Part shown: positions 1 to 64,000 of the stretch, piece after piece
Position numbering within the stretch: the stretch's first letter is position 1
Layout of the letters: every line of letters begins with the position of its first letter
Made by a program: the position numbers and the translations under genes
From: Selenomonas sp. F0473
GTDB taxonomy: Bacteria > Bacillota > Negativicutes > Selenomonadales > Selenomonadaceae
Length of the DNA: 64,000 bases
Assembly (NCBI RefSeq): GCF_000315545.1
Contig: NZ_JH992902.1
Coordinates: 97,280 to 161,279 of the forward strand
Direction of reading: 5' to 3'
Notes under the pieces: generated by a model
Told to the model about the DNA's origin: nothing
What the model saw: only the letters and a program-made list of their open reading frames with translations
The model's database searches: none

Positions 1-201
1 GCACACTCCTTTTTATATATATTTCCTCTAGTATAGCGGAGAAATTATGTCAAAAATTCCTATCTTTTTGCAAATCCCCATGAATTTGGAAATTTTTTCA
101 AAACGTTTTTCTGTAGCAAAGGTTACGGTCTTTTCCATAATTCCGCGCTATAATGTGCACATTGTTTTGAGAGATAGCGAAGTATGATATAAAGGAGTTT
201 T
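1..201. other. AT-rich intergenic region at left edge
   Basis: This AT-rich stretch precedes the DUF438 gene and no coding sequence was recognised in it. A TATAAT hexamer at 149-154 is a plausible -10 element, but no convincing -35 lies at normal spacing, so a promoter is only suggested. A ribosome-binding site (AAAGGAG) sits at 191-197. Confidence 0.4.
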
Positions 202-1650
202 ATGATGGAAAAGGTATTAGACCTTAAAAAGACGGTCGCCGAGCTCGTCGGCGAATACCCCGAGGTGCGGTCGATTATGGCGGAGGTCGGTTTTCGTGAG
301 ATCACGAGCGATGTGGCGCTGAATGTGATGGGGCGCATCATGACGATCCCGCGCGGCGCGGCGGTGAAGGGGGTCGACCTCAATAAGGTCATCGCGGCGT
401 TCGAGGAGCACGGGTTTACCGTTGTCGGCGATGACCGCGGGACACGGCAGGGACGGCTGCGCAGCTTCATCGAGCGGCTTTCGAGCGGCGAGGATTTAGA
501 ATCCGTCCGCAAAGACTTCGTGCAGGAGTTCAGCCATGTCGAGGCACACGAGATCATGGATGCGGAGCAGACCCTCATCAAGGAGGGCATGCCGATCACG
601 GAAGTCCAGCGCCTCTGCGACGTGCATTCCGCGCTGTTTCACGGAACGCCCTCCGCACCGCCTCCGGGGGCGCTCTCGCACGATGAGATTCACGCGCAGG
701 CGGAATCTGTGAATCCGGATGATATCGACGCTTTGGCGGCGGGGCATCCGCTGTCTATCCTGCGCGCGGAGAATGCGGCGCTTGGAACCCTGCTTGATAC
801 GATTGGGGCCGAACTCGACGGCGCAAAGCGTACGGATGTTATACTGGAGCAGGTTCTTGCGCTCGGCGATGTGCGCATGCACTATATCAAAAAAGAAGAG
901 CTGCTGATGCCGGTTCTCTACGACTACGGCGTCACGGGACCCTCGCAGGTCATGTGGGGCATCGACGACGAGATGAAACGCGAGCTCAGCATGATCATCA
1001 AGGCGCTCAAAGAAGATCCGGAGAATCTGCCGATGTACGAGGCGCGTCTGCGCGCCCTCACGCAGCGCATCCGCGAGATGATCTTTAAGGAGGAGAAAAT
1101 TCTCTTCCCGCTCAGCCTCCGCTACTTTACGGAGATCGAGTGGTACCGTATGTACCATGACCTGCCGGATATGGGTGTCTCGTTCGGCGTGGCCATTCCG
1201 GCATGGCCGGCAGCGCAGCCGTGGCTTGATCGAGAGGCGGCGCGTCTCGCGGGCAGTACGACGGACGGCAAGCTCCAGTTCCCGACGGGCGAGCTCTCGA
1301 TGGATCAACTCGTCGCGATCTTCAAGATGCTTCCCGTAGACATCACCTTCATCGACAAGGACGATACGGTGCGCTTTTTCACGAACGAGGGGCAGGTGTT
1401 CACGCGCCCCATGTCGGCGCTCGGACGCGACGTCATGAACTGTCATCCGCCCGAGATCATCCCCGTCGTGCGCAACCTCCTCGCCGATTTTAAGGCGAAG
1501 AAACGCTCGCAGATGATCGTGCACCGCTATATCCGCGAACGACCCATCCGCGTCCATTATCAGGGGCTCTACGACGCGGCGGGCGACTATATGGGAACGG
1601 TTGAGTTCGTAACCGATCACGCCGAGCCGCTCGAAAAATTCCGTCGCTAA
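202..1650 (+). CDS. DUF438 / haemerythrin / PAS domain protein
   Basis: This 482-residue cytoplasmic protein has the modular layout of the DUF438 family. A short DUF1858-like segment comes first (about residues 1-70), then the DUF438 region (about 75-150). A haemerythrin-like HHE helical bundle follows (about 165-300) with spaced His and Glu residues (HPLSILRAEN, MHYIKKEELL, KEEKILFPL) that would bind a di-iron site. A C-terminal PAS-like domain (about 365-475) ends it. Such proteins are thought to sense oxygen, NO or redox state, but no output domain is visible, so its partner is unknown. Two ATGs (202 and 205) follow the AAAGGAG at 191-197; the second is better spaced. It appears monocistronic because a hairpin terminator follows at 1663-1694. 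Confidence 0.85.
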   Translation: MMEKVLDLKKTVAELVGEYPEVRSIMAEVGFREITSDVALNVMGRIMTIPRGAAVKGVDLNKVIAAFEEHGFTVVGDDRGTRQGRLRSFIERLSSGEDLESVRKDFVQEFSHVEAHEIMDAEQTLIKEGMPITEVQRLCDVHSALFHGTPSAPPPGALSHDEIHAQAESVNPDDIDALAAGHPLSILRAENAALGTLLDTIGAELDGAKRTDVILEQVLALGDVRMHYIKKEELLMPVLYDYGVTGPSQVMWGIDDEMKRELSMIIKALKEDPENLPMYEARLRALTQRIREMIFKEEKILFPLSLRYFTEIEWYRMYHDLPDMGVSFGVAIPAWPAAQPWLDREAARLAGSTTDGKLQFPTGELSMDQLVAIFKMLPVDITFIDKDDTVRFFTNEGQVFTRPMSALGRDVMNCHPPEIIPVVRNLLADFKAKKRSQMIVHRYIRERPIRVHYQGLYDAAGDYMGTVEFVTDHAEPLEKFRR

Positions 1651-1662
1651 ACATAAAAATAC

Positions 1663-1694
1663 AGTCTGTCAAGAAAAATACTTGACAGACTTTT
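1663..1694 (+). terminator. Terminator of the DUF438 gene
   Basis: A perfect 11-bp inverted repeat (AGTCTGTCAAG, 7-nt loop, CTTGACAGACT) is followed by TTTT, 12 bases after the DUF438 stop codon. Its right arm contains the -35 box of the next promoter. Confidence 0.85.
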
Positions 1695-1710
1695 CGTTTG
1701 TCGTTATACT
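1682..1710 (+). promoter_or_regulatory. Sigma-A promoter of the ylxM-ffh operon
   Basis: A consensus TTGACA (1682-1687) and TATACT (1705-1710) are separated by exactly 17 bases and lie about 50 bases before the ylxM start. The -35 is part of the upstream terminator stem. Confidence 0.85.
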
Positions 1711-1765
1711 GCGAGAAGCGATTGGGGAACACGACGGTTGTTTCCCTGAAACGGGGGATGTGCGC

Positions 1766-2118
1766 ATGGAGCGGCTCTATGATCTCGCGCAGTTATACGA
1801 TCTCTACGGCGCGCTGCTGACGGGAAAGCAGCGGGAATGTCTGCATCTCCACATTGCCGAGGACTTCTCGCTCACGGAGATCGGCGAGGCGCTAGGCATC
1901 ACGCGTCAGGCGGCGCATGAGAGCATCCGGCGCGCGGAGCGCTCCCTCGAGGAGATGGAAGAGCGGCTCGGTCTGCGCGCCTGCCGCTCGGAGGAAGAGC
2001 GTGTACTCGCGGGTGTCTACGAGGCGCTGTGCGCCCTCGGAGAGCCGATTGCGGCGGCAGAGGTACGGCGGATTGCGGAGCCGCTGCGGAAATATGCGGA
2101 ACAGGAGGAGGTGAGTTC

Positions 2119-2122
<4 letters not shown>
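1766..2122 (+). CDS. ylxM: YlxM family helix-turn-helix protein
   Basis: This 118-residue protein matches the YlxM/p13-like family, a small sigma-70 region-4-type helix-turn-helix protein. The characteristic segment runs YDLYGALLTGKQRECLHLHI, followed by LTEIGEALGITRQAAHESIRRAE. Family members are encoded just before ffh in Firmicutes and are linked to the signal recognition particle. The start at 1766 is chosen because GGGGG at 1753-1757 lies 8 bases upstream and because it begins downstream of the promoter; a GTG at 1760 is an alternative. The stop codon overlaps the ffh start in an ATGA arrangement, so the two genes are translationally coupled. Confidence 0.9.
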
Positions 2123-3495
<1,373 letters not shown>

Positions 3496-3517
3496 CACAA
3501 CGAAAGGTGGTGAGAAT

Positions 3518-3793
3518 ATGGCAGTCAAGATTCGTTTGAACCGCATGGGTGCGAAGAAGAATCCCTTTTACCGCATCGTCGTTGCCGACTCGCGCGCACC
3601 GCGCGACGGAAGATTCATCGAGATCCTTGGAAATTACGATCCGTCGAAGCAGCCCGCCGTCGTCAGCATTGACGAGGAAAAAGCGATCGACTGGATGAAG
3701 AAGGGCGCACAGCCGACCGACACGGTCAGAAATATTCTGAGCAAGAACGGTACGATGGCAAAATTTGCCGAGGCAAAGCGTAAGAAGGACTAA
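3518..3793 (+). CDS. rpsP: 30S ribosomal protein S16
   Basis: This 91-residue protein is bS16, a component of the small-subunit body. The start [38 protein letters not shown] is diagnostic. An AAAGGTGGTG ribosome-binding site ends 7 bases before the ATG at 3518. It lies 22 bases after ffh in the same operon. A strong hairpin without a T-run follows (3816-3842), which may set the ratio of this abundant protein to its downstream partners. Confidence 0.97.
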
Positions 3794-3815
3794 GCGATGC
3801 GTGTGCCCGGGAGAG

Positions 3816-3842
3816 GAGATTCCTTCGTCACGAAGGAATCTC
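3816..3842 (+). promoter_or_regulatory. Intercistronic hairpin between rpsP and khpA
   Basis: A perfect 12-bp stem (GAGATTCCTTCG / CGAAGGAATCTC) closes a 3-base loop. Outer sequences around 3797-3810 and 3846-3856 can partly extend it. There is no T-run, so it looks like an RNA-stabilising or processing element rather than a terminator. Confidence 0.7.
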
Positions 3843-3881
3843 ACGCCGGGTGCGCATGGCGCGATGAGGAGAGACGGCCGC

Positions 3882-4109
3882 ATGAAAGAGATAGTCGAGG
3901 TTATCGCCAAATCCTTGGTGGATCATCCGGAAGCTGTCGTCGTTGACGAAACGCAGGATGATCAGGAGATCATATTGAGACTTCGCGTGGCGGAGGATGA
4001 CATGGGTAAGGTCATCGGCAAACAGGGGCGTATCGCAAAGGCGCTGCGCAGCGTTGTCAAGGCCGCCGCGACGAAAGAGAATAAGCGGGCGACGGTCGAG
4101 ATCGGCTGA
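3882..4109 (+). CDS. khpA: KH-domain RNA-binding protein KhpA
   Basis: This 75-residue protein is a single KH domain of the YlqC/KhpA family. The RNA-binding GxxG loop is visible as VIGKQGRIAKALR. KhpA pairs with KhpB/Jag in Firmicutes and influences small-RNA binding and cell division. The ATG at 3882 is preceded by GAGGAGAG. An in-frame upstream ATG at 3864 would overlap this ribosome-binding site and is less likely. Its place between rpsP and ylqD/rimM is conserved in the phylum. Confidence 0.93.
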   Translation: MKEIVEVIAKSLVDHPEAVVVDETQDDQEIILRLRVAEDDMGKVIGKQGRIAKALRSVVKAAATKENKRATVEIG

Positions 4110-4117
4110 GCCTGCAG

Positions 4118-4150
4118 AAACGGCGTGCGTCATGGACGGCCGCCGTTTTT
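4118..4150 (+). terminator. Attenuator-like hairpin after khpA
   Basis: AAACGGCG (4118-4125) pairs with CGCCGTTT (4141-4148) across a 15-base loop, and T residues continue to 4150. It sits inside the operon, just upstream of the ylqD ribosome-binding site, so it probably attenuates rather than ends transcription. Confidence 0.6.
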
Positions 4151-4169
4151 GCATAAGGAGAGATACAGA

Positions 4170-4580
4170 GTGGATTCTATTTCGATTAAAGTACCCGTGA
4201 CGGTCAAGGCGAAGCTGACGGAGAAACTGCGCACAAAGATGCGCACGGAGATGGAGGAGGGCATCAGCCGCGCGGAGCTCGAACTGCAGCAGATCGGCAT
4301 TCAGGAAAAGCGCGTCATGCAGGAGGCCGAGCAGGGCGATCTCACACCGCAGGCGATCGACAACATCAATATGATCCGGCAGGAACGCCAGCGCCGTATG
4401 GAATATGTGGAACAGACTCGAGTGCAGCTCGAAGAACTCGAGAAATTCGCCGAGGGGGCGGAGATTATTCAGGGCACGATCGAGCGTCAGGTAGAGGCAA
4501 AGGTCGGCGACGACATGCGCGAGCTCATGAACGTTGAGATCCTGGTCGAAGATGACAAGATTATCGCCATCCGTTCCTGA
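4170..4580 (+). CDS. ylqD: YlqD family protein
   Basis: This 136-residue protein is of the YlqD family, whose function is unknown. It starts with VDSISIKVPVTVKAKLTEKLRTKM and has a long charged helical middle (about residues 25-105) likely to form a coiled coil, then a beta-rich end (VGDDMRELMNVEILVEDDKIIAI). The GTG start at 4170 is preferred because AAGGAG at 4155-4160 lies 9 bases upstream; the reading frame extends further 5' into the hairpin. Its 3' end overlaps rimM by about 29 bases. The khpA-ylqD-rimM order is typical of Firmicutes. Confidence 0.85.
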   Translation: MDSISIKVPVTVKAKLTEKLRTKMRTEMEEGISRAELELQQIGIQEKRVMQEAEQGDLTPQAIDNINMIRQERQRRMEYVEQTRVQLEELEKFAEGAEIIQGTIERQVEAKVGDDMRELMNVEILVEDDKIIAIRS

Positions 4581-5079
4581 GGATCGTATCGTCATCGGGC
4601 GTATCGGCGCCGCGCATGGCATCGCAGGCGATGTGCGCGTCATTCCGCTGACGGATTTTCCCGAGCGCTTTGCAGATCTCCGCGAGGTCATGGTCGGCGA
4701 CGAGCTTCTTCACATCGAGCGTACGAAGCCGCAGGGGAAGAATATCCTCATGCGCTTTCGCGAGTACCCCGCCCGTGAGGATGCACAGCGTCTCACGGGC
4801 CGTCTCCTCACCGTCGCACGCGCGGATGCCGCACCGCTTGAGGAGGGAGAGTACTATGTCTTTGACATCGTGGGGCTCTCCGTCTGCGATGAGAACGATG
4901 CGCTCCTTGGAACCGTCGAAAACGTTATCCGCACGGGCAGTAACGACGTCTATGCCGTGCGCACCGAGGACGGAAGCGAGCTCCTCATCCCCGCGCTGCG
5001 CAGCGTCGTCAAGCAGATCGATATCGGCGCGGGGCGGATGGTTGTGTGTCTGCCGGATGACGTTGATGAAATGCTTTGA
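4552..5079 (+). CDS. rimM: Ribosome maturation factor RimM
   Basis: This 175-residue protein matches RimM, which binds S19 and helps 16S rRNA processing in 30S assembly. The N-terminal beta-barrel begins IVIGRIGAAHGIAGDVRVIPLTDFPERF, and the C-terminal PRC-barrel carries YYVFDIVGLSV and TGSNDVYAVRTEDG. The ATG at 4552 gives an overlap with ylqD; a TTG at 4534 is an alternative, and neither has a strong ribosome-binding site, suggesting translational coupling. In most relatives trmD follows rimM. Here the next gene is unrelated. Confidence 0.95.
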   Translation: MTRLSPSVPEDRIVIGRIGAAHGIAGDVRVIPLTDFPERFADLREVMVGDELLHIERTKPQGKNILMRFREYPAREDAQRLTGRLLTVARADAAPLEEGEYYVFDIVGLSVCDENDALLGTVENVIRTGSNDVYAVRTEDGSELLIPALRSVVKQIDIGAGRMVVCLPDDVDEML

Positions 5080-5164
5080 TATCAATATCGGAGCCTATCA
5101 AATCCTGCGTATCATACGGTCGTATAATTTTATGTCAGAATATGTGTGGGATAGCGATTTATAG

Positions 5165-5225
5165 AAGAACCGCTCTGTCAAAGGAATACATCGCGCATTG
5201 TTTCCTTCAGACACTGCGGTTCTTT
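5165..5225 (+). terminator. Long hairpin after rimM / before hydroxyacid dehydrogenase
   Basis: AAGAACCGC (5165-5173) pairs with GCGGTTCTT (5216-5224), with further inner pairing (AAGGAA with TTCCTT), followed by TTATAT. It can end the rimM operon. A TATAAT at 5123-5128 upstream might instead make it a leader hairpin of the next gene. Confidence 0.6.
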
Positions 5226-5242
5226 ATATCACTGAGGGTAAC

Positions 5243-6208
5243 ATGAAAATTGTCGTTTTGGACGGCTATACGGAGAATCCGGGAGACATCAGCTGGGGGC
5301 CGATTGAGGCGCTCGGCGAGGTGACGGTGTATGACCGCACCGCCTATGAGGAGTCGCCGCTGATCGCGGAGCGCATCGGCGACGCGGAAGTGATTGTCAT
5401 CAACAAGACGCCGATCAGCAGGGCAACGATGGATAGGTGCCCGAATCTGAAGGCGATTGCCGTGCTCGCGACGGGCTACAATGTCGTGGATTATGCGTAT
5501 GCCAAAGAGAAGGGCATTCCCGTGATGAATGTGCCGGTGTACGGGACGGACAATGTGAGCCAGTTTGCCATTGCGCTCCTGCTTGAGGCCTGCTCGCATG
5601 TCGGGTACCACGACCGGTCGGTGCACAGCGGCGAATGGGCGTCCAATCCGGATTGGTGCTATTGGCACCATCCGCTCATCGAGGTCTCGGGCAAGACGGC
5701 CGGCATCATCGGCCTCGGGCGCATCGGCCGGAACACGGCGCGTATCCTGCGTGCGATGAACGTCAATGTCCTCGCGGCGGATGCCAACGAGAACGACAAG
5801 GGGCGCGAAGTAGCGACCTATGTCCCGATGGACGAGCTCTTTGCCAAATCGGATTTCATCTTCCTGCATTGCCCGCTTTTCCCGGAGACGGAGGGAATCA
5901 TCAACGCGGCAAATATCAAGAAGATGAAGGACGGCGTGATTCTCGTCAACAACAGTCGCGGCCCGCTCGTTGTGGAGCAGGACCTCTGCGAGGCGCTCGC
6001 GCGCGGGAAAGTCGCCTGTGCGGCGCTCGATGTGGTATCCAGCGAGCCGATTAAGAAGGAAAATGTGCTGCTGAAGGCGAAGAACTGTATTATCACGCCG
6101 CATATCTCTTGGGCGACGAAAGAGGCGCGGATGCGTATCATGCAGACCACGGCGGATAATATCAAAGCATGGGCGCAGGGCGCGCCGACCAATGTCGTCA
6201 ACGCGTAG
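5243..6208 (+). CDS. D-2-hydroxyacid dehydrogenase (glycerate dehydrogenase-like)
   Basis: This 321-residue NAD(P)-dependent dehydrogenase belongs to the D-isomer 2-hydroxyacid family. The Rossmann motif IIGLGRIGRNTARIL is clear, as are the catalytic Arg in NNSRGPLVV and the His in ITPHISWAT. Sequence style resembles HprA/glycerate dehydrogenases, which interconvert hydroxypyruvate and D-glycerate. The glycerate kinase next door supports this, but 2-ketogluconate or other substrates are possible. The start at 5243 follows GAGGG; upstream in-frame starts lie inside the preceding hairpin. A terminator-like hairpin separates it from the kinase gene. Confidence 0.85.
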   Translation: MKIVVLDGYTENPGDISWGPIEALGEVTVYDRTAYEESPLIAERIGDAEVIVINKTPISRATMDRCPNLKAIAVLATGYNVVDYAYAKEKGIPVMNVPVYGTDNVSQFAIALLLEACSHVGYHDRSVHSGEWASNPDWCYWHHPLIEVSGKTAGIIGLGRIGRNTARILRAMNVNVLAADANENDKGREVATYVPMDELFAKSDFIFLHCPLFPETEGIINAANIKKMKDGVILVNNSRGPLVVEQDLCEALARGKVACAALDVVSSEPIKKENVLLKAKNCIITPHISWATKEARMRIMQTTADNIKAWAQGAPTNVVNA

Positions 6209-6227
6209 CGCAGGCGCTTGACATGCT

Positions 6228-6279
6228 GCCCGCATACATCGGAGATATGATGTTTCCGGTTTATGCGGGCTTTTGTTTT
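6228..6279 (+). terminator. Terminator between dehydrogenase and glycerate kinase
   Basis: GCCCGCATA (6228-6236) pairs with TATGCGGGC (6262-6270), followed at once by TTTTGTTTT. The kinase ribosome-binding site begins directly after, so it may also act as a leader attenuator. Confidence 0.75.
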
Positions 6280-6298
6280 GGGAAAGGAGTTTCACATT

Positions 6299-7537
6299 AT
6301 GAACGAGCGCAGTGGTCTTCGCAGCGATGCGGATGCGATTGTCGCGGGCGCCCTTCGGGATGTTCTTCCCGATGCGGCAGTCGAAAAGGCGTTGACGGGA
6401 CATTCCTTTGCCAAGGGGAAGGTAATTCTCGTAGCGGTGGGCAAAGCCGCGTGGCAGATGGCGAAAAAGGCGGACGAACTGCTCGGCGACCGCGTTCATG
6501 GCGGCGTTGTGATTACGAAATACGAGCATGTACTTGCGCCGATTCGTGGGCTCGATTGTCACGAGGCGGGACATCCTATTCCCGACGAGAATTCCTTTGC
6601 GGCAACGGAGCACGCCCTGCGGCTGACGGAGCATCTCAGCGCGGACGATACGGTGGTGTTCCTCTTATCGGGCGGCGGCAGCGCGCTCTTTGAACGACCG
6701 CTCATTCCTGCCCAGGAGCTTGCGGAAATCACGAAGGCGCTCCTCGCATCGGGGGCGGATATCGTTGAAATCAATACGATTCGCAAGCGTATGAGCGCGG
6801 TGAAGGGCGGCCGTTTCGGTGCGCACTGTGCACCGGCACATGTGCTGAGCATCGTGCTGAGCGATATCATCGGCGACCCGCTCGACATGATCGCATCGGG
6901 TCCCGCATATCCCGACCGCGGCAGCGCGGCGGAGGCGAAGGCAATCGCTGAGAAGTACCGCCTGAAGCTATCGCCGCAGGCAACGGCGCTGCTCGATGTC
7001 CCCTTGCCGCAGGAACTCCCCCATGTGGAGACGCATATCACGGGCAGCGTACGCGAACTTTGCACCGCGGCGGCAGAGGAGTGCCGCGCCCTGGGCTATA
7101 CGCCGCATATCCTCACCGACCGGCTCAGCTGCGAGGCGCGGGACGCGGGGCGGTTCCTCAGCGCCATTGCAAAGACCCACGCGAATGACGGCCCCGTCGC
7201 CTATATTGCGGGCGGGGAAACGGTCGTGCACCTGACGGGGCACGGCAAGGGGGGGCGCAATCAGGAGATTGCGCTGGCCGCCGCCGAGGGACTCTCCGGT
7301 ATGGAGAATGCGGCGGTGTTCAGTTTTGGCAGCGACGGTACGGACGGGCCGACGGATGCGGCGGGCGGCTATGCGGACGGGCATACGATGGGGCAGCTCG
7401 CTGCGCGCGGCATCCGCATCGACAAGGTTCTCCGTGAGAATGACGCCTATCATGCGCTGAAGTCTGTGGACGGTCTCATCGTCACGGGGCCTACGGGGAC
7501 GAATGTGAACGATGCGGCGATTCTTCTGATTCGATAG
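6299..7537 (+). CDS. Glycerate 2-kinase (GckA/TtuD, MOFRL family)
   Basis: This 412-residue kinase has the two-domain fold of the DUF4147/MOFRL family. The N-terminal domain includes VGKAAWQMA and LLSGGGSALFE. The C-terminal MOFRL domain includes GGRNQEIALAAAEGL and FGSDGTDGPTDAAGG. These enzymes phosphorylate D-glycerate to 2-phosphoglycerate, feeding lower glycolysis. GGAAAGGAG at 6281-6289 sets the ATG at 6299. With the adjacent hydroxyacid dehydrogenase and the tartronate-semialdehyde-reductase-like gene at 59.4-60.2 kb, it suggests a glycerate catabolic route. Confidence 0.92.
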   Translation: MNERSGLRSDADAIVAGALRDVLPDAAVEKALTGHSFAKGKVILVAVGKAAWQMAKKADELLGDRVHGGVVITKYEHVLAPIRGLDCHEAGHPIPDENSFAATEHALRLTEHLSADDTVVFLLSGGGSALFERPLIPAQELAEITKALLASGADIVEINTIRKRMSAVKGGRFGAHCAPAHVLSIVLSDIIGDPLDMIASGPAYPDRGSAAEAKAIAEKYRLKLSPQATALLDVPLPQELPHVETHITGSVRELCTAAAEECRALGYTPHILTDRLSCEARDAGRFLSAIAKTHANDGPVAYIAGGETVVHLTGHGKGGRNQEIALAAAEGLSGMENAAVFSFGSDGTDGPTDAAGGYADGHTMGQLAARGIRIDKVLRENDAYHALKSVDGLIVTGPTGTNVNDAAILLIR

Positions 7538-7567
7538 GCGGCGGTGCCGGCTCGTTCGTTTTTCTTT

Positions 7568-7596
7568 TTGCGCAAAACCCGCGTGCGTGTTATAAT
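7568..7596 (+). promoter_or_regulatory. Promoter of the tsaE-tsaB-rimI cluster
   Basis: TTGCGC (7568-7573) and TATAAT (7591-7596) are 17 bases apart, about 50 bases upstream of tsaE. Confidence 0.7.
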
Positions 7597-7646
7597 ATAT
7601 CAGAACTTTATTTCGGTTTTTGCATACATTCATAAGGGGTTGAACT

Positions 7647-8123
7647 ATGCTCACCTGTATCACGCATTCTCCGGAGGAGACTGCGCATTTAGCGGGAACG
7701 ATCGGTAAAATCATCCGGGAAGGGACGGTGATCTGCCTCGACGGAGAACTTGGCGTCGGCAAGACGCTCTTCGTACGCGCGCTCGCGCGTACGCTCGGGG
7801 TCGAGAGCGACGTGACGAGCCCGACGTTCAACCTGATGAATATTTACGAGGCGGCATGTCCGATTGTGCATTTTGACCTCTATCGGATTGATTCGGAGGA
7901 GGAGCTTGAGGACATCGGCTTCCACGAGTATGCGGAGGCGCTCGAGGGGATTGTGCTCATCGAGTGGGCGTCGAAATTTCCGGATGCCATGCCCGCCGAC
8001 CGGCTGACGGTGCAGATCGACGCGCTCACGGATGAGGAGCGCCAGTTCACCTTTGATGCTGTGGGCGAGAAGAGCACCGTGCTCTTGAAGGAGCTGGACG
8101 GACTTGTCAATCCTAGCCGTTGA
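7647..8123 (+). CDS. tsaE: t6A biosynthesis ATPase TsaE
   Basis: This 158-residue P-loop ATPase is needed with TsaB and TsaD to place threonylcarbamoyl on A37 of ANN-reading tRNAs. The Walker A is GELGVGKTLFVRALA, and SPTFNLMNIYE and HFDLYRI are family hallmarks. The gene follows its own promoter at 7568-7596. Its end overlaps tsaB by 20 bases. Confidence 0.96.
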   Translation: MLTCITHSPEETAHLAGTIGKIIREGTVICLDGELGVGKTLFVRALARTLGVESDVTSPTFNLMNIYEAACPIVHFDLYRIDSEEELEDIGFHEYAEALEGIVLIEWASKFPDAMPADRLTVQIDALTDEERQFTFDAVGEKSTVLLKELDGLVNPSR

Positions 8124-8823
8124 TACGGCCTCGCAGGTGTCGAGCGTCGCCGTACTCTCGACGGAACGCGTCGCCGCAGAGATCGGTATGCAGGGGGCGC
8201 TGACGCACTCGGAGACGCTCATGCCGCATATCGAGACGGCCCTTCGTATGGCGCGCGTGAAAAAAGAGGAGCTCGACGGCATCGCCGTCAGTATCGGCCC
8301 CGGTTCTTTTACGGGGCTGCGCATCGGCCTTGCCGCCGCAAAGATGGCGGCGTATGCGCTGCGCATCCCCCTTGTCGGCGTGCCGACGCTCGAGGCGCTC
8401 GCCTATCACTGCATGTGTGAAGGCGTGCGCCTCGTTCCCATGATGGACGCGCAGAAGGGGAACGTCTATGCCGAGGAGTTCGCATGGGCGAATGAAGGCG
8501 ATATATTGACCCTTCGTCATGTGCGTCCGCTCGCCATCCTGCCGCGCGCAGAATTTATCGCATCCCTTGCGGGGACGGCGCAGCCCGTATTCCTGCTCGG
8601 CGACGCGATGCAAAAGCATACGGGGACGGGCCTCCCCGCGGGGGTGCGTCTCGCGCCCGTCCATATGCGGATGCCGCGCGCCGCCTGCGTGGGGCTCGCG
8701 GGGCTTGCGCGGCTGGGAAAGGGCATGTCGGACGATCCCATGACGCTGGAGCCGCTCTATCTCCGTCGGAGCGAGGCGGAGGTGCTGTGGGAGAAACGGC
8801 ACGGGGCGGAGAAAGAGTCGTGA
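8104..8823 (+). CDS. tsaB: t6A biosynthesis protein TsaB
   Basis: This 239-residue protein of the YeaZ/TsaB family is the ASKHA-fold scaffold partner of TsaD. It begins ILAVDTASQVSSVAVL and carries the conserved IAVSIGPGSFTGLRIGLAAAK. The start is a TTG at 8104, supported by AAGGAG 9 bases upstream and by the overlap with tsaE. Its stop overlaps the rimI GTG start. Confidence 0.96.
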   Translation: MSILAVDTASQVSSVAVLSTERVAAEIGMQGALTHSETLMPHIETALRMARVKKEELDGIAVSIGPGSFTGLRIGLAAAKMAAYALRIPLVGVPTLEALAYHCMCEGVRLVPMMDAQKGNVYAEEFAWANEGDILTLRHVRPLAILPRAEFIASLAGTAQPVFLLGDAMQKHTGTGLPAGVRLAPVHMRMPRAACVGLAGLARLGKGMSDDPMTLEPLYLRRSEAEVLWEKRHGAEKES

Positions 8824-9308
8824 TAGTGTTCCGCGCGCTCACGGCGGCGGATGCGGCGGGCGTCGCCCATGTGGAGCGCGAGAGTTTCCCGACGCCGTGG
8901 TCGCGCGAGGACTTTTGGCGCGAGGCGAACAGCGAGTTTGCCTGCTATATTGTGGCGTGTGAGGATGACGCCGTCGTCGGTTTTGCAGGCTGTTGGATTT
9001 CCTTTGAGGAGGCGCAGGTGATGAATATCGCCCTCCTGCGGGCGCACCGCGGGCTCGGCCTCGGCCGCCGCCTGATGGAGGAGATGATGCGCGCGGCCGC
9101 GGCGCGCGGCGCCGAGCGCATGACTCTCGAGGTGCGCCCGTCGAATGCCGCCGCGCTGCATCTCTATGAGCGGCTGGGATTCTCCGCCGTCGGCGTGCGT
9201 AAAAAATACTATCAAGACAACGATGAGGACGCCATCCTCATGTGGCATACGAAACTTAGGGAAGCATATGCGGATGCCGCGCCCGATGCAGGGGAATGCG
9301 GCTCTTGA
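8820..9308 (+). CDS. rimI: Ribosomal protein N-acetyltransferase RimI
   Basis: This 162-residue GNAT acetyltransferase is in the usual place next to tsaB. RimI acetylates the N-terminus of ribosomal protein S18. Motifs include the acetyl-CoA loop HRGLGLGRRLMEEM, LEVRPSNAAALHLYERLGF and VRKKYY. The GTG start at 8820 overlaps the tsaB stop (GTGA). The C-terminal tail (about 12 residues, AYADAAPDAGECGS) is slightly longer than usual. Confidence 0.93.
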   Translation: MIVFRALTAADAAGVAHVERESFPTPWSREDFWREANSEFACYIVACEDDAVVGFAGCWISFEEAQVMNIALLRAHRGLGLGRRLMEEMMRAAAARGAERMTLEVRPSNAAALHLYERLGFSAVGVRKKYYQDNDEDAILMWHTKLREAYADAAPDAGECGS

Positions 9309-9323
9309 AAAGGAGAATATGTT

Positions 9324-10988
9324 ATGAAGAAGAAATGGGGAAAGCGACTTTTCGTCGGCGCGCTCTTGTCGACAATGTTCTTGCTGCCGGGAGGAAACGC
9401 CGAGGCGGGGATTCTGGGGAACATGATTCGCGCTTTGATGGTTGTCGACGAGGAGGACGAAAAGTCCGAAATCATCGAGCATCTGGTCATTGTCCATACG
9501 GGTAAGAAACGCGCTGTCCTCGATACGGCGGGGAACGTCGTTGTTCCGCCTATTTATGATAAAATCCGCTTTGACAGCGCGGGATTTATTCATGTCACGG
9601 ATAAAAAAATCTGCGGCGTTCTGCGTGCGGACGGAACGGTCTTGATTCCGGTTGCGTACGAGAGCGTCGGGGATGCCAAGGAAGGGCGCTTTATCGTATA
9701 CGACAAGAAGAGCGGCCGTTACGGCGCCTACGACGAGGAGGGGAGCGTCGTCGTTCCGATCGAGCAGCGCGAGATGTATTCTTATTGCGAAGGCCTTGCC
9801 AGTGTGTGCCGACCGGATAAAACGTGGACGTTTGTCGACCCGGAGGGGAATTTCCTGCCCCTGCATTATCGGGGAACAAACCATTTTTCGGAGGGACTGG
9901 CGGCGGTCAAGGACGATACGAACCGCTACGGCTATATCGATAAGACGGGGACGCCGGTCATTCCGTGCGTCTATGCGGAGGCGCGTCCGTTTTCGGACGG
10001 ATTGGCGATTGTAAGGGACGGTACGAGACGTTACGGCTATATCGATAAGACAGGCGCGCAGGTTGTTCCCTGCGCGTATACGGAAGCGCGGGAGTTTTCC
10101 AACGGCTACGCGGCCGTACAAAAGAATCACGGCGCGATTGCGCGCCCTGACTGGGGATTCGTTGACCGAACGGGAACGGAGGTAATCAAACCGCAGTTTT
10201 ACTATGTCGATCACGACTTTACGGAGGATGGGCGCGCGATTGTCAGCGACGATGAGTTTGCGCACTTTATCGACGCGACGGGGGCGGCGCTTTGGCCGTC
10301 GGCATACGATCGCATGGAGCCCTATAAGGACGGGCTTGCCGCGGTATATAACCGCGTCGGAACCTATAGCTTCAACGCGATTTCGACCATGTCGGTCGGC
10401 AGCAAGTGGGATAAGATCTACGACGATAAGATTTTCACAAGCATCGACCACGACGTCTTAAAGCGCGGATACGTCGATGCCGCGGGGAAAGAAGTCATTT
10501 CGACGAAGAACGACTATGTGAGCCCTTTTGACAAGAACGGTCTTTCCTATGTCATGACAAAGGGGAAGTGGGGCGTCATGGACAGAACGGGCGCTTATGT
10601 GATCGCACCGCAGTATGAAAGAATCTATCCGCTGAGCGAAGGCCTTTTCGCGGTGCGCCTCAACGATCAATGGGGCTTTATCGACGGCGCGGGCGGCGCT
10701 GTTATCCCGCCGACGTACGATCAAGTCGTGAGCTTCGGCGAAGGCGCGGCGAGCGTATGTAAGGATGGAACGTGGCATGTGATTGACAAAGAGGGCAAAG
10801 ATCTTTTGACGCTGCCCGACGGCGTGACGGATCTCGGCCCCTTTGCCGCGGGACTGATGCCGGTGCGGGTCGGTAAACTGTGGGGCTATATGAATCATGC
10901 AGGTGACTTTGTCGTTGCGCCCGCGTATGATGCCGTGGACATTTTCCGAACGAAAGAGAGAGCGTTGCTTCCGACGGATGATAAATAA
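9324..10988 (+). CDS. Exported WG-repeat protein
   Basis: This 554-residue protein starts with a signal peptide (KKKWGKRLFVGALLSTMFLLPGGNAEA) and then consists mostly of WG beta repeats, roughly one per 45-60 residues. Typical units are YGYIDKTGTPVIPCVYAEA, WGFVDRTGTEVIKPQF, WGVMDRTGAYVIAPQYERI and WGFIDGAGGAVIPPTYDQV. The fold is presumably a solenoid or propeller-like binding surface outside the cytoplasm; its ligand is unknown. The gene lies 15 bases after rimI and 35 bases before tsaD, so it interrupts an otherwise standard t6A cluster and is probably cotranscribed with it. Confidence 0.85.
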   Translation: MKKKWGKRLFVGALLSTMFLLPGGNAEAGILGNMIRALMVVDEEDEKSEIIEHLVIVHTGKKRAVLDTAGNVVVPPIYDKIRFDSAGFIHVTDKKICGVLRADGTVLIPVAYESVGDAKEGRFIVYDKKSGRYGAYDEEGSVVVPIEQREMYSYCEGLASVCRPDKTWTFVDPEGNFLPLHYRGTNHFSEGLAAVKDDTNRYGYIDKTGTPVIPCVYAEARPFSDGLAIVRDGTRRYGYIDKTGAQVVPCAYTEAREFSNGYAAVQKNHGAIARPDWGFVDRTGTEVIKPQFYYVDHDFTEDGRAIVSDDEFAHFIDATGAALWPSAYDRMEPYKDGLAAVYNRVGTYSFNAISTMSVGSKWDKIYDDKIFTSIDHDVLKRGYVDAAGKEVISTKNDYVSPFDKNGLSYVMTKGKWGVMDRTGAYVIAPQYERIYPLSEGLFAVRLNDQWGFIDGAGGAVIPPTYDQVVSFGEGAASVCKDGTWHVIDKEGKDLLTLPDGVTDLGPFAAGLMPVRVGKLWGYMNHAGDFVVAPAYDAVDIFRTKERALLPTDDK

Positions 10989-11023
10989 TAAGCGGTCTGC
11001 CGCGGAGGGAAGGGAGGTCGACG

Positions 11024-12043
11024 ATGCGCGAAAAAATAACGCTCGGCATTGAGACGAGCTGCGACGAGACGTCTGCAGCGGTGCTGCGCGGTGCGCGCGA
11101 ACTCCTGTCCTGTGTGATCGCGACGCAGATTCCCATTCATCGGAAATACGGCGGCGTTGTGCCCGAAATCGCCTCGCGCAACCATATCCTGAGCATCCTG
11201 CCCGTCGTTGACCAAGCGGTCAAAGAGGCGGGTATCAAACGCTCGGATATCGATCAAGTTGCCGTGACCTATGGCCCGGGGCTCGTCGGCGCCCTTCTCG
11301 TCGGCGTGTCGGCGGCAAAATCGCTCGCGTTTTCGCTTGGCGTTCCGCTCATCGGCGTGAACCATCTTGAGGGGCATATCTTTGCGAATTTCCTCGAGAC
11401 GAAAGAACTCGCGCCGCCCTTCATGGCCCTCGTCGTCTCGGGCGGACATACGGCGCTTGTCGACGTCGCGGATTACGAGACGTTTCGTCTGATGGGAAAG
11501 ACGCGCGACGACGCGGCGGGTGAGGCGTTCGACAAGGTTGCGCGCGTGATGGACCTGCCGTACCCCGGCGGCCCCGAGATCGATAAACTCGCGCGGGAGG
11601 GCAACCCGCATGCCGTAGATTTCCCGCGCGCACTCGCGCAGGAGGGGAACTACGAGTTCAGTTTCAGCGGCTTGAAATCTGCCGTGCTGAACCATATCAA
11701 CAGCGAGCGGATGAAAGGGCATGAGCCGAATAAGGCGGACATTGCAGCATCGTTCCAGGCTGCGGTTGTCGAGGTGCTCGCGCACAAGGCCTTCGAGGCC
11801 ATCCGAGAAGCGGGACGCGATACGCTCGTTCTTGCGGGCGGCGTCGCGGCGAATGCGGCGCTCGAAAAACGTCTGCGAGAGACTGCAGCGGAGCGCGGCA
11901 TCCGCTATCTCTATCCGTCGCCGCGCCTTTGCACGGACAACGCCGCGATGATCGCCTGCCGCGGCGCCTACCAAGCGGCGGCGGGGCGTTACAGCGACCT
12001 TTATTTGAATGCGGTGCCGGGGCTGGATTTTGTATCGGCATAA
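11024..12043 (+). CDS. tsaD: tRNA threonylcarbamoyltransferase TsaD
   Basis: This 339-residue ASKHA-fold enzyme transfers the threonylcarbamoyl group to A37 of tRNA. The start ITLGIETSCDETSAAVL is diagnostic. NHLEGHIFANF supplies the metal-binding HxxxH, and the conserved core includes ALVVSGGHTAL and YPGGPEID. VLAGGVAANAALEKRLRE and CTDNAAMIA lie near the end. Length is standard. Confidence 0.97.
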   Translation: MREKITLGIETSCDETSAAVLRGARELLSCVIATQIPIHRKYGGVVPEIASRNHILSILPVVDQAVKEAGIKRSDIDQVAVTYGPGLVGALLVGVSAAKSLAFSLGVPLIGVNHLEGHIFANFLETKELAPPFMALVVSGGHTALVDVADYETFRLMGKTRDDAAGEAFDKVARVMDLPYPGGPEIDKLAREGNPHAVDFPRALAQEGNYEFSFSGLKSAVLNHINSERMKGHEPNKADIAASFQAAVVEVLAHKAFEAIREAGRDTLVLAGGVAANAALEKRLRETAAERGIRYLYPSPRLCTDNAAMIACRGAYQAAAGRYSDLYLNAVPGLDFVSA

Positions 12044-12136
12044 ACGAGGTTGTAGTCGGTGTGTGAACGTGCGTCGCGCATCGACTTTTTTCGATTGGTT
12101 CATAGGATTATTTTATAGGAGCGTGTACGATATATG

Positions 12137-12184
12137 TTGTAAGAATGAGAGAGATTCGCTATAATGAAACTCATCGTATACGAT
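12137..12184 (+). promoter_or_regulatory. mtlA promoter with palindromic operator candidate
   Basis: TTGTAA (12137-12142) and TATAAT (12160-12165) are 17 bases apart. A perfect 12-base palindrome ATCGTATACGAT lies at 12173-12184, right at the expected transcription start, and could be an operator. About 110 bases of leader separate it from mtlA. Confidence 0.65.
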
Positions 12185-12294
12185 ACGCGGTGTGGGTATG
12201 GGGGCGTACGTATACCGGCCTATGTGTTCGAGGAGTTTTCCAAGAAATTTTTGGGACGGCTCTTATTTTATGTTATACACGAAGGGGGATTTTT

Positions 12295-14190
12295 ATGAGT
12301 CAACAGGGCGGAGGGGCACAGGAGGCCATGCAGAAATTCGGCCGGTTCCTGTCCGGAATGGTCATGCCGAATATCGGCGCATTTATCGCGTGGGGATTCC
12401 TCACGGCGCTATTCATCCCGACCGGATGGATGCCGAACGAGACGCTCGCGCAGGTCGGCGGTCCTATGAGCAAATGGCTGATTCCGCTGCTCATCGGATT
12501 TACCGGCGGCTTTGCCGTCAACGGACACCGCGGCGGCGTCATGGGTGCGATTGCGACCTCGGGCGTGATCGCGGGTTCCGATATCCCGATGTTCCTCGGG
12601 GCGATGATCATGGGGCCGTTGGGCGGCGTGATCATCAAGAAATTTGACAATGCCGTCCGCGACAGTATACCGGGCGGCTTTGAGATGCTCGTCAACAACT
12701 TCTCGCTCGGCATTCTCGGCGGCCTTCTAGCGATCCTCGCGTTCGAGGTCGTAGGACCGATCGTCAGCGCCGCGAACGACATCCTCCGCTCCGGCGTCGA
12801 GGGAATCGTCGCGGCGGGGCTTCTGCCGCTGGCATCCATCATCATCGAGCCGGCCAAGGTGCTTTTCCTCAACAACGCGCTCAACCACGGCGTGCTGAGT
12901 CCGCTCGGCATCCAGCAGGCACAGGAGTTCGGCAAATCCGCATTCTTCCTGCTCGAAGCGAACCCGGGCCCCGGCTTTGGGATACTGATCGCGTATTGGC
13001 TCTTCGGAAAGGGCATGGCGAAGTCGTCCTCGCCGGGCGCGATGATCATCCACTTCCTCGGGGGGATCCACGAAATCTATTTCCCGTATATTCTCATGAA
13101 GCCGATCCTCATCGTCGCGGCGATCGCAGGCGGCATGTCCGGCGTCTTTACGCTCGTTATGCTGAACGGCGGCCTGATCGCGCCGGCCTCTCCCGGCTCG
13201 ATCTTTGCGATTATCGCCATGACGCCGAGCGGCTCTGCGCTTTTTGCAAACCTCTCGGCCGTTGCCGTAGCGACGGCGGTGTCCTGTGCGGTCGCGTCCG
13301 TCTTTATCAAGATGTCCAAAGATGTCGACGACGAATCGCTTGAGACGGCGCGTGAAAACATGGCGGACATGAAGAATCGCGGCAGGGATCTCCCGATGGA
13401 GAAGAAGGTTTCGGGCAAGGATCTGAAGGTCATTGTCTACGCCTGCGACGCGGGGATGGGCTCGTCGGCGCTCGGCGCGGCGGCACTGCGCAAGAAGCTC
13501 AAGAAGGACGGATATACCGATATCTCGGTCACAAACTGTGCGATCGGGGCGATCCCGAGCGAGGCGCAGCTCGTTATCTCGCATGAAAAACTTGCGGAGC
13601 GTGCGCTTGCGGATTCACCGCAGGCAGAGCACATTTGGGTGCGCGACTTCACGCAGAACAACGTGTACGAAATCGTCACCGAGCGGTTGAAGGCTGCCGC
13701 CGTCGGCACATCGGCACCGGCAGAAGAGGAAGCCTCTGCGGAGCCAAGGATCGGCGCGGGCGTTCTCCTCAAAGAGAACATCAAGGTCGGACTTCCGAGC
13801 GTCAGCCGTGAAAACGCCGTTGCGGAGGCGGGAAAACTGCTCGTCGCGGGCGGCTATGTCGGCGAAGCCTATGTGCAGGGGATGCTCAACCGCGAGAAGG
13901 ACATTTCGACCTATATCGGCAAGGGCATTGCGATACCGCACGGCGAGAATGCCGTCAAGAGTGCGATCAAAAAGACAGGCATCGTCATCCTCCAATATCC
14001 CGAAGGGGTAAAGTTCGGCGACGAGACCGCGCACCTCGTGATCGGCATCGCCGGCATGGGCAACGACCATCTCGCCATCCTCGCGAATATCGCCACAATG
14101 ATCGGTGATTACAGCGACGAGCAGCTCGAGGCGCTCTTTACGACGAAAAATGCGGACGATCTCTATGCCGCGTTCATGCGGGAGGACTGA
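12295..14190 (+). CDS. mtlA: Mannitol-specific PTS enzyme IICBA
   Basis: This 631-residue protein imports and phosphorylates mannitol to mannitol-1-phosphate. All three PTS domains are present. The membrane IIC domain (about residues 1-345) has the conserved GGIHEIYFPY. The IIB domain has the phosphorylated Cys384 in VYACDAGMGSSALG. The IIA domain (about 490-631) has the active His549 in IAIPHGENAV. This is the full CBA fusion, as in E. coli (637 residues). The ATG at 12295 follows GAAGGGGG; a longer reading frame to 12145 would start inside the promoter region. mtlD follows 12 bases downstream. Confidence 0.97.
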   Translation: MSQQGGGAQEAMQKFGRFLSGMVMPNIGAFIAWGFLTALFIPTGWMPNETLAQVGGPMSKWLIPLLIGFTGGFAVNGHRGGVMGAIATSGVIAGSDIPMFLGAMIMGPLGGVIIKKFDNAVRDSIPGGFEMLVNNFSLGILGGLLAILAFEVVGPIVSAANDILRSGVEGIVAAGLLPLASIIIEPAKVLFLNNALNHGVLSPLGIQQAQEFGKSAFFLLEANPGPGFGILIAYWLFGKGMAKSSSPGAMIIHFLGGIHEIYFPYILMKPILIVAAIAGGMSGVFTLVMLNGGLIAPASPGSIFAIIAMTPSGSALFANLSAVAVATAVSCAVASVFIKMSKDVDDESLETARENMADMKNRGRDLPMEKKVSGKDLKVIVYACDAGMGSSALGAAALRKKLKKDGYTDISVTNCAIGAIPSEAQLVISHEKLAERALADSPQAEHIWVRDFTQNNVYEIVTERLKAAAVGTSAPAEEEASAEPRIGAGVLLKENIKVGLPSVSRENAVAEAGKLLVAGGYVGEAYVQGMLNREKDISTYIGKGIAIPHGENAVKSAIKKTGIVILQYPEGVKFGDETAHLVIGIAGMGNDHLAILANIATMIGDYSDEQLEALFTTKNADDLYAAFMRED

Positions 14191-14202
14191 GAGGAGTTTC
14201 CT

Positions 14203-15354
14203 ATGAAACAGGCACTTCATTTCGGCGGCGGCAATATCGGCCGCGGCTTTATCGGCGAGCTGCTTGTCCGTTCGGGCTATGAAGTCACGTTTGTCGATGT
14301 GGCGGAGGCGCTCGTCGACGAGATCAACGCGCGCCGCGCCTATGATATCGAGATCGTCGGAGACGCGCCGCAGCGCATTCATGTGGAGCATGTCAAGGCG
14401 ATCAACAGCAATACGAGTCTTGCGCCTCTGCTGGATGCCTTTGTGACGGCCGATATCGTGACGACCGCCATCGGTCCGAATATCCTCAAATTTATCGCGC
14501 CGAACATCGCGAAGGGGCTCGCGCACCGTCTTGAAAAGAACGAGGCGCCGCTCAACATCATCGCGTGCGAAAACATGGTCGGCGGTTCGACCGTACTCAA
14601 AAATTTCGTTTACGAGCATCTCTCGGACGAGGTGAAGGCAAAAGCGGACCGCTGTATCGGCTTCCCGGATGCGGCTGTCGACCGTATTGTGCCGATCCAG
14701 CACAACGAGGATCCGCTGCTTGTCAAGGTCGAGCCCTTTGCAGAGTGGGACGTCGATCGGAAGGGGGCGGCCGGAGAACCGCCCGCCATCGAGGGGCTGA
14801 CGTGGGTGGACAACCTCGCGGCATATATCGAGCGTAAACTCTTCTCCGTCAATACGGGGCACGCCTCTATCGCCTACATGGCCTATCTGAAGGGCATCGA
14901 GGATATTGCCGCCGCCATGCGCGACGAGGAGATCGTCTCCTTCGTCCGGCGTGTCTGGGCGGAGACGAGCGAGCTCCTCATCGAGAAATATGGATTTGAC
15001 CGCGAAAAACATGCGGCATATATCAGAACGGCGGAAGAGCGGTTCAAGAATCCACATCTTTCCGACGCTGTGACGCGCGTTGCCCGCGGACCGAAACGTA
15101 AACTTGGCGCACAGGACCGCCTCGTATCTCCCGCCGTCCAACTGGTGCGGATGGGGAAACGGCCGGACGCCCTTGCGACCGTGATTGCCGCCGCTCTCCG
15201 GTTCGACTACGCGGACGATCCCGAAGCGGTCGAGGTACAGGATTATGTGAAAGCGCACGGCTTCGATGCGGCGCTCACACACTTCACCGAGATCCCCGCA
15301 GGCTCAGAGCTGTTCGGCCTCATCGTGGAGAAGAACGCGGCGCTGAACGCATAA
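14203..15354 (+). CDS. mtlD: Mannitol-1-phosphate 5-dehydrogenase
   Basis: This 383-residue NAD-dependent enzyme oxidises mannitol-1-phosphate to fructose-6-phosphate. The N-terminal NAD site is HFGGGNIGRGFIGELL. Later conserved elements include ACENMVGGS, FPDAAVDRIVP and NTGHASIAYM. The ribosome-binding site GAGAGGAG ends just before 14203. A strong terminator follows, so mtlA-mtlD is a two-gene operon; no mtlF or mtlR is nearby because IIA is fused to MtlA. Confidence 0.96.
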   Translation: MKQALHFGGGNIGRGFIGELLVRSGYEVTFVDVAEALVDEINARRAYDIEIVGDAPQRIHVEHVKAINSNTSLAPLLDAFVTADIVTTAIGPNILKFIAPNIAKGLAHRLEKNEAPLNIIACENMVGGSTVLKNFVYEHLSDEVKAKADRCIGFPDAAVDRIVPIQHNEDPLLVKVEPFAEWDVDRKGAAGEPPAIEGLTWVDNLAAYIERKLFSVNTGHASIAYMAYLKGIEDIAAAMRDEEIVSFVRRVWAETSELLIEKYGFDREKHAAYIRTAEERFKNPHLSDAVTRVARGPKRKLGAQDRLVSPAVQLVRMGKRPDALATVIAAALRFDYADDPEAVEVQDYVKAHGFDAALTHFTEIPAGSELFGLIVEKNAALNA

Positions 15355-15373
15355 CGCCGGTACAAAATTACAT

Positions 15374-15410
15374 AAAGGCCTCTGCATCAGCGCGGTGCAG
15401 AGGCCTTTTT
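15374..15410 (+). terminator. Terminator of mtlAD
   Basis: AAAGGCCTCTGCA (15374-15386) pairs perfectly with TGCAGAGGCCTTT (15396-15408) and is followed by further Ts. Confidence 0.93.
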
Positions 15411-15415
15411 ATGTG

Positions 15416-15444
15416 TTGTCGGTTTTCATTCTTTGGCATATAAT
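15416..15444 (+). promoter_or_regulatory. Promoter of the aldo/keto reductase gene
   Basis: TTGTCG (15416-15421) and TATAAT (15439-15444) are 17 bases apart, starting 6 bases after the mtl terminator. It places the transcript start near 15451 and excludes a coding start at 15433. Confidence 0.7.
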
Positions 15445-15474
15445 GGAGAAAACATGAATGAGGAGCGAATGCAG

Positions 15475-16467
15475 ATGAACTATCGTAAACTAGGCAATCT
15501 CACCGTCTCGTCCGTGGGGCTTGGCTGTATGGGCATGAGCCATGCCTATGGCGCGCCGGCGGATAAAAAGGAGATGCGCGAGCTGATTGCGGCGGCAGTC
15601 GATATGGGGGTTACGCATTTCGACACGGCGGAGGTCTACGGTTCGTCCGACGATCCGCATGACAACGAGCGGCTCCTCGGTGCGGCGCTCGCTCCATATC
15701 GGGAGAAGGTCGTCATCGCGTCGAAGTTCGGCGTCTCGTTCGATATGTCGCTCCTCAAGGAGGGGCGCAGCCCGATCGTGACGGACGCGCGGCCGGAAGT
15801 GATTCGTTCCTCTGTCGAAGGTTCGCTGCGGCGCCTCGGGACGGATCATATTGATCTCTACTATCAGCACCGCGTCGATCCGAAGGTGCCCGTCGAAGAG
15901 GTTGCCGGCGTCATGGGAGAGCTCATACGGGAGGGGAAGATTCTCTACTGGGGCATCTCCGAGGCAACGGAGAACGATATTCGCCGCGCACATGCGGTCT
16001 GCCCGCTGACGGCAGTACAGAACCGCTACTCTATGATGGCGCGCGGTTATGAACGTCTCTTCCCGGTGCTCGAGGAGCTCGGCATCGGCTTCGTCGCCTT
16101 CTCTCCGCTGGCAAACGGCGTTTTAACGGGGGCGTACGGTAAGGGCGACATATTCGATGCGAAGCTCGATATGCGCGCGCGGATGCCGCAGTTCACACCC
16201 GAGGCGATGGAGCGGAATGCGGAGCTGCTCGCGCTCCTGCGGAACCTCGCGGAGGGAAGGAGCGCGACGAGTGGGCAGATCGCGCTCGCGTGGATGCTCT
16301 GCAAGAAACCGTACGTCGCGCCTATCCCGGGCACGCGGAAAATCTCGCGGCTTAAAGAGAATGCAGGAGCCGCAGAGATCGTCCTCTCCGCCGCAGAGGT
16401 CGCCGCCATCGACGAGCAACTGTCGCGTGTGCCGATGTCCGCCGTATTCGGCGGGTCGGGATCCTAA
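15475..16467 (+). CDS. Aldo/keto reductase
   Basis: This 330-residue protein is a TIM-barrel NADPH-dependent aldo/keto reductase of the YajO/AKR13 type. The catalytic tetrad can be read: Asp and Tyr in HFDTAEVYG, Lys in VIASKFGV, and His in YYQHRVDP. The substrate is not predictable. The ATG at 15475 is chosen because AGGAG at 15461-15465 lies 9 bases upstream; an ATG at 15454 lies almost on the transcript start. The gene is monocistronic, bounded by a promoter and a terminator. Confidence 0.9.
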   Translation: MNYRKLGNLTVSSVGLGCMGMSHAYGAPADKKEMRELIAAAVDMGVTHFDTAEVYGSSDDPHDNERLLGAALAPYREKVVIASKFGVSFDMSLLKEGRSPIVTDARPEVIRSSVEGSLRRLGTDHIDLYYQHRVDPKVPVEEVAGVMGELIREGKILYWGISEATENDIRRAHAVCPLTAVQNRYSMMARGYERLFPVLEELGIGFVAFSPLANGVLTGAYGKGDIFDAKLDMRARMPQFTPEAMERNAELLALLRNLAEGRSATSGQIALAWMLCKKPYVAPIPGTRKISRLKENAGAAEIVLSAAEVAAIDEQLSRVPMSAVFGGSGS

Positions 16468-16494
16468 TATCAAGAAGAAAAATATTGATAAATC

Positions 16495-16540
16495 GGGGCT
16501 GCCGCACTTGCACATGTGTGCAAGCGTAACGGCCCTTTTT
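16495..16540 (+). terminator. Terminator after the aldo/keto reductase
   Basis: A nested hairpin has an outer GGGGC/GGCCC pair and an inner perfect stem CTTGCACA/TGTGCAAG, followed by TTTTT. Confidence 0.85.
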
Positions 16541-16664
16541 AATTTATGAATACCCTTCAATATTGATATAGAATACAACTATAAAATAGACCTATATAAA
16601 ATATGTATTCCTTTTTTCTTGAAGAACATGGTAAAATAAATTAAAGTTATGGAAGGGATAATCT

Positions 16665-17282
16665 ATGGTTGAAATCCGATTTAACGGCGTCGGGCAGTCA
16701 TTTGAAGGGCGAGAAGTGCTGCGGGACGTCACCCGTAACTTTGTCGGCGGACGGATAACGGCGGTTGCGGGCCCGAACGGCAGCGGGAAGTCGACGCTGC
16801 TCCGCCTTGCGGCGCGGCTGATGATACCGACGTCGGGACGGGTCGAGACATTTCTTGACGGGGCGGAGGTCACCGGTGCGGCGTACCGTGTGCTGATTGG
16901 GATGGCAACGCCGGAGATGGAACTCTATACGCGTCTGACGGTGCGCGAAAATCTCGCTTTTCTGCTTGGGGCGCGCGGCGTTTCTGTGGAGGAATCGGCT
17001 CTGCAAGATCTGCTCGCGCGTATCGGGCTTTCGACGGAAGTCTTGTCTCGTCCGGCAGGACAGCTCTCCACGGGGATGCGTCAGCGCGTGCGGCTCGCGG
17101 TGCTCTTCGGCACCGATACGGATGTATGGCTGCTCGATGAGCCGGGGCTGGCGCTTGACAAGGCGGGATGCGCTCTTCTCAGAGAGGAAGTCCGCCATGC
17201 CGCCGCGCGCGGCCGGCTCATCCTGTGGGCGACAAACGACCGTGCGGAGAAGGAGGCGGCGGATGCGTGCATCGATCTTTGA
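16665..17282 (+). CDS. ccmA: Haem exporter ATP-binding protein CcmA
   Basis: This 205-residue ABC ATPase powers the CcmABC complex that releases haem-loaded CcmE. Walker A is VAGPNGSGKSTLLRL, the signature is LSTGMRQRVRLAV, and Walker B is VWLLDEPGLALD. The ATG at 16665 follows GGAAGGGA. It is the first gene of the ccmABCEF-nrfHA operon. A weak promoter (TTGAAG 16619-16624, TAAAGT 16642-16647) is possible upstream. It overlaps ccmB by 20 bases. Confidence 0.9.
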   Translation: MVEIRFNGVGQSFEGREVLRDVTRNFVGGRITAVAGPNGSGKSTLLRLAARLMIPTSGRVETFLDGAEVTGAAYRVLIGMATPEMELYTRLTVRENLAFLLGARGVSVEESALQDLLARIGLSTEVLSRPAGQLSTGMRQRVRLAVLFGTDTDVWLLDEPGLALDKAGCALLREEVRHAAARGRLILWATNDRAEKEAADACIDL

Positions 17283-17919
17283 GGCAACACGCCGTGTCGC
17301 CTACAAGGAACTCCTCGACGGTGTGCGTCACCGCGCAGGCTATGTGACGATGGGCATGTTCGCCCTCACTGTCATCGCCTTTATGAGTATGTCGCTTGCA
17401 GGCGATATGCCGGATGCGCGGCAGTCGGCGACGCTCTACTGGATCGTACTCTTCTTCGCGGCAACACTCCAAGGGGAACGCCTCTTTGCAGAGGAGGCTG
17501 CGGCAGGAACGCTTCTCTTCCTGCGGATCTATGTTCCGGCACAGGCGGTGCTCTTTGGCAAGATGGCGGCACACCTTGTCACACTGTTGATTCTTTCCGT
17601 TATCATTATGCCGTTCGTCATCGTCTTAATGGATGCGATGTTTATGCTCGATACGGCATTTCTCGCTGTCCTCCTGCTCGCGCTTTGGGGGATGGCGGCG
17701 GCAGATACCCTCCTCGCGGCGGTTGCCGCGTCTGCAAGCGTGCGCGGAGGTCTCGTGCCGGTGCTGCTACTGCCGTCGATGCTCCCCATTCTCCTGACTG
17801 CGATTGCCATTACAGCGGGAGAGGACGAGGGAGTACTGCTCGGCGGTATCCTCATCTACGATATGGCGCTTACGGTTGGGGCGTCGCTCCTGTTCGACTA
17901 TCTATGGATTGAAAGCTAG
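17263..17919 (+). CDS. ccmB: Haem exporter membrane protein CcmB
   Basis: This 218-residue integral membrane protein fits CcmB: six hydrophobic segments and the family start (FEATRRVAYKELLDGVRHR, then a first membrane span). The segment RGGLVPVLLLPSMLPILL is typical of the family. The ATG at 17263 is preceded by AAGGAGG inside ccmA. It works with CcmA and CcmC in haem delivery to the outer face of the inner membrane. Confidence 0.9.
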   Translation: MRASIFEATRRVAYKELLDGVRHRAGYVTMGMFALTVIAFMSMSLAGDMPDARQSATLYWIVLFFAATLQGERLFAEEAAAGTLLFLRIYVPAQAVLFGKMAAHLVTLLILSVIIMPFVIVLMDAMFMLDTAFLAVLLLALWGMAAADTLLAAVAASASVRGGLVPVLLLPSMLPILLTAIAITAGEDEGVLLGGILIYDMALTVGASLLFDYLWIES

Positions 17920-17936
17920 GGGGAAGGGGGATATCG

Positions 17937-18548
17937 ATGCTCAAAGGAGCCATCGGCATCTTAACGGCTGCCGCTCTCTATGCCGTGTTCTTCGTCGTTC
18001 CTCCGGCGGAGAGACTGGGCGAGTACGTGCGCATTGCATTCTTCCACATCCCCGTCGCGTGGGTCTCGGTCATCGCGTTTTTCTATGCCGCGTACCGCGG
18101 CGGGCGCTATCTGCGGACACGCGATCTTAAACACGATGCTGCGAGCGCGCGCGCAGCCGTACTTGGGCTCATCTTCACGCTCCTCGCGACAGGGAGCGGG
18201 GCGATTTTTTCAAAACTGACGTGGGGCGCGTACTGGAATTGGGATCCGCGGCAGACGACGATCTTCATCCTGCTCCTCATCTACGGCGCCTATCTGACGC
18301 TGCGCATGACGATGCGGGAGGAACGCGCGCGGGCGTCCGCATCGGCGGTCTATGCGCTCTTTTCCTTTCTCTCGGTTCCGTTCCTCGTATTCATTCTGCC
18401 GCGTATGTTCTTCTCGCTGCACCCGTCGCCCGTCATCAACGGCGCGGGACAGCTCGATATGGACCGCGTTATGCTTGCCGTGTTGATGCTTTGTCTTGTG
18501 GATGTAACGCTTATATTTGCCTGGCTGATGAAACGGAGGCCGTCATGA
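17937..18548 (+). CDS. ccmC: Cytochrome c maturation protein CcmC
   Basis: This 203-residue, six-span membrane protein carries the WWD haem-handling motif (WGAYWNWDPRQTTIF) and conserved periplasmic histidines (FFHIPVAWV and FSLHPSPV). CcmC presents haem to CcmE. The stop codon overlaps the ATG of ccmE (ATGA at 18545-18548). No ccmD is visible after it, although such genes are tiny. Confidence 0.94.
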   Translation: MLKGAIGILTAAALYAVFFVVPPAERLGEYVRIAFFHIPVAWVSVIAFFYAAYRGGRYLRTRDLKHDAASARAAVLGLIFTLLATGSGAIFSKLTWGAYWNWDPRQTTIFILLLIYGAYLTLRMTMREERARASASAVYALFSFLSVPFLVFILPRMFFSLHPSPVINGAGQLDMDRVMLAVLMLCLVDVTLIFAWLMKRRPS

Positions 18549-18920
18549 ATCGTACCTATCTATTTATCGGGCTCATTCTTGCCTTTATCGGATGCCGGCT
18601 ATTTCTTTGCGGACTCCGTGACGCCCTACGTCGGTATCGCAGAGGCGCGTGCGGTGGCGCGCAACGTGCAGGTCAAGGGCCTGCCGGATAAATCGGTCGC
18701 GGCGCATATGGAGGACGAGACGTTCGTGTTCTCCATCGCCGACGAGGAGACGGGCGAAACGATGCTCGTGCGCTATAAGGGCGTCAAGCCCGACACGTTC
18801 GACGAGGCGTATCACATCGTCGCCATCGGCAAATATGCGGACGGCAGCTTCAATGCGGACAAACTGCTGATCAAATGTCCCTCCAAATATGAATCCCAGA
18901 AGGGCAAGGTAAACGTATGA
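18545..18920 (+). CDS. ccmE: Haem chaperone CcmE, apparent frameshift
   Basis: The gene begins with an ATG overlapping the ccmC stop and encodes MNRTYLFIGLILAFIG, a normal CcmE membrane anchor. The frame is then lost: the rest of CcmE (AGYFFADSVTPYVGIAEA onward) lies in another frame. Removing one base near 18593 joins the two exactly. The remainder is an OB-fold CcmE domain with VQVKGLPDKSV and a C-terminal CPSKY, placing Cys in the haem-attachment position (CxxxY instead of the usual HxxxY). The end overlaps the ccmF start. Without correction, only a TTG-started soluble fragment (18579-18920) could be made. A sequencing error, true mutation, or recoding event are all possible. Confidence 0.8.
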
Positions 18921-21049
18921 TCGGTACCGTGTTTCTCGCCGGTGTGCTCCTTTCGGCGCTCGGTGCAGCCGTGTGTGACGCGCAGGGAAAGCATCGCGCG
19001 AGCGATATCTGCGCGTATCTCGCGGGACTCTTAGCGCTCGGCGCGGCGGCCGCGCTCCTCGCCGCGATTCTCACGGATGACTTCGGCTATGCCTACGTCG
19101 TGAGCTACTCGTCCATCGCGCTGCCGCTGCTCTACAAGGTATCGGCATTTTGGGCGGGGCAGCAGGGCTCCTTCCTTCTCTGGCTCCTCATTCACGCCGT
19201 CGTCGGCGTGATCATTGTGCGGCAGGGGCGTATGGGGACGTTCGGGCGCATTGTCTATCAGCTGCTGACGGCGCTGCTCGTCTTCCTCGTGCTGATCAAA
19301 AGTCCCTTCGCGTATGCGGAGACGATGGTCTCCGACGGCAACGGGATGAATCCGCTCCTGCAAGACCCGTGGATGGCGGTACATCCGCCGATCATTTTCG
19401 TCGGCTACGCGCTGCTCGCCGTGCCGTTCGCCTACTCGATCGAGAGCATGCTGAAGGCGCCCGCAGACGGCAATTTCCTCGCCCCTATGCGGCGTTGGGC
19501 GCTCGTCGCGTGGGCGTTCCTCGGCGCCGGCATCTTCATCGGCGGCTACTGGGCGTACAAGGTGCTCGGCTGGGGCGGCTACTGGGGCTGGGATCCCGTG
19601 GAGAACTCCTCCCTCGTGCCGTGGCTGCTCGCCTGCGTGCTCATCCATCTGATCTCTGTGGCGCGTGAGCGGCGCGGGGCATACTATCTCGTACATCTGG
19701 CGGCGATATTCTCCTACGCGTTCGTCCTCTACGGCACGTTCCTCACGCGCAGCGGCATCCTCGGCGACTTCTCCGTGCACTCGTTCGCGGGATCGGACAT
19801 CGGGTTCTACATCGCGCTCGCGAACGGATTGGTGCTCCTCGCGGGACTCGGCATTCTCGCCGCACGGATCGAGCGCCTGCCGAAGGGGGCCGTCTACGGC
19901 GCGCACAAGAGCCGTGCATTTCTGATCCTCCTCGGTATGTTGCTGCTCGTCTTCATCACGGCGATCGTATTCTTCGGCATGTCGATGCCGCTCATCTCGG
20001 GACTGATCGGGGAGAGCGCAGCGGTCGATACGGGGTACTATGTGCGGACGACGCTGCCGATCGCCGTCGTGCTTGCCCTGCTGATGGGGGGCGGCGTACT
20101 CCTGCCGCGCACGGAGGGGGGGCTCGTTCGTCCCCCGTGGATCTTTGCCGCAGCCGTGCTCGGCGGCATCGCCGCAGGAGTCGCCGGCGTCACCGAGGCG
20201 GCCGCCGTGGTTCTCGCCGCGTTCGGGCTCTTTGCAGCGGCAGCGGCATGCGCCGCATTCCGTGGGCGGCGGCTTGGTCTTGGCGGGATGCTCGCCCACG
20301 TCGGCGCGGGACTCGCGCTCCTTGCTTTTGTCCTGTCGGGGAGCGGCAGTCAAACGATGACCGTGACGCTGACCCCCGATGTGCCGCAGGAAATCTACGG
20401 GCACACTGTCCTTTACCGCGGACAGGAATTCGCCGAGAGCGGCGGGGAAAAATCCTATCTCTACGAGGTGGACGGCGCGGCGTGTGAGGCGGTGACGAAA
20501 CTCCGCGCGAACGGCGAAGATGCGGCGCGGGAACCTGCGATCGCGCGGACGCTCTCGGGCGATCTCTACATCGCCCCGACGCCGACCGCAGCGGAGCGGG
20601 ACGAGATGATCCTGCACCGCGGCAGGACCGCGATGGGCGTGAACGATTATGCCTACCGCTATGAGGACATCAGCTACGAGCCGCAGGGCGGCGGCAAGAC
20701 CCTCGTCACCGCGGATGTCGCCGTGACGGACGGCGAGACGGTCGAGACGGCGCAGCCCTCGATCCTCGCCACAGAGCGCGGCGGCACCTCGCGTCCCGTC
20801 GATGTGATGGACGGAAAATTCCGCATCCGTCTCACAGGCGTCTCTGGCGACGATCGCGACATCCGGCTCGAGCTGCTGCCGGCACGCGCGGAGGAGGCTG
20901 CGCTGCCCGTTACCGCGGCGGTCAGTACGAAGCCCGGCATCTCGCTGCTCTGGCTCGCCTGCATGCTCGTCACCGCGGGCGGCATCGCGGCGGCACTGCG
21001 GATGCCGCGCGGCAAAGGAGGTGGATCGCAGCGTGATTCCCAGGAATAA
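18917..21049 (+). CDS. ccmF: Haem lyase CcmF
   Basis: This 710-residue polytopic membrane protein is the cytochrome c haem lyase. The WWD motif is WGGYWGWDPVENSSLVPWL; other hallmarks are NPLLQDPWMAVHPPIIF and YGTFLTRSGILGDFSVHSF. The C-terminal third has a periplasmic domain (about residues 475-670) before a last membrane span. No CcmH or CcmG follows, so this is a reduced Ccm set in which CcmF may act without the usual thiol-reduction partners, or those are encoded elsewhere. Confidence 0.95.
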   Translation: MIGTVFLAGVLLSALGAAVCDAQGKHRASDICAYLAGLLALGAAAALLAAILTDDFGYAYVVSYSSIALPLLYKVSAFWAGQQGSFLLWLLIHAVVGVIIVRQGRMGTFGRIVYQLLTALLVFLVLIKSPFAYAETMVSDGNGMNPLLQDPWMAVHPPIIFVGYALLAVPFAYSIESMLKAPADGNFLAPMRRWALVAWAFLGAGIFIGGYWAYKVLGWGGYWGWDPVENSSLVPWLLACVLIHLISVARERRGAYYLVHLAAIFSYAFVLYGTFLTRSGILGDFSVHSFAGSDIGFYIALANGLVLLAGLGILAARIERLPKGAVYGAHKSRAFLILLGMLLLVFITAIVFFGMSMPLISGLIGESAAVDTGYYVRTTLPIAVVLALLMGGGVLLPRTEGGLVRPPWIFAAAVLGGIAAGVAGVTEAAAVVLAAFGLFAAAAACAAFRGRRLGLGGMLAHVGAGLALLAFVLSGSGSQTMTVTLTPDVPQEIYGHTVLYRGQEFAESGGEKSYLYEVDGAACEAVTKLRANGEDAAREPAIARTLSGDLYIAPTPTAAERDEMILHRGRTAMGVNDYAYRYEDISYEPQGGGKTLVTADVAVTDGETVETAQPSILATERGGTSRPVDVMDGKFRIRLTGVSGDDRDIRLELLPARAEEAALPVTAAVSTKPGISLLWLACMLVTAGGIAAALRMPRGKGGGSQRDSQE

Positions 21050-21070
21050 AACAGAAGGGAGGAAGGAAAC

Positions 21071-21553
21071 ATGAATCTAAAGCAGCTTTTGGAGCGGCAT
21101 ACGCTACGCTGCATCATCGGCGGATTTGCCCTCGGGCTGATCGTCGTCGCGGGCGGCATGCTCATGGACAAGGCGTCGGCCTCGCCCGCATTCTGCGGTA
21201 TGTGCCACGCGATGCAGCATGAAGCCGCGACGCACGCCGTGTCCTCACACCAAAAGATTGCCTGCGTGGAATGCCATCTGCCGCATGATAACATCGCCGT
21301 CTATTACTTTGAAAAGGGAAAGACGGGCATGCACGACACGCTCCATCAGGTACTCGACGACTATCCCGTACACATCAAGATCTCCGATCACGGCCGGGAT
21401 ATCGTCAACGACAACTGTCTGCGCTGCCACGAGACCACCATGAGCGCCGTGTGCGTAGATCAGGGCAAAGACGGCAGCGCGACCTGTACGAAGTGTCACA
21501 GCCGCATTCCGCATGGTTCCAATCCTTTGGAAGGGGGGATAAGAGTTGAGTAA
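21071..21553 (+). CDS. nrfH: Cytochrome c nitrite reductase membrane subunit NrfH
   Basis: This 160-residue NapC/NirT-family cytochrome has one N-terminal membrane anchor (about residues 14-34) and four CxxCH haem sites (CGMCH, CVECH, CLRCH, CTKCH). It takes electrons from menaquinol and passes them to NrfA. AGGGAGGAAGG precedes the ATG. The gene follows ccmF by 21 bases and overlaps nrfA by 8 bases. Confidence 0.95.
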   Translation: MNLKQLLERHTLRCIIGGFALGLIVVAGGMLMDKASASPAFCGMCHAMQHEAATHAVSSHQKIACVECHLPHDNIAVYYFEKGKTGMHDTLHQVLDDYPVHIKISDHGRDIVNDNCLRCHETTMSAVCVDQGKDGSATCTKCHSRIPHGSNPLEGGIRVE

Positions 21554-22850
21554 CAGACAGAAAATCATCGCGGGCATGGCCGGGCTCTGCGCCCTGTTCT
21601 TTGGATTCGTCGCCGTGCGTATCGGCGCGCAGCCGAACGATACGAGTGTGAAGCTCGTCCAGATTTCCAAGGAGAACAACGCGCAGATTGGCAAGGAAGC
21701 GTACAAGGAAGCCTACCCGCTGCAGTACAACTCGTTCATGAAGAACAACGACGAGTCGCCGTCCCCCACGGGTTACGGCGGCAGCATGGAGGGGAACTCG
21801 CATCTCGAACATCAGCCCGAAATGGTCGAGAACTTCAAGGGGTACAAGTTCGCCATCCAGTATGACGACGACCGCGGACATACCTATGCGGGCTACGATC
21901 TCCTGCATTCGAAGCGTCTGCCGGGGCAGAAGGGCAGCTGTATCGTCTGCAAAGGCTCCTACATGTATGACGTCTGCTTCAAGGAGGACGGCTGGGCGTT
22001 TGCCTCCAAGCCGTTCCCCGAGGTCGCGGAGAACATCGCGGACGATCAGTGGTTCGGCTGCTCGAGCTGCCACGATCCCGACACGATGGAGCTGCGCGTC
22101 TATCAGCAGGGCTTCATCGAGTCGATGGCAAAGCGCGGCATCGATGTGAACGCCGCGAGCCACAACGAGATGCGCGCCTACGTCTGCGCACAGTGCCATA
22201 CGGAGTATTACTTCACGGCGGAGGACGGACGCGTCGCGCATCCCTATGAGAACGGCTTCGACGCCGAGGACGAGTACCGGTACTATCAGTCCGGCCAGGC
22301 GGGCGGATTCAAACGCGACTGGGTGCATGCCGATTCCAAGGCACAGATGCTCAAGGCGCAGCATCCGGACTTCGAGTCGTGGGCGACCAGCGTGCACGCG
22401 GATGCGGGCGTCACCTGCGTGGACTGCCATATGCCCTATATGCGTGACGGCGGCAAGAAGTACACGTCGCACTGGATGACGAGTCCGCTCAAAACGACGA
22501 AGGAATCCTGCCTCAAGTGTCACGACGAGAGCGAGGAGACGCTCGTCGCACGCGTGAAGACCATCCATGACAATACGTTCCGGCTCCAGCGCATCGCGGG
22601 ACAGACCGTCGCGAAGGCACATCTAACGATCAAGGCCGCGATGGACGCGGGCGTGCCCGACGCCGCGCTTGAGGATGCGCGGGCAAAAGTGCGCGAGGCA
22701 CAGTGGTACTGGGATTGGGTCGCCGCAGAGAACGGCGTCGGCTTCCATAACCCGGATAAAATGACGCGTACCGCGGGTCTTGCGATCGATCTCGCACATC
22801 AGGCGATCGAGTCCGCAGAAGCGGCGCGGTATGGATTTCAACCGCTCTAA
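21546..22850 (+). CDS. nrfA: Ammonia-forming cytochrome c nitrite reductase NrfA
   Basis: This 434-residue periplasmic enzyme reduces nitrite to ammonium with six electrons. Five haem sites are visible: the catalytic CxxCK (CIVCK, from about residue 132) and four CxxCH (CSSCH, CAQCH, CVDCH, CLKCH). An N-terminal signal anchor precedes them. The TTG start at 21546 has a GGAAGGGGG ribosome-binding site and overlaps nrfH. Together with ccmABCEF the operon makes and matures its own cytochromes. The special lyase that some bacteria need for CxxCK is not encoded nearby. Confidence 0.96.
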   Translation: MSNRQKIIAGMAGLCALFFGFVAVRIGAQPNDTSVKLVQISKENNAQIGKEAYKEAYPLQYNSFMKNNDESPSPTGYGGSMEGNSHLEHQPEMVENFKGYKFAIQYDDDRGHTYAGYDLLHSKRLPGQKGSCIVCKGSYMYDVCFKEDGWAFASKPFPEVAENIADDQWFGCSSCHDPDTMELRVYQQGFIESMAKRGIDVNAASHNEMRAYVCAQCHTEYYFTAEDGRVAHPYENGFDAEDEYRYYQSGQAGGFKRDWVHADSKAQMLKAQHPDFESWATSVHADAGVTCVDCHMPYMRDGGKKYTSHWMTSPLKTTKESCLKCHDESEETLVARVKTIHDNTFRLQRIAGQTVAKAHLTIKAAMDAGVPDAALEDARAKVREAQWYWDWVAAENGVGFHNPDKMTRTAGLAIDLAHQAIESAEAARYGFQPL

Positions 22851-22867
22851 GGATATATGAACGCAAC

Positions 22868-22899
22868 AAAAAAAGAATCGCCGCGGCGATTCTTTTTTT
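22868..22899. terminator. Bidirectional terminator between nrfA and the exporter
   Basis: A perfect 32-base palindrome has a GAATCGCCG core flanked by seven As and seven Ts. It serves the convergent nrfA (plus) and exporter (minus) genes. Confidence 0.95.
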
Positions 22900-22907
22900 G
22901 TGTGTGA

Positions 22908-23705
22908 TTACACCATTCCGCTCATCCAGATGAGACGCAGGCCGAGCGCGAACATAGCTGCGGAGAGGAGGACGAGGATCACGGCGGATTTGGTCTTTTT
23001 TGAAAGCGCGGCGCCGATCTGCGCGCCGACGGCCGCGCCGACGGAGATGCAGACGGCGGGCGTCCAGATCACGTGCCCCAGCCATACGTGGCTGATCACG
23101 CCGAACGCGGCGGACGCCGCGAGAACGAAATGAGACGTCGCCGTCGCCATGTGCACGGGAAAGCCGAAGAGATAGACCATCAGCGGCACATGGATCACGC
23201 CGCCGCCGATACCGAAGATACTCGAGAGGAAGCCGACCCCCGTACTCGAGGCAATGCCGAGCGAACGGTTGAATGCAAATCCCGCGGGCAGATCGTGGAC
23301 ATCCGCGTGTTTCTTATGCGTCGCGTTCCAGAACATGATACCCGCCATGATGAGCAGGAACGCGCCGAACGACGCGTAGAGCATCGGCCCGGTGAAGTCG
23401 TCGACGATATACGAGCCGAGGAACGCGCCGGGCAGCGTCGCGAGCGCGAACGGCACGGCGGCGGGGAAGAAGACGCGCTGCTGCCGGACGTACGCCATCG
23501 TCCCGGAGAGCGCATTGGCAAGTACGATCACGAGCGAGGTCCCCGTGATCTGCGCCGCCGTGTGAAAATACGGATAGATTCCGCCGTCCGATAGGAAGAA
23601 GATGAAAATCGGCACACAGATCAAACCGCCGCCGATGCCGACGAGCGTTCCGAACGTCCCGACAAACACGCCGAGCACGAGAAAGAGAAGGATGTCCAAC
23701 CCCAT
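22908..23705 (-). CDS. TauE/SafE family sulfite exporter-like protein
   Basis: This 265-residue membrane protein has about eight hydrophobic segments and the family's repeated glycine-rich motifs (GTFGTLVGIGGGLICVP near the start and SSIFGIGGGVIHVPLMVY in the second half). Family members move sulfite, sulfoacetate or other organic anions, and the substrate here is unknown. A TAGGAGG ribosome-binding site precedes the ATG on the minus strand. It is monocistronic, with its own promoter (23739-23766). Confidence 0.88.
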   Translation of the reverse strand: MGLDILLFLVLGVFVGTFGTLVGIGGGLICVPIFIFFLSDGGIYPYFHTAAQITGTSLVIVLANALSGTMAYVRQQRVFFPAAVPFALATLPGAFLGSYIVDDFTGPMLYASFGAFLLIMAGIMFWNATHKKHADVHDLPAGFAFNRSLGIASSTGVGFLSSIFGIGGGVIHVPLMVYLFGFPVHMATATSHFVLAASAAFGVISHVWLGHVIWTPAVCISVGAAVGAQIGAALSKKTKSAVILVLLSAAMFALGLRLIWMSGMV

Positions 23706-23738
23706 AAAAATACCTCCTAAAATATCGACTTATTGCTC

Positions 23739-23766
23739 ATTATAGCACAGCGGAAGCGTTAGACAA
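23739..23766 (-). promoter_or_regulatory. Promoter of the TauE/SafE gene
   Basis: On the minus strand TTGTCT (23766-23761) and TATAAT (23744-23739) are 16 bases apart, about 35 bases before the start codon. Confidence 0.75.
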
Positions 23767-23796
23767 TAGGGGAGAATTATGGTAATATAACAAAAA

Positions 23797-23844
23797 AAAG
23801 AAGCCGAGTTATTATTTTTAGGATTTCTTTAGGAGGGCTTCTTT
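23797..23844 (+). promoter_or_regulatory. Leader hairpin upstream of the CstA-family gene
   Basis: AAAGAAGCC (23797-23805) pairs with GGCTTCTTT (23836-23844) across a 30-base AT-rich loop. It lies 92 bases upstream of the coding start in the divergent gap and may be an attenuator. A weak upstream promoter (TTAGAC 23759-23764, TAATAT 23783-23788) is possible. Confidence 0.5.
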
Positions 23845-23936
23845 GCGGTTTTAGAAGGGAAGGAGGGCAGACGAAAACTTTATTGGAAAGGCCGTTCGTA
23901 TATCTTTGTGTATTGTAAGGAAAGAAGTGACAAGCA

Positions 23937-25373
23937 ATGGTTACATTTCTTGGCGCGCTCGCAACGCTGATTTTGGGCTATCTGATCTACGGCACCATCG
24001 TAGACAAGGTATTCGGCCGCACGGGGGAAACCGCGCCTGCCGTCCGGCTGGAGGACGGCGTGGATTACATCCCGCTTCCCACGTGGAAGGTATTCCTCAT
24101 TCAGCTCCTCAACATCGCGGGACTGGGACCTATCTTCGGCGCGCTTGCAGGCGCGCTCTGGGGGCCGAGCGTTTACCTGTGGATCGTCTTCGGAAGCATC
24201 TTCGCGGGCGGTGTGCACGATTATCTTTCGGGCATGATTTCATTCCGTGAGGACGGTAAGAGTCTCTCGGAGATCGTCGGGAAGAATTTGGGCAATATCA
24301 TGCTCCAGATCATGCGCATTTTCTCCATCGTCCTGCTCGTCCTCGTCGGCGTCGTCTTTATGACGGGACCGGCGATGCTCCTCTCGAAGCTGACGGGGCT
24401 CCAGGTGCTCCTATGGCTCGCGGTTATCTTCACCTATTACACACTTGCGACGCTTCTGCCGATCGACAAGATCATCGCGCGGTTCTATCCGCTTTTCGGC
24501 ATCTGCCTCATCGTCATGGCGCTCGGCATCATGGGCGGCATGCTCTTCGGCGTCGGCGGACATACGATGCCCGAGATGACGCTCGAGAACCTGCATCCGA
24601 AAAACCTGCCCATCTGGCCGCTGCTGTTCATTACCGTTGCATGCGGCGCCGTGTCCGGCTTCCATGCGACCCAGTCGCCGATCATGGCGCGCTGTCTCAA
24701 GGATGAGAAGATGGGACGTCCCGTATTTTACGGCGCAATGATTGCCGAGGGCATCATCGCGCTCTGTTGGGCGGCTGCGGGCGTGACCTTCTATGACGGT
24801 ACGGCGGGACTTGGCGCCGCGCTCAAGGAGGCCGGCCCCGGCGGCGTCGTCTACGATATCTGCGTCGGATTCATGGGGGCGATCGGCGCCGGCGGCGTGA
24901 GTATCGGCGCGATCCTTGCCATGCTCGGCGTGATTGCCTGCCCCATTACATCCGGCGATACGGCGTTCCGCTCCGCGCGTCTGACCCTTGCCGACTGGCT
25001 GAACATCCCGCAGAAAGAGGCGGCGAAACGCCTCGTGATCGCCGTCCCGATGCTCGGCATCGGACTCGTCCTCTCGCAGATGGATTTTACCATCATCTGG
25101 CGGTACTTCTCGTGGGCGAACCAGACGCTCGCTATGATTACGCTTTGGATGGGGACGGCGTATCTCTATCTGCATAAACCGGGCTCCTATGCTTATATCG
25201 TCGCCATGCTGCCGGCTATCTTCATGTCGGCCGTTACGACGACATACATCCTTCAGGCACCCGAGGGATTCGGCCTGCCGACCGACATCACCTATCCCGC
25301 CGGCATCGGCTTCGCCGTATTGTTCACCGCGCTCTTCTTCCGCGCGTATATTCTCAGGAAGAGAACAATCTGA
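23937..25373 (+). CDS. CstA-family carbon starvation / peptide transporter
   Basis: This 478-residue polytopic protein matches the shorter CstA-type carriers. It has the core LPTWKVFLIQLLNIAGLGPIFGALAGALWGP, HDYLSGMISFREDGKSLSEIVG, HATQSPIMARCLKDE and ITSGDTAFRSARLTLAD. Related CstA and BtsT proteins take up peptides or pyruvate, so the substrate here is open. It is shorter than E. coli CstA (about 700 residues), as is common in Firmicutes. The ATG at 23937 is preceded by AAGGAAAGAAG. The gene is probably monocistronic. Confidence 0.88.
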   Translation: MVTFLGALATLILGYLIYGTIVDKVFGRTGETAPAVRLEDGVDYIPLPTWKVFLIQLLNIAGLGPIFGALAGALWGPSVYLWIVFGSIFAGGVHDYLSGMISFREDGKSLSEIVGKNLGNIMLQIMRIFSIVLLVLVGVVFMTGPAMLLSKLTGLQVLLWLAVIFTYYTLATLLPIDKIIARFYPLFGICLIVMALGIMGGMLFGVGGHTMPEMTLENLHPKNLPIWPLLFITVACGAVSGFHATQSPIMARCLKDEKMGRPVFYGAMIAEGIIALCWAAAGVTFYDGTAGLGAALKEAGPGGVVYDICVGFMGAIGAGGVSIGAILAMLGVIACPITSGDTAFRSARLTLADWLNIPQKEAAKRLVIAVPMLGIGLVLSQMDFTIIWRYFSWANQTLAMITLWMGTAYLYLHKPGSYAYIVAMLPAIFMSAVTTTYILQAPEGFGLPTDITYPAGIGFAVLFTALFFRAYILRKRTI

Positions 25374-25391
25374 CGGCAACGATACGGTCTG

Positions 25392-25427
25392 ATAGAAAGC
25401 CGTCGTATAATTGCGGCGGTTTTCTAT
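25392..25427 (+). terminator. Terminator after the CstA-family gene
   Basis: ATAGAAAGCCGTCG can pair (with G-U pairs) with CGGCGGTTTTCTAT around an 8-base loop, and the TTTT lies within the right arm. The next promoter's -35 begins at its end. Confidence 0.6.
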
Positions 25428-25456
25428 TGCAAGTATGCGGATAAACATGATACAAT
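25427..25456 (+). promoter_or_regulatory. Promoter of the 25.5-kb unknown gene
   Basis: TTGCAA (25427-25432) and TACAAT (25451-25456) are 18 bases apart, about 60 bases before the coding start. Confidence 0.6.
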
Positions 25457-25517
25457 AATTCCATCCTATGAACGGGGACGAATCTTATTTGCACAGCGAT
25501 AAGGAGGAAATATTTAC

Positions 25518-26027
25518 ATGGCAAGCAGCGAAGAGAAAGATTTGCAGGACAAGGTAAAAAAGAGCGCCGCGGCGCCGGAGACGCCTGTCCCGGAGGGCGG
25601 AGCGAAGGCGGAGAAATTCAAGACCTTCCTCAAAGAGAACGACATCAACTTCTTTGAATCGCAGACGCTCGCGGATGAGTTCCATACGACGATCTTCCGC
25701 TCGCGCATCGAGGCGAAGGGGCAGATCATGCCGATGGCGATCTTCATCGACGACAGCATCTTCACCATCATTCGCACCCAGGTTGCCACGGGCATCAACG
25801 CGAAGAATGTCGCGCGCATCAAGGACCACCTCAACGCGTTGAACGCGGAGTACAAGATCTTTAAGTACTATCTGCGTGAGGACGGCAACATCTATCTCGA
25901 TATCTGCGTTCCGTTTGTCGACGAGACTTTCGATAGCCGGATGATCCAGACCCTCCTGCCGATCCTCGTACAGCAGCTCGAGACCGTTTACGAAGATCTT
26001 ATGGCGGTTGTTTGGGCAAAAAAATAG
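25518..26027 (+). CDS. Unknown protein, possible YbjN-like fold
   Basis: I do not recognise this 169-residue cytoplasmic protein with certainty. After a charged, Ala/Pro-rich N-terminal tail (about residues 1-35) comes a compact domain: KFKTFLKENDINFFESQTLADEFHTTIFRSRI, a beta strand IMPMAIFIDDSIFTIIR, then helix LNALNAEYKIFKYYLREDGNIYLDICVPFVDETFD and a final long helix. The strand order and the FKYYLREDGNIYLDI segment resemble the YbjN/type III chaperone fold, but that is only an impression. It has its own promoter and terminator. AAGGAGG precedes the ATG. Confidence 0.75.
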   Translation: MASSEEKDLQDKVKKSAAAPETPVPEGGAKAEKFKTFLKENDINFFESQTLADEFHTTIFRSRIEAKGQIMPMAIFIDDSIFTIIRTQVATGINAKNVARIKDHLNALNAEYKIFKYYLREDGNIYLDICVPFVDETFDSRMIQTLLPILVQQLETVYEDLMAVVWAKK

Positions 26028-26056
26028 AAGCCGCGCTATAATAACGTTCGATAGGG

Positions 26057-26100
26057 CTAAGATATGAACGCGCATGCCGCATTTATACCTTAGTCTTTTT
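26057..26100 (+). terminator. Terminator after the 25.5-kb gene
   Basis: An imperfect hairpin has outer arms CTAAG (26057-26061) and CTTAG (26089-26093) and partial inner pairing, followed by TCTTTTTT. Confidence 0.65.
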
Positions 26101-26135
26101 TATGCAAAATATTCACAGTCCGGTCATACGCTCCC

Positions 26136-26164
26136 TTGATTTCTTTTTCAAATCTCAGTACAAT
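26136..26164 (+). promoter_or_regulatory. Promoter of the polysaccharide deacetylase gene
   Basis: TTGATT (26136-26141) and TACAAT (26159-26164) are 17 bases apart, 24 bases upstream of the coding start. Confidence 0.65.
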
Positions 26165-26188
26165 AAATGGCGGAAACGGGGGAATGGC

Positions 26189-27022
26189 ATGAACTTCAAG
26201 AAAATTATCGGCGGGCGTCAGTTCTGGACGTTGATCGCCGTGCTTGCCATTCTTCTCGGCGCGCTGCTCATCCTTTGGAAACCGGAGGAACAGGCGCAGG
26301 CGGTGCGGCTCCCGCATGCCGAGGACGATACGCAGGTGGTCGTGCTGAACTATCATATGGTCAACTCCATGTTCATCTCCCTCGCCGTTGAACCGGAAGA
26401 TTTTGACTGGCAGATGAAATACCTTGTCGAGCACGGTTATCATACGATCACGCCCGACGAACTTTACGACTACCTCGCAGGGACGGGGACGCTGCCCGAT
26501 CGTCCCGTCCTCATCACATTCGACGACGGCTATGTCGACAACTATACGACGGCGTATCCCATTTTAAAAAAATATAACCTCAAGGCGACCATCTTCGTCG
26601 TCACGGGGTTCCTCAGCAAGCGCAAGGGCTATCTCACGTGGGATCAGCTGCGCGAGATGGAACAGCACGGCATTACGATAGAGTCGCACACCGTGACGCA
26701 CGCCCCGCTTCCCGAGCTCCCGGACGACAAGATCCGCGAGGAGCTCGTCGACTCGAAACGGCAGGCGGAAAAAGAACTCGGGCATCCGGTTGAGTTTATC
26801 GCATACCCCACGGGCGTCCACGATCTCCATATCGCACAGATGGCGCGGGAGGCCGGGTATAAGGGCGGGTTTACCGTCAAATACAGCGACGTCGATCGGA
26901 ACAGCAATGTGTTCGCGATGGAGCGCGTGCCCATCTTCCGTACGGCGAATACGAACAAAGACTTTACGGATCGTCTGCGCTACACGTCGAACATGACGCA
27001 GTTCGGCTGGACTCGAAATTAG
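26189..27022 (+). CDS. Membrane-anchored polysaccharide deacetylase
   Basis: This 277-residue NodB-family carbohydrate esterase has an N-terminal membrane anchor (about residues 12-31), then a catalytic domain facing the periplasm. The family motifs are visible: ITFDDGY (general base Asp and metal Asp), SHTVTH (the metal-binding His pair) and FIAYPTGVHD. It likely removes N-acetyl groups from peptidoglycan or an exopolysaccharide. The ATG at 26189 follows ACGGGGGAA; the frame stays open to 26102, but those starts precede the promoter. It lies next to the SLH porins, which attach to peptidoglycan. Confidence 0.88.
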   Translation: MNFKKIIGGRQFWTLIAVLAILLGALLILWKPEEQAQAVRLPHAEDDTQVVVLNYHMVNSMFISLAVEPEDFDWQMKYLVEHGYHTITPDELYDYLAGTGTLPDRPVLITFDDGYVDNYTTAYPILKKYNLKATIFVVTGFLSKRKGYLTWDQLREMEQHGITIESHTVTHAPLPELPDDKIREELVDSKRQAEKELGHPVEFIAYPTGVHDLHIAQMAREAGYKGGFTVKYSDVDRNSNVFAMERVPIFRTANTNKDFTDRLRYTSNMTQFGWTRN

Positions 27023-27073
27023 TGAGAAATATTCCCGATATTCAAAATAAAAACATAAAACTATAAATTTTAC

Positions 27074-27102
27074 TTTTAAAAAGTATAACCTTATGGTATA
27101 AT
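27074..27102 (+). promoter_or_regulatory. Promoter of the first SLH porin
   Basis: A perfect TATAAT lies at 27097-27102 with a weak TTTTAA at 27074-27079, 17 bases upstream. The leader to the ATG is about 110 bases. Confidence 0.55.
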
Positions 27103-27120
27103 AACATCGTTGCATCTGAT

Positions 27121-27216
27121 AGAGGAGTTATATGCGAGGGAACACGGATACTCGTCCTCCTGTATCGGGTCAAGATATTTCTTTGACGGCGGGAAAGTCC
27201 CGCAAGGAGGATTAGC
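27121..27216 (+). promoter_or_regulatory. Structured leader of the first SLH porin
   Basis: The leader holds TCCTCCT (27155-27161), complementary to the Shine-Dalgarno AAGGAGG (27204-27210). It also has a small hairpin GCGGGA/TCCCGC (27189-27203) that abuts the Shine-Dalgarno. The same elements recur in front of the second porin. Confidence 0.55.
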
Positions 27217-27576
27217 ATGAAGAAGACTTTAGTAGCCGCTCTTGCAGCTGCGCTGACGGTCGGCGCGGCTTCGACGACGTTTGCGGCCGCGAATCCGTTC
27301 TCGGATGTGCCCCGCGATCACTGGGCATACGACGCCGTGACGCAGCTCGCTGCCGACGGCGTTGTCGAGGGCTACGGCGACGGCACGTTCCGCGGCGACC
27401 GCAACATCACGCGTTACGAGATGGCGCAGATGGTTGCAAAGGCAATGGCAAAGGGCGATATGTCCGCGTCGGACCGCGCGCTCGTCGACCGCCTTGCCGC
27501 CGAGTTCGCGGATGAGCTCAACAACCTCGGCGTCCGCGTTTCGAACCTCGAGCGCAATGCCGATATGGTGAAGTGG
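27121..27576 (+). repeat. Direct repeat copy A: porin leader and SLH-coding region
   Basis: The second copy is at 28735-29184. The coding part (360 bases) differs at about 13 positions by my count, all synonymous. The leader is less conserved, but keeps the anti-Shine-Dalgarno, hairpin and Shine-Dalgarno elements. Confidence 0.85.
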
Positions 27577-28539
27577 AACGGACGCCTCCGTTACACCTAC
27601 ACGAGCAACCGCCACGATGCGAATCACAGCAAGGTAAACAACGACGGACTGCTGTTCCGACTCGAACCGTCGGCAGAGGTCAACAGCCATTGGCACGTCA
27701 AGGCGCGTCTCGATGCGACGGCGAACATGAAGAATGATACCAGCAGCGATGTTTCGCTGAAGCGCGCTTATGCGCAGGGCGACTATACGAACTTCCAGGT
27801 GAAACTCGGTAAGATCGGCCTTGCCTCTCCCGAGAACAAAGTCCATCCGGGCTCCGGCTGCCTCCTCACCGATGAGAGCGCAAAGTTCTCGGGCGCCGAG
27901 GTCACGTTCGGCAATAAGTTGCAGGCAACCGTACAGGCAGGCCGTTACGCCTATGATTCGAAGACCATCTACGGCAGTTCCGTAAAGCCTCTCCCGAAAC
28001 TCTCCAATGAGACGGCGAACTATCAGTCGATCGATCTCAAGTATATGGCCGGCAATGTGTCGCTCGGCGCGGGATACTTCCATCTCGGATCGATGCAGTT
28101 CGTGGGCCGCGGGATCGGAACGCAGCCGTATGCAAGCGGCAGCAACGATGCCAAGGATGCGAATATCTGGCGCGTTTTCGCCGGGTATCGTTTCGACAAG
28201 AACAATGCCCTCGGCGGTTCTTATGCCAGCAATACAAAGGCGGACAATTACAAGAACGCTTACACCGTCGAGTATGACTACAAGGGGGCAAAGGCTTCCG
28301 ATCAGGGATCATGGGGCGCGTATGTCGCGTACCGCAAGCTCGGCGCTTTCGCGGCGATTGCCCCGACGACGGACGGCGCGGGATACAACCAGAAGGGCGT
28401 CGAGGTCGGTTTCGACTACGTTCCGCTCAAAAATGTCGTTTTGAAAGCAAAGTATTTCAACGGCAAGGACATGTATGTCCCCGCAGGCAGCGACGATAAG
28501 GTGCAGAATCTCTTCGGGCGCGTAGAGTTCCTGTTCTAA
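27217..28539 (+). CDS. SLH-domain outer-membrane porin (OmpM/Mep45 type)
   Basis: This 440-residue protein starts with a signal peptide ending at TFAAA, then one SLH domain (about residues 25-85: NPFSDVPRDHWAYDAVTQLA, VVEGYGDGTFRGDRNITRYEMAQMVAKAM). A short coiled-coil linker (about 88-118) leads into a beta-barrel of amphipathic strands ending in phenylalanine (VEFLF). In Negativicutes such OmpM proteins tether the outer membrane to polyamine-bearing peptidoglycan through SLH and form the main pore. Its first 120 residues are identical to the second porin; the barrels differ. It is probably highly expressed, judging by the strong -10 and long leader. Confidence 0.93.
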   Translation: MKKTLVAALAAALTVGAASTTFAAANPFSDVPRDHWAYDAVTQLAADGVVEGYGDGTFRGDRNITRYEMAQMVAKAMAKGDMSASDRALVDRLAAEFADELNNLGVRVSNLERNADMVKWNGRLRYTYTSNRHDANHSKVNNDGLLFRLEPSAEVNSHWHVKARLDATANMKNDTSSDVSLKRAYAQGDYTNFQVKLGKIGLASPENKVHPGSGCLLTDESAKFSGAEVTFGNKLQATVQAGRYAYDSKTIYGSSVKPLPKLSNETANYQSIDLKYMAGNVSLGAGYFHLGSMQFVGRGIGTQPYASGSNDAKDANIWRVFAGYRFDKNNALGGSYASNTKADNYKNAYTVEYDYKGAKASDQGSWGAYVAYRKLGAFAAIAPTTDGAGYNQKGVEVGFDYVPLKNVVLKAKYFNGKDMYVPAGSDDKVQNLFGRVEFLF

Positions 28540-28561
28540 TCGAATCTGATGCTCACAGCAG

Positions 28562-28599
28562 AAAAGCCCAAGGCATCCGAGCGGTGCCGCGGGCTTTTT
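28562..28599 (+). terminator. Terminator of the first SLH porin
   Basis: AAAAGCCC (28562-28569) pairs with GGGCTTTTT (28591-28599), with an inner GGCA/TGCC stem. Confidence 0.88.
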
Positions 28600-28678
28600 G
28601 ATTTGAAATATAAAGAGGGGATCGGAATTTAATGGTTGTCGATATTTGTAATAACATTACGATAATAAAATTTAGACT

Positions 28679-28707
28679 TTGCAAATATCAAATTCATATG
28701 ATATAAT
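28679..28707 (+). promoter_or_regulatory. Promoter of the second SLH porin
   Basis: TTGCAA (28679-28684) and TATAAT (28702-28707) are 17 bases apart, so the second porin has its own promoter. Confidence 0.75.
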
Positions 28708-28734
28708 AACCGCGTTGAACTGCGGTATAGGGGC

Positions 28735-28824
28735 TTGATGTGAGGCAACAAGGATACTCCGTCCTCCTGTACCGGGTCAAGATGTTTCTTTGACGGCGGG
28801 AAAACCCCGCAAGGAGGTATTAAC
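28735..28824 (+). promoter_or_regulatory. Structured leader of the second SLH porin
   Basis: This leader repeats that of the first porin: TCCTCCT (28762-28768), the hairpin GCGGG/CCCGC (28796-28810) and AAGGAGG (28811-28817), with the same spacing. Confidence 0.55.
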
Positions 28825-29184
28825 ATGAAGAAGACTTTGGTAGCAGCTCTTGCGGCTGCGCTGACGGTCGGCGCGGCTTCGACGACGTTTGCGGCCGCGA
28901 ATCCGTTCTCGGATGTGCCCCGCGATCACTGGGCATACGACGCCGTAACGCAGCTCGCTGCCGACGGCGTTGTCGAAGGCTACGGCGACGGCACGTTCCG
29001 CGGCGACCGCAACATCACGCGTTACGAGATGGCGCAGATGGTCGCAAAGGCGATGGCAAAGGGCGATATGTCCGCATCGGACCGCGCGCTCGTCGACCGC
29101 CTTGCCGCCGAGTTTGCGGATGAGCTCAACAATCTCGGCGTCCGCGTCTCGAACCTCGAGCGCAACGCGGATATGGTGAAGTGG
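28735..29184 (+). repeat. Direct repeat copy B: porin leader and SLH-coding region
   Basis: This is the partner of 27121-27576. Homology falls sharply after the codon for Trp120. Confidence 0.85.
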
Positions 29185-30117
29185 ACGGGCGAACTGCGTT
29201 ACCGTTATTGGAGTCGTCGTAACGACCACAAGAACGACACAAAGGTCGCTCAAAAAGCAAACAAGGATCAGCTCCAGCTGCGCCTGTTCCCGACGGCGGA
29301 GATCAACGATCACTGGCATGTCAAAGCGCGTCTGACGGCTTCGAGCAACATGAAGACGGATGAGAGCGGTGATGTCGCCCTTACCTATGCGTATGCGGAC
29401 GGCGACTACGGCAAGTTCCATGTCCAGCTCGGTAAGATGCCGCTGTTCTCGAATGCCGATCAGGGGATCGTCGCCGACGATTTCTTCTCGGGCGCACAGG
29501 TCTCCTACGGTGACAAGTGGTCGGTGCTTGCGGAAGCGGGCCGCTGGAACCTTGACGATGCCAATAAGAATATTGCTGCAGCGACGGATAAAGCCGCCAA
29601 CTATCAGGGCATCGAACTCGGCTACCGTTCCGGCAAGCTCGTGCAGAGCGGCGTTGGCTATCGCCACTTCTCCAGCGAGGCGTTCAAGAGCGCAGCCCTT
29701 TACAATACGAACGGCGCGCCGCAGGATAAGGCCGACATCTGGTCTGTCGGCGCAACGTATGCGTTTGACAAGAACGCGTCCCTCAGCGCCGCCTACGCGA
29801 ACAACACGAAGGCGGACGATCTGAAGAAGGGCATGAGCTTCCAGCTCGACTACAAGGGGGCGAAGAAATCCGATATGGGATCGTGGGGCGCCTATGTCGC
29901 GTACCGCAATATCGGTTCCAACGTAGGCCTTGCGCCGACCTTCTCGACGGATCAGCTGACCACTGTAAAAACCAACGGCGCGAAGGGCATCGATCTCGGT
30001 CTCGGCTATGTTCCGTTCAAGAACGTCCTGATGCAGGCGCAGTACTTCAACGGCAAAGAGCTTAAGACGGACAACAAGATCCAGACGCTCTACGGCCGCG
30101 TCAGCTTCTTCTTCTAA
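28825..30117 (+). CDS. SLH-domain outer-membrane porin, second copy
   Basis: This 430-residue paralogue of the preceding porin has the same signal peptide, SLH domain and coiled-coil linker (residues 1-120 identical). Its barrel is different, starting TGELRYRYWSRRNDHKND and ending VSFFF. Only short segments of the barrel stay alike (for example YDYKGAKASDQGSWGAYVAYR versus LDYKGAKKSDMGSWGAYVAYR). The two likely form pores of different selectivity on a common peptidoglycan anchor. Each gene has its own promoter, leader and terminator, so they can be expressed separately. Confidence 0.93.
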   Translation: MKKTLVAALAAALTVGAASTTFAAANPFSDVPRDHWAYDAVTQLAADGVVEGYGDGTFRGDRNITRYEMAQMVAKAMAKGDMSASDRALVDRLAAEFADELNNLGVRVSNLERNADMVKWTGELRYRYWSRRNDHKNDTKVAQKANKDQLQLRLFPTAEINDHWHVKARLTASSNMKTDESGDVALTYAYADGDYGKFHVQLGKMPLFSNADQGIVADDFFSGAQVSYGDKWSVLAEAGRWNLDDANKNIAAATDKAANYQGIELGYRSGKLVQSGVGYRHFSSEAFKSAALYNTNGAPQDKADIWSVGATYAFDKNASLSAAYANNTKADDLKKGMSFQLDYKGAKKSDMGSWGAYVAYRNIGSNVGLAPTFSTDQLTTVKTNGAKGIDLGLGYVPFKNVLMQAQYFNGKELKTDNKIQTLYGRVSFFF

Positions 30118-30147
30118 AGAATTTAAATCCCATAACGGGATTTCCGT

Positions 30148-30179
30148 AAAAAAAGAGTGCCGATCGGCACTCTTTTTTT
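30148..30179. terminator. Bidirectional terminator between porin 2 and the HAD gene
   Basis: A perfect palindrome has a GAGTGCCGATCGGCACTC core flanked by seven As and seven Ts, between convergent genes. Confidence 0.95.
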
Positions 30180-30194
30180 ATGTCCGAATTTATC

Positions 30195-31007
30195 TTACAG
30201 CACTTCTTTCAACACCCATGCGATGAGGTGTTCGCCGCACGGTACGCCGACGCGGTCGGCGGCGGCCTTTGCTTCCTCCGAGGCGTCGGCGGGAGCGACG
30301 CCGATATCCGCCGTGCGGAGGAGCGAGACGTCGTTTCCGTAGTCTCCGCATGCAACGACGCGGCGCCCCGCGTAGGCGGGCATGGCGCGCAGGACGTCCG
30401 CCATATCGCCCTTCGATGTGCCGGGGGCGACGTATTCCAGGTAGTTCGCATCGGAGTAGAACGACGTGGAGATTTTATCAATGCCAAGTTCTTTCGCCAG
30501 CCGCTCGACAAAGGTCAGGTTGACGGGCGCGTCGCAGACGAAGAATTTCAGCCATGTCTCCTGCTCTACGTCGCGCAGGGGGCGGCGCGTCACATTGTAA
30601 AACTCATCGTCGAGGCGCGGGTCGTCGTTTTCCTCAGGCGTGAGAACGTTGCAGTCGTCGGCGGTATAGACCTCGACGCAGGCGCGGGGGAACCGGAAGA
30701 GGACTTGCGCGGCAAAATCCCGCCAAATATCTCCGTCGAGCGTCCGCGACTCGAGCACGCAATCCGCACTGAGATCTTTCAGCATAGCGCCGTTGAAGAA
30801 GATGGAAGGCGCGTTTACGGCGATGCCCTCGAGGTAGGGAAGCGCCGCGCCGGGCGCGCGTCCGGTCGCTATGGCAAATGCGCCGCCGCGTTCCGTAAAC
30901 GCATGAATGGCGTTTATGTTTTCCTCCGAGATCATCTCGTAACGCGGGACGATCGTGCCGTCGAGGTCACTGATGAGAAGAATGTCGTCGTATCTTTTTT
31001 CACTCAT
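30195..31007 (-). CDS. Cof-type HAD family phosphatase
   Basis: This 270-residue cytoplasmic hydrolase of the HAD-IIB (Cof) class has motif I LISDLDGTIVP, motif II AIATGRAPG, and motif IV VVACGDYGNDVSLLRTAD. Substrates are usually sugar phosphates or phosphorylated cofactors and cannot be predicted. Its start overlaps the trpG stop by 4 bases, so it is the last gene of the gltD-like/orf/trpE/trpG operon. Its role in that operon is unknown. Confidence 0.88.
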   Translation of the reverse strand: MSEKRYDDILLISDLDGTIVPRYEMISEENINAIHAFTERGGAFAIATGRAPGAALPYLEGIAVNAPSIFFNGAMLKDLSADCVLESRTLDGDIWRDFAAQVLFRFPRACVEVYTADDCNVLTPEENDDPRLDDEFYNVTRRPLRDVEQETWLKFFVCDAPVNLTFVERLAKELGIDKISTSFYSDANYLEYVAPGTSKGDMADVLRAMPAYAGRRVVACGDYGNDVSLLRTADIGVAPADASEEAKAAADRVGVPCGEHLIAWVLKEVL

Positions 31008-31579
31008 AGAGCGTCAATATCCTTTAGATAGTTTTCCATCATAGCGCGTCCCGCGGGGGTCAGAATCGACTCGGGGTGGAACTGGATACCCTCGATGGGG
31101 AGCGACTTATGGCGTACGCCCATGACGGTGCCGTCGTCCAATTCGCTTGTAATTTCGAGTGCGTCGGGAAGGCTCGTACGGTCGATGATCAGAGAATGAT
31201 AGCGCGCAACCCGCACGCCGTCCGGGATACCGCGGTAGAGCCCCGTGCCGCAGTGTCGGATGGGAGAAGATTTGCCGTGGACAATCTCGTTCGCGCGGAT
31301 GATCTTTCCGCCGAACACCTCGCCGATCGCCTGATGACCGAGACAGATGCCGAGAATGGGGAGTACTCCGCTAAGCGCGCGTACCGCATCCTCTGTGACA
31401 CCCGCATCTTTCGGCAGGCCGGGGCCCGGGGAGATGACGACGCCGCCGTAGCCGCGCGCGCGAATATCATCCGGCGTCATCGCATCGCTCCGGACGACTT
31501 CGACGTCGGCGCCGATATCTTTCAGCAGCTGATAGATGTTGTAGGTGAAGGAGTCGTAGTTGTCAAGCAAAAGCAGCAT
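31004..31579 (-). CDS. trpG: Anthranilate/aminodeoxychorismate synthase glutaminase
   Basis: This 191-residue class I glutamine amidotransferase supplies ammonia to its partner synthase. The catalytic Cys is in GICLGHQAIGE, the oxyanion region is ISPGPGLP, and His-Glu appear in IQFHPESIL. It begins LLLLDNYDSFTYNIYQ. It overlaps trpE by about 17 bases. Since no separate pabA is in the window, it could also serve folate synthesis, as in other Firmicutes with a shared subunit. Confidence 0.93.
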   Translation of the reverse strand: MLLLLDNYDSFTYNIYQLLKDIGADVEVVRSDAMTPDDIRARGYGGVVISPGPGLPKDAGVTEDAVRALSGVLPILGICLGHQAIGEVFGGKIIRANEIVHGKSSPIRHCGTGLYRGIPDGVRVARYHSLIIDRTSLPDALEITSELDDGTVMGVRHKSLPIEGIQFHPESILTPAGRAMMENYLKDIDAL

Positions 31580-33068
31580 TGTTCTCCACCTCCTCTACCA
31601 CCTGAAAGAGCGCTTTGGATTTTTGCAGAATCTCGAGATACTCTTTCTCCGGAACGGAGTCCTTGACAATGCCCGCGCCCGATCGGATCACCGCCGTGTC
31701 GTCGTTCTCGATGCACATGGTGCGCAGGGTGATGCACATGTCCATATTGCCGCGGAAATCCATGTAGCCCACCGTGCCCGCATAGAAACCGCGCGGGGCA
31801 TCCTCCAAATCATGGATGATCTCCATTGCGCGCAGTTTCGGCGCGCCGCTGACGGTGCCCGCGGGGAAGGCCGCGCGCAGGACATCCATCGGCGCGTAGG
31901 AGGGCGCGATTTTCCCTACGACGCTGCTCACCATATGGGAGACATGCGAGAACCGCTCGACGGCCATGAGTTTCGGTACGCGCACGGTGCCGGGCACGCT
32001 GATGCGGCCGAGGTCGTTGCGCGCGAGGTCCACGAGCATGGCGTGCTCGGCACGTTCCTTTTCGTCCGCAAGGAGATCTGCGGCGAGCGCCGCATCCTCT
32101 TCCTCCGTTCGGCCGCGTTTACGCGTGCCGGCGATGGGGTAGGTCCAGACGGTATCCTTCGCGGCCTTGACCAGCATCTCGGGCGAGGCGCCGACAAGCT
32201 TCACCGTGCCGAAATTGTAGTAGAACATATAGGGCGAGGGATTGACCTGCCGCAGTCTCCGATAAAAGAGAAAAGCGGGGCGCGTGATCTTCTCGCGGAA
32301 TCGATAGGAGGGGACGACTTGGAAAATATCGCCCGCATAGATGTGTTCCTTGGCCTTCCGGATCGCTTCGAGGAAACGCGCGGGGGGCGCGGCATAGCGC
32401 GCCATAAAATCTACGGGGGCGGTCCTTTTCGAACGCGGCGCCGGAGGCGGGGAGAACGGGGCGGCAAGACGCCCGCGCACCTCCGAGAGGCGATCCGCAA
32501 TCGTGTCGTAGAGCTTGCCGGGATCGTCGCCTTCCTTGATATCCGCAAGATAGTGCAGACGCGCGCTTCCCTTGAGCGCGTCGTAGACGACGAGGAAGCG
32601 GCACATCATGAACTGTCCGAGGAGATCCTCGCCGCTAAGTTCCACACCGCGCACACGGTCGAATGTGGCGGCCGTCTCATATGAAAAATACCCCGCCAGT
32701 CCGCCGTGGACAAGCGGCAGCTGCTCGTCATCCGCGGGAACGGCGGGGGTAAAACGCGCGGCATAGGCCTTCATCGTCTCGTGCGGCGGACCCGCGATGC
32801 TCTTCATCAGGCCGTTCTCGTTGACGAGCAGTTGATCGGCGAATACTTGAACGCGCACGAACGGCTCGCCGCCGATGAAGGAATAGCGGCCGAACTGCTG
32901 CTGCGTCGTGTCGACGGACTCCATGATGTAGCCCTTCTTCTCGCCGACGAGTTTATAGTAGACGGAAACGGGCGTGTCGAGATCCATCGTCAGTTCGGTG
33001 AAGACGGTGATGAGGTTTGCCGTTTTACTGTAAGCGATAAATTCTTCTTTGCACGGCGTCAGCTTCAT
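31563..33068 (-). CDS. trpE: Anthranilate synthase component I
   Basis: This 501-residue chorismate-using enzyme makes anthranilate, the first step to tryptophan. Conserved parts are FGRYSFIGGEP in the N-terminal regulatory half, GGLAGYFSYE, and the catalytic end: IFQVVPSYRF, PIAGTRKRG, LVDLARNDLGRI, FPAGTVSGAPKLRAMEI and AVIRSGAGIVKDSVPEKEY. The full-length N-terminal half favours TrpE over PabB. The rest of the trp pathway (trpDCFBA) is absent around it. Its start overlaps the upstream small gene by 4 bases. Confidence 0.92.
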   Translation of the reverse strand: MKLTPCKEEFIAYSKTANLITVFTELTMDLDTPVSVYYKLVGEKKGYIMESVDTTQQQFGRYSFIGGEPFVRVQVFADQLLVNENGLMKSIAGPPHETMKAYAARFTPAVPADDEQLPLVHGGLAGYFSYETAATFDRVRGVELSGEDLLGQFMMCRFLVVYDALKGSARLHYLADIKEGDDPGKLYDTIADRLSEVRGRLAAPFSPPPAPRSKRTAPVDFMARYAAPPARFLEAIRKAKEHIYAGDIFQVVPSYRFREKITRPAFLFYRRLRQVNPSPYMFYYNFGTVKLVGASPEMLVKAAKDTVWTYPIAGTRKRGRTEEEDAALAADLLADEKERAEHAMLVDLARNDLGRISVPGTVRVPKLMAVERFSHVSHMVSSVVGKIAPSYAPMDVLRAAFPAGTVSGAPKLRAMEIIHDLEDAPRGFYAGTVGYMDFRGNMDMCITLRTMCIENDDTAVIRSGAGIVKDSVPEKEYLEILQKSKALFQVVEEVENNAAFA

Positions 33069-33370
33069 CCGTTGATCTCCATCACGATGTCCTTCTCGTT
33101 GCGGCCGAGAATCCAGCCGAGCGCCTTCAGCTCCGCATACAGCATCTGCTGTTGCTCGCGGTTGTTTTCACGGCTGAGTTTCAGCTGTTTGTACTGCTTG
33201 CGTCCGAGGTTGTAACGCGCGAGGATCTCCGCCTCGCTGCGCATTTTGCGCCTGCCGCTCGCATGCATGCGGACGAGCTCCTCGACGTCCGCCTCCGTAT
33301 AGGCGGGCGGCTTCGGCGGCGCGGCCATTTGGCGCACGAGATTCGTGATGTCCTGATCGCTCATATCCAT
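33065..33370 (-). CDS. Unknown 101-residue protein in the trp operon
   Basis: I do not recognise this protein. It is small and charged, with a flexible N-terminal part (VRQMAAPPKPPAYTEADVEELVRMHASGRRKMRSEAEILARY), a basic stretch (NLGRKQYKQLKLSRENN) and a final helix (EQQQMLYAELKALGWILGR). Nothing suggests a membrane segment or metal site. Its helical layout would allow RNA or DNA binding. It lies 40 bases after the gltD-like gene and overlaps trpE by 4 bases, so it is translationally coupled to trpE. Confidence 0.75.
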   Translation of the reverse strand: MDMSDQDITNLVRQMAAPPKPPAYTEADVEELVRMHASGRRKMRSEAEILARYNLGRKQYKQLKLSRENNREQQQMLYAELKALGWILGRNEKDIVMEING

Positions 33371-33410
33371 AGTGGATGCTCCCTTCGTATTCCTCTTTTA
33401 TTTTATCCGG

Positions 33411-34658
33411 TCAATGTTCGGCATTTTCGGGAACGGATCCTTCCTTGCGGCGAAGATACTCGATCATCGCGTCGGCGACGTGCTTTGCGTTCTTGACGAC
33501 CTGTACGACGTTCCAAGGGCCGAGGACGACGTCGCCCGCGGAGAAAACCCCGTCGCGCTCCGTCATGCCGTTTTCGTCGACTTTGACGAGCCCTTTCTCG
33601 TTGAACGTGACGCCCTTTGTCGTGCGGACGATTTTATCCTTGACGCCTTGGCTTGCCGCAATGACGGTGCTGTCTGCCGGGATAAGATAAGGCGCGCTCT
33701 CGCCGATGAGGTTCTGCTCCTCGTCAAAGATACGGTCGCACATCATCGGGCCCTCGGGTGTTACCGAATGAATGCCCTTCGCATATTGGATCTCGCAGCC
33801 GTCCATGAGGGCGTACTCCAGCTCGCGTTCGCTCGCGGAGATGCCGTTGCGCCGCGCGTAGATGGTGACGTAGCGGCTGCCTTTACGGATCGCTGTGCGC
33901 GCCACATCCATCGCGGAGTTGCCGGAGCCGATGACGGCGACGCGGTCGCCGAGCCGGTAGACGTCCGGGTTTTGGAGGTAGTTCACCGCATAGTGGCAGT
34001 TGCCGAGGGTTTCGCCGGGGATATGGAGGGCTTTTGCGCGCCACGCGCCTGTGCCCATGAAGACCGCCTCGTACCCGTCGCGGAAGAGGTCGTCTACCTT
34101 CAGCGCGCTGCCGATCGTCGTGTTCGGGCGGATGTGGATGCCGAGCATGTGGAGCTTCTCTCCGTAGCGGTCGATGGTCGACGGGGGCAGGCGGAAATCG
34201 GGGATGCCGTAGCGGAGCATGCCGCCGATCTTCTGCATGCGTTCGAATATCGTCACGCCGTAGCCCTCCTGCGCAAGTTTGACCGCAACGACGATGCCCG
34301 CGGGACCCGCGCCGATCACGGCGACGTTGTGCCCGTTGTAGGACTTGCGCGTGAGGACGAGTTTATCGAGAAAGGTGTCGGAGATATAGTGCTCGATGCT
34401 CGAGATTTGGACCGGCGCGCCGCGGCGCCCTTGGATGCAGTTGCCTTCGCACTGTGCGTCATGATCGCAGACGAGCGAGCAGAAGACGCTCATGGGGTTG
34501 TTATCGTAGAGCATCGCGCCCGCCTCGTTGATCTTGCCGTCGAGGAACAGGCGGATCATCTCCGGCACGTTGGTCTGCACGGGGCAGCCTTTGATGCGGC
34601 ACAGCGGTTTCTTGCACTGGAGACAGCGGCGCGCCTCGTTGATGACATGAACGGCCAT
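33411..34658 (-). CDS. GltD-like NAD(P)-dependent oxidoreductase
   Basis: This 415-residue flavoprotein belongs to the glutamate-synthase small-subunit/NfnB/PreT family. The N-terminal cysteine clusters (CLQCKKPLCRIKGCPVQ and CSLVCDHDAQCEGNC) would hold two [4Fe-4S] centres. FAD binding is at VAVIGAGPAGIVVAVKLA, NAD(P)H binding at VAVIGSGNSAMDVARTA, and the second FAD contact at DGVFSAGDVVLGPWNVVQ. No GltB large subunit is nearby. It could feed electrons to another enzyme. It is the first gene of the minus-strand operon and has its own promoter. Confidence 0.88.
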   Translation of the reverse strand: MAVHVINEARRCLQCKKPLCRIKGCPVQTNVPEMIRLFLDGKINEAGAMLYDNNPMSVFCSLVCDHDAQCEGNCIQGRRGAPVQISSIEHYISDTFLDKLVLTRKSYNGHNVAVIGAGPAGIVVAVKLAQEGYGVTIFERMQKIGGMLRYGIPDFRLPPSTIDRYGEKLHMLGIHIRPNTTIGSALKVDDLFRDGYEAVFMGTGAWRAKALHIPGETLGNCHYAVNYLQNPDVYRLGDRVAVIGSGNSAMDVARTAIRKGSRYVTIYARRNGISASERELEYALMDGCEIQYAKGIHSVTPEGPMMCDRIFDEEQNLIGESAPYLIPADSTVIAASQGVKDKIVRTTKGVTFNEKGLVKVDENGMTERDGVFSAGDVVLGPWNVVQVVKNAKHVADAMIEYLRRKEGSVPENAEH

Positions 34659-34709
34659 AGAAAGATTCCTTTCGTTCGCTTCCTAAATATTATTGTATAC
34701 ACATGCGTA

Positions 34710-34737
34710 ATTATACCATACTTTCACGCCGATACAA
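34710..34737 (-). promoter_or_regulatory. Promoter of the gltD-like/trpEG operon
   Basis: On the minus strand TTGTAT (34737-34732) and TATAAT (34715-34710) are 16 bases apart, with a TGG just before the -10 (an extended -10). The leader is about 45 bases long and holds no obvious tryptophan-rich leader peptide or terminator hairpin. Confidence 0.75.
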
Positions 34738-34781
34738 AAGAATTTTACTATTATTGAAATGACGATTATAGGACTTAAGGC

Positions 34782-34810
34782 TTGATAATGCATGGGAGTT
34801 ATGATAATAT
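34782..34810 (+). promoter_or_regulatory. Possible promoter of the first chemoreceptor
   Basis: TTGATA (34782-34787) lies 17 bases before TAATAT (34805-34810). A perfect TATAAT also overlaps at 34808-34813, with a 20-base spacer. Confidence 0.45.
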
Positions 34811-34855
34811 AATTTAAAAGAATAAAATTTCCCTGTGAAAAAGGAGTGGTCCGCG

Positions 34856-36862
34856 GTGCAGTTCAAATCAATTCGTACAAAATTTTTAGCATTTATTATT
34901 CCCGTTACGCTCGTCGGCTTCCTTATTTTCTTTGGCGTCAGTTACACAATGTCGAGCCGTATGCTCGACGCCAATGCCGAGCGGATCGGGACGGGGATCG
35001 GCAAGCAGGCGGGACTCGATGCGCAGCGCGTCTTTGAACAGAACAAGGCGCACCTGGAGGATCTCTCGCGTGAGGACGCGATCCTCAGCGGGGACCGCGC
35101 GGCGCGGCTCGCGAAACTGCGGGACGTGAAGGAACACACGAATATGTTCTCCAACGTCTCCTATATCGGGCTCGACGGTATGGGATTCGATATCGACGAT
35201 CATAACTTTGACCGCAACGACCGCGATTATTTTAAGCGCGCGGTACAGACGAAGTCGACCGTCATCTCGGAACCGGTTATCTCCTCCATCACGGGTAAGG
35301 TCATCGTTGTGATCTCCGTTCCGGTCATCGACAACGGCGCCGTGCAGGGGGTGGTGACGGGAACGATCGGCCTTGCGAATTTCGACGAGAGCCTGGCATC
35401 CATGTCCGTCTACCGAACGGGGAACCTCATCGTTGTGGATGAGTCCGGTGTCGTGATCATCGCGCCGAAGGATGCGGCAAAGATCGGCAAGGCGGCCTTC
35501 GGCAAGGAAAACGCAGACGAAAAGACGGCGCCGGAGCTTGTCGCGGCGTTTAAGAGCGTATTGGATCAGAACGCACCCGCAATCGCGCACTATACGGGGG
35601 CGCAGGGCGACGCGATGACGGGGATGCTCGTTCCCGTACAGCTTGACGGGCGCCGTTGGGTCGTCGTGTCCGAAGTGACGACGGGAGAGATTCGCGCAGA
35701 GGCGAATGATCTCTTCGGCATCCTCGCGGGACTGACGATCTTGATGCTGCTCATCGTGATGGGGGTCATCTTCTACATCGCGAACAACTTCGCCGCAAGC
35801 ATTAAAAAGGTGCTCGCCGCATTTGACCTCCTCAACGATGGTGATCTGCGCGACCGGCCGAAGTCGGTCACGTCTGCGGATGAGCTCGGACAGCTCTCCG
35901 ACGGTTTTATTAAGATGCGCAAGACCCTCCGCGATCTGATCAAGGGGATCCAATCGCATGCCGTTGACGTCTCAAAGTCCGCGGAGACCGTATCGCATGC
36001 CGCGCAGCAGTCGACGGAGGCGTCGACACACGTCGCGGACACGATCTCGGAGATTGCGGCGGGCGCGGACCGGCAGCACGCGTCCGCGGTATCCGTGACG
36101 AATGCGGCGACGGCGATTTCGGAACGCACGACGACGATGGCCGCGCGTGCGGAGGAAGTCGCGGAGGTGACGAATAACACGATCGACCGCGTACGCGAAG
36201 GCCGGCACTCCATCGATGAAGTTGTGAATTATATGGAGCAGATCAAGACGGGGGCGGAGACGGTCGATGCGGCCATTACGGCGCTCGGAAAGAGTTCCGA
36301 AGAGATCAGCCACAGCGTCGAGGTCATCGTGGGCATCGCCGAGCAGACGAATCTGCTTGCGCTGAACGCCGCGATCGAGGCGGCGCGCGCAGGCGAGCAG
36401 GGGCGGGGATTTGCCGTCGTCGCCGAGGAAGTCCGCAAACTTGCCGAGGAGTCGGGAGAATTTTCAAAGCGTATCGCGCAGACGATGCAGTCGGTGCAGT
36501 CCGATATGGAACGCGCCGTCGAGGCCGGCAAACGCGGCGGCGAATATGTCGGCTACGGTCTGACCTCCGTTCGGACGGCCGACGATGTCTTCCAGTCGAT
36601 CTCCGCGGCGATCCAGCAGCTTGGCGACGGCGTGAAGGGCATTACGGACGGCATCAAGCAGATGGACGGTCAGGCAAAGACCGTACGCGAACAGATCGTC
36701 TCCGTGCAGGAGATCAGCATGTCGAATTCGAGCGGCGTGCAGTCGGTGTCCGGCGCCGCACAGGAGCAGTCGGCTTCGATGGAGGAGATCTCCGCCGAGA
36801 CGCGCGCTCTGTCGGATCTCGCGGAGGAACTTGCCGGCGAGACGAAACGGTTCAAACTGTAA
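34856..36862 (+). CDS. Methyl-accepting chemotaxis protein 1
   Basis: This 668-residue transmembrane receptor has TM1 at about residues 10-31, a periplasmic double-Cache-type sensor (about 32-283), TM2 at about 286-308, a HAMP domain, and a cytoplasmic signalling coil with the hairpin tip [18 protein letters not shown] (near residue 495). No CheR-binding pentapeptide is at the C-terminus (ETKRFKL). The GTG at 34856 is chosen because AAGGAG lies 9 bases upstream and because it aligns with the start of the two neighbouring receptors (MQFxSIRTKF). No che gene is in the window. The ligand is unknown. Confidence 0.92.
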
Positions 36863-36882
36863 ATCATATATTGCCATCCATA

Positions 36883-36904
36883 AGAGGCGGCGGCTGCCGC
36901 CTCT
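36883..36904 (+). terminator. Terminator after chemoreceptor 1
   Basis: AGAGGCGGC pairs with GCCGCCTCT around a 4-base loop, followed by ATTTCT. The same element recurs at 39083-39104. Confidence 0.7.
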
Positions 36905-36976
36905 ATTTCTATACGATCAATGAAGAATTCGAATATTTTTCACCATTAAATATTAATGATTTAAGTTATTTATGTC

Positions 36977-37005
36977 TTGTTAATATATGAGATTTATGAT
37001 ACGAT
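36977..37005 (+). promoter_or_regulatory. Promoter of chemoreceptor 2
   Basis: TTGTTA (36977-36982) and TACGAT (37000-37005) are 17 bases apart. An identical pair lies 2,200 bases downstream. Confidence 0.6.
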
Positions 37006-37056
37006 GCAATTCAGCGGTAAAACTGAATAAGCACGTATTCTTAGGGGGGTAGAGAA

Positions 37057-39063
37057 ATGCAGTTTAGATCTATTCGGACGAAATTTTTAGCGTCCATTTT
37101 GCCTGTCGTGCTGATAGGGTTCCTCGTGTTCTTCGGCGTGAGCTACATGATGTCGAGCAGCATGCTGGACGAAAATGCAGAGACGATCGGCAAGGGCGTC
37201 GGGAAGCAGGCCGCCGTCGAGATTCAGCGCGTCTTCGACACCAACGAGGTTCATCTTGAGGTTCTGTCGCGCGAGGAAGCGATCCTGCACGGGGATGATG
37301 CGGCGAAGATCGCCAAAATGCAGGAAGTGAAAAAGGATGCGCAGGTGTTCTCCGTGATCTCGTACCTCGATGCGACGGGGAAGGGGTTCAGCGTCGAAGG
37401 CGAGCCGATCGAGCGTTCTAACCGGGCTTATTTCAAGAAAGTCATGGAGACCCAGAAGACCGTGGTATCGGAGCCGCTCATATCCGGGAGCACGGGGAAA
37501 GTAGCCACTGTTATCGCTGTTCCGATCAAGGAGAACGGCGCCGTCGTCGGTATGGTGACCGGAACGGTCGGTCTTACGCGTTTTGACGACACGCTTGCGG
37601 CGATGGCGACATATAAGACGGGACAGCTGGTCGTTCTGGATGAGACGGGCATCGTCATCATCCACCCGAAAGAACCGGAACAAGTCGGAAAACTCGACTT
37701 CAGCAAGGAAGTATCCAGCGTCCGGATTTCGCCGAGTCTTGTCGAGGCATTCAAGAATGTCATCGATAAAAATGAGCCCGCCGTTGCGCACTATGAGCGC
37801 GAATCGGGCGAGAAAATGACGGGCATCCTCGTGCCGATCCAACTCGACAACCGCCGCTGGGTGGTCATGTCGGAGGCATCGGACAGCGAGATTCTAGCGG
37901 CGGCGCATCATTTGCTGCTCATCCTCACGGGACTGACCGTCCTGATGCTGATCGTCATCACGGCAATCATCTTCTTCATATCGCATAGTTTTGCGGATGG
38001 GATCAAGCGCATCGTACGCGTCTGCGAGGTTCTCAACAGCGGCGACCTGCGCGATACGCCGAAGTCCGTCACGTCCGAAGACGAGATGGGACGGCTCTCT
38101 GACGGTTTCATCCAAATGCGCCGGACGCTCAACAAACTCATCAAGGGGATCCAGTCCAACGCGGCGGAACTCTCGACCTCGGCGGAGGCGCTGACAGACG
38201 CATCGCAGCAGTCGGCGGAGGCGTCGAATCACGTTGCCATCTCCATTACGGAGATCGCGGAGGGCGTCGAGCGGCAGTCCGAATCGTCGCGTTCCGTGGC
38301 GGATGCGGCGGCGTCGATCTCGAGCCATGCGGCGGAGATGTCGCAGCGTGCGGAGTCGGTTGCCGAGGTGACGAACGAGACGGTCGAGCGCGTCAAAGAA
38401 GGACGGCGTTCCATCGACGAAGTAGTCAACTACATGAATCAGATCAAGAGCGGCTCCGAGACCATCGAAGGAGCGATTACGGCGCTCGGCAAGAGTTCGG
38501 AGGAAATCAGCCGGAGCGTGGACGTCATCGCGGGCATCGCCGAGCAGACGAATCTGCTCGCGCTGAACGCGGCGATCGAGGCGGCGCGCGCGGGCGAGCA
38601 CGGGCGTGGATTCGCCGTCGTCGCCGAGGAAGTCCGCAAACTCGCGGAGGAGTCGGGCGAGTTCTCCAAGAAGATCTCGCAGACGATGCAGTCCATCCAA
38701 GGCGATATGGACCGCGCGATGGAGGCCGGCAAGAACGGAACGGCGGACGTTGCGCGCGGACTTGAATCCGTGCAGACGGCGGACGGCGTGTTCCAGTCCA
38801 TCTACGACGCCATCCAGAAACTGGGCGATGGCGTGCAGGGGATCACGGCGGGGATCCAGCAGATGGAGAGCGAGACGCAGACGGTACGCAGCCAGGTCGA
38901 AGAGATCCAAAAGGTGAGCACGGCGAATGCGGACAGCGCGCAGAACGTTTCCGCGGCGACCGAAGAACAATCGGCTTCGATGGAGGAGATTGCGGCCTCG
39001 ACGCGCCGTCTGTCGAACCTTGCGGAGGAACTTGCGGGCGAGACAAAGAAGTTCAAACTGTAA
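37057..39063 (+). CDS. Methyl-accepting chemotaxis protein 2
   Basis: This 668-residue receptor has the same architecture as its neighbours and is almost identical to chemoreceptor 3 in TM1, the membrane-proximal sensor half, TM2 and the signalling coil. It differs in the membrane-distal sensor segment (about residues 97-180: [20 protein letters not shown], ...[21 protein letters not shown]). Acidic/polar residues there probably define ligand choice. GGGGGG at 37042-37049 serves the ATG at 37057. It has its own promoter and terminator. Confidence 0.93.
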
Positions 39064-39082
39064 ATCGCATATTGTCCTCAAT

Positions 39083-39104
39083 AGAGGCGGCGTCTGCCGC
39101 CTCT
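39083..39104 (+). terminator. Terminator after chemoreceptor 2
   Basis: AGAGGCGGC pairs with GCCGCCTCT around a 4-base loop, followed by ATTTCT. Confidence 0.7.
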
Positions 39105-39176
39105 ATTTCTATACGATCAACGAAGAATACGAATATTTTCTACCATTAAATGTTAATGATTTAAGTTGCTTATACC

Positions 39177-39205
39177 TTGTTAATATATAAAATTTGTGGT
39201 ACGAT
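39177..39205 (+). promoter_or_regulatory. Promoter of chemoreceptor 3
   Basis: TTGTTA (39177-39182) and TACGAT (39200-39205) have a 17-base spacer. Confidence 0.6.
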
Positions 39206-39259
39206 TCGTGTGGCCAGGAAAAGTAAACGGGCACATATTTTTTGGGGGAGAGTAGAGAA

Positions 39260-41266
39260 ATGCAGTTTAAGTCTATTCGGACGAAATTTTTAGCGTCCAT
39301 TTTGCCTGTCGTGTTGATAGGGTTCCTCGTGTTCTTCGGCGTGAGCTACATGATGTCGAGCAGCATGCTGGACGAAAATGCGGAGACGATCGGCAAGGGC
39401 GTCGGGAAGCAGGCCGCCGTTGAGATTCAGCGCGTCTTCGACACCAACGAGGTTCATCTCGAGGTTTTATCGCGCGAAGAAGCGATCCTGCACGGGGATA
39501 ATGCGGCGAAGATCGCCAAAATGCAGGAAGTGAAAAAGAATACGCAGGTGTTCTCTAACATCTCATATATCGATGCTACGGGAAACGGCATCGATGTAGA
39601 TGGAAACGAGTTCAACCGCGCGGATCGCGACTACTTTAAAAGAGCGATACAGACCCAGAAGACCGTGGTATCGGAGCCGGTAATCTCCTCGATCACGGGA
39701 AAGGTGATTGTCGTGATCTCCGTTCCTGTGAAGGAGAACGGCGCGGCGGTGGGAGTCGTCACGGGGACGATCGGCCTCTCGAACTTCGACGACACGCTTG
39801 CCGCGATGGCGACATACAAGACGGGACAGCTGGTCGTTCTGGACGAGACGGGAATCGTGATCATCCACCCGAAAGAACCGGAACAGATCGGAAAACTCGA
39901 CTTCAGCAAGGAAGTATCGAGCGTTCGGATTTCCCCGAGCCTCGTCGAGGCGTTTAAGAACGTCATCGATAAAAACGAGCCCGCCGTCGCGCATTATGAG
40001 CGCGAATCGGGCGAGGCGATGACGGGCATCCTCGTGCCGATCCAGCTCGACAGCCGCCGTTGGGTGGTCATGTCGGAGGCGTCGGACAGCGAGATCCTCG
40101 CGGCGGCGTATCATTTGCTGCTCATCCTCACGGGACTGACCGTCCTCATGCTGATCGTAATCACGGCAATCATCTTCTTTATCTCGCATAGTTTTGCGGA
40201 TGGGATCCAGCGCATTGTCCGCGTCTGCGAGGTGCTCAACAGCGGCGACCTGCGCGAGATAAAGAAAACGATCACGTCTCACGACGAGATGGGACAGCTC
40301 TCCGACGGCTTCATCAATATGGGCAAAACGCTGAATAAACTCATCAAGGGAATCCAGTCCAACGCGGCGGAACTCTCCACCTCTGCGGAGGCGCTGACAG
40401 ACGCATCGCAGCAGTCGGCAGAGGCGTCGAACCATGTCGCCATCTCCATTACGGAGATCGCCGAGGGCGTCGAACGGCAGTCCGAATCGTCGCGGTCCGT
40501 AGCGAATGCGGCGGCGTCGATCTCGAGCCATGCGGCGGAGATGTCGCAGCAGGCGGAGTCGGTGGCCGAGGTCACCAACGAGACGGTCGAGCGCGTCAAA
40601 GAAGGGCGGCGTTCCATCGACGAAGTAGTCAATTACATGAATCAGATCAAGAGCGGCTCCGAGACCATCGAAGGTGCGATTACGGCACTCGGCAAGAGTT
40701 CGGAGGAAATCAGCCGGAGTGTGGATGTCATCGCGGGCATCGCCGAGCAGACGAATCTGCTCGCGCTGAATGCGGCGATCGAGGCGGCGCGCGCGGGCGA
40801 GCACGGGCGTGGATTCGCGGTTGTCGCCGAGGAAGTCCGCAAACTCGCGGAGGAATCGGGCGAGTTCTCCAAGAAGATCTCGCAGACGATGCAGTCCATC
40901 CAAGGAGATATGGACCGTGCGATGGAAGCGGGCAAAAACGGTACGGCGGACGTTGCGCGCGGACTTGAATCCGTGCAGACGGCGGACGGCGTGTTCCAGT
41001 CGATTTACGACGCGATTCAGAAGCTGGGCGACGGCGTGCAGGGGATCACGGCGGGCATCCAGCAGATGGAGAACGAGACGCAGACGGTTCGCAGCCAGGT
41101 CGAAGAGATCCAGAAGGTGAGCATGGCGAATGCGGACAACGCGCAGAACGTTTCCGCGGCGACCGAGGAGCAGTCGGCCTCGATGGAGGAGATTGCGGCC
41201 TCCACGCGCCGTCTGTCGAACCTTGCGGAGGAACTTGCCGGCGAGACGAAGAAGTTCAAACTGTAA
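39260..41266 (+). CDS. Methyl-accepting chemotaxis protein 3 (mosaic sensor)
   Basis: This 668-residue receptor matches chemoreceptor 2 nearly throughout. However, residues about 97-180 ([20 protein letters not shown], ...[21 protein letters not shown]) resemble chemoreceptor 1. Part of the HAMP region ([25 protein letters not shown]) is also its own. The ATG at 39260 follows GGGGGAG by 9 bases; an in-frame ATG at 39242 adds MGESRE and is less likely. The signalling tip [18 protein letters not shown] and C-terminus ETKKFKL match the other copies. Confidence 0.93.
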
Positions 41267-41283
41267 TACGAATAGAATCCTCA

Positions 41284-41315
41284 AAAGGGGGCGCTGCGCT
41301 TGCAGTGCCCCCTTT
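41284..41315 (+). terminator. Terminator after chemoreceptor 3
   Basis: AAAGGGGGC pairs with GCCCCCTTT around an inner GC-rich hairpin. The loop and right arm overlap the -35 of the next promoter. Confidence 0.75.
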
Positions 41316-41328
41316 GCTGTTGTATGAT
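41300..41328 (+). promoter_or_regulatory. Promoter of the carboxynorspermidine genes
   Basis: TTGCAG (41300-41305) and TATGAT (41323-41328) are 17 bases apart. The promoter is embedded in the upstream terminator. Confidence 0.65.
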
Positions 41329-41355
41329 AGGGGATATATAAAAGGAGGCGTTTTC

Positions 41356-42555
41356 ATGGGAAAAGCGATGATCATCGGCGCGGGCGGCGTGGCAAGCGTT
41401 GCCGTGCATAAATGCTGTCAGAATCCTGAGGTGTTCGAGGAGATCCTCATCGCCTCGCGTACGAAGTCGAAATGCGATGCGCTCCAAGAGAAACTCGGCG
41501 GGGGCAGGACGAAGATTCGGACGGCGGCGATCGATGCGGACGATGTGGCCGCGCTCACCGCGCTGATGCGGGAGTTCAAACCCGAGGTTGTGCTGAACCT
41601 CGCGCTTCCGTATCAGGATCTGCACATCATGGACGCGTGCCTTGCGGCGGGCGTACACTATGTGGACACGGCGAACTATGAGCCGGAGGACACGGCGAAG
41701 TTCGAATACAGCTGGCAGTGGGCGTATCGCGACCGGTTCCGAGCGGCGGGGCTGACAGCGCTGCTCGGCTCGGGTTTTGATCCCGGCGTGACGGGGGTAT
41801 TCAGCGCGTATGCAATGAAGCACGAATTTGACGAAATCAACGATATCGATATCCTCGACTGCAACGGCGGCGACCATGGCTATCCCTTCGCGACGAATTT
41901 CAATCCGGAGATCAACATCCGCGAGGTTTCGGCGAACGGCAGCTATTGGGAAGACGGCAGGTGGATCGAGACAAAGCCGATGGAGATCAAACGCGTCTAC
42001 GACTTCGCGGAGGTCGGAAAGAGAGATATGTATCTGCTCCATCATGAGGAACTCGAGTCGCTCGCGCAGAACATCAAGGGAATTCGCCGCATCCGGTTCT
42101 TTATGACGTTCGGCGAGAGTTATCTGACGCATCTGCGCTGCCTCGAGAACGTCGGCATGACGTCGATTGAGCCGATTGACTTCGAGGGGCACAAGATTAT
42201 CCCGCTCCAATTTCTAAAGGCGGTGCTCCCCGATCCCGCAAGCCTCGGTCCGCGTACGAAGGGCAAGACGAACATCGGCTGCATCTTCCGCGGGAAAAAG
42301 GACGGGAAAAAGAAAAATTACTATCTCTACAACGTCTGCGATCACGAGGAATGCTACAAGGAGGTCGGATCGCAGGCGGTCGCCTATACGACGGGCGTGC
42401 CCGCGATGATCGGCGCGATGATGGTCATGACGGGCAGATGGAGAAAGCCCGGCGTCTACAATGTCGAGGAGTTCGATCCCGATCCCTTCATGGACGCGTT
42501 GAACCAATGGGGGCTGCCGTGGCGGGAAAACCGGAACCCCGTCCCGGTGGACTGA
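41356..42555 (+). CDS. Carboxynorspermidine dehydrogenase (saccharopine dehydrogenase family)
   Basis: This 399-residue NAD(P)H-dependent enzyme matches the carboxynorspermidine/carboxyspermidine dehydrogenases that condense a diamine with aspartate semialdehyde. The NAD(P) site is MIIGAGGVASVAVHKC. Other parts typical of the family are LPYQDLHIMDACLAAGVHYVDTAN, ALLGSGFDPGVTGVFSAYA, DCNGGDHGYPFATNFNPEIN and CDHEECYKEVGSQAVAYTTGVPA. AAAGGAGG precedes the ATG. Its stop overlaps the start of nspC, which does the next step, and this pairing strongly supports the assignment. Confidence 0.92.
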   Translation: MGKAMIIGAGGVASVAVHKCCQNPEVFEEILIASRTKSKCDALQEKLGGGRTKIRTAAIDADDVAALTALMREFKPEVVLNLALPYQDLHIMDACLAAGVHYVDTANYEPEDTAKFEYSWQWAYRDRFRAAGLTALLGSGFDPGVTGVFSAYAMKHEFDEINDIDILDCNGGDHGYPFATNFNPEINIREVSANGSYWEDGRWIETKPMEIKRVYDFAEVGKRDMYLLHHEELESLAQNIKGIRRIRFFMTFGESYLTHLRCLENVGMTSIEPIDFEGHKIIPLQFLKAVLPDPASLGPRTKGKTNIGCIFRGKKDGKKKNYYLYNVCDHEECYKEVGSQAVAYTTGVPAMIGAMMVMTGRWRKPGVYNVEEFDPDPFMDALNQWGLPWRENRNPVPVD

Positions 42556-43697
42556 TGACGGCGCAGTACGGCGCGTGGCGCACGGAGTGGGACGTCGTTC
42601 CGACGCCTTCGTATCTTGTCTATGAGGATCTGCTGACGCACAACCTCAGGATTCTTGCGGGCGTTGCGGAGCGCACGGGGGCGAAGGTGCTGCTCGCGCA
42701 AAAATGTTTCTCCATGTACTATTATTATCCGCTCATCGGTCGCTATCTGGCGGGGACGACGGCGAGCGGCATTTATGAGGCGCGCCTCTCCCGCGAGGAG
42801 ATGGGCAAGGAGAACCATGTCTTTAAGCCCGCCTATGAGGAGACGGAACTCGCCCCGCTCGCGGCGATCTGCGATCATATCGTCTTTAACTCCTTCGCCC
42901 AATGGGAACGGTTCGACGCCGCCGCGCGTGCCGGGGGAGCGTCCTGCGGCATCCGCATCAACCCCGAATGCTCGACGCAGGAGCACGCGATCTACGATCC
43001 GTGCGCGCCCGGCTCCCGCCTTGGCGTAAAGATCGCGGATTTCCCGGAAGAACTGCCGGCGGGGATCGACGGCCTCCATTTCCACACGCTCTGCGAGCAG
43101 GGCGCAGATGCGCTCGCCGTGACGCTTGCTGCCGTCGAGGAAAAGTTCGGCAGATATCTTCGCGGGTTGAAATGGCTGAACTTCGGCGGCGGCCATCATA
43201 TCACGCGCGCGGACTACGATGTCCCGCTGCTCGAATCGCTCGTTCGCCATGTGCGGGAGACGTACGATGTCGCCGTGTACCTCGAGCCGGGGGAGGCGGT
43301 CGCGCTGAACGCCGGCTTCCTTGTGGCGTCCGTACTCGACGTACGGGCGGACGGCAATGTGATCCTCAATACCTCCGCCGCCTGTCACATGCCCGATGTG
43401 ATCGAGATGCCGTACCGGCCGCCCGCCGTCGGCGCGGGTGCCGCGGGGGAAAAGCCGTATACCTATACGCTCGCGGGGCCGACCTGCCTCGCCGGCGATA
43501 CGATCGGCACGTATTCGTTCGATGCGCCTCTTGCACCGGGCGCCCGCGTCGCATTCGGCGACATGGCGATCTATACGATGGTGAAGAACAACACGTTCAA
43601 CGGGATGCCGCTCCCGCATATCGTCGCCGTCGACCCCGCAGGGCGATGGGAGATCGTGCGTTCCTTTGGCTACGACGACTTTAAGGCGCGGCTTTGA
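42555..43697 (+). CDS. nspC: Carboxynorspermidine decarboxylase
   Basis: This 380-residue PLP enzyme of the alanine-racemase/diaminopimelate-decarboxylase fold removes CO2 from carboxy(nor)spermidine to give the polyamine. The PLP lysine is in VLLAQKCFSMYYYYP. Family motifs include RINPECSTQEHAIYDPCAPG, GLHFHTLCEQGADAL, WLNFGGGHHITR and AGPTCLAGDTIGTYSF. The ATG overlaps the previous stop codon (TGATG). With its partner it forms the alternative spermidine pathway of Negativicutes, whose peptidoglycan carries polyamines that SLH porins can bind. Confidence 0.95.
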   Translation: MTAQYGAWRTEWDVVPTPSYLVYEDLLTHNLRILAGVAERTGAKVLLAQKCFSMYYYYPLIGRYLAGTTASGIYEARLSREEMGKENHVFKPAYEETELAPLAAICDHIVFNSFAQWERFDAAARAGGASCGIRINPECSTQEHAIYDPCAPGSRLGVKIADFPEELPAGIDGLHFHTLCEQGADALAVTLAAVEEKFGRYLRGLKWLNFGGGHHITRADYDVPLLESLVRHVRETYDVAVYLEPGEAVALNAGFLVASVLDVRADGNVILNTSAACHMPDVIEMPYRPPAVGAGAAGEKPYTYTLAGPTCLAGDTIGTYSFDAPLAPGARVAFGDMAIYTMVKNNTFNGMPLPHIVAVDPAGRWEIVRSFGYDDFKARL

Positions 43698-43732
43698 GCG
43701 GAGATTCGGCGGCAATCGCGCGGACTTTTCCG

Positions 43733-43770
43733 GGGACAGCGCGGCAAGATTGCCGGAGCCGTCCCTTTTT
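43733..43770 (+). terminator. Terminator after nspC
   Basis: GGGAC (43733-43737) pairs with GTCCC (43761-43765), with an inner CGGCAA/TTGCCG stem, followed by TTTTT. Confidence 0.85.
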
Positions 43771-43771
43771 C

Positions 43772-43800
43772 TTGTAATTTTTGAGCGGAATATTTATAAT
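43772..43800 (+). promoter_or_regulatory. Promoter of the folate operon
   Basis: TTGTAA (43772-43777) and TATAAT (43795-43800) are 17 bases apart, directly after the previous terminator. Confidence 0.75.
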
Positions 43801-43826
43801 GGAGGTCATCGAAGGAGTGTGAACGG

Positions 43827-44417
43827 ATGACGGAGCAGAATCGACCGACGGCGCCGGATCTTGATCGCGCGGCGGCGGCAATGCGGGAATTCCTCGCGGC
43901 GCTCGGTGTCGATACCGCGGCCTGCGGGATCGAAGAAACGCCGATGCGGGCGGCGGAACTCTACGCGGAACTCTTTGCGGGAGTGCGCGGCAACCCGCAT
44001 GCCCTTTGGGCGGATACGCTGATTGAGGATGCGGACGGGCTCGTTGCCGTGCGGAAGATCCCGTTTCACTCCATGTGCGAACATCATCTGCTGCCGTTCT
44101 TCGGAACCGTCGATATTGTCTATCGACCGCGGGCGGGACGCGTCGCAGGGTTCGGCGCCTTTACGGAACTTGTCGCATGCTATGCGGCGCGCCCGCAGCT
44201 GCAGGAGCGCCTCACGGCGCAGATCGCGGACGAGATCATGTCGGGCCTGGATGCGCTAGGCGTGCTGGTTCTCGTCCGCGCCCGCCAGCTCTGTATGACG
44301 ATGCGCGGCACGCACGCGCATGGGACACGGACGGCAACCGCGGCGTGCCGCGGCGCGTTTGGCACGGATGCGGTGCAGAGCGCGCAGGCGTGGCAGATGT
44401 TGGGAGAACGGGCATGA
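43827..44417 (+). CDS. folE: GTP cyclohydrolase I
   Basis: This 196-residue enzyme opens GTP to dihydroneopterin triphosphate, the first step of folate synthesis. The zinc and active-site region PFHSMCEHHLLPFFG and GLSK-like region (here AGFGAFTELVACYAARPQLQERL) fit, as does ARQLCMTMRGTHAHGT. GAAGGAG precedes the ATG. The stop overlaps the folP start (ATGA). Confidence 0.95.
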   Translation: MTEQNRPTAPDLDRAAAAMREFLAALGVDTAACGIEETPMRAAELYAELFAGVRGNPHALWADTLIEDADGLVAVRKIPFHSMCEHHLLPFFGTVDIVYRPRAGRVAGFGAFTELVACYAARPQLQERLTAQIADEIMSGLDALGVLVLVRARQLCMTMRGTHAHGTRTATAACRGAFGTDAVQSAQAWQMLGERA

Positions 44418-45262
44418 CGGCAGAAAGAACGTATCGATTTCGCGACGGCAAGAGCCTGACCCTGGGGAAGCGCACGCTCATTATGGGCATATTGAACGTG
44501 ACGCCGGATTCGTTCTCGGACGGCGGACGGTGGAATACGGTCGACCGCGCGCTTAGACATATGGAAGAAATGGTGCGGGACGGCGCGGACATCATCGACG
44601 TCGGCGCGGAATCCAGCCGTCCGGGGTTTGTGCCGATGGGCGCCGCGGAGGAGACAGAGCGGCTGCTGCCGTTCCTCGAAGTCGTTCTGCGGGAATGTCC
44701 CGTGCCGGTCTCTGTGGATACGTTCAAGGCGGAGACGGCGCGCGCGGCGCTATCCGCGGGCACGCATATGCTCAACGATATTTGGGGGCTGCAGTATGCG
44801 GAAGAGCCGGGCGCAATGGCGCATGCGGCCGCAGAGGCGAACGCCCCCGTCGTCGTGATGCATAACCAAAATGGAACCTCCTATGACGGCGATATCATCG
44901 CCGCGATGCGGGACTTCTTCGGGCGGTCGTTTGCCGCCGCGGATGCGGCCGGACTCGCACGGGACAATATTATTCTCGATCCCGGCATCGGCTTTGGAAA
45001 GACGCCCGCGGCGAATATGCATGTCATGCGGCGGATGGGCGAACTCGTTTCTTATGGCGGTGAGGACTATCCCGTGCTGCTTGGTCCGAGCCGTAAAAGT
45101 TTTATCGGTGCGGCGCTGGATCTGCCCGTGGAAGAGCGGACGGAGGCGACGGGCGCCGCGTGCGTCCTCGGCGTCACGCGCGGCGCGTCCATCGTGCGCG
45201 TGCATGATGTGAAGCCGATTGCGCGCATGTGCCGCATGACGGACGCGATATTGAGGGCATAA
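44414..45262 (+). CDS. folP: Dihydropteroate synthase
   Basis: This 282-residue TIM-barrel enzyme joins p-aminobenzoate to the pterin pyrophosphate and is the sulfonamide target. Signature motifs are IMGILNVTPDSFSDGG, IIDVGAESSRPGF, ILDPGIGFGKT and LLGPSRKSFIG. The ATG at 44414 overlaps the folE stop. The longer open frame upstream lies inside folE and is not used. Confidence 0.96.
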   Translation: MTAERTYRFRDGKSLTLGKRTLIMGILNVTPDSFSDGGRWNTVDRALRHMEEMVRDGADIIDVGAESSRPGFVPMGAAEETERLLPFLEVVLRECPVPVSVDTFKAETARAALSAGTHMLNDIWGLQYAEEPGAMAHAAAEANAPVVVMHNQNGTSYDGDIIAAMRDFFGRSFAAADAAGLARDNIILDPGIGFGKTPAANMHVMRRMGELVSYGGEDYPVLLGPSRKSFIGAALDLPVEERTEATGAACVLGVTRGASIVRVHDVKPIARMCRMTDAILRA

Positions 45263-45263
45263 A

Positions 45264-45629
45264 ATGGATCGTATTTTTCTGCGCGGGATGACATTTTCTT
45301 CATGTCACGGCGTGCTGGCGCATGAGCGTGATATCCCGCAGCGCTTCATTGTGGACGCGGAGCTACTGCTCGACCTGCGGGCGGCGGCGGCGCGGGACGA
45401 CCTCGCGGCGACGGTGAACTATGCGGAGGTTTATGAGATCGTGCGCGCGGTCGCGGAAGGAACGCCGAAGCGGCTCATAGAAGCCGTTGCCGGGGAGATT
45501 GCGGCGCGCACGCTTGCCGCGTTCCCGCGCGTCTGCGCCGTTCGTATCGCCGTGCATAAACCGGAAGCGCCCATGCGCGGACTGTTCTCGGATGTGGGAG
45601 TCAGCATCACGCGCCACAGGGGAAAATGA
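45264..45629 (+). CDS. folB: Dihydroneopterin aldolase
   Basis: This 121-residue enzyme converts dihydroneopterin to hydroxymethyl-dihydropterin. The family pattern is FLRGMTFSSCHGVLAHERDIPQRFIVDAEL, then VNYAEVYEIV and a C-terminal VRIAVHKPEAPM. It begins one base after the folP stop and overlaps the next gene by 4 bases. Confidence 0.94.
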   Translation: MDRIFLRGMTFSSCHGVLAHERDIPQRFIVDAELLLDLRAAAARDDLAATVNYAEVYEIVRAVAEGTPKRLIEAVAGEIAARTLAAFPRVCAVRIAVHKPEAPMRGLFSDVGVSITRHRGK

Positions 45630-46597
45630 CAATGCATACGGCATACGTCGGACTTGGGGCAAACCTCGGCGACCGCGGAGAGACGATGCGCGAGGCGCTG
45701 CGGCGCATGGCGGCGCATCCGCATATCAAGTTAGAGGCTGTTTCCTCGTTCTATGAGACCCCGCCGTGGGGGAAAACGGATCAGCCGCCGTTTCTCAACG
45801 CCGCGGCACGCGTCTCGTTTGACAGTACGCCGCAGGAACTGCTGAGATTGCTTCGGTCCGTCGAGGATGCGCTCGGCAGGGTGCGGCGGGAACACTGGGG
45901 CGCGCGGACGATCGATCTCGACATTCTCCATGTCGAAGGCGTTTGTCAGGAAGACGAGACTCTGATCCTGCCGCATCCTTACCTGTGCGAACGCGCATTT
46001 GTGCTTGTGCCGCTGGCGGAGATTGCGCCCGAACTGGACGTTCGGGGCAAGTCGGCTGCGCGGCGGCGCGCGGAAACGGATCGGACGGGGATCGTCCGTG
46101 CGCCGGAGCTCGCCGCGCCCTATCCGCTCGAACTCATTGCGGCGGTCGATGCGGAGAACGGCATTGGGCGCGCAGGCGGCCTCCTCACCGACTGTCCTGC
46201 AGATATGGCGCATTTCCGCGCGGAGACGATGGGGCATATCGTCGTTATGGGGCGGCGCACGATGGAGAGCCTACCGGGGGAAAAACCTCTCGCGGGGCGT
46301 GAGAACGTCGTCCTTTCACGGATACGGGAGAAGGCAGAGGGCTTTCGTCTTGTGCATGATCTTCCGGCGCTTTGGCATCTGCTTGGACGGCTGGCTGTCG
46401 ATGCGCCGCGGCGTATTTTTGCGATCGGGGGCGCGGCGTGCTATCGTCTGCTCCTGCCCTATGCGCATCGGGCGCATGTGACGCGGCTGCCCGGAAGTTA
46501 TGCTGCGGATCGTTTCCTGCCGCCGTTGGAGGGGTTCGAGCGGACGGGGCGTCGTCCGGCAAAAGACTGTGTCTTTGAAATTTACGACAGAATCTAG
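45626..46597 (+). CDS. FolK-dihydrofolate reductase fusion
   Basis: This 323-residue protein joins two folate enzymes. Residues 1-155 are HPPK (FolK): AYVGLGANLGDRGETM, SSFYETPPWG, QPPFLNAAARV and the metal site ARTIDLDILH. Residues about 168-323 are a dihydrofolate reductase: ELIAAVDAENGIGRAGGLL, DMAHFRAETMGHIVVMGRRTMESLP, GRENVVLSR and RRIFAIGGAACYRLLLPYA. The catalytic acid of DHFR aligns with Asp in CPADMAHF, while the usual Trp of the nearby PWxxP loop is missing (LLTDCPAD). The fusion links consecutive users of the pterin pathway in one operon. The start overlaps folB. Confidence 0.92.
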   Translation: MTMHTAYVGLGANLGDRGETMREALRRMAAHPHIKLEAVSSFYETPPWGKTDQPPFLNAAARVSFDSTPQELLRLLRSVEDALGRVRREHWGARTIDLDILHVEGVCQEDETLILPHPYLCERAFVLVPLAEIAPELDVRGKSAARRRAETDRTGIVRAPELAAPYPLELIAAVDAENGIGRAGGLLTDCPADMAHFRAETMGHIVVMGRRTMESLPGEKPLAGRENVVLSRIREKAEGFRLVHDLPALWHLLGRLAVDAPRRIFAIGGAACYRLLLPYAHRAHVTRLPGSYAADRFLPPLEGFERTGRRPAKDCVFEIYDRI

Positions 46598-46607
46598 GAA
46601 GAGTGCC

Positions 46608-47303
46608 ATGGCAAAAGCAATTTTTCAAAACGATTGGCAGGAACTGCTTGCGGACGAGATGGCGCAGCCGTATTACCGAGAGCTGCGCGCATTCCTCATC
46701 GAGGAGTACAGGACGCGCAGAATTTATCCGGATATGTATTCGATCTTCAATGCAATGCACTATACGAGTTTTGCCGCGACGAAGGTCGTCATCCTTGGGC
46801 AGGATCCCTATCACGGGGACGGGCAGGCGCACGGCCTTTCCTTTTCCGTGCAGGTCGGCATTGACCCGCCGCCGTCTTTGATCAATATTTACAAGGAACT
46901 GCAGGATGATCTCGGTATCGCGCCGCCCGATCACGGGTGCCTCATTCCGTGGGCGCGGCAGGGCGTGCTCCTCCTCAACGCCGTGCTCACGGTGCGCGCG
47001 CATGCGGCGGCGTCCCATCAGGGACGCGGCTGGGAGCGGTTCACGGACCACATCATCAGCCTGCTGGGCGCGCGGGAGCGCCCGCTCGCCTTTATCCTGT
47101 GGGGCAGCCCCGCGCGGCGCAAGCGCAGCCTTATCGCGAATCCCGCGCATCTCATCGTCGAGTCGCCGCATCCGAGCCCGCTCTCGGCGCACCGCGGGTT
47201 CTTCGGCAGCCGGCCGTTCTCGCGCGTGAACGACTTTCTCATACGCGCGGGGGAAACGCCGATCACATGGGCGCTGCCGCCGGCAGATGAAATCAAACCG
47301 TAA
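46608..47303 (+). CDS. ung: Uracil-DNA glycosylase
   Basis: This 231-residue family 1 UDG removes uracil from DNA. The catalytic water-activating motif is VVILGQDPYHGDGQAHGLSFSV, and the DNA-intercalating HPSPLSAHRGFFGSRPFSRVN follows, with uracil-binding LLLNAVLTVRAH. The ATG at 46608 follows GGAAGAG. It is 10 bases after the folate fusion and so likely part of that transcript. Its length is standard. Confidence 0.96.
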   Translation: MAKAIFQNDWQELLADEMAQPYYRELRAFLIEEYRTRRIYPDMYSIFNAMHYTSFAATKVVILGQDPYHGDGQAHGLSFSVQVGIDPPPSLINIYKELQDDLGIAPPDHGCLIPWARQGVLLLNAVLTVRAHAAASHQGRGWERFTDHIISLLGARERPLAFILWGSPARRKRSLIANPAHLIVESPHPSPLSAHRGFFGSRPFSRVNDFLIRAGETPITWALPPADEIKP

Positions 47304-47330
47304 GATGAACGGCTCGAAAGGGGAACCTAT

Positions 47331-48485
47331 ATGAATACCAAAGGAATACGTCTCGCATGCGCGATAGGGCTGATCTTCTGCCTCGGCGGATGCGGTACGC
47401 CGGGCGCCTCGTCAACGGCGTCTGCAGAGATGCCGCGCGGCATCGTGCAGAAAAATCAACCGAAGGACGGACAGGCGGAGATCTATCTCGCAGGCGGATG
47501 TTTTTGGGGAACGGAGCTGTATACGAGTCTCGTGAACGGCGTCGTCTCCGCCGAGAGCGGCTACGCGAACGGGAAAACTGCAAATCCGACGTATCGGGAG
47601 GTTTGCGGCGGCAGCGGCCATGTGGAGGCGGTGCATGTCGTCTACGATCCGCGGATCGTGTCGCTGGACGAGCTGCTGACCGTGTTCTATGACTCGATCG
47701 ATCCGACGACGCAGGATCGGCAGGGCAACGACGCGGGGCGTCAGTACCGCTCGGGCGTCTACTATGTGCCGAATGAGGACGGGAGCGAGACGGCGGATGA
47801 ACGTACGATCCGCGCGTCGCTTGACGCGCTGCAAAAGCGTATCGGAAAGCCGATCGCCGTTGAGACCGGGCCGATTGTGAACTTCTACCGTGCGGAGGAG
47901 GGGCATCAGGAGTACCTCGCGAAGAATCCGAACGGTTACTGCCATATTTCGCCCGCGAAGATCGCCGCGCTGCGTGAAAAACGCGCCGCGGCGCAGAAGG
48001 CTGCGGCGGAAAAGAAAACGGAACAGCGCCCCGCACGCGCCTACGCGAAGCCGTCGGATACGGAGCTCAAGGAAAAGCTGACGGATATGCAGTACGCCGT
48101 GACGCAGGAAAAGGCGACCGAGCCGCCGTTTCGCAACGCATACGATCACGAGTTCCGCGCGGGCATCTACTGTGACGTTACGACGGGGGAACCGCTCTTC
48201 GTCTCGACGGACAAGTATGATTCGGGCTGCGGATGGCCCGCGTTCTCGCGCCCCATCGACGATACGCTCATCGCGGAACACGAGGACCGCTCGTTCGGTA
48301 TGGTGCGCACGGAGGTGACCGCAGCGGGGAGCGGCGCGCACCTCGGTCATGTGTTTGACGACGGACCGCAGGAAACGGGCGGGCTCCGCTACTGTATCAA
48401 CAGCGCTTCGCTGCGTTTTATCCCAAAAGAGGATATGGAAGCCGAGGGGTACGGCGACTATCTCTATCTGCTGGAGAATCGATAA
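47331..48485 (+). CDS. msrAB: Exported lipoprotein MsrA-MsrB methionine sulfoxide reductase
   Basis: This 384-residue fusion repairs oxidised methionine in both S and R forms. The N-terminus is a lipoprotein signal (LIFCLGGCG), so the enzyme acts in the periplasm. MsrA (about residues 48-205) has the catalytic GGCFWGTE and the GHQEYL region. A charged, Ala/Lys-rich linker (about 208-245) leads to MsrB (about 246-384), with [22 protein letters not shown] and the catalytic Cys in [22 protein letters not shown] precedes the ATG. An electron donor of the CcdA/thioredoxin type is not adjacent. Confidence 0.93.
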
Positions 48486-48573
48486 CGATAGGCGTCGGCC
48501 GTTTTCGGGGGGGAAAAGTAAGACGTGCCGACCTTCATGCGCTCCCTTTACGAATAGGAAGAAGATGGTTTTT

Positions 48574-50568
48574 ATGAGGAATCAAAAGGGGAAATTTCTT
48601 GCGCCGCTGCTTTGCGGCGCGCTTCTTGCTCCGTTTCATCATGTTTATGCCGCGGGCGCGGCGGGCAATACCGGCGCGCAGGGCCTCGACACTTACACCA
48701 TGGGCGAGGTCTTTGTGACGGCAACGCGCTCTGAGAAACGAGATGTGGATGTGCCGGCGGCGACGACCGTCGTCACGGCCGAGGAGATCAAGGCGAGCGG
48801 CGCCGCGCATGCATCCGACGCGCTCGCGCAGGTCAACGGGTTCGCCTATAAATCGTTCGGCCCCAACGGCGCGTCGATGGGAACCATGACGAACGAGCTC
48901 AATGTCCGCGGGGCGAAGGGCGGTATGCTCGTGCTCATGAACGGAAACCCGATCTCGTGGCGCGGGAAATACAATCTCGACGCGATTCCGGCATCCTCCA
49001 TCGAGCGCATCGAAATCGTTAAGGGCAGCGGCTCCGTTCTTTACGGCAGCGAGGCGGTCAGCGGCGTGATCAACATCATTACGAAAAAGCAGGCGTCGAA
49101 CGAGGTGCACGCGGGATTCGGCAACTATGGACAGAGAAGCGCGGGCGTGAGCGTCGGAGACGATCGCTTCGGCGCGTATTATAACTACGACAAATGGGGG
49201 CGCCAAAACGGCCTGACCTATACGGACGTCAACCAGACCAGATTCAAAGGGGAGACCCGTACCGATATTCGCGACGTTGAAAAGAAAAATTTCGGTTTTA
49301 GCTACCGCGTCAATCCGCGGCTCGACGTTCTGTTCAACGCCTATGAATCCTCGGCGCGCTATCAGCGCTATGTGACGGCACGGCATGCCGACAGCATCCC
49401 GCTGACCGTGGGAGAGCCGTACAATAACCGTAAATATGAGTCGAAGCAGTATATTACGCAGCTCAACTACCATGACGCCGACTGGAAAGGAAGTCTGTAC
49501 TTTAACACGAGTACGATGGAGTTCGCGGGACCGACGTATTTCAGTACGAGAACCGGCGCGCGTACGCCGAACGGTTTCTACGATTCGCGCGAGAAGAATA
49601 TGACCTATGGGCTGGATCTGCAGCGGACCTGGCAGGTGAACGCAAAGGCGACGGCGATCCTCGGCATCGATTTTGAGCACGAATACTACGCGGCGCTTCC
49701 GACCGCGGCGAGCACGGAGAACGACCGATATTCCCGCAATAATTGGGGACTCTTCGGACAATGGGAACAGCGTTTCGACGCGCGCAACACGGGAATCTTC
49801 GGACTGCGAGAGACGTGGACGACGGGCGCGGCGAAGCGGCAGAATTTCCACAATCTCAGCGCTTCGGGACAGTGGCTGCACAAGCTGAACGAAGAGAGCA
49901 GCATTTACCTGAACGTCAGCCAATCGTTCGTGATGCCGACCTTTGCGCAGATGTACGGCAGCAACGGGCGCCAGCTGCCGGCCTCGGATCTGCGGCCGCA
50001 GACGGGCGTCAACTATGAGATCGGATGGAAGAAGAACCATGGCGGGCACGCGTGGAAAGCGGCGCTCTTCCATATGAATGTCAAGGATAATATCACGGCA
50101 AAGGTAAACAGCGGGCGCACCGAATATCAATACACGAACGAGGATTTCCGCAACACCGGGATGGAACTTTCCTGCGATATCACGGGAACGCGCGGTTTTT
50201 CGTACAACTGGGGACTGACGTGGCAGAATCCGGAGACGAACAGCTCGGATGTTGCCGGCGGCTGGGACCGTACGTTTGGAAAGATACAGCTGACGGGCGG
50301 CATAACCTATCGGAAAGGGAAATGGAACTCTTCGCTGACGGCGTCCTACCTCGGATCCCGCGTACAGTCGCCGTCCAAGAAGCGTTCCTATCCGACGAAA
50401 CCCTATCTCCTGACCTCTTGGAACACGCGTTACGCGCCGGACGAGCACAGCGAGATCAGTCTGCGCATCGATAACGTGCTGAATCGCGAGGATACGACGA
50501 TGCACAGCGGAACGGTCTACTATGTCGCACCCGTCAACTATCTGCTGAGCTACAGCTATCGGTTCTAA
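48574..50568 (+). CDS. TonB-dependent outer-membrane receptor
   Basis: This 664-residue receptor has a signal peptide, a plug domain (about residues 40-165: EVFVTATRSEKRDVDVPAATTVVTAEEI, LNVRGAKGGMLVLMNGNPIS, IERIEIVKGSGSVLYGSEAVSGVINIITKK) and a 22-stranded barrel ending SYSYRF. It imports a scarce nutrient such as a siderophore, haem or cobamide using TonB energy. The ligand cannot be read from sequence. The ATG at 48574 is chosen over 48565 because AGGAAG is too close to the latter. Its downstream partner is a TIM-barrel protein. No TonB/ExbBD genes are in the window. Confidence 0.92.
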   Translation: MRNQKGKFLAPLLCGALLAPFHHVYAAGAAGNTGAQGLDTYTMGEVFVTATRSEKRDVDVPAATTVVTAEEIKASGAAHASDALAQVNGFAYKSFGPNGASMGTMTNELNVRGAKGGMLVLMNGNPISWRGKYNLDAIPASSIERIEIVKGSGSVLYGSEAVSGVINIITKKQASNEVHAGFGNYGQRSAGVSVGDDRFGAYYNYDKWGRQNGLTYTDVNQTRFKGETRTDIRDVEKKNFGFSYRVNPRLDVLFNAYESSARYQRYVTARHADSIPLTVGEPYNNRKYESKQYITQLNYHDADWKGSLYFNTSTMEFAGPTYFSTRTGARTPNGFYDSREKNMTYGLDLQRTWQVNAKATAILGIDFEHEYYAALPTAASTENDRYSRNNWGLFGQWEQRFDARNTGIFGLRETWTTGAAKRQNFHNLSASGQWLHKLNEESSIYLNVSQSFVMPTFAQMYGSNGRQLPASDLRPQTGVNYEIGWKKNHGGHAWKAALFHMNVKDNITAKVNSGRTEYQYTNEDFRNTGMELSCDITGTRGFSYNWGLTWQNPETNSSDVAGGWDRTFGKIQLTGGITYRKGKWNSSLTASYLGSRVQSPSKKRSYPTKPYLLTSWNTRYAPDEHSEISLRIDNVLNREDTTMHSGTVYYVAPVNYLLSYSYRF

Positions 50569-50613
50569 AGCGGCGGACACGGCGGCGTAAAGTTATCTAA
50601 GGGAGAATCGGAC

Positions 50614-51594
50614 ATGTTGGAACTCGTCAATGTATCGAGCGCGGACTGCGATGTCCGCAACCTGCCGGGCGGCACGCCCCGGGGCGCGGAAGAACTTGTG
50701 CGGCGCTATGCGCTTGACGGCATCGAGTTTATGGTATGCGACGCGAAGGACATCGGCCTCTTTCCGCAGCGCCTCGTCCGCGGCATGCATCTATGGTTCT
50801 ATCCCTCGTGGATGCATTTTTGGCGCGGGAATCGGGAGCTCCTTGCCCGGGATTATACGGCGGAGCAAATACGCCGCATCTTCGGCGACTCGCGCGAGGA
50901 ATGGCTGGCGCGCTTTCGGGAGAATTTCCGCATGGCGGGGGCGTGCGGGGCGGAGTATGCCGTCTTTCACGTCGCGCACGCGGGGCAGAGCGAGATCTTT
51001 TCCCGAAGATTTTTCTATGACGATCGGGCGGTCGTCGCGGGGACGATCGAGGTTGTGCGCGAACTTATATCGGCGCTTCCCGAGACCTGTGCGCTCCTCT
51101 ATGAGAATCTTTGGTGGCCGGGGTTGACATTCCGTGATCCCGCGCTTGCCGCACGCCTGATTGAGGAGACGCCGCACGCGCGGACGGGATTCATGCTCGA
51201 TACGGGTCATCTCATGAATACGAACTGGGATCTGCGCACGGAGGAGGAGGGCGTGCGCTATGTGCTCGAAACGATCGAAGGGCTGGCACGCTATGATGCG
51301 GCGCTCGCCGCGCGCATCTACGGTCTGCATCTGCATCAGTCCCTCTCCGGAGCGTATGCGCAGACCGTCCGGGCGGCGGTGGTGCGCGGCGAAATGCCGG
51401 AGCGGCCGACCCCCGAGGAATCCATCGACTATGTGCTGCGGATCGATCAACACCGTCCGCTCCATACGCCGCGTGCGCGGGAGATCGTCGACCGCGTCCG
51501 GCCGCGCTGGCTTGTGCATGAATTCATCCCAAAGAACCGAGCCGACTGGGAGGAAAAAATTACCGCGCAGCAGGCCGCGATTCACGGGCGTTAA
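50614..51594 (+). CDS. TIM-barrel protein of the AP-endonuclease-2 / xylose isomerase-like superfamily
   Basis: This 326-residue cytoplasmic protein shows the metal-site pattern of the sugar-isomerase-like TIM barrels: Glu in LLYENLWWPG, Asp/His in GFMLDTGHLMN, His in IYGLHLHQSLSG, and Glu in VHEFIPKN. The superfamily includes endonuclease IV, sugar isomerases/epimerases and the cobamide amidohydrolase CbiR, so its reaction is unknown. It lies 45 bases after a TonB receptor and is probably cotranscribed, which hints that it processes the imported ligand. A GGGAG ribosome-binding site precedes the ATG. Confidence 0.8.
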   Translation: MLELVNVSSADCDVRNLPGGTPRGAEELVRRYALDGIEFMVCDAKDIGLFPQRLVRGMHLWFYPSWMHFWRGNRELLARDYTAEQIRRIFGDSREEWLARFRENFRMAGACGAEYAVFHVAHAGQSEIFSRRFFYDDRAVVAGTIEVVRELISALPETCALLYENLWWPGLTFRDPALAARLIEETPHARTGFMLDTGHLMNTNWDLRTEEEGVRYVLETIEGLARYDAALAARIYGLHLHQSLSGAYAQTVRAAVVRGEMPERPTPEESIDYVLRIDQHRPLHTPRAREIVDRVRPRWLVHEFIPKNRADWEEKITAQQAAIHGR

Positions 51595-51633
51595 ATCACG
51601 TTTATGAAATATCAATTTTATTATAAACGAGGC

Positions 51634-51661
51634 TTGCATCTATAGGATTCTGTGGTACAAT
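51634..51661 (+). promoter_or_regulatory. Promoter of the PAS chemoreceptor gene
   Basis: TTGCAT (51634-51639) and TACAAT (51656-51661) are 16 bases apart, about 45 bases before the coding start. Confidence 0.65.
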
Positions 51662-51706
51662 TTTATATGATTTGGGATACTATATAAAATCGGGGAGGAA
51701 GTAGGA

Positions 51707-52816
51707 ATGGTAGGAAAGAATGCCGAAGCTGCGCCGGAGATCGGCGGAGCGGGAATCGGCGCGGCGATCGATCGGCTGGTCGAAGGACACGCGAAGAACG
51801 AGCCGTTTGAAAAAATTTCCGGCAGCACGCCGTATGCGAACGAGTTGAACCGTCTGATTGACTGCATGAACGATGAGTTGGAGTACCAGCGGTTTCGTCT
51901 GCGTACCGTCAACGAAGCGGTTCATTCCGGCATGTGGTATATGAAGATCAATGCGGATTTCAGTATTGCGTATGCGATTTGGTCGGATGAGTTCCGCCGG
52001 ATGATCGGTTTCAAAGGGGAAGCCGATTTTCCAAATCAGGTGGAGTCGTGGAGTTCCCGTCTGCACCCGGAGGATGCGGATGCAACGCTCGCGGCGTTTA
52101 TGAAGTGCATCAAGGATCTCAGCGGGAACACTCCGTATGACGTGGATTATCGACTCAAGGTGCACGACGGCAGTTATCGCTGGTACCATGCTTCCGGCAA
52201 TGTGGTCCGCGATAAGAGCGGCCATCCCGAAGAGATCATCGGCGTCTTTGTCGATATTGACGCGGAGAAGAAAAATAAAGAGTCGCTGGAGCAGAACACA
52301 AAGCGCAAGGAAGAATTCTACCGGGAGCTGGGCACAATGCTGGGCAGCCTGTACAAATCCATCGACGGGATCACGGACAGCGTGACCCAGACGACGGAGC
52401 GCACCGTAGAGCTTTCCGGCGTGCAGGAGGAGATCACGCGGGCGGCGGAAGATGCCTGCGGACAGACGGAGAGCACGCTTCAAACGACCGAACTCATTAT
52501 GAACATCTCCAAGCAGACGAATCTCCTCGCGCTCAACGCATCGATCGAGGCGGCGCGTGCCGGCGAGGCCGGACGCGGATTTGCCGTTGTAGCAGAGGAA
52601 GTTCGTAAACTCGCCGACAGCAGCCGCGAGGCGACGACAAAGATCGTGGAAGCTCTCGGTTCCATGCAGACGGCGACGAACAACATCGTCGATAAGATCA
52701 ATTCGATCAGCCGTCTGATCGATAATCAAGCGTCGAATATGAAGGAGATCAGCGCCTCCGTCGAAGAGGCAAAGTCAATGTCGAACAACATCGAGGAGCT
52801 TTCGAGGAATCTCTGA
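51707..52816 (+). CDS. Soluble PAS-domain chemoreceptor
   Basis: This 369-residue protein has no membrane segment. A PAS_3-like domain (about residues 65-185; [47 protein letters not shown]) is joined to a short MCP signalling domain (about 225-369) with the tip [38 protein letters not shown]. It lacks HAMP and a periplasmic sensor and is much shorter than the three membrane receptors, as expected for a cytoplasmic energy or redox taxis receptor. GGGAGG precedes the ATG. Confidence 0.9.
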
Positions 52817-52840
52817 AAATATTTTGGAATCAAACAATTT

Positions 52841-52888
52841 GCCCCCATGTATCGGTCATTTACGTCCGACACATGGGGGCTGTTTTAT
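52841..52888 (+). terminator. Terminator after the PAS chemoreceptor
   Basis: GCCCCCATGT (52841-52850) pairs with ACATGGGGGC (52871-52880), followed by TGTTTTA. Confidence 0.85.
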
Positions 52889-52938
52889 GCCGTTAAGAGA
52901 CTCTGCCGACATAGGTATGATGGGACCGCAGGACGGAT

Positions 52939-52997
52939 ATGCATAAATGAAAAATATGGATTTTTAAGTTGCGTTTATGCATCTGCGCTTCTATAAT
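52939..52997 (+). promoter_or_regulatory. Flavoprotein promoter with long-spaced inverted repeat
   Basis: TTGCGT (52969-52974) and TATAAT (52992-52997) are 17 bases apart. An exact inverted repeat ATGCATAAA (52939-52947) and TTTATGCAT (52974-52982) flanks the -35, with a 26-base gap. It looks like a binding site for a dimeric regulator. Confidence 0.7.
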
Positions 52998-53033
52998 ATC
53001 CTTATAGAGCGAAGTGTGAAAGGAGCGGATACG

Positions 53034-54782
53034 ATGGATGAAAAACAAAACGGAGCGCTCAGCCGCAGGAATTTCCTCAAGGGCGGCGCGCTTGCGCTCG
53101 GCGGCTTCGTCGCCGCGCCGGCTCTCCTTGCGGGATGCGCGAAGAATCCGGACGATCATCTCATTCCTCCCGCGCCGCCTGCAGAGCCTCCGCCGCCGCC
53201 CGCGTGGCTCGGCACGGCTCCCGAGATTCCGGATGGAAAGATCGCCGAGGAACGCGTCGCTGATGTGGTAATCGTCGGCGCGGGACTTGCCGGCCTGACC
53301 GCCGCGCGTGCGGCATCGGAACACGGCGTGTCGGTTCTCGTCATGGAACGGGGAAGCACATGGCAGTGCCGCAGCGGGCAGTACGGGACGATCGGCAACC
53401 GCTACCAGCGGGCGCTCGGCATCACGTTTGACAAGAACGAAGCGATCCTTGAGAACATGAAGCAGATGGGCTACCGCTCGGATCAGCGCATGTGGAAGTA
53501 TTGGGCGGATCACAGCGGCGAGGATTTCGACTGGATGCTCGACCTCGCGCCCGCCGTCCATGTGATGAAGGAGACGGATACAGAACTCGACCGCTCGAAG
53601 ATCAATCTCATGATGATGCACTATCCGCTCCCCGCAGGCTACAATCGCGCGGAGGAGAACAGCCCGACCTACCCGACGGTCATGACGCTCCTGCCGAGTC
53701 AGGAGCCGCTTCTAAAACTCGTCTATGAGAAATGCCTCGCGCAGGGGTGCAAGTTTATCTTTGCGACGCGTGCGCGGAAACTCATTCGCGAGGAGGCGGA
53801 CGGGCGTGTGACGGCGGTGATCGGCGAGGATATTCACGGAAATTTCGTGCAGTGCGCGGCGCGCAAGGCCGTTGTCCTTGCAACGGGCGATTACGGGAAC
53901 AACAAAGAGATGATGGGGTATTTCGTGCCGTGGGCGGTCGACTATATGAACGTCTTCCCCAACCGCGACGCGTGGGACAGCCCCACCAATACGGGCGACG
54001 GGCACAAGATGGCGGCGTGGGTCGGCGGGAAGATCGAGGACGGCCCGCATGCGCCGATGATCCACACGCTCGGCGGCCCGCTCGGTGTGGACGCCTATCT
54101 GCTGCTGAACGACGACGGCAAGCGGTTCGTCAACGAGGATATCGGCGGGCAGCAGCTTTCCTGCGCGATCTACCGTCAGCGCGGCGACTATGCGTGGCAG
54201 ATCTTCGACGCGGATTTTCCGCAGCAGCTCGGCGCGATGGGCGTCTCGCACGGCAGCGTCAATCACTGCGTACCCGCCGCCGAGAATCCGAAACTGCCGC
54301 CGGATTGTCAATGGGCGATCGGCCGTACGTCCTACACCTCCGTGGAGGACGTGGAGAAGACGTCGGGACTGGTGAAGGCCGACACGATAGAAGCTCTTGC
54401 GGCGGCGCTCGCACCCGAACGTCCCGCTGTGCAGAAGACAATCCTCGCCGAGATCGCGCGCTACAACAAACTGGCACACGCGCACCATGACGCGGATTTC
54501 GGCAAGGCGGCAAAGCGGCTCTTCCCGATCGAAAAAGCGCCCTTTTATGCGGGCAAGATGCGCGGCGGCGCGCTTCTCGTCAACATGGGCGGGCTGACGG
54601 TGAACCCCGAGGACGGCAACGTGCTCGATCGGCAGTACCACGGCATCCCGGGGCTCTATGCGGCCGGCAATACGCAGGGCGGCCGTTTCGTCGGGGACTA
54701 TCCCGTCGTGACCGCGGGCGTCAGTCACGCCTTTGCGCTCGTCTATGGCCGCCTCGTCGGCAACGTCGTCGGGAAACTGTGA
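53034..54782 (+). CDS. Tat-exported lipoprotein flavoprotein reductase
   Basis: This 582-residue enzyme has a twin-arginine signal (SRRNFLKGGALALGGF) that ends in a lipobox (LLAGC), then a proline-rich tether and a fumarate-reductase-type FAD domain. FAD binding is at VVIVGAGLAGLTAARAASEHG, and the C-terminal FAD contact is IPGLYAAGNTQGGRFVGDYP. It is anchored outside the inner membrane. The HHTMGG segment typical of fumarate reductases is replaced by LLVNMGGL, so fumarate is not the likely substrate. It has no haem domain; the next gene supplies a cytochrome. The ATG at 53034 is set by AAAGGAG. The acceptor could be an unsaturated carboxylate or other organic compound. Confidence 0.88.
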   Translation: MDEKQNGALSRRNFLKGGALALGGFVAAPALLAGCAKNPDDHLIPPAPPAEPPPPPAWLGTAPEIPDGKIAEERVADVVIVGAGLAGLTAARAASEHGVSVLVMERGSTWQCRSGQYGTIGNRYQRALGITFDKNEAILENMKQMGYRSDQRMWKYWADHSGEDFDWMLDLAPAVHVMKETDTELDRSKINLMMMHYPLPAGYNRAEENSPTYPTVMTLLPSQEPLLKLVYEKCLAQGCKFIFATRARKLIREEADGRVTAVIGEDIHGNFVQCAARKAVVLATGDYGNNKEMMGYFVPWAVDYMNVFPNRDAWDSPTNTGDGHKMAAWVGGKIEDGPHAPMIHTLGGPLGVDAYLLLNDDGKRFVNEDIGGQQLSCAIYRQRGDYAWQIFDADFPQQLGAMGVSHGSVNHCVPAAENPKLPPDCQWAIGRTSYTSVEDVEKTSGLVKADTIEALAAALAPERPAVQKTILAEIARYNKLAHAHHDADFGKAAKRLFPIEKAPFYAGKMRGGALLVNMGGLTVNPEDGNVLDRQYHGIPGLYAAGNTQGGRFVGDYPVVTAGVSHAFALVYGRLVGNVVGKL

Positions 54783-54794
54783 GGAGGGGGAACG

Positions 54795-55322
54795 ATGCGA
54801 TTCTTATCGAAACTCAAACAGCCGCGCGTCCTGCTGATCCTCATCGTATGTGCCGCAGCCGCTGGATTCGGCGGGCTGGCAGTTCTTTCGACCGTCAGCG
54901 CGAAGCCCGCGTTCTGCGCGACCTGCCACAATATGCAGCCCGAATATGACAGCTACACGCATGAGGGATTTCTCGCAAAGGCGCATGCGGATGCAGGCGT
55001 GACCTGCCACGACTGCCACGAACCGACGCTTCTGCAGCAGATGAACGAGGGCTGGCTGTTTGTCACGGGAAACTATGAAAACCCAATGCAGAAGTACGGA
55101 TTCACGAATGAGCAGTGTCTTTCCTGCCACAATTTCGAGGAGGTCAAGCGTGCCACCGCGCACTACGGCAAGGAGAACCCGCACGATCCCGTCCACCTCG
55201 CGGGCAACGAGAATCCGCAGCGGTGCATGGACTGCCACAGCGTCCATCACAAGCAGTCCGCGCAGAAATGCAGCGCCTGTCATCCTGTGAGCTGGAAACT
55301 GGATACGAGCTGGGAACAGTGA
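54795..55322 (+). CDS. Membrane-anchored pentahaem cytochrome c (NapC/NirT type)
   Basis: This 175-residue protein has an N-terminal membrane anchor (about residues 12-34) and five CxxCH sites (CATCH, CHDCH, CLSCH, CMDCH, CSACH). It resembles NapC/NirT/NrfH quinol dehydrogenases, which normally have four haems, so the fifth near the C-terminus is notable. It very likely moves electrons from menaquinol to the flavoprotein encoded 12 bases upstream. GAGGAGGGGG precedes the ATG. A strong terminator follows, so the two genes form a complete respiratory module. Confidence 0.92.
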   Translation: MRFLSKLKQPRVLLILIVCAAAAGFGGLAVLSTVSAKPAFCATCHNMQPEYDSYTHEGFLAKAHADAGVTCHDCHEPTLLQQMNEGWLFVTGNYENPMQKYGFTNEQCLSCHNFEEVKRATAHYGKENPHDPVHLAGNENPQRCMDCHSVHHKQSAQKCSACHPVSWKLDTSWEQ

Positions 55323-55323
55323 T

Positions 55324-55361
55324 TATACAAAGAGAGATGCCGCGGCATCTCTCTTTGTATA
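55324..55361 (+). terminator. Terminator after the cytochrome gene
   Basis: A perfect 38-base palindrome (core GAGATGCCG/CGGCATCTC) lies directly after the stop codon; it ends in TTTGTATA. Confidence 0.88.
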
Positions 55362-55433
55362 TCCGGAAAACAGGACGGTTCATTTCAATTGCTATATAAA
55401 TAAAAATAATTATTAAAAAGGTAAAAATATTAG

Positions 55434-55462
55434 TTGACAGGAATAGCCCGTAGTGATATGAT
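55434..55462 (+). promoter_or_regulatory. Strong promoter of ahpC
   Basis: Consensus TTGACA (55434-55439) and TATGAT (55457-55462) are 17 bases apart. An AT-rich palindrome AATAATTATT (55405-55414) lies 20 bases upstream. Confidence 0.85.
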
Positions 55463-55535
55463 GATCCCATCCATAGGACATATCCAATCGGTCGACGCAT
55501 GGGCGGTTGGTTTTAGGAACAAAGGAGGATTTTTA

Positions 55536-56117
55536 ATGTCTCAGATCAATAAGGAAATCGGCGATTTTAAGGTAGATGCGTTCCAGAAGAAGGCGGGGGC
55601 CGCACAGGGCGAGTTCAAGCAGTACACGAAGGCCGATCTTAAGGGCAAGTGGAGCGTGTTCTTCTTCTACCCGGCGGACTTTACGTTTGTCTGCCCGACG
55701 GAGCTCGCGGATCTCCAGGATCAGTATGCGGAGTTCCAGAAACTCGGCTGCGAGATCTTCGGCGTCTCCTGCGACTCCCATTTTGTTCACAAAGCGTGGC
55801 ATGAGAGCTCCGATTTGGTCGGCAAACTCACCTATCCGATGCTCGCGGATCCGACGGCGAAACTCGCACGCGACTTCGACGTCTACATCGAGGAGGACGG
55901 CCGTGCCGAACGCGGCACGTTCGTTGTGAACCCCGAGGGCAGAATCGTTTCCTACGAGGTCAGCGCGGGCAATGTCGGCCGCAACGCCGCAGAACTCCTT
56001 CGCAAGGTACAGGCACTCCAGTTCGTTGCCGAACACGGCGATGAGGTTTGCCCCGCACGCTGGAAGCCGGGCGAAAAGACGCTGAAGCCGAGTTTTGATC
56101 TTGTCGGCAAACTCTAA
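55536..56117 (+). CDS. ahpC: Peroxiredoxin AhpC
   Basis: This 193-residue typical 2-Cys peroxiredoxin reduces hydrogen peroxide and organic peroxides. The peroxidatic Cys is in FFYPADFTFVCPTELADLQ, and the resolving Cys is in EVCPARWKPGEKTL. AAAGGAGG precedes the ATG at 55536. It has a strong promoter and is followed by a terminator, then by its reductase, matching high expression of the peroxidase relative to the reductase. Confidence 0.96.
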   Translation: MSQINKEIGDFKVDAFQKKAGAAQGEFKQYTKADLKGKWSVFFFYPADFTFVCPTELADLQDQYAEFQKLGCEIFGVSCDSHFVHKAWHESSDLVGKLTYPMLADPTAKLARDFDVYIEEDGRAERGTFVVNPEGRIVSYEVSAGNVGRNAAELLRKVQALQFVAEHGDEVCPARWKPGEKTLKPSFDLVGKL

Positions 56118-56130
56118 GACGCTATATAGG

Positions 56131-56164
56131 GCACTTTGCGAGGGCGCTCGTAAAGTGCTTTTTC
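56131..56164 (+). terminator. Terminator between ahpC and its reductase
   Basis: GCACTTTGCGAG pairs with CTCGTAAAGTGC around a 4-base loop, followed by TTTTT. It may be leaky, letting some transcription reach the reductase gene. Confidence 0.85.
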
Positions 56165-56191
56165 TTATGAAGAGACAAAAGAGGTGCACTG

Positions 56192-57823
56192 ATGGATAAA
56201 ATGTATGATGCCGTGATTGTCGGGGGCGGCCCCGCGGGTCTTTCGGCGGCGATTTACCTGGCGCGCGCCAAATGCAAAGTCCTCGTCGTAGAGAAGGAAA
56301 AAACGGGCGGACAGATCACCATCACTGCCGATGTCGTCAACTATCCGGGCCTTGCTAAGATCAGCGGTGCGGAGTTGGCGGCACAGATGGAGCGGCAGGC
56401 GCGCGGCTTCGGCGCGGAGTTCCTTTCCGCCGAGGTGATCGGCTTGAAGCTCGACCAGGACGTGAAGGAACTTGAGACGACGGCGGGAACGGTGCGGGCG
56501 CTCAGCGTCATTCTCGCGACGGGCGCAAATCCGCGCAAGGTCGGGTTTGCCGGAGAGAAACAGTTCCAAGGGCGCGGCGTCGCGTACTGCGCAACCTGCG
56601 ACGCGGAGTTTTTCACGGGGATGGATATCTTCGTCATCGGCGGCGGTATGTCGGCGGTGGAGGAGAGTATGTTCCTCTCGCGCTACGGCAGGTCTGTCAC
56701 GATCCTCGTGCGCGGCGACAAGTTCCGTGCGCCGCAGACCGCGGTGGATGCGCTCGCAAAGTACCCGAACGTCAGCGTGCGGTTCAATACGGTCGTTGAT
56801 GCTGTAGGCGGCGAGACGATGCTCTCTTATGCGGATTTCCGCAACGACGCGACGGGAGAGACGGAAAGATTCGCCCCGCGCGACGGCGAGACATTCGGTC
56901 TCTTTGTCTTTGCGGGGTATATACCGAATACGGGACTCTTCCGCAATCTCGTCGCGCTGAACGAGCAGGGCTACATTCTCACGGATGAGAGACAGGAGAC
57001 AAATGTCAAGGGTGTATTCGCGGCGGGAGACGTCTGCGTCAAGGAGCTGCGTCAGGTCGTTACGGCGGTCTCCGACGGTGCGGTCAGCGCGGTTGCGGCG
57101 GAGCGTCATGCGGCGGCGCTGCACGACAAACTGAATCTGCCGGCGTTCTCGCGCCCCGAAGTCGATACGGCACGGCTCGAGCAGCGTCGGACCTCCATCG
57201 AAAAAGAGGCGGCGGAGGGGAACGAGACGAATTTCATCTCCGCGGAGATCAGAGCGCAGCTGGCCGCGGTGTTTGAGAAATTCGCCGCCCCCGTGAAGGT
57301 TGTCGGTCACTATGATAGCGGCGAGCTCTCGGTAGAACTGCGCGGTTTCATGGATGAGTTCGCGGGGCTCACGGACAAGGTGCGCTACGAGGCGAAGAAC
57401 GATGCAAACGGGCAGCCGGGGGTCGAATTCCTCCATGCCGACGGGACGCCGAGCGGCATCACGTTCCACGCGGTGCCGGGCGGACACGAGTTCAACTCGT
57501 TCATCCTTGCCCTGTATAATGTCGCGGGACCCGGACAGGAAATTCGCCCCGAGACGCAGGAAAAGATCGCGCGCATCACGAAATCTATCGATGTGAAGGT
57601 TCTGATGTCTCTGTCCTGCACGATGTGTCCCGATGTGGTCGCGGCAGTGCAGCGCATCGCATCCCTGTGCGGTAATGTCCGTGCGGACATCTACGATATC
57701 CGGTATTTCCCGGAACTCAAGGAGCAGTACAGCGTTATGAGCGTTCCCTGCATGATCGTGGGGGAGGAGCTGCACTTCGGCAAGAAGAATATCGACGAGA
57801 TCGCCGATATCCTGGCAAAATAA
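56192..57823 (+). CDS. AhpF-like peroxiredoxin reductase with C-terminal glutaredoxin-like domain
   Basis: This 543-residue flavoenzyme has a thioredoxin-reductase part at the N-terminus (FAD site VIVGGGPAGLSAAIYLARA, redox CATC at Cys133/Cys136, NAD site IFVIGGGMSAVEESMFL, GVFAAGDVC). A tandem thioredoxin-fold domain follows at the C-terminus (about residues 335-543), with the redox pair CTMC at Cys476/Cys479. Standard AhpF has this disulfide domain at the N-terminus, so the order is reversed. It presumably passes NAD(P)H electrons to AhpC, encoded just upstream. This arrangement is known as an AhpF-homologue family in anaerobes. Confidence 0.9.
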   Translation: MDKMYDAVIVGGGPAGLSAAIYLARAKCKVLVVEKEKTGGQITITADVVNYPGLAKISGAELAAQMERQARGFGAEFLSAEVIGLKLDQDVKELETTAGTVRALSVILATGANPRKVGFAGEKQFQGRGVAYCATCDAEFFTGMDIFVIGGGMSAVEESMFLSRYGRSVTILVRGDKFRAPQTAVDALAKYPNVSVRFNTVVDAVGGETMLSYADFRNDATGETERFAPRDGETFGLFVFAGYIPNTGLFRNLVALNEQGYILTDERQETNVKGVFAAGDVCVKELRQVVTAVSDGAVSAVAAERHAAALHDKLNLPAFSRPEVDTARLEQRRTSIEKEAAEGNETNFISAEIRAQLAAVFEKFAAPVKVVGHYDSGELSVELRGFMDEFAGLTDKVRYEAKNDANGQPGVEFLHADGTPSGITFHAVPGGHEFNSFILALYNVAGPGQEIRPETQEKIARITKSIDVKVLMSLSCTMCPDVVAAVQRIASLCGNVRADIYDIRYFPELKEQYSVMSVPCMIVGEELHFGKKNIDEIADILAK

Positions 57824-57923
57824 TACCGCATTTCACACGCCCCTGAGCAAGGCGACTGTCGGTAGATATTTGCCGGTATCCATATGTTTTTTGTGTATAT
57901 ATTTTAGTAAAGGAGAGTTCATC

Positions 57924-58457
57924 ATGGAGCTGAAGGGTTCACAGACGGAGAAAAATCTTTGGGCGGCGTTTGCCGGCGAGTCACAGGCGCATACGAAGTA
58001 CCTGTACTACGCGTCGCAGGCGAAGAAGGACGGTTACGTTCAGATTTCGGACATCTTCAACGAGACGGCGGTCAACGAGAAGGCGCACGCCAAGATTTGG
58101 TTCAAACTCGTTGCCGGTATCGGCGATACGAAGGCGAACCTTGCCGCCGCGGCCGCGGGAGAGAACGAAGAGTGGACGAGTATGTATCCCGAGTTCGCAC
58201 GCGTGGCGCGTGAAGAGGGGTTCGACAAGATCGCCCGTCTCTTCGACGCGGTCGGCAAGATTGAGCAGAGGCACGATACGCGCTATCGGATCCTTCTCGA
58301 AAATGTCGAGGAGGGACGCGTGTTCAAGCGCGATGAAAAGATCATCTGGCAGTGCCTGAACTGCGGCTATGTCTGCGAGAGCCCGCAGGCGCCGATGAAG
58401 TGTCCGGTCTGCGAACATCCGCAGTCGTTCTTTCAGCAGGTTGTGCAGAATTACTGA
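57924..58457 (+). CDS. rbr: Rubrerythrin
   Basis: This 177-residue di-iron protein reduces hydrogen peroxide in anaerobes. The ferritin-like part has ExxH-type ligands (AGESQAHTKYLYYA, NETAVNEKAHAKIWFK, KIEQRHDTRYRILL), and the C-terminal rubredoxin centre is CLNCGYVCESPQAPMKCPVCEHP. AAAGGAGAG precedes the ATG at 57924. It continues the oxidative-stress block after ahpC and its reductase, although it may be transcribed separately. Confidence 0.96.
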   Translation: MELKGSQTEKNLWAAFAGESQAHTKYLYYASQAKKDGYVQISDIFNETAVNEKAHAKIWFKLVAGIGDTKANLAAAAAGENEEWTSMYPEFARVAREEGFDKIARLFDAVGKIEQRHDTRYRILLENVEEGRVFKRDEKIIWQCLNCGYVCESPQAPMKCPVCEHPQSFFQQVVQNY

Positions 58458-58460
58458 GGC

Positions 58461-58600
58461 GTGACGCGGGAAGACGTGACGCGGGATTTTTGCGCCTAGC
58501 GTCGTCACTGCGAAAAATTCTGCGGTCGACGTAGGCTTTTGACTACTTCCGCGTCACTTAGGGCTGCGTTACGATGCTGGATTTTCGCGCCTGGCGCCGT
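58461..58600 (+). repeat. Intergenic repeat element, partly palindromic
   Basis: A 25-base unit at 58481-58505 recurs at 58576-58600 with four mismatches (shared core GATTTT, GCGCCT, GCG). GTGACGCGGGA occurs twice (58461-58471, 58476-58486), with an inverted CTTCCGCGTCAC at 58546-58557. No reading frame was recognised. It may be a dispersed repeat. Confidence 0.6.
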
Positions 58601-58618
58601 GATTTTAGACCACATGAA

Positions 58619-58649
58619 AAGGAGCCGTTATACACGGCTCCTTGTTTTT
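58619..58649 (+). terminator. Terminator upstream of thiE
   Basis: AAGGAGCCGT pairs with ACGGCTCCTT around a 5-base loop, followed by GTTTTT. It sits just before the thiE ribosome-binding site, so it may end the upstream transcript or act as a leader attenuator. Confidence 0.75.
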
Positions 58650-58662
58650 GAGGAGAACGCAT

Positions 58663-59361
58663 ATGTCCATGCGAAAGAATTTCGACCTGTCGGCTTATCT
58701 TGTGATCGGTCCTGAGAATACGAACGGGCGACCGGCTGCGCGCACCATCGCGGAGGCTGTGCGGGCGGGCTTTACCTTCGTTCAGATTCGCTCCAAGACG
58801 GCTGAGGCGCGGGAGTTGATTGAGCTTACGCGCGCGGCGGCCGAGGTTATCGCGGCGCAGGAAAAGTCCGAGCGGGTCGCGCTCGTCGTCAACGACCGGC
58901 TCGACGTCGCACTCGCCGCGCGGGACGCGGGGGTAAAGGTGGACGGCGTTCACGTCGGGCAGAGCGATATCCCGCCCGAGACCTGCCGGAAATATTTGGG
59001 CGAGGATGCCGTCGTCGGCCTCTCGGCGCGGACGTCCGCGCTGATCGACTATGTGCGCGCCTGCGATACCTCCTGCATCGACTATTTCGGCGCGGGGCCG
59101 CTGCACGCAACGGCAACGAAACCCGATGCGGGGCGGGATGCGGCGGGACATGTCGTGACGCGCAGCCTCGCGGAACTCTCCGGCCTGCACCGCGCAAGCC
59201 CCCTGCCCGTCGTCGTGGGCGGCGGGGTGAAGGAATGCGACCTCCCTGCGCTGCGGGAGACGGGCGTCGAGGGATTCTTCGTCGTCAGCGCCGTGGCATC
59301 CGCAGCGCATCCCTTCGCAGCGGCGGATGCGCTCGTGCGTGCGTGGCGTGCGCCGAGATGA
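58663..59361 (+). CDS. thiE: Thiamine phosphate synthase ThiE
   Basis: This 232-residue TIM-barrel enzyme couples HMP pyrophosphate and thiazole phosphate into thiamine phosphate. Family motifs are GFTFVQIRSKTAEARE, LVVNDRLDVALAA, VDGVHVGQSDIP, VGLSARTS and DYFGAGPLHATATKPDAG. The ATG at 58663 is supported by GAGGAG at 58649-58655; an ATG at 58669 is close by. No other thiamine gene is in the window, and I saw no TPP riboswitch before it. Confidence 0.92.
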   Translation: MSMRKNFDLSAYLVIGPENTNGRPAARTIAEAVRAGFTFVQIRSKTAEARELIELTRAAAEVIAAQEKSERVALVVNDRLDVALAARDAGVKVDGVHVGQSDIPPETCRKYLGEDAVVGLSARTSALIDYVRACDTSCIDYFGAGPLHATATKPDAGRDAAGHVVTRSLAELSGLHRASPLPVVVGGGVKECDLPALRETGVEGFFVVSAVASAAHPFAAADALVRAWRAPR

Positions 59362-59373
59362 TAGGAGAGCAGT

Positions 59374-60237
59374 TTATTTCTCGTAGTACTTTAGGAGACT
59401 CTGCGTCCCCTCTGTACCGAGCCCTTTGTCCTCGAGGGCGCGGGCCTCTTCGAGCACTTGCTTCAGAACGGGCAGCGTGAGGCCGTTGGCGCTCCCTGTC
59501 TCTACGCCGATATTCATATCCTTGATGAAGTGCTTGAGCATAAAGCCCGGGTCAAAATTACCGTCGAGCGCCATGCGCACCATATGGGACATCTGAAAAC
59601 TCGCCGCGGCGCCGCCCGAGATGGAGGCGAAGACCTTTTCGACGTCGAGCCCCATCGTGCGCGCGTAGGCGAACGCCTCGCAGGCCCCCGCAAGTGTCCC
59701 CGCGATGGCGATTTGGTTCGCCGCCTTGGTTTTTTGTCCCGCGCCCGCGCCGCCTTCGTAGATGATGTTCGACCCCATCGCGGCAAAGACGGGGCGCATC
59801 GCCCGGAACGCATCCTCGTCGCCGCCCACGAGAATGTTCAGCGTCCCCGCGCGCGCCCCCATGTCGCCGCCCGTGACGGGCGCGTCGAGGGCCCGGATGC
59901 CGCGCGTCTTCGCCTCCTCGTAGATGCGCTCAGCGAGGGTGGGAGAGGAGGTCGTCATGTCGGCGGTATACGTGCCGTGCGCGAGGTTTTCGAGAATACC
60001 GTCCGCGCCGAGATAGAGCTCCTCCACATCCTTCGGATAGCCGACGATGGTGATGACCGCGTCCTGTCCCTTAGCGCAGGCGCCGGGCGTGTCGCAGTAA
60101 CGCGCGCCGCGCGCGATGAGGGCGTCCGCCTTTGATTTGGTACGATTGTAGACGCTGAGCTCGTAGCCCGCGTCCATGAGATGCCCCACCATCGGCGCGC
60201 CCATGAGCCCGAGCCCGATAAATCCGATTTTCTTCAT
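59374..60237 (-). CDS. 2-hydroxy-3-oxopropionate reductase (GarR-like)
   Basis: This 287-residue beta-hydroxyacid dehydrogenase has the NAD(P) motif IGFIGLGLMGAPMVGHL, the substrate motif ALDAPVTGGDMGARAGTLNILVGG and the catalytic Lys in AGAGQKTKAANQIAI. The family includes tartronate semialdehyde reductase, 3-hydroxyisobutyrate dehydrogenase and related enzymes. Tartronate semialdehyde reduction to glycerate would connect it to the glycerate kinase at 6.3-7.5 kb. It is convergent with thiE, with only 12 bases between them, and appears monocistronic. Confidence 0.85.
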   Translation of the reverse strand: MKKIGFIGLGLMGAPMVGHLMDAGYELSVYNRTKSKADALIARGARYCDTPGACAKGQDAVITIVGYPKDVEELYLGADGILENLAHGTYTADMTTSSPTLAERIYEEAKTRGIRALDAPVTGGDMGARAGTLNILVGGDEDAFRAMRPVFAAMGSNIIYEGGAGAGQKTKAANQIAIAGTLAGACEAFAYARTMGLDVEKVFASISGGAAASFQMSHMVRMALDGNFDPGFMLKHFIKDMNIGVETGSANGLTLPVLKQVLEEARALEDKGLGTEGTQSLLKYYEK

Positions 60238-60306
60238 CAGAGGTCCTCTCTTTCGTTTCGATGAAATGTTATGTTCAGTGTAACAGGAGAGCGGCGCGCT
60301 GTCTAT

Positions 60307-60334
60307 AAAATCCTGCCTATTTGCAGGATTTTTT
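60307..60334. promoter_or_regulatory. Hairpin in the divergent gap garR-like / MBL
   Basis: AAAATCCTGC pairs with GCAGGATTTT around CTATTT, followed by TT. It is terminator-like on either strand, yet lies upstream of both diverging genes, so its role (leader attenuator?) is unclear. Confidence 0.5.
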
Positions 60335-60394
60335 CATTTGATTTCGAATTTTATAGTACAAGATACGGCGGCGATGAAACGAAGGGAGGACATT

Positions 60395-62005
60395 ATGCGG
60401 CTGGAATTTATAGGCGCTGCGCATGTCGTCACGGGCTCGTGTTACTTGCTCCATGCGGGCGACCGGAAGTATTTGGTGGACTGCGGCATGTATCAGGGGA
60501 CGCGGCGGCTGCGCGAGATGAACTACGAGCCGTTCCCGTTCAATCCCGCGGAGATCGAGGCGGTTTTTTTAACGCATGCGCATATCGACCACTGCGGGCG
60601 CATTCCGCAGCTCGTGCGCGAAGGCTTTTGCGGGAAGATTTACGCGACGAAGGCAACGTGCGAACTCGCACATATTATGCTGCCGGATTCGGCGCATATC
60701 CAGGAGAGCGACGCGGAGATCATGAACCGCAAGAACGCGCGCCGCAGCGAGGCGCCGATCATGCCGCTCTACACGCAGGCGGATGCGTTTGCGGCGCTCG
60801 AACGCTTCGAGCCCGTCCTGTACGGCGACGCGCTCGATATCGGCAGCCTGCACATCGTCTATCATGATGCGGGGCATATCCTCGGTTCGGCGATTCTCGA
60901 GATGACTGTGACGGAGAACGAGCAGCAGACGAAGATCGTGTTCTCGGGGGATCTTGGGCAGCCGCATCAGCCCATCCTGCGCGACCCGGAGACGATCGCG
61001 GGGGCGGACTTCCTGCTTGTCGAATCGACCTACGGCGACCGCGTGCACCGCGACTATGACAAGGAGACGGCGCTCCTCGAGGTTGTGCGCGACACGATGG
61101 ACCGCGGCGGCAACGTCATCATCCCGTCCTTTGCCGTCGGCAGGACGCAGACGCTGCTCTACTATTTTTATCGGCTCTGGAAAGAGGGGCGGCTCGACAG
61201 CGACATTCCGATCATCATCGACAGTCCGCTTGCCATCCAAGCGACGCGCGTATTCCTCAATAACTATGAGAACTTTGACGAGGAGACGATTGCGTTCTTT
61301 GGGAAAAATGGGACGATCCCTTCATTTCCGCAGGTACGCATCGCAGAGTCTGCCGCCGACTCGCGCGCGCTGAACTCCGCCGAGGGCTCCGCGATCATCC
61401 TCTCCGCCTCGGGCATGGCGGATGCGGGGCGCATTTTGCATCATCTGAAGCACAATCTGTGGCGGCCGGAATCGACGGTGCTCTTCGTCGGGTATCAGGC
61501 GGAGGGGAGTCTCGGACGGCGTCTCGTCGACGGTATCAAGCGCGTGCGCGTGCTCGGCGAGGAGATTGCGGTCAAGGCACAGATACAGGTGCTCGACGGA
61601 TTCTCGGCCCATGCCGATGCCGCGCAGATCGTCGACTGGATGCGGTCGATCACAGCACCGCGTCCGGCAAAGGTGTTCCTTGTCCACGGCGAGGGACAGG
61701 CACAGGAAGCGCTGCGCCAGCGGATCAACGAGGAGCTGGGGCTCGAGGTCTACGCGCCGTTCCTCGGCGATGCGGTGACGATCGCGGGGCGCAATTCCGT
61801 TCTCATCCCGTCGCAGAATGCGGCCGTCTCCGTCGAGGCGGAGATGGAGGACGTTATGCGCGGCTTCGACGCCGAGTACCGGCAGCTGCGCAAGGCGATC
61901 ATTCGGACCGTCGTACGTCAGCCGAAACTTATGGAACCGATCATCCGCACGATGCAGAAAGCGCGCGGCTATTTTAAAAAACTTGCCGCACCCTATCAAA
62001 TCTAA
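60395..62005 (+). CDS. Beta-CASP metallo-beta-lactamase-fold hydrolase
   Basis: This 536-residue protein has the metallo-beta-lactamase motif LTHAHIDHCGRIPQL and further ligands in YHDAGHILGSAIL and VFSGDLGQP. A beta-CASP insertion follows (IPSFAVGRTQTLLYYFYRLW, ILSASGMADAGRILHHL) and the RNA-specificity end (LDGFSAHADAAQIVDWM, VFLVHGEG). Relatives are ribonucleases or RNA-processing enzymes, and the true substrate here is unproven. The ATG at 60395 follows GGGAGGA. The C-terminal tail (about residues 455-536) is helical and basic, consistent with RNA contact. Confidence 0.9.
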   Translation: MRLEFIGAAHVVTGSCYLLHAGDRKYLVDCGMYQGTRRLREMNYEPFPFNPAEIEAVFLTHAHIDHCGRIPQLVREGFCGKIYATKATCELAHIMLPDSAHIQESDAEIMNRKNARRSEAPIMPLYTQADAFAALERFEPVLYGDALDIGSLHIVYHDAGHILGSAILEMTVTENEQQTKIVFSGDLGQPHQPILRDPETIAGADFLLVESTYGDRVHRDYDKETALLEVVRDTMDRGGNVIIPSFAVGRTQTLLYYFYRLWKEGRLDSDIPIIIDSPLAIQATRVFLNNYENFDEETIAFFGKNGTIPSFPQVRIAESAADSRALNSAEGSAIILSASGMADAGRILHHLKHNLWRPESTVLFVGYQAEGSLGRRLVDGIKRVRVLGEEIAVKAQIQVLDGFSAHADAAQIVDWMRSITAPRPAKVFLVHGEGQAQEALRQRINEELGLEVYAPFLGDAVTIAGRNSVLIPSQNAAVSVEAEMEDVMRGFDAEYRQLRKAIIRTVVRQPKLMEPIIRTMQKARGYFKKLAAPYQI

Positions 62006-62052
62006 TATATATGTATTGACTGTATGAAAATATCAAGATGTTGTATCTATCG

Positions 62053-62082
62053 TTGTGCTTCATGCACTTGCATAGTTATAAT
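62053..62082 (+). promoter_or_regulatory. Promoter of the activase gene
   Basis: TTGTGC (62053-62058) and TATAAT (62077-62082) are 18 bases apart. Confidence 0.55.
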
Positions 62083-62093
62083 AAATGCGTTAG

Positions 62094-62124
62094 AATAGGG
62101 GAGCCTAAAAAGGGCTTTCCTATT
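62094..62124 (+). terminator. Leader hairpin or terminator before the activase gene
   Basis: AATAGGGGAGCC pairs (two G-U) with GGCTTTCCTATT around a 7-base loop, followed by TAATAT. It starts about 5 bases after the expected transcript start of the promoter at 62053-62082. Confidence 0.55.
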
Positions 62125-62185
62125 TAATATACATCAAATGAAAAACTGCATTCTATTTGATACGGATATGACGGGTGGTGTTACT

Positions 62186-64000
62186 TTGGAATCCCCATTT
62201 CGTGTCGGGGTGGATGTCGGATCGACGACCATCAAGCTGGTTGTGCTGGGCGAGGAACATGAGATCCTTTATAAGAACTACGCGCGCCACTTCTCGGAGA
62301 TCGGCAGATCCCTGCAGGAAAACCTAACGCAGCTGAAAGAGCTCGTCGGCACGTCGAAGTTCTCGTTTGCGCTGACCGGCTCGGCTGGCATGGGTATCGC
62401 GCAGCGCATCGGTCTGCCCTTCGTGCAGGAGGTCGTCGCGTGCGCCGCGGCGGTGCGGCGGCTCATCCCGCAGACGACCACCGCGGTGGAGCTTGGCGGC
62501 GAGGATGCGAAGATTACCTATTTCGGCGATGCGCCGGAGCAGCGCATGAACGGCGTCTGTGCGGGCGGTACGGGATCGTTCATCGATCACATGGCGTCGC
62601 TCCTCTCGACCGATCCCGTAGGACTGAACGCGCTTGCGGAAAAGGGCGAGCGCGTCTATGCCATCGCCTCGCGCTGCGGCGTGTTCGCCAAGACGGATAT
62701 CCAAGCGCTCATGAACGACGGCGCGGAGAAAGCGGATATCGCGCTCTCCATCTTTCAGGCGGTCGTCAATCAGACCATCGGCAACCTCGCGCAGGGACGC
62801 CCCATCGACGGCAACGTCGCATTCCTCGGCGGTCCTCTGCACTTTCTCCCCGAACTGAAAAAACGCTTTATCGAGACATTGAAACTCGACGAGGATCACG
62901 TCGTCGATGTGGATTACGGCAATTATTTCGTCGCGGTCGGCGCGGCGCTTTCTGATGATGCCCGGACGATCGATATGCGGGAGATGGAACAGTGCGTCGC
63001 GCGCGCCGAGGAGGCTGCCGCCGCCGAGACGCGGACGGCGGACTTTACGCTGTTCCGCGATGCGGCGGACTACGCGGCGTTCAAGGCTCGCCATGACCGG
63101 GATAAGGTAAAGCGTGCGGAGCTTGCGGACTATCGCGGCGCGATCTGCATCGGTATCGACGCGGGATCGACGACGACGAAACTTGTCGCCATCGGCAGCG
63201 ATAAGCAGCTCCTCTATACCTCCTACGGCAGCAATCACGGTTCGCCGCTCCAGTCGGTCATTAGCGCCCTCCGTGAATTTTACAGCGTCATGCCCGCGGG
63301 CGCGCACATCGCGGGCGCAATGACGACGGGTTACGGCGAGGCGATTGTTAAGGCGGCGCTGCACGCGGACGGCGGCGAAGTCGAGACCTTTGCCCATCTG
63401 CGCGCGGCGCAGGAGTTCTGCCCCGACGTCAGCTTCGTGCTCGATATCGGCGGGCAGGATATGAAGTGTTTCTTCGTGCAGGACGGCAGCGTCGGCAATA
63501 TCACGCTGAACGAGGCGTGTTCGGCGGGCTGCGGCTCCTTTATCCAAAACTTCGCCGAGGGGCTGCACCTGACGCCCGGCGAGTTCGCGGCAAAGGCGAT
63601 CGACGCCAAAGCCCCCGTCGACCTCGGCACGCGCTGTACCGTCTTTATGAACTCAAAGGTCAAACAGGCGCAGAAGGAGGGCGCGGAGGTTGCCGACATC
63701 TCGGCGGGCATCGCCCTCTCGGTCGTTAAGAACGCGCTCTTTAAGGTCATGCAGCTCAAGGACGTGTCCACGCTCGGCGACAAGATCGTCGTGCAGGGCG
63801 GCACGTTCTACAACGACGCCGTTCTGCGCTCCCTTGAGAACCTGCTCGGCAAGGATGTCATCCGTCCCGACATCGCGGGGCTGATGGGCGCGTACGGCGC
63901 GGCGATCCTCGCCCTTGAGACCGGAACAGAGACGTCGACGCTGCTCGGCGCGGAGCAGCTTGGGAATTTTGAGACCAAGACGAGCTCCTATCGGTGCGGC
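62186..64000 (+). CDS. BcrAD/BadFG-type acyl-CoA dehydratase activase (partial)
   Basis: The gene runs off the right edge; 605 codons are visible. It contains two ASKHA ATPase domains in tandem. The first (about residues 1-260) has VGVDVGSTTIKLVVL, VELGGEDAKIT and CAGGTGSFIDHMA. The second (about 318-600) has IGIDAGSTTTKLVAI, VLDIGGQDMKCFF and ACSAGCGSFIQNF, whose cysteines suit the [4Fe-4S] cluster of these activators. This matches the very large activases of Firmicutes, in which a dehydratase-like part follows. They energise 2-hydroxyacyl-CoA dehydratase-type chemistry, and the target here is unknown. The start may be TTG 62186 (after GGGTGGTG) or in-frame ATG 62168, which lacks a ribosome-binding site. 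Confidence 0.85.
   Translation, partial: MESPFRVGVDVGSTTIKLVVLGEEHEILYKNYARHFSEIGRSLQENLTQLKELVGTSKFSFALTGSAGMGIAQRIGLPFVQEVVACAAAVRRLIPQTTTAVELGGEDAKITYFGDAPEQRMNGVCAGGTGSFIDHMASLLSTDPVGLNALAEKGERVYAIASRCGVFAKTDIQALMNDGAEKADIALSIFQAVVNQTIGNLAQGRPIDGNVAFLGGPLHFLPELKKRFIETLKLDEDHVVDVDYGNYFVAVGAALSDDARTIDMREMEQCVARAEEAAAAETRTADFTLFRDAADYAAFKARHDRDKVKRAELADYRGAICIGIDAGSTTTKLVAIGSDKQLLYTSYGSNHGSPLQSVISALREFYSVMPAGAHIAGAMTTGYGEAIVKAALHADGGEVETFAHLRAAQEFCPDVSFVLDIGGQDMKCFFVQDGSVGNITLNEACSAGCGSFIQNFAEGLHLTPGEFAAKAIDAKAPVDLGTRCTVFMNSKVKQAQKEGAEVADISAGIALSVVKNALFKVMQLKDVSTLGDKIVVQGGTFYNDAVLRSLENLLGKDVIRPDIAGLMGAYGAAILALETGTETSTLLGAEQLGNFETKTSSYRCG

Follow-up and report, generated by a model that had tools for sequence, protein, structure and literature searches.

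A two-gene flavoprotein/pentaheme cytochrome module of Selenomonas sp. F0473, probably serving an acceptor other than fumarate

Organization of the locus

The window, that is, the whole stretch of 64,000 nt analysed here, contains two genes on the same strand and separated by 12 bases, coding for a flavoprotein of 582 aa and a cytochrome of 175 aa, each preceded by a Shine-Dalgarno-like sequence. The locus is organized as follows:

52841..52880, + strand: upstream hairpin followed by TGTTTT, which may terminate the chemoreceptor-like gene before it
53034..54782, + strand: flavoprotein gene (ATG at 53034, stop at 54782); Tat-exported lipoprotein, PF00890, with a flavocytochrome c/ketosteroid dehydrogenase-like fold
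54795..55322, + strand: cytochrome gene (ATG at 54795, stop at 55322); membrane-anchored pentaheme c-type cytochrome of 175 aa
55325..55360, + strand: 16-pair hairpin right after the cytochrome gene, the likely end of the two-gene unit

Neither hairpin was listed by a simple terminator scan. The two-gene module of respiratory type in the original prediction, a PF00890 flavoprotein plus a membrane cytochrome with five CXXCH motifs, was found at exactly the coordinates given for it. Both genes are under purifying selection, with dN/dS values against their Selenomonas artemidis orthologs of 0.056 (flavoprotein) and 0.074 (cytochrome), so the pair is not a product of chance.

The nearest named relative of the organism is S. 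artemidis, Selenomonas is Gram-negative and has an outer membrane, and the 64-kb window includes a gene for a TonB-dependent receptor; the site of the pair is therefore periplasmic, and not extracellular as had been proposed. The host genome also carries cytochrome c maturation genes, NrfHA, and a gene for a second strong PF00890 protein, of FrdA size.

The flavoprotein: export signals, fold and family scores

The flavoprotein matched PF00890 of Pfam at 2.3e-47 and contains the following motifs:

53061..53081, + strand: twin-arginine motif SRRNFLK (residues 10–16), read directly from the sequence; R11 and R12 are present in all of 15 aligned orthologs
53136..53138, + strand: lipobox cysteine Cys35 (LLAGC), by direct reading; invariant in the 15 aligned orthologs
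53277..53294, + strand: FAD dinucleotide-binding GAGLAG (residues 82–87); G82, G84 and G87 invariant in 51 aligned sequences

The first two bear out the prediction of a Tat-exported lipoprotein. The ortholog alignment comprised 15 of the 18 full-length sequences, with L015, L042 and L047 omitted as near-copies, and the family alignment 51 of 72 rows (these 15 orthologs plus 36 of 53 other relatives), selected to limit its size. Besides the lipobox, Cys412 is conserved in 15/15 and Cys425 in 14/15 aligned orthologs, the other cysteines being less kept.

A structure model of the flavoprotein (mean pLDDT 85.9) was similar to urocanate reductase UrdA (6t86; Z 39.1, rmsd 3.3, 431 residues aligned), flavocytochrome 1qo8 (Z 38.4, rmsd 5.0, 436 aligned), ketosteroid dehydrogenase 4at0 (Z 37.4, rmsd 3.3, 450 aligned) and Fcc3 (1qjd; Z 37.0, rmsd 5.0, 433 aligned). 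This comparison did not separate urocanate reductase, flavocytochromes and ketosteroid/cyclohexanone dehydrogenases, all of them with Z between 34.6 and 39.1. The protein fell below the cut-off of every NCBIfam family among the matches listed (25 of 54), including the top one, the vinyl phenol reductase VprA model NF053717 (182.5 vs. 600 bits), the flavocytochrome c model TIGR01813 (130.1 vs. 285.45) and the ketosteroid dehydrogenase models NF009478 (84.4 vs. 789) and NF005882 (76.1 vs. 788). UrdA has an N-terminal FMN_bind domain; this domain was absent among the 12 Pfam families matched at E 0.001.

The active site differs from that of fumarate reductase

Two stretches are relevant to the predicted substrate pocket:

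54573..54593, + strand: LLVNMGG (residues 514–520); fumarate reductase has VHHTMGG at the aligned place
54684..54701, + strand: R551-F-V-G-D-Y556; Arg551 is subfamily-specific, and Tyr556 lies in the region where Arg544 of fumarate reductase and Tyr487 of ketosteroid dehydrogenase fall

The fumarate ligands, two Arg and two His, were sought by single-sequence and profile alignments to Fcc3 and are not intact, in agreement with the original prediction of a pocket unlike that of fumarate reductase. The catalytic Arg402 of Fcc3 aligned to Gly372 with both methods, His504 (of HHTMGG) to Leu514 (single-sequence) or Leu515 (profile), and His505 to Val516. The carboxylate-binding Arg544 aligned to Pro557 (single-sequence) or Val559 (profile), with an ungapped count leading to Tyr556, and His365 to Ile343 (profile) or to Ala340 or a gap (single-sequence); next to Ile343 stands His344, which is invariant in the 15 aligned orthologs. 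The UrdA segment EELERRD, which follows GERF and holds its catalytic Arg, aligned to NEDIGGQ, with the Arg on Gly372 and hence missing. As judged from alignment ends, residue 489 of KstD1 falls on residue 558 of the flavoprotein, which places ketosteroid dehydrogenase Tyr487 (of YP) on Tyr556.

These alignments rule out a canonical fumarate reductase, the ligands being lost at the aligned places, and since they are missing the acceptor is probably not fumarate. The motif LLVNMGG, which had been taken as a pointer to a new acceptor, does not have this value on its own, because it is kept across the 36 aligned diverged relatives (L515 in 34/36, V516 in 32/36 and G519 in 33/36); as a mark of a new acceptor it is ruled out, and it is normal for a large secreted family. 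A better argument for a distinct pocket is the existence of a discrete subfamily with invariant positions of its own adjacent to the missing fumarate ligands: R551, G372, Q374 and T345 are pocket residues of its own, and the 15 aligned orthologs share 81 invariant positions whose residues occur in no more than 20% of the 36 relatives, some of them adjoining aligned fumarate-ligand places.

A composite pentaheme cytochrome

The second gene codes for a protein with five CXXCH motifs that matched PF03264 (4.1e-10) and PF14537 (5.8e-9) of Pfam, and in which three regions can be distinguished:

54828..54884, + strand: N-terminal hydrophobic anchor, residues 12–30 (19-residue mean of 2.6 from residue 12; helix 10–34 in the model)
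54915..54935, + strand: first heme motif, CATCHNM, of the form CXXCHxM (cf. CTSCHIM in NrfH)
55089..55313, + strand: C-terminal three-heme stretch, residues 99–173; PF14537 and match to the flavocytochrome c3 heme domain

The membrane anchor and the CXXCHxM first heme are traits of NrfH/NapC quinol dehydrogenases, and the first motif is CXXCHNM in the partner cytochromes of all 18 full-length orthologs. The last three hemes match residues 27–98 of flavocytochrome c3 at about 2e-7. Judging from these matches, the cytochrome is a composite of an NrfH/NapC-like start and a stretch like the heme domain that is fused to the flavoprotein in flavocytochrome c3. NrfH has four hemes, in contrast to the five CXXCH motifs found here. 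No NCBIfam cut-off was reached among the eight families matched; the best was the Cgr1 model (48.1 vs. 340 bits), and the NrfH model TIGR03153 scored 39 vs. 134.2 bits. The structure model of the cytochrome was weak (pTM 0.39).

Distribution and phylogeny of the subfamily

The flavoprotein belongs to a discrete subfamily with 59–92% identity among its members and no more than 43% identity over the full length to other relatives. It was found in 10/380 genomes of the class of the host and in 6/298 Campylobacteria genomes; in a sample of 398 genomes of the phylum, only the genome of the window itself had a match above 43% identity, and the best flavoprotein match in plasmids had 36.6%. The relatives are from Selenomonas, Pectinatus, Sporomusa and Campylobacter, and not from typical gut anaerobes, whose pairs the original prediction had cited as similar. 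Each of the five genomes of the host genus that have the pair contains one copy, and in sister species its genomic slot is filled, decayed or empty. No paper about this subfamily appeared among the literature matches listed (open-licence papers).

A pentaheme gene on the same strand lies directly downstream in 18/18 full-length orthologs, all of which conform to the broad kind of pair formed by an exported PF00890 flavoprotein tied to a quinol-type multiheme cytochrome. Pairing with a cytochrome is no rule for the whole family, because a multiheme frame lies no farther than 1.5 kb away in only 28/53 more distant relatives. Trees were built with the 18 orthologs and 14 of these 28 relatives, and the cytochrome alignment contained 19 sequences (14 ortholog partners and five others). 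The orthologs form a clade with 100/100 support in both the flavoprotein and the cytochrome trees, which disagree on the position of Campylobacterota relative to Negativicutes; co-inheritance is therefore imperfectly mirrored. In Campylobacter genome G153 the flavoprotein is truncated to its C-terminal 85 residues, whereas the adjoining cytochrome is complete and 100% identical to the C. concisus one, so that the cytochrome may also work without the flavoprotein.

Neighbouring genes name no substrate. In S. ruminantium S137 the pair is followed by a gene for an EmrB-type DHA2 efflux permease (TIGR00711, 237.9 vs. 230.2 bits), and divergent regulators at this locus and in Pectinatus hold PRD domains. 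The C. concisus sensor is of the ArsS family (377.7 vs. 250), and in Campylobacter the pair is preceded by a gene for an exported protein of 474 residues, porin-like by impression, for which searches of PDB sequences (E up to 5), Pfam (E up to 10, with two orthologs) and NCBIfam (0.001) gave no hit. In C. concisus H32O-S2, PF00890 is matched at 1e-15 by three proteins: the ortholog and two of FrdA/MfrA size. A 'flavocytochrome c' of another strain, WP_012140366.1, is reported at 0.06-fold with fumarate in a C. concisus proteome (PMC5966568) and may be, as a lead, the subfamily ortholog.

Proposed function and alternatives

We consider it likely that the pair is a quinol-driven, periplasmic two-protein reductase of an activated C=C in a non-fumarate organic acceptor, on which this oral-type Selenomonas would respire. 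The NrfH/NapC-like front of the cytochrome would oxidise menaquinol at the membrane, and electrons would then cross its last three hemes, homologues of the flavocytochrome c3 heme wire, to reach the FAD of the lipoprotein. From the FAD, a hydride would pass to the activated C=C of a small organic molecule, such as an enone or an unsaturated acid, with Tyr556, Arg551 and His344 most likely holding or protonating the substrate. This putative route, from menaquinol through five hemes and FAD to a non-fumarate acceptor, would be as in Cgr1/Cgr2 or flavocytochrome c3. We infer the direction of electron flow from the type of cytochrome only.

Operation in reverse, as a dehydrogenase that oxidises a ketone, steroid-like or tricarballylate-like substrate and delivers electrons to the quinone pool, seems improbable: ketosteroid and cyclohexanone dehydrogenases and TcuA models are among the relatives, and Tyr556 falls on Tyr487 by alignment ends, but the partner starts like NrfH, a quinol-oxidising type, and an electron sink is the commoner need of fermentative anaerobes. 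It is also quite unlikely that the flavoprotein lacks a small-molecule substrate of its own and serves other periplasmic acceptors or extracellular electron transfer as a general flavin reductase or as an electron shuttle, the latter a role proposed for an extracytoplasmic flavoprotein of Desulfitobacterium (PMC9888536), in view of the 81 subfamily-invariant positions, some of which lie beside aligned fumarate-ligand places as expected for a specific pocket. Lastly, a urocanate reductase, or a periplasmic fumarate reductase whose active site has been rearranged, would share the fold; the invariant His344 lies near the place of His365 and Arg551 is an invariant Arg in the Arg544 region, and five flavocytochrome loci of C. 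californiensis are assigned by their authors to fumarate reduction 'or possibly other electron acceptors' (PMC11457942), but such an identity is very unlikely given the alignment of Arg402 and its UrdA counterpart to Gly372 and of His505 to Val516, the TIGR01813 score (130 of 285 bits), the lack of FMN_bind among the Pfam matches and the presence in the genome of the other strong FrdA-sized PF00890 protein.

Beyond the non-fumarate reductase that we favour, it is conceivable, though rather doubtful, that the subfamily is one isofunctional group respiring a single acceptor new to flavoprotein reductases, and that the complete module was passed between Selenomonas-type Negativicutes and Campylobacter, where it has its own sensor pair and exported protein. 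Secreted flavoprotein reductases help to set which dietary or host molecules anaerobes breathe, and many are without known substrate; with a single copy in each genome of the genus that has it, a slot that varies between sister species and a counterpart module in Campylobacter, this pair is a compact test case, and once its acceptor is identified, a single compound could connect two groups of oral anaerobes.

Comparison with known systems

The general kind of system is already known; what is particular is this branch, common to some Campylobacter. The parallel with Cgr in the original prediction holds: the cardiac glycoside reductase Cgr1/Cgr2 of Eggerthella lenta is likewise a two-gene operon of a Tat-exported PF00890 flavoprotein and a membrane-anchored multiheme cytochrome, Cgr1, described as PF14537 and NrfH-like, and most fumarate reductase residues are also described as diverged in Cgr2 (PMC5953540); among NCBIfam models, our cytochrome matched that of Cgr1 best, though below its cut-off. 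Cgr2, compared by description, needs a [4Fe-4S] cluster; in the flavoprotein of the window, Cys412 and Cys425 are the only cysteines besides that of the lipobox that are nearly always kept. The parallel does not imply digoxin-type substrates.

Secreted flavoprotein and multiheme cytochrome are also encoded by two genes in the methacrylate redox system Mrd/Mcc and Wolinella FccA, a type of pair described as tending to transfer together; Mrd, compared by description, keeps the fumarate reductase counterparts His461, Arg501 and Arg353 (PMC4427408), which the window protein lacks at the aligned places. The likeness to VprA, the top match among those listed, is far under the cut-off, and the best stretch against the 481 positions of the model covers residues 230–579. 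The 19 fumarate-reductase-like paralogs of Desulfitobacterium hafniense DCB-2, described as having unidentified substrates (PMC3306737), are of the same broad kind as the window flavoprotein, which has its own subfamily.

Finally, Shewanella Fcc3/Ifc3 with CymA resemble the pair in the flavoprotein fold (Z 37.0 for 1qjd and 38.4 for 1qo8) and in the heme stretch. Their fumarate ligands have no equivalents at the aligned places of the window flavoprotein, and their hemes are on the flavoprotein, whereas those of the window pair are on the membrane cytochrome, which shows that the flavocytochrome c3 heme wire can be part of the membrane donor rather than of the enzyme.

A two-gene module for a flavoprotein and a pentaheme cytochrome

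The coordinates originally proposed for the two reading frames are exact. The genes are separated by 12 bases, each is preceded by a Shine-Dalgarno-like leader, and the surroundings contain two hairpins:

52841-52880, hairpin upstream of the pair
53034-54782, same strand as the cytochrome gene, flavoprotein of 582 residues (PF00890, 2.3e-47)
54795-55322, same strand as the flavoprotein gene, cytochrome of 175 residues (Cytochrom_NNT and Cytochrom_c3_2)
55325-55360, hairpin directly 3′ of the pair

The suggestion that the flavoprotein is a Tat-exported lipoprotein agrees with the motif SRRNFLK near its N-terminus, followed by a lipobox ending in Cys35. Neither flanking hairpin was among the listings of a simple terminator scan, and we therefore consider it likely, but no firmer, that the pair is a bounded two-gene unit. 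Both genes are under purifying selection, with dN/dS values for flavoprotein and cytochrome of 0.056 and 0.074 against Selenomonas artemidis, and of 0.073 and 0.099 against the compared genome G001. The pair is real and conserved.

The host genome (2.07 Mb, one contig; nearest named relative S. artemidis DSM 19719, 92%) contains ten PF00890 matches, with only two strong ones, the window flavoprotein (164 bits) and a 611-residue, FrdA-sized frame (288 bits); the third best scores 39.6 bits. It also encodes two PF03264 proteins, the cytochrome of the pair and one adjoining a Cytochrom_C552 protein, the latter two genes being nrfH and nrfA. A gene set of the window is predicted from sequence to serve ammonifying nitrite reduction:

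16665-22850, genes for an ABC protein, CcmB, a CcmC-like protein and CcmF (cytochrome c maturation), then nrfH- and nrfA-type genes

Distribution of the orthologs

Orthologs of the flavoprotein are 59-92% identical, and other relatives reach at most 43% over the full length, with short C-terminal stretches at 48-50% in two of them. Orthologs occur in five of 14 genomes of the genus (counting the window's own), in 10/380 of the class (Negativicutes, judged by named relatives) and in 6/298 sampled genomes of the Campylobacter class; among 398 genomes sampled from the phylum, only the window's own has one. A pattern-limited scan of one genome per species (84,980 species) retrieved 11 ortholog loci, from S. 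artemidis, S. ruminantium S137, a red-deer Selenomonas MAG, Pectinatus brassicae and Sporomusa acidovorans among the Negativicutes, from Campylobacter concisus, C. showae, C. gastrosuis, C. majalis and a Campylobacter MAG fragment, and from a MAG under the label Proteobacteria, which clusters with the Campylobacter species. All 18 full-length, non-redundant orthologs are directly followed, on the same strand, by a gene with five CXXCH motifs, the first being CXXCHNM in 18/18; a multiheme frame lies within 1.5 kb in at least 28 of 53 more distant relatives, a lower bound set by short flanks. The window flavoprotein and its orthologs are a new subfamily of a broader kind that is already known.

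Sporomusa acidovorans additionally carries four related flavoprotein genes in tandem (G064:C44:72245-80226; 34-41% identical to the query), its ortholog being elsewhere in the genome.

Active site of the flavoprotein

The fumarate ligands were compared in one single-sequence and one profile alignment, with fumarate reductase numbering anchored on the printed mutants H365A, H505A, H505Y and R402Y. Residue roles are in part general background. Others follow the portion of PMC4427408 that deals with them. Arg402 corresponds to Gly372 in both alignments, His504 to Leu514 or Leu515, and His505 to Val516; Arg544 falls on Pro557 (single-sequence), Val559 (profile) or, if the gap is not counted, Tyr556. 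His365 aligns with Ile343 in the profile and otherwise with Ala340 or a gap, close to the invariant His344. The full set of two Arg and two His is therefore not intact at the aligned places, leaving the original prediction standing on this point; the protein is not a canonical fumarate reductase.

The LLVNMGG segment had also been regarded as distinctive, which did not hold: L515 is kept in 34 and V516 in 32 of 36 diverged relatives, so the LLV motif is a property of a large family. Subfamily-specific features are instead Arg551 (Phe/Tyr in 33/36 others), Gly372 (Tyr/Phe in 24/36), Gln374 (Tyr in 22/36), Thr345 (Asp in 27/36), Asp353 (Gln in 25/36) and the loop 403-434; His344 is invariant in orthologs, yet found in 11/36 others. 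Altogether, 81 residues are the same in all 15 orthologs and occur in no more than 20% of the 36 others. Tyr556, invariant in 51/51 sequences, was placed on KstD1 Tyr487, as judged from the alignment ends. In the relevant part of PMC5953540, Cgr2 shares two residues with ketosteroid dehydrogenases, of which G536 mattered and Y532 did not; hence, we base no functional assignment on Tyr556.

Within the subfamily-specific loop (window 54267-54308, residues 412-425), Cys412 is present in 15/15 and Cys425 in 14/15 aligned orthologs, and they perhaps form a disulfide.

Transfer, decay and loss of the module

In flavoprotein and cytochrome trees of 32 rows each, the ortholog clade and the Campylobacterota clade (8 rows) both received 100/100. 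The cytochrome tree nests the Campylobacterota among Selenomonas rows (98/98); the flavoprotein tree keeps the 10 Negativicutes rows together on a side of their own (91/83), and the inner topology of the orthologs differs between trees. There is good support for a transfer of the pair between phyla, with no more than a hint of its direction.

In G001, G010 and G011 the pair sits between ahpC and an upstream gene, which we take to be nspC-like; ahpC is still 3′ of the pair in the window and in S. artemidis, where different genes lie upstream. The sister species G004 retains, ahead of ahpC (L142:5669-6075), mere scraps of both ends, namely a 149-base piece with leader and start, and the final 49 residues of the cytochrome. 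The flanking genes adjoin in eight of 14 genus genomes, where no protein match to the pair exceeded 45 bits and a DNA search (E 0.001) found nothing beyond two 37-base matches. In a Campylobacter close to C. concisus (G153, L083:1516-2294), the flavoprotein is cut to its last 85 residues next to a complete cytochrome with 100% identity to the C. concisus L046 protein. Close relatives thus either have the module, keep decayed remains of it or lack it.

Gene neighbourhoods

Directly 3′ of the pair, the window contains peroxiredoxin, AhpF-like and rubrerythrin genes (55434-58457), a position kept in the sister species. The peroxiredoxin (TIGR03137, 283.6 bits, cut-off 272) has its own strong promoter-like match at 55434 (11/12); the three promoter-like sites of this region are unremarkable against 1.3 expected.

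In the five Campylobacterota loci with long flanks, the flavoprotein gene is preceded, in the same direction, by one for an exported-looking protein of ca. 474 residues (frame split in two in L049), with a divergent two-component pair:

L046:2308-5970, likewise L047-L050, divergent sensor/OmpR-type regulator pair and exported-looking protein

The sensor is ArsS-family in L046, where scanned, and the exported-looking protein had no family match in Pfam or NCBIfam. Tblastn found none of the three proteins in the nine Negativicutes loci examined. The neighbourhoods examined indicated no substrate.

The same five gene clusters occur beside the Pectinatus pair (L044:8267-12340) and a more distant pair in G040 (L056:15228-19001); by eye, they resemble a set of genes for cytochrome c maturation.

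Predicted function and comparison with known systems

The pair is probably respiratory, as predicted. We find most support for the pair as a periplasmic reductase linked to menaquinol, whose acceptor would be an organic molecule other than fumarate that has an activated double bond; this acceptor may be a new one. Scores for vinyl phenol reductase, flavocytochrome c, and tricarballylate and ketosteroid dehydrogenases were all below cut-off, and the flavoprotein model gave Z of 34.6-39.1 across related enzymes; neither comparison picks an acceptor.

Single-sequence searches with the cytochrome matched NrfB (6.8e-5), NrfH (9.7e-5) and, at 6.8e-4, flavocytochrome c. The profile built from 19 cytochromes matched NrfH weakly (0.0028, positions 16-78) and the flavocytochrome c3 heme domain from Shewanella at ca. 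2e-7 (positions 99-173), the latter alignment spanning the last three heme motifs with the extra histidines paired. This match locates the heme wire on the membrane donor, whereas in flavocytochrome c3 it is on the enzyme. The layout is already known, because the passage of PMC5953540 on Cgr1 describes the identical two parts, PF14537 and an NrfH-like one, that make up the window cytochrome.
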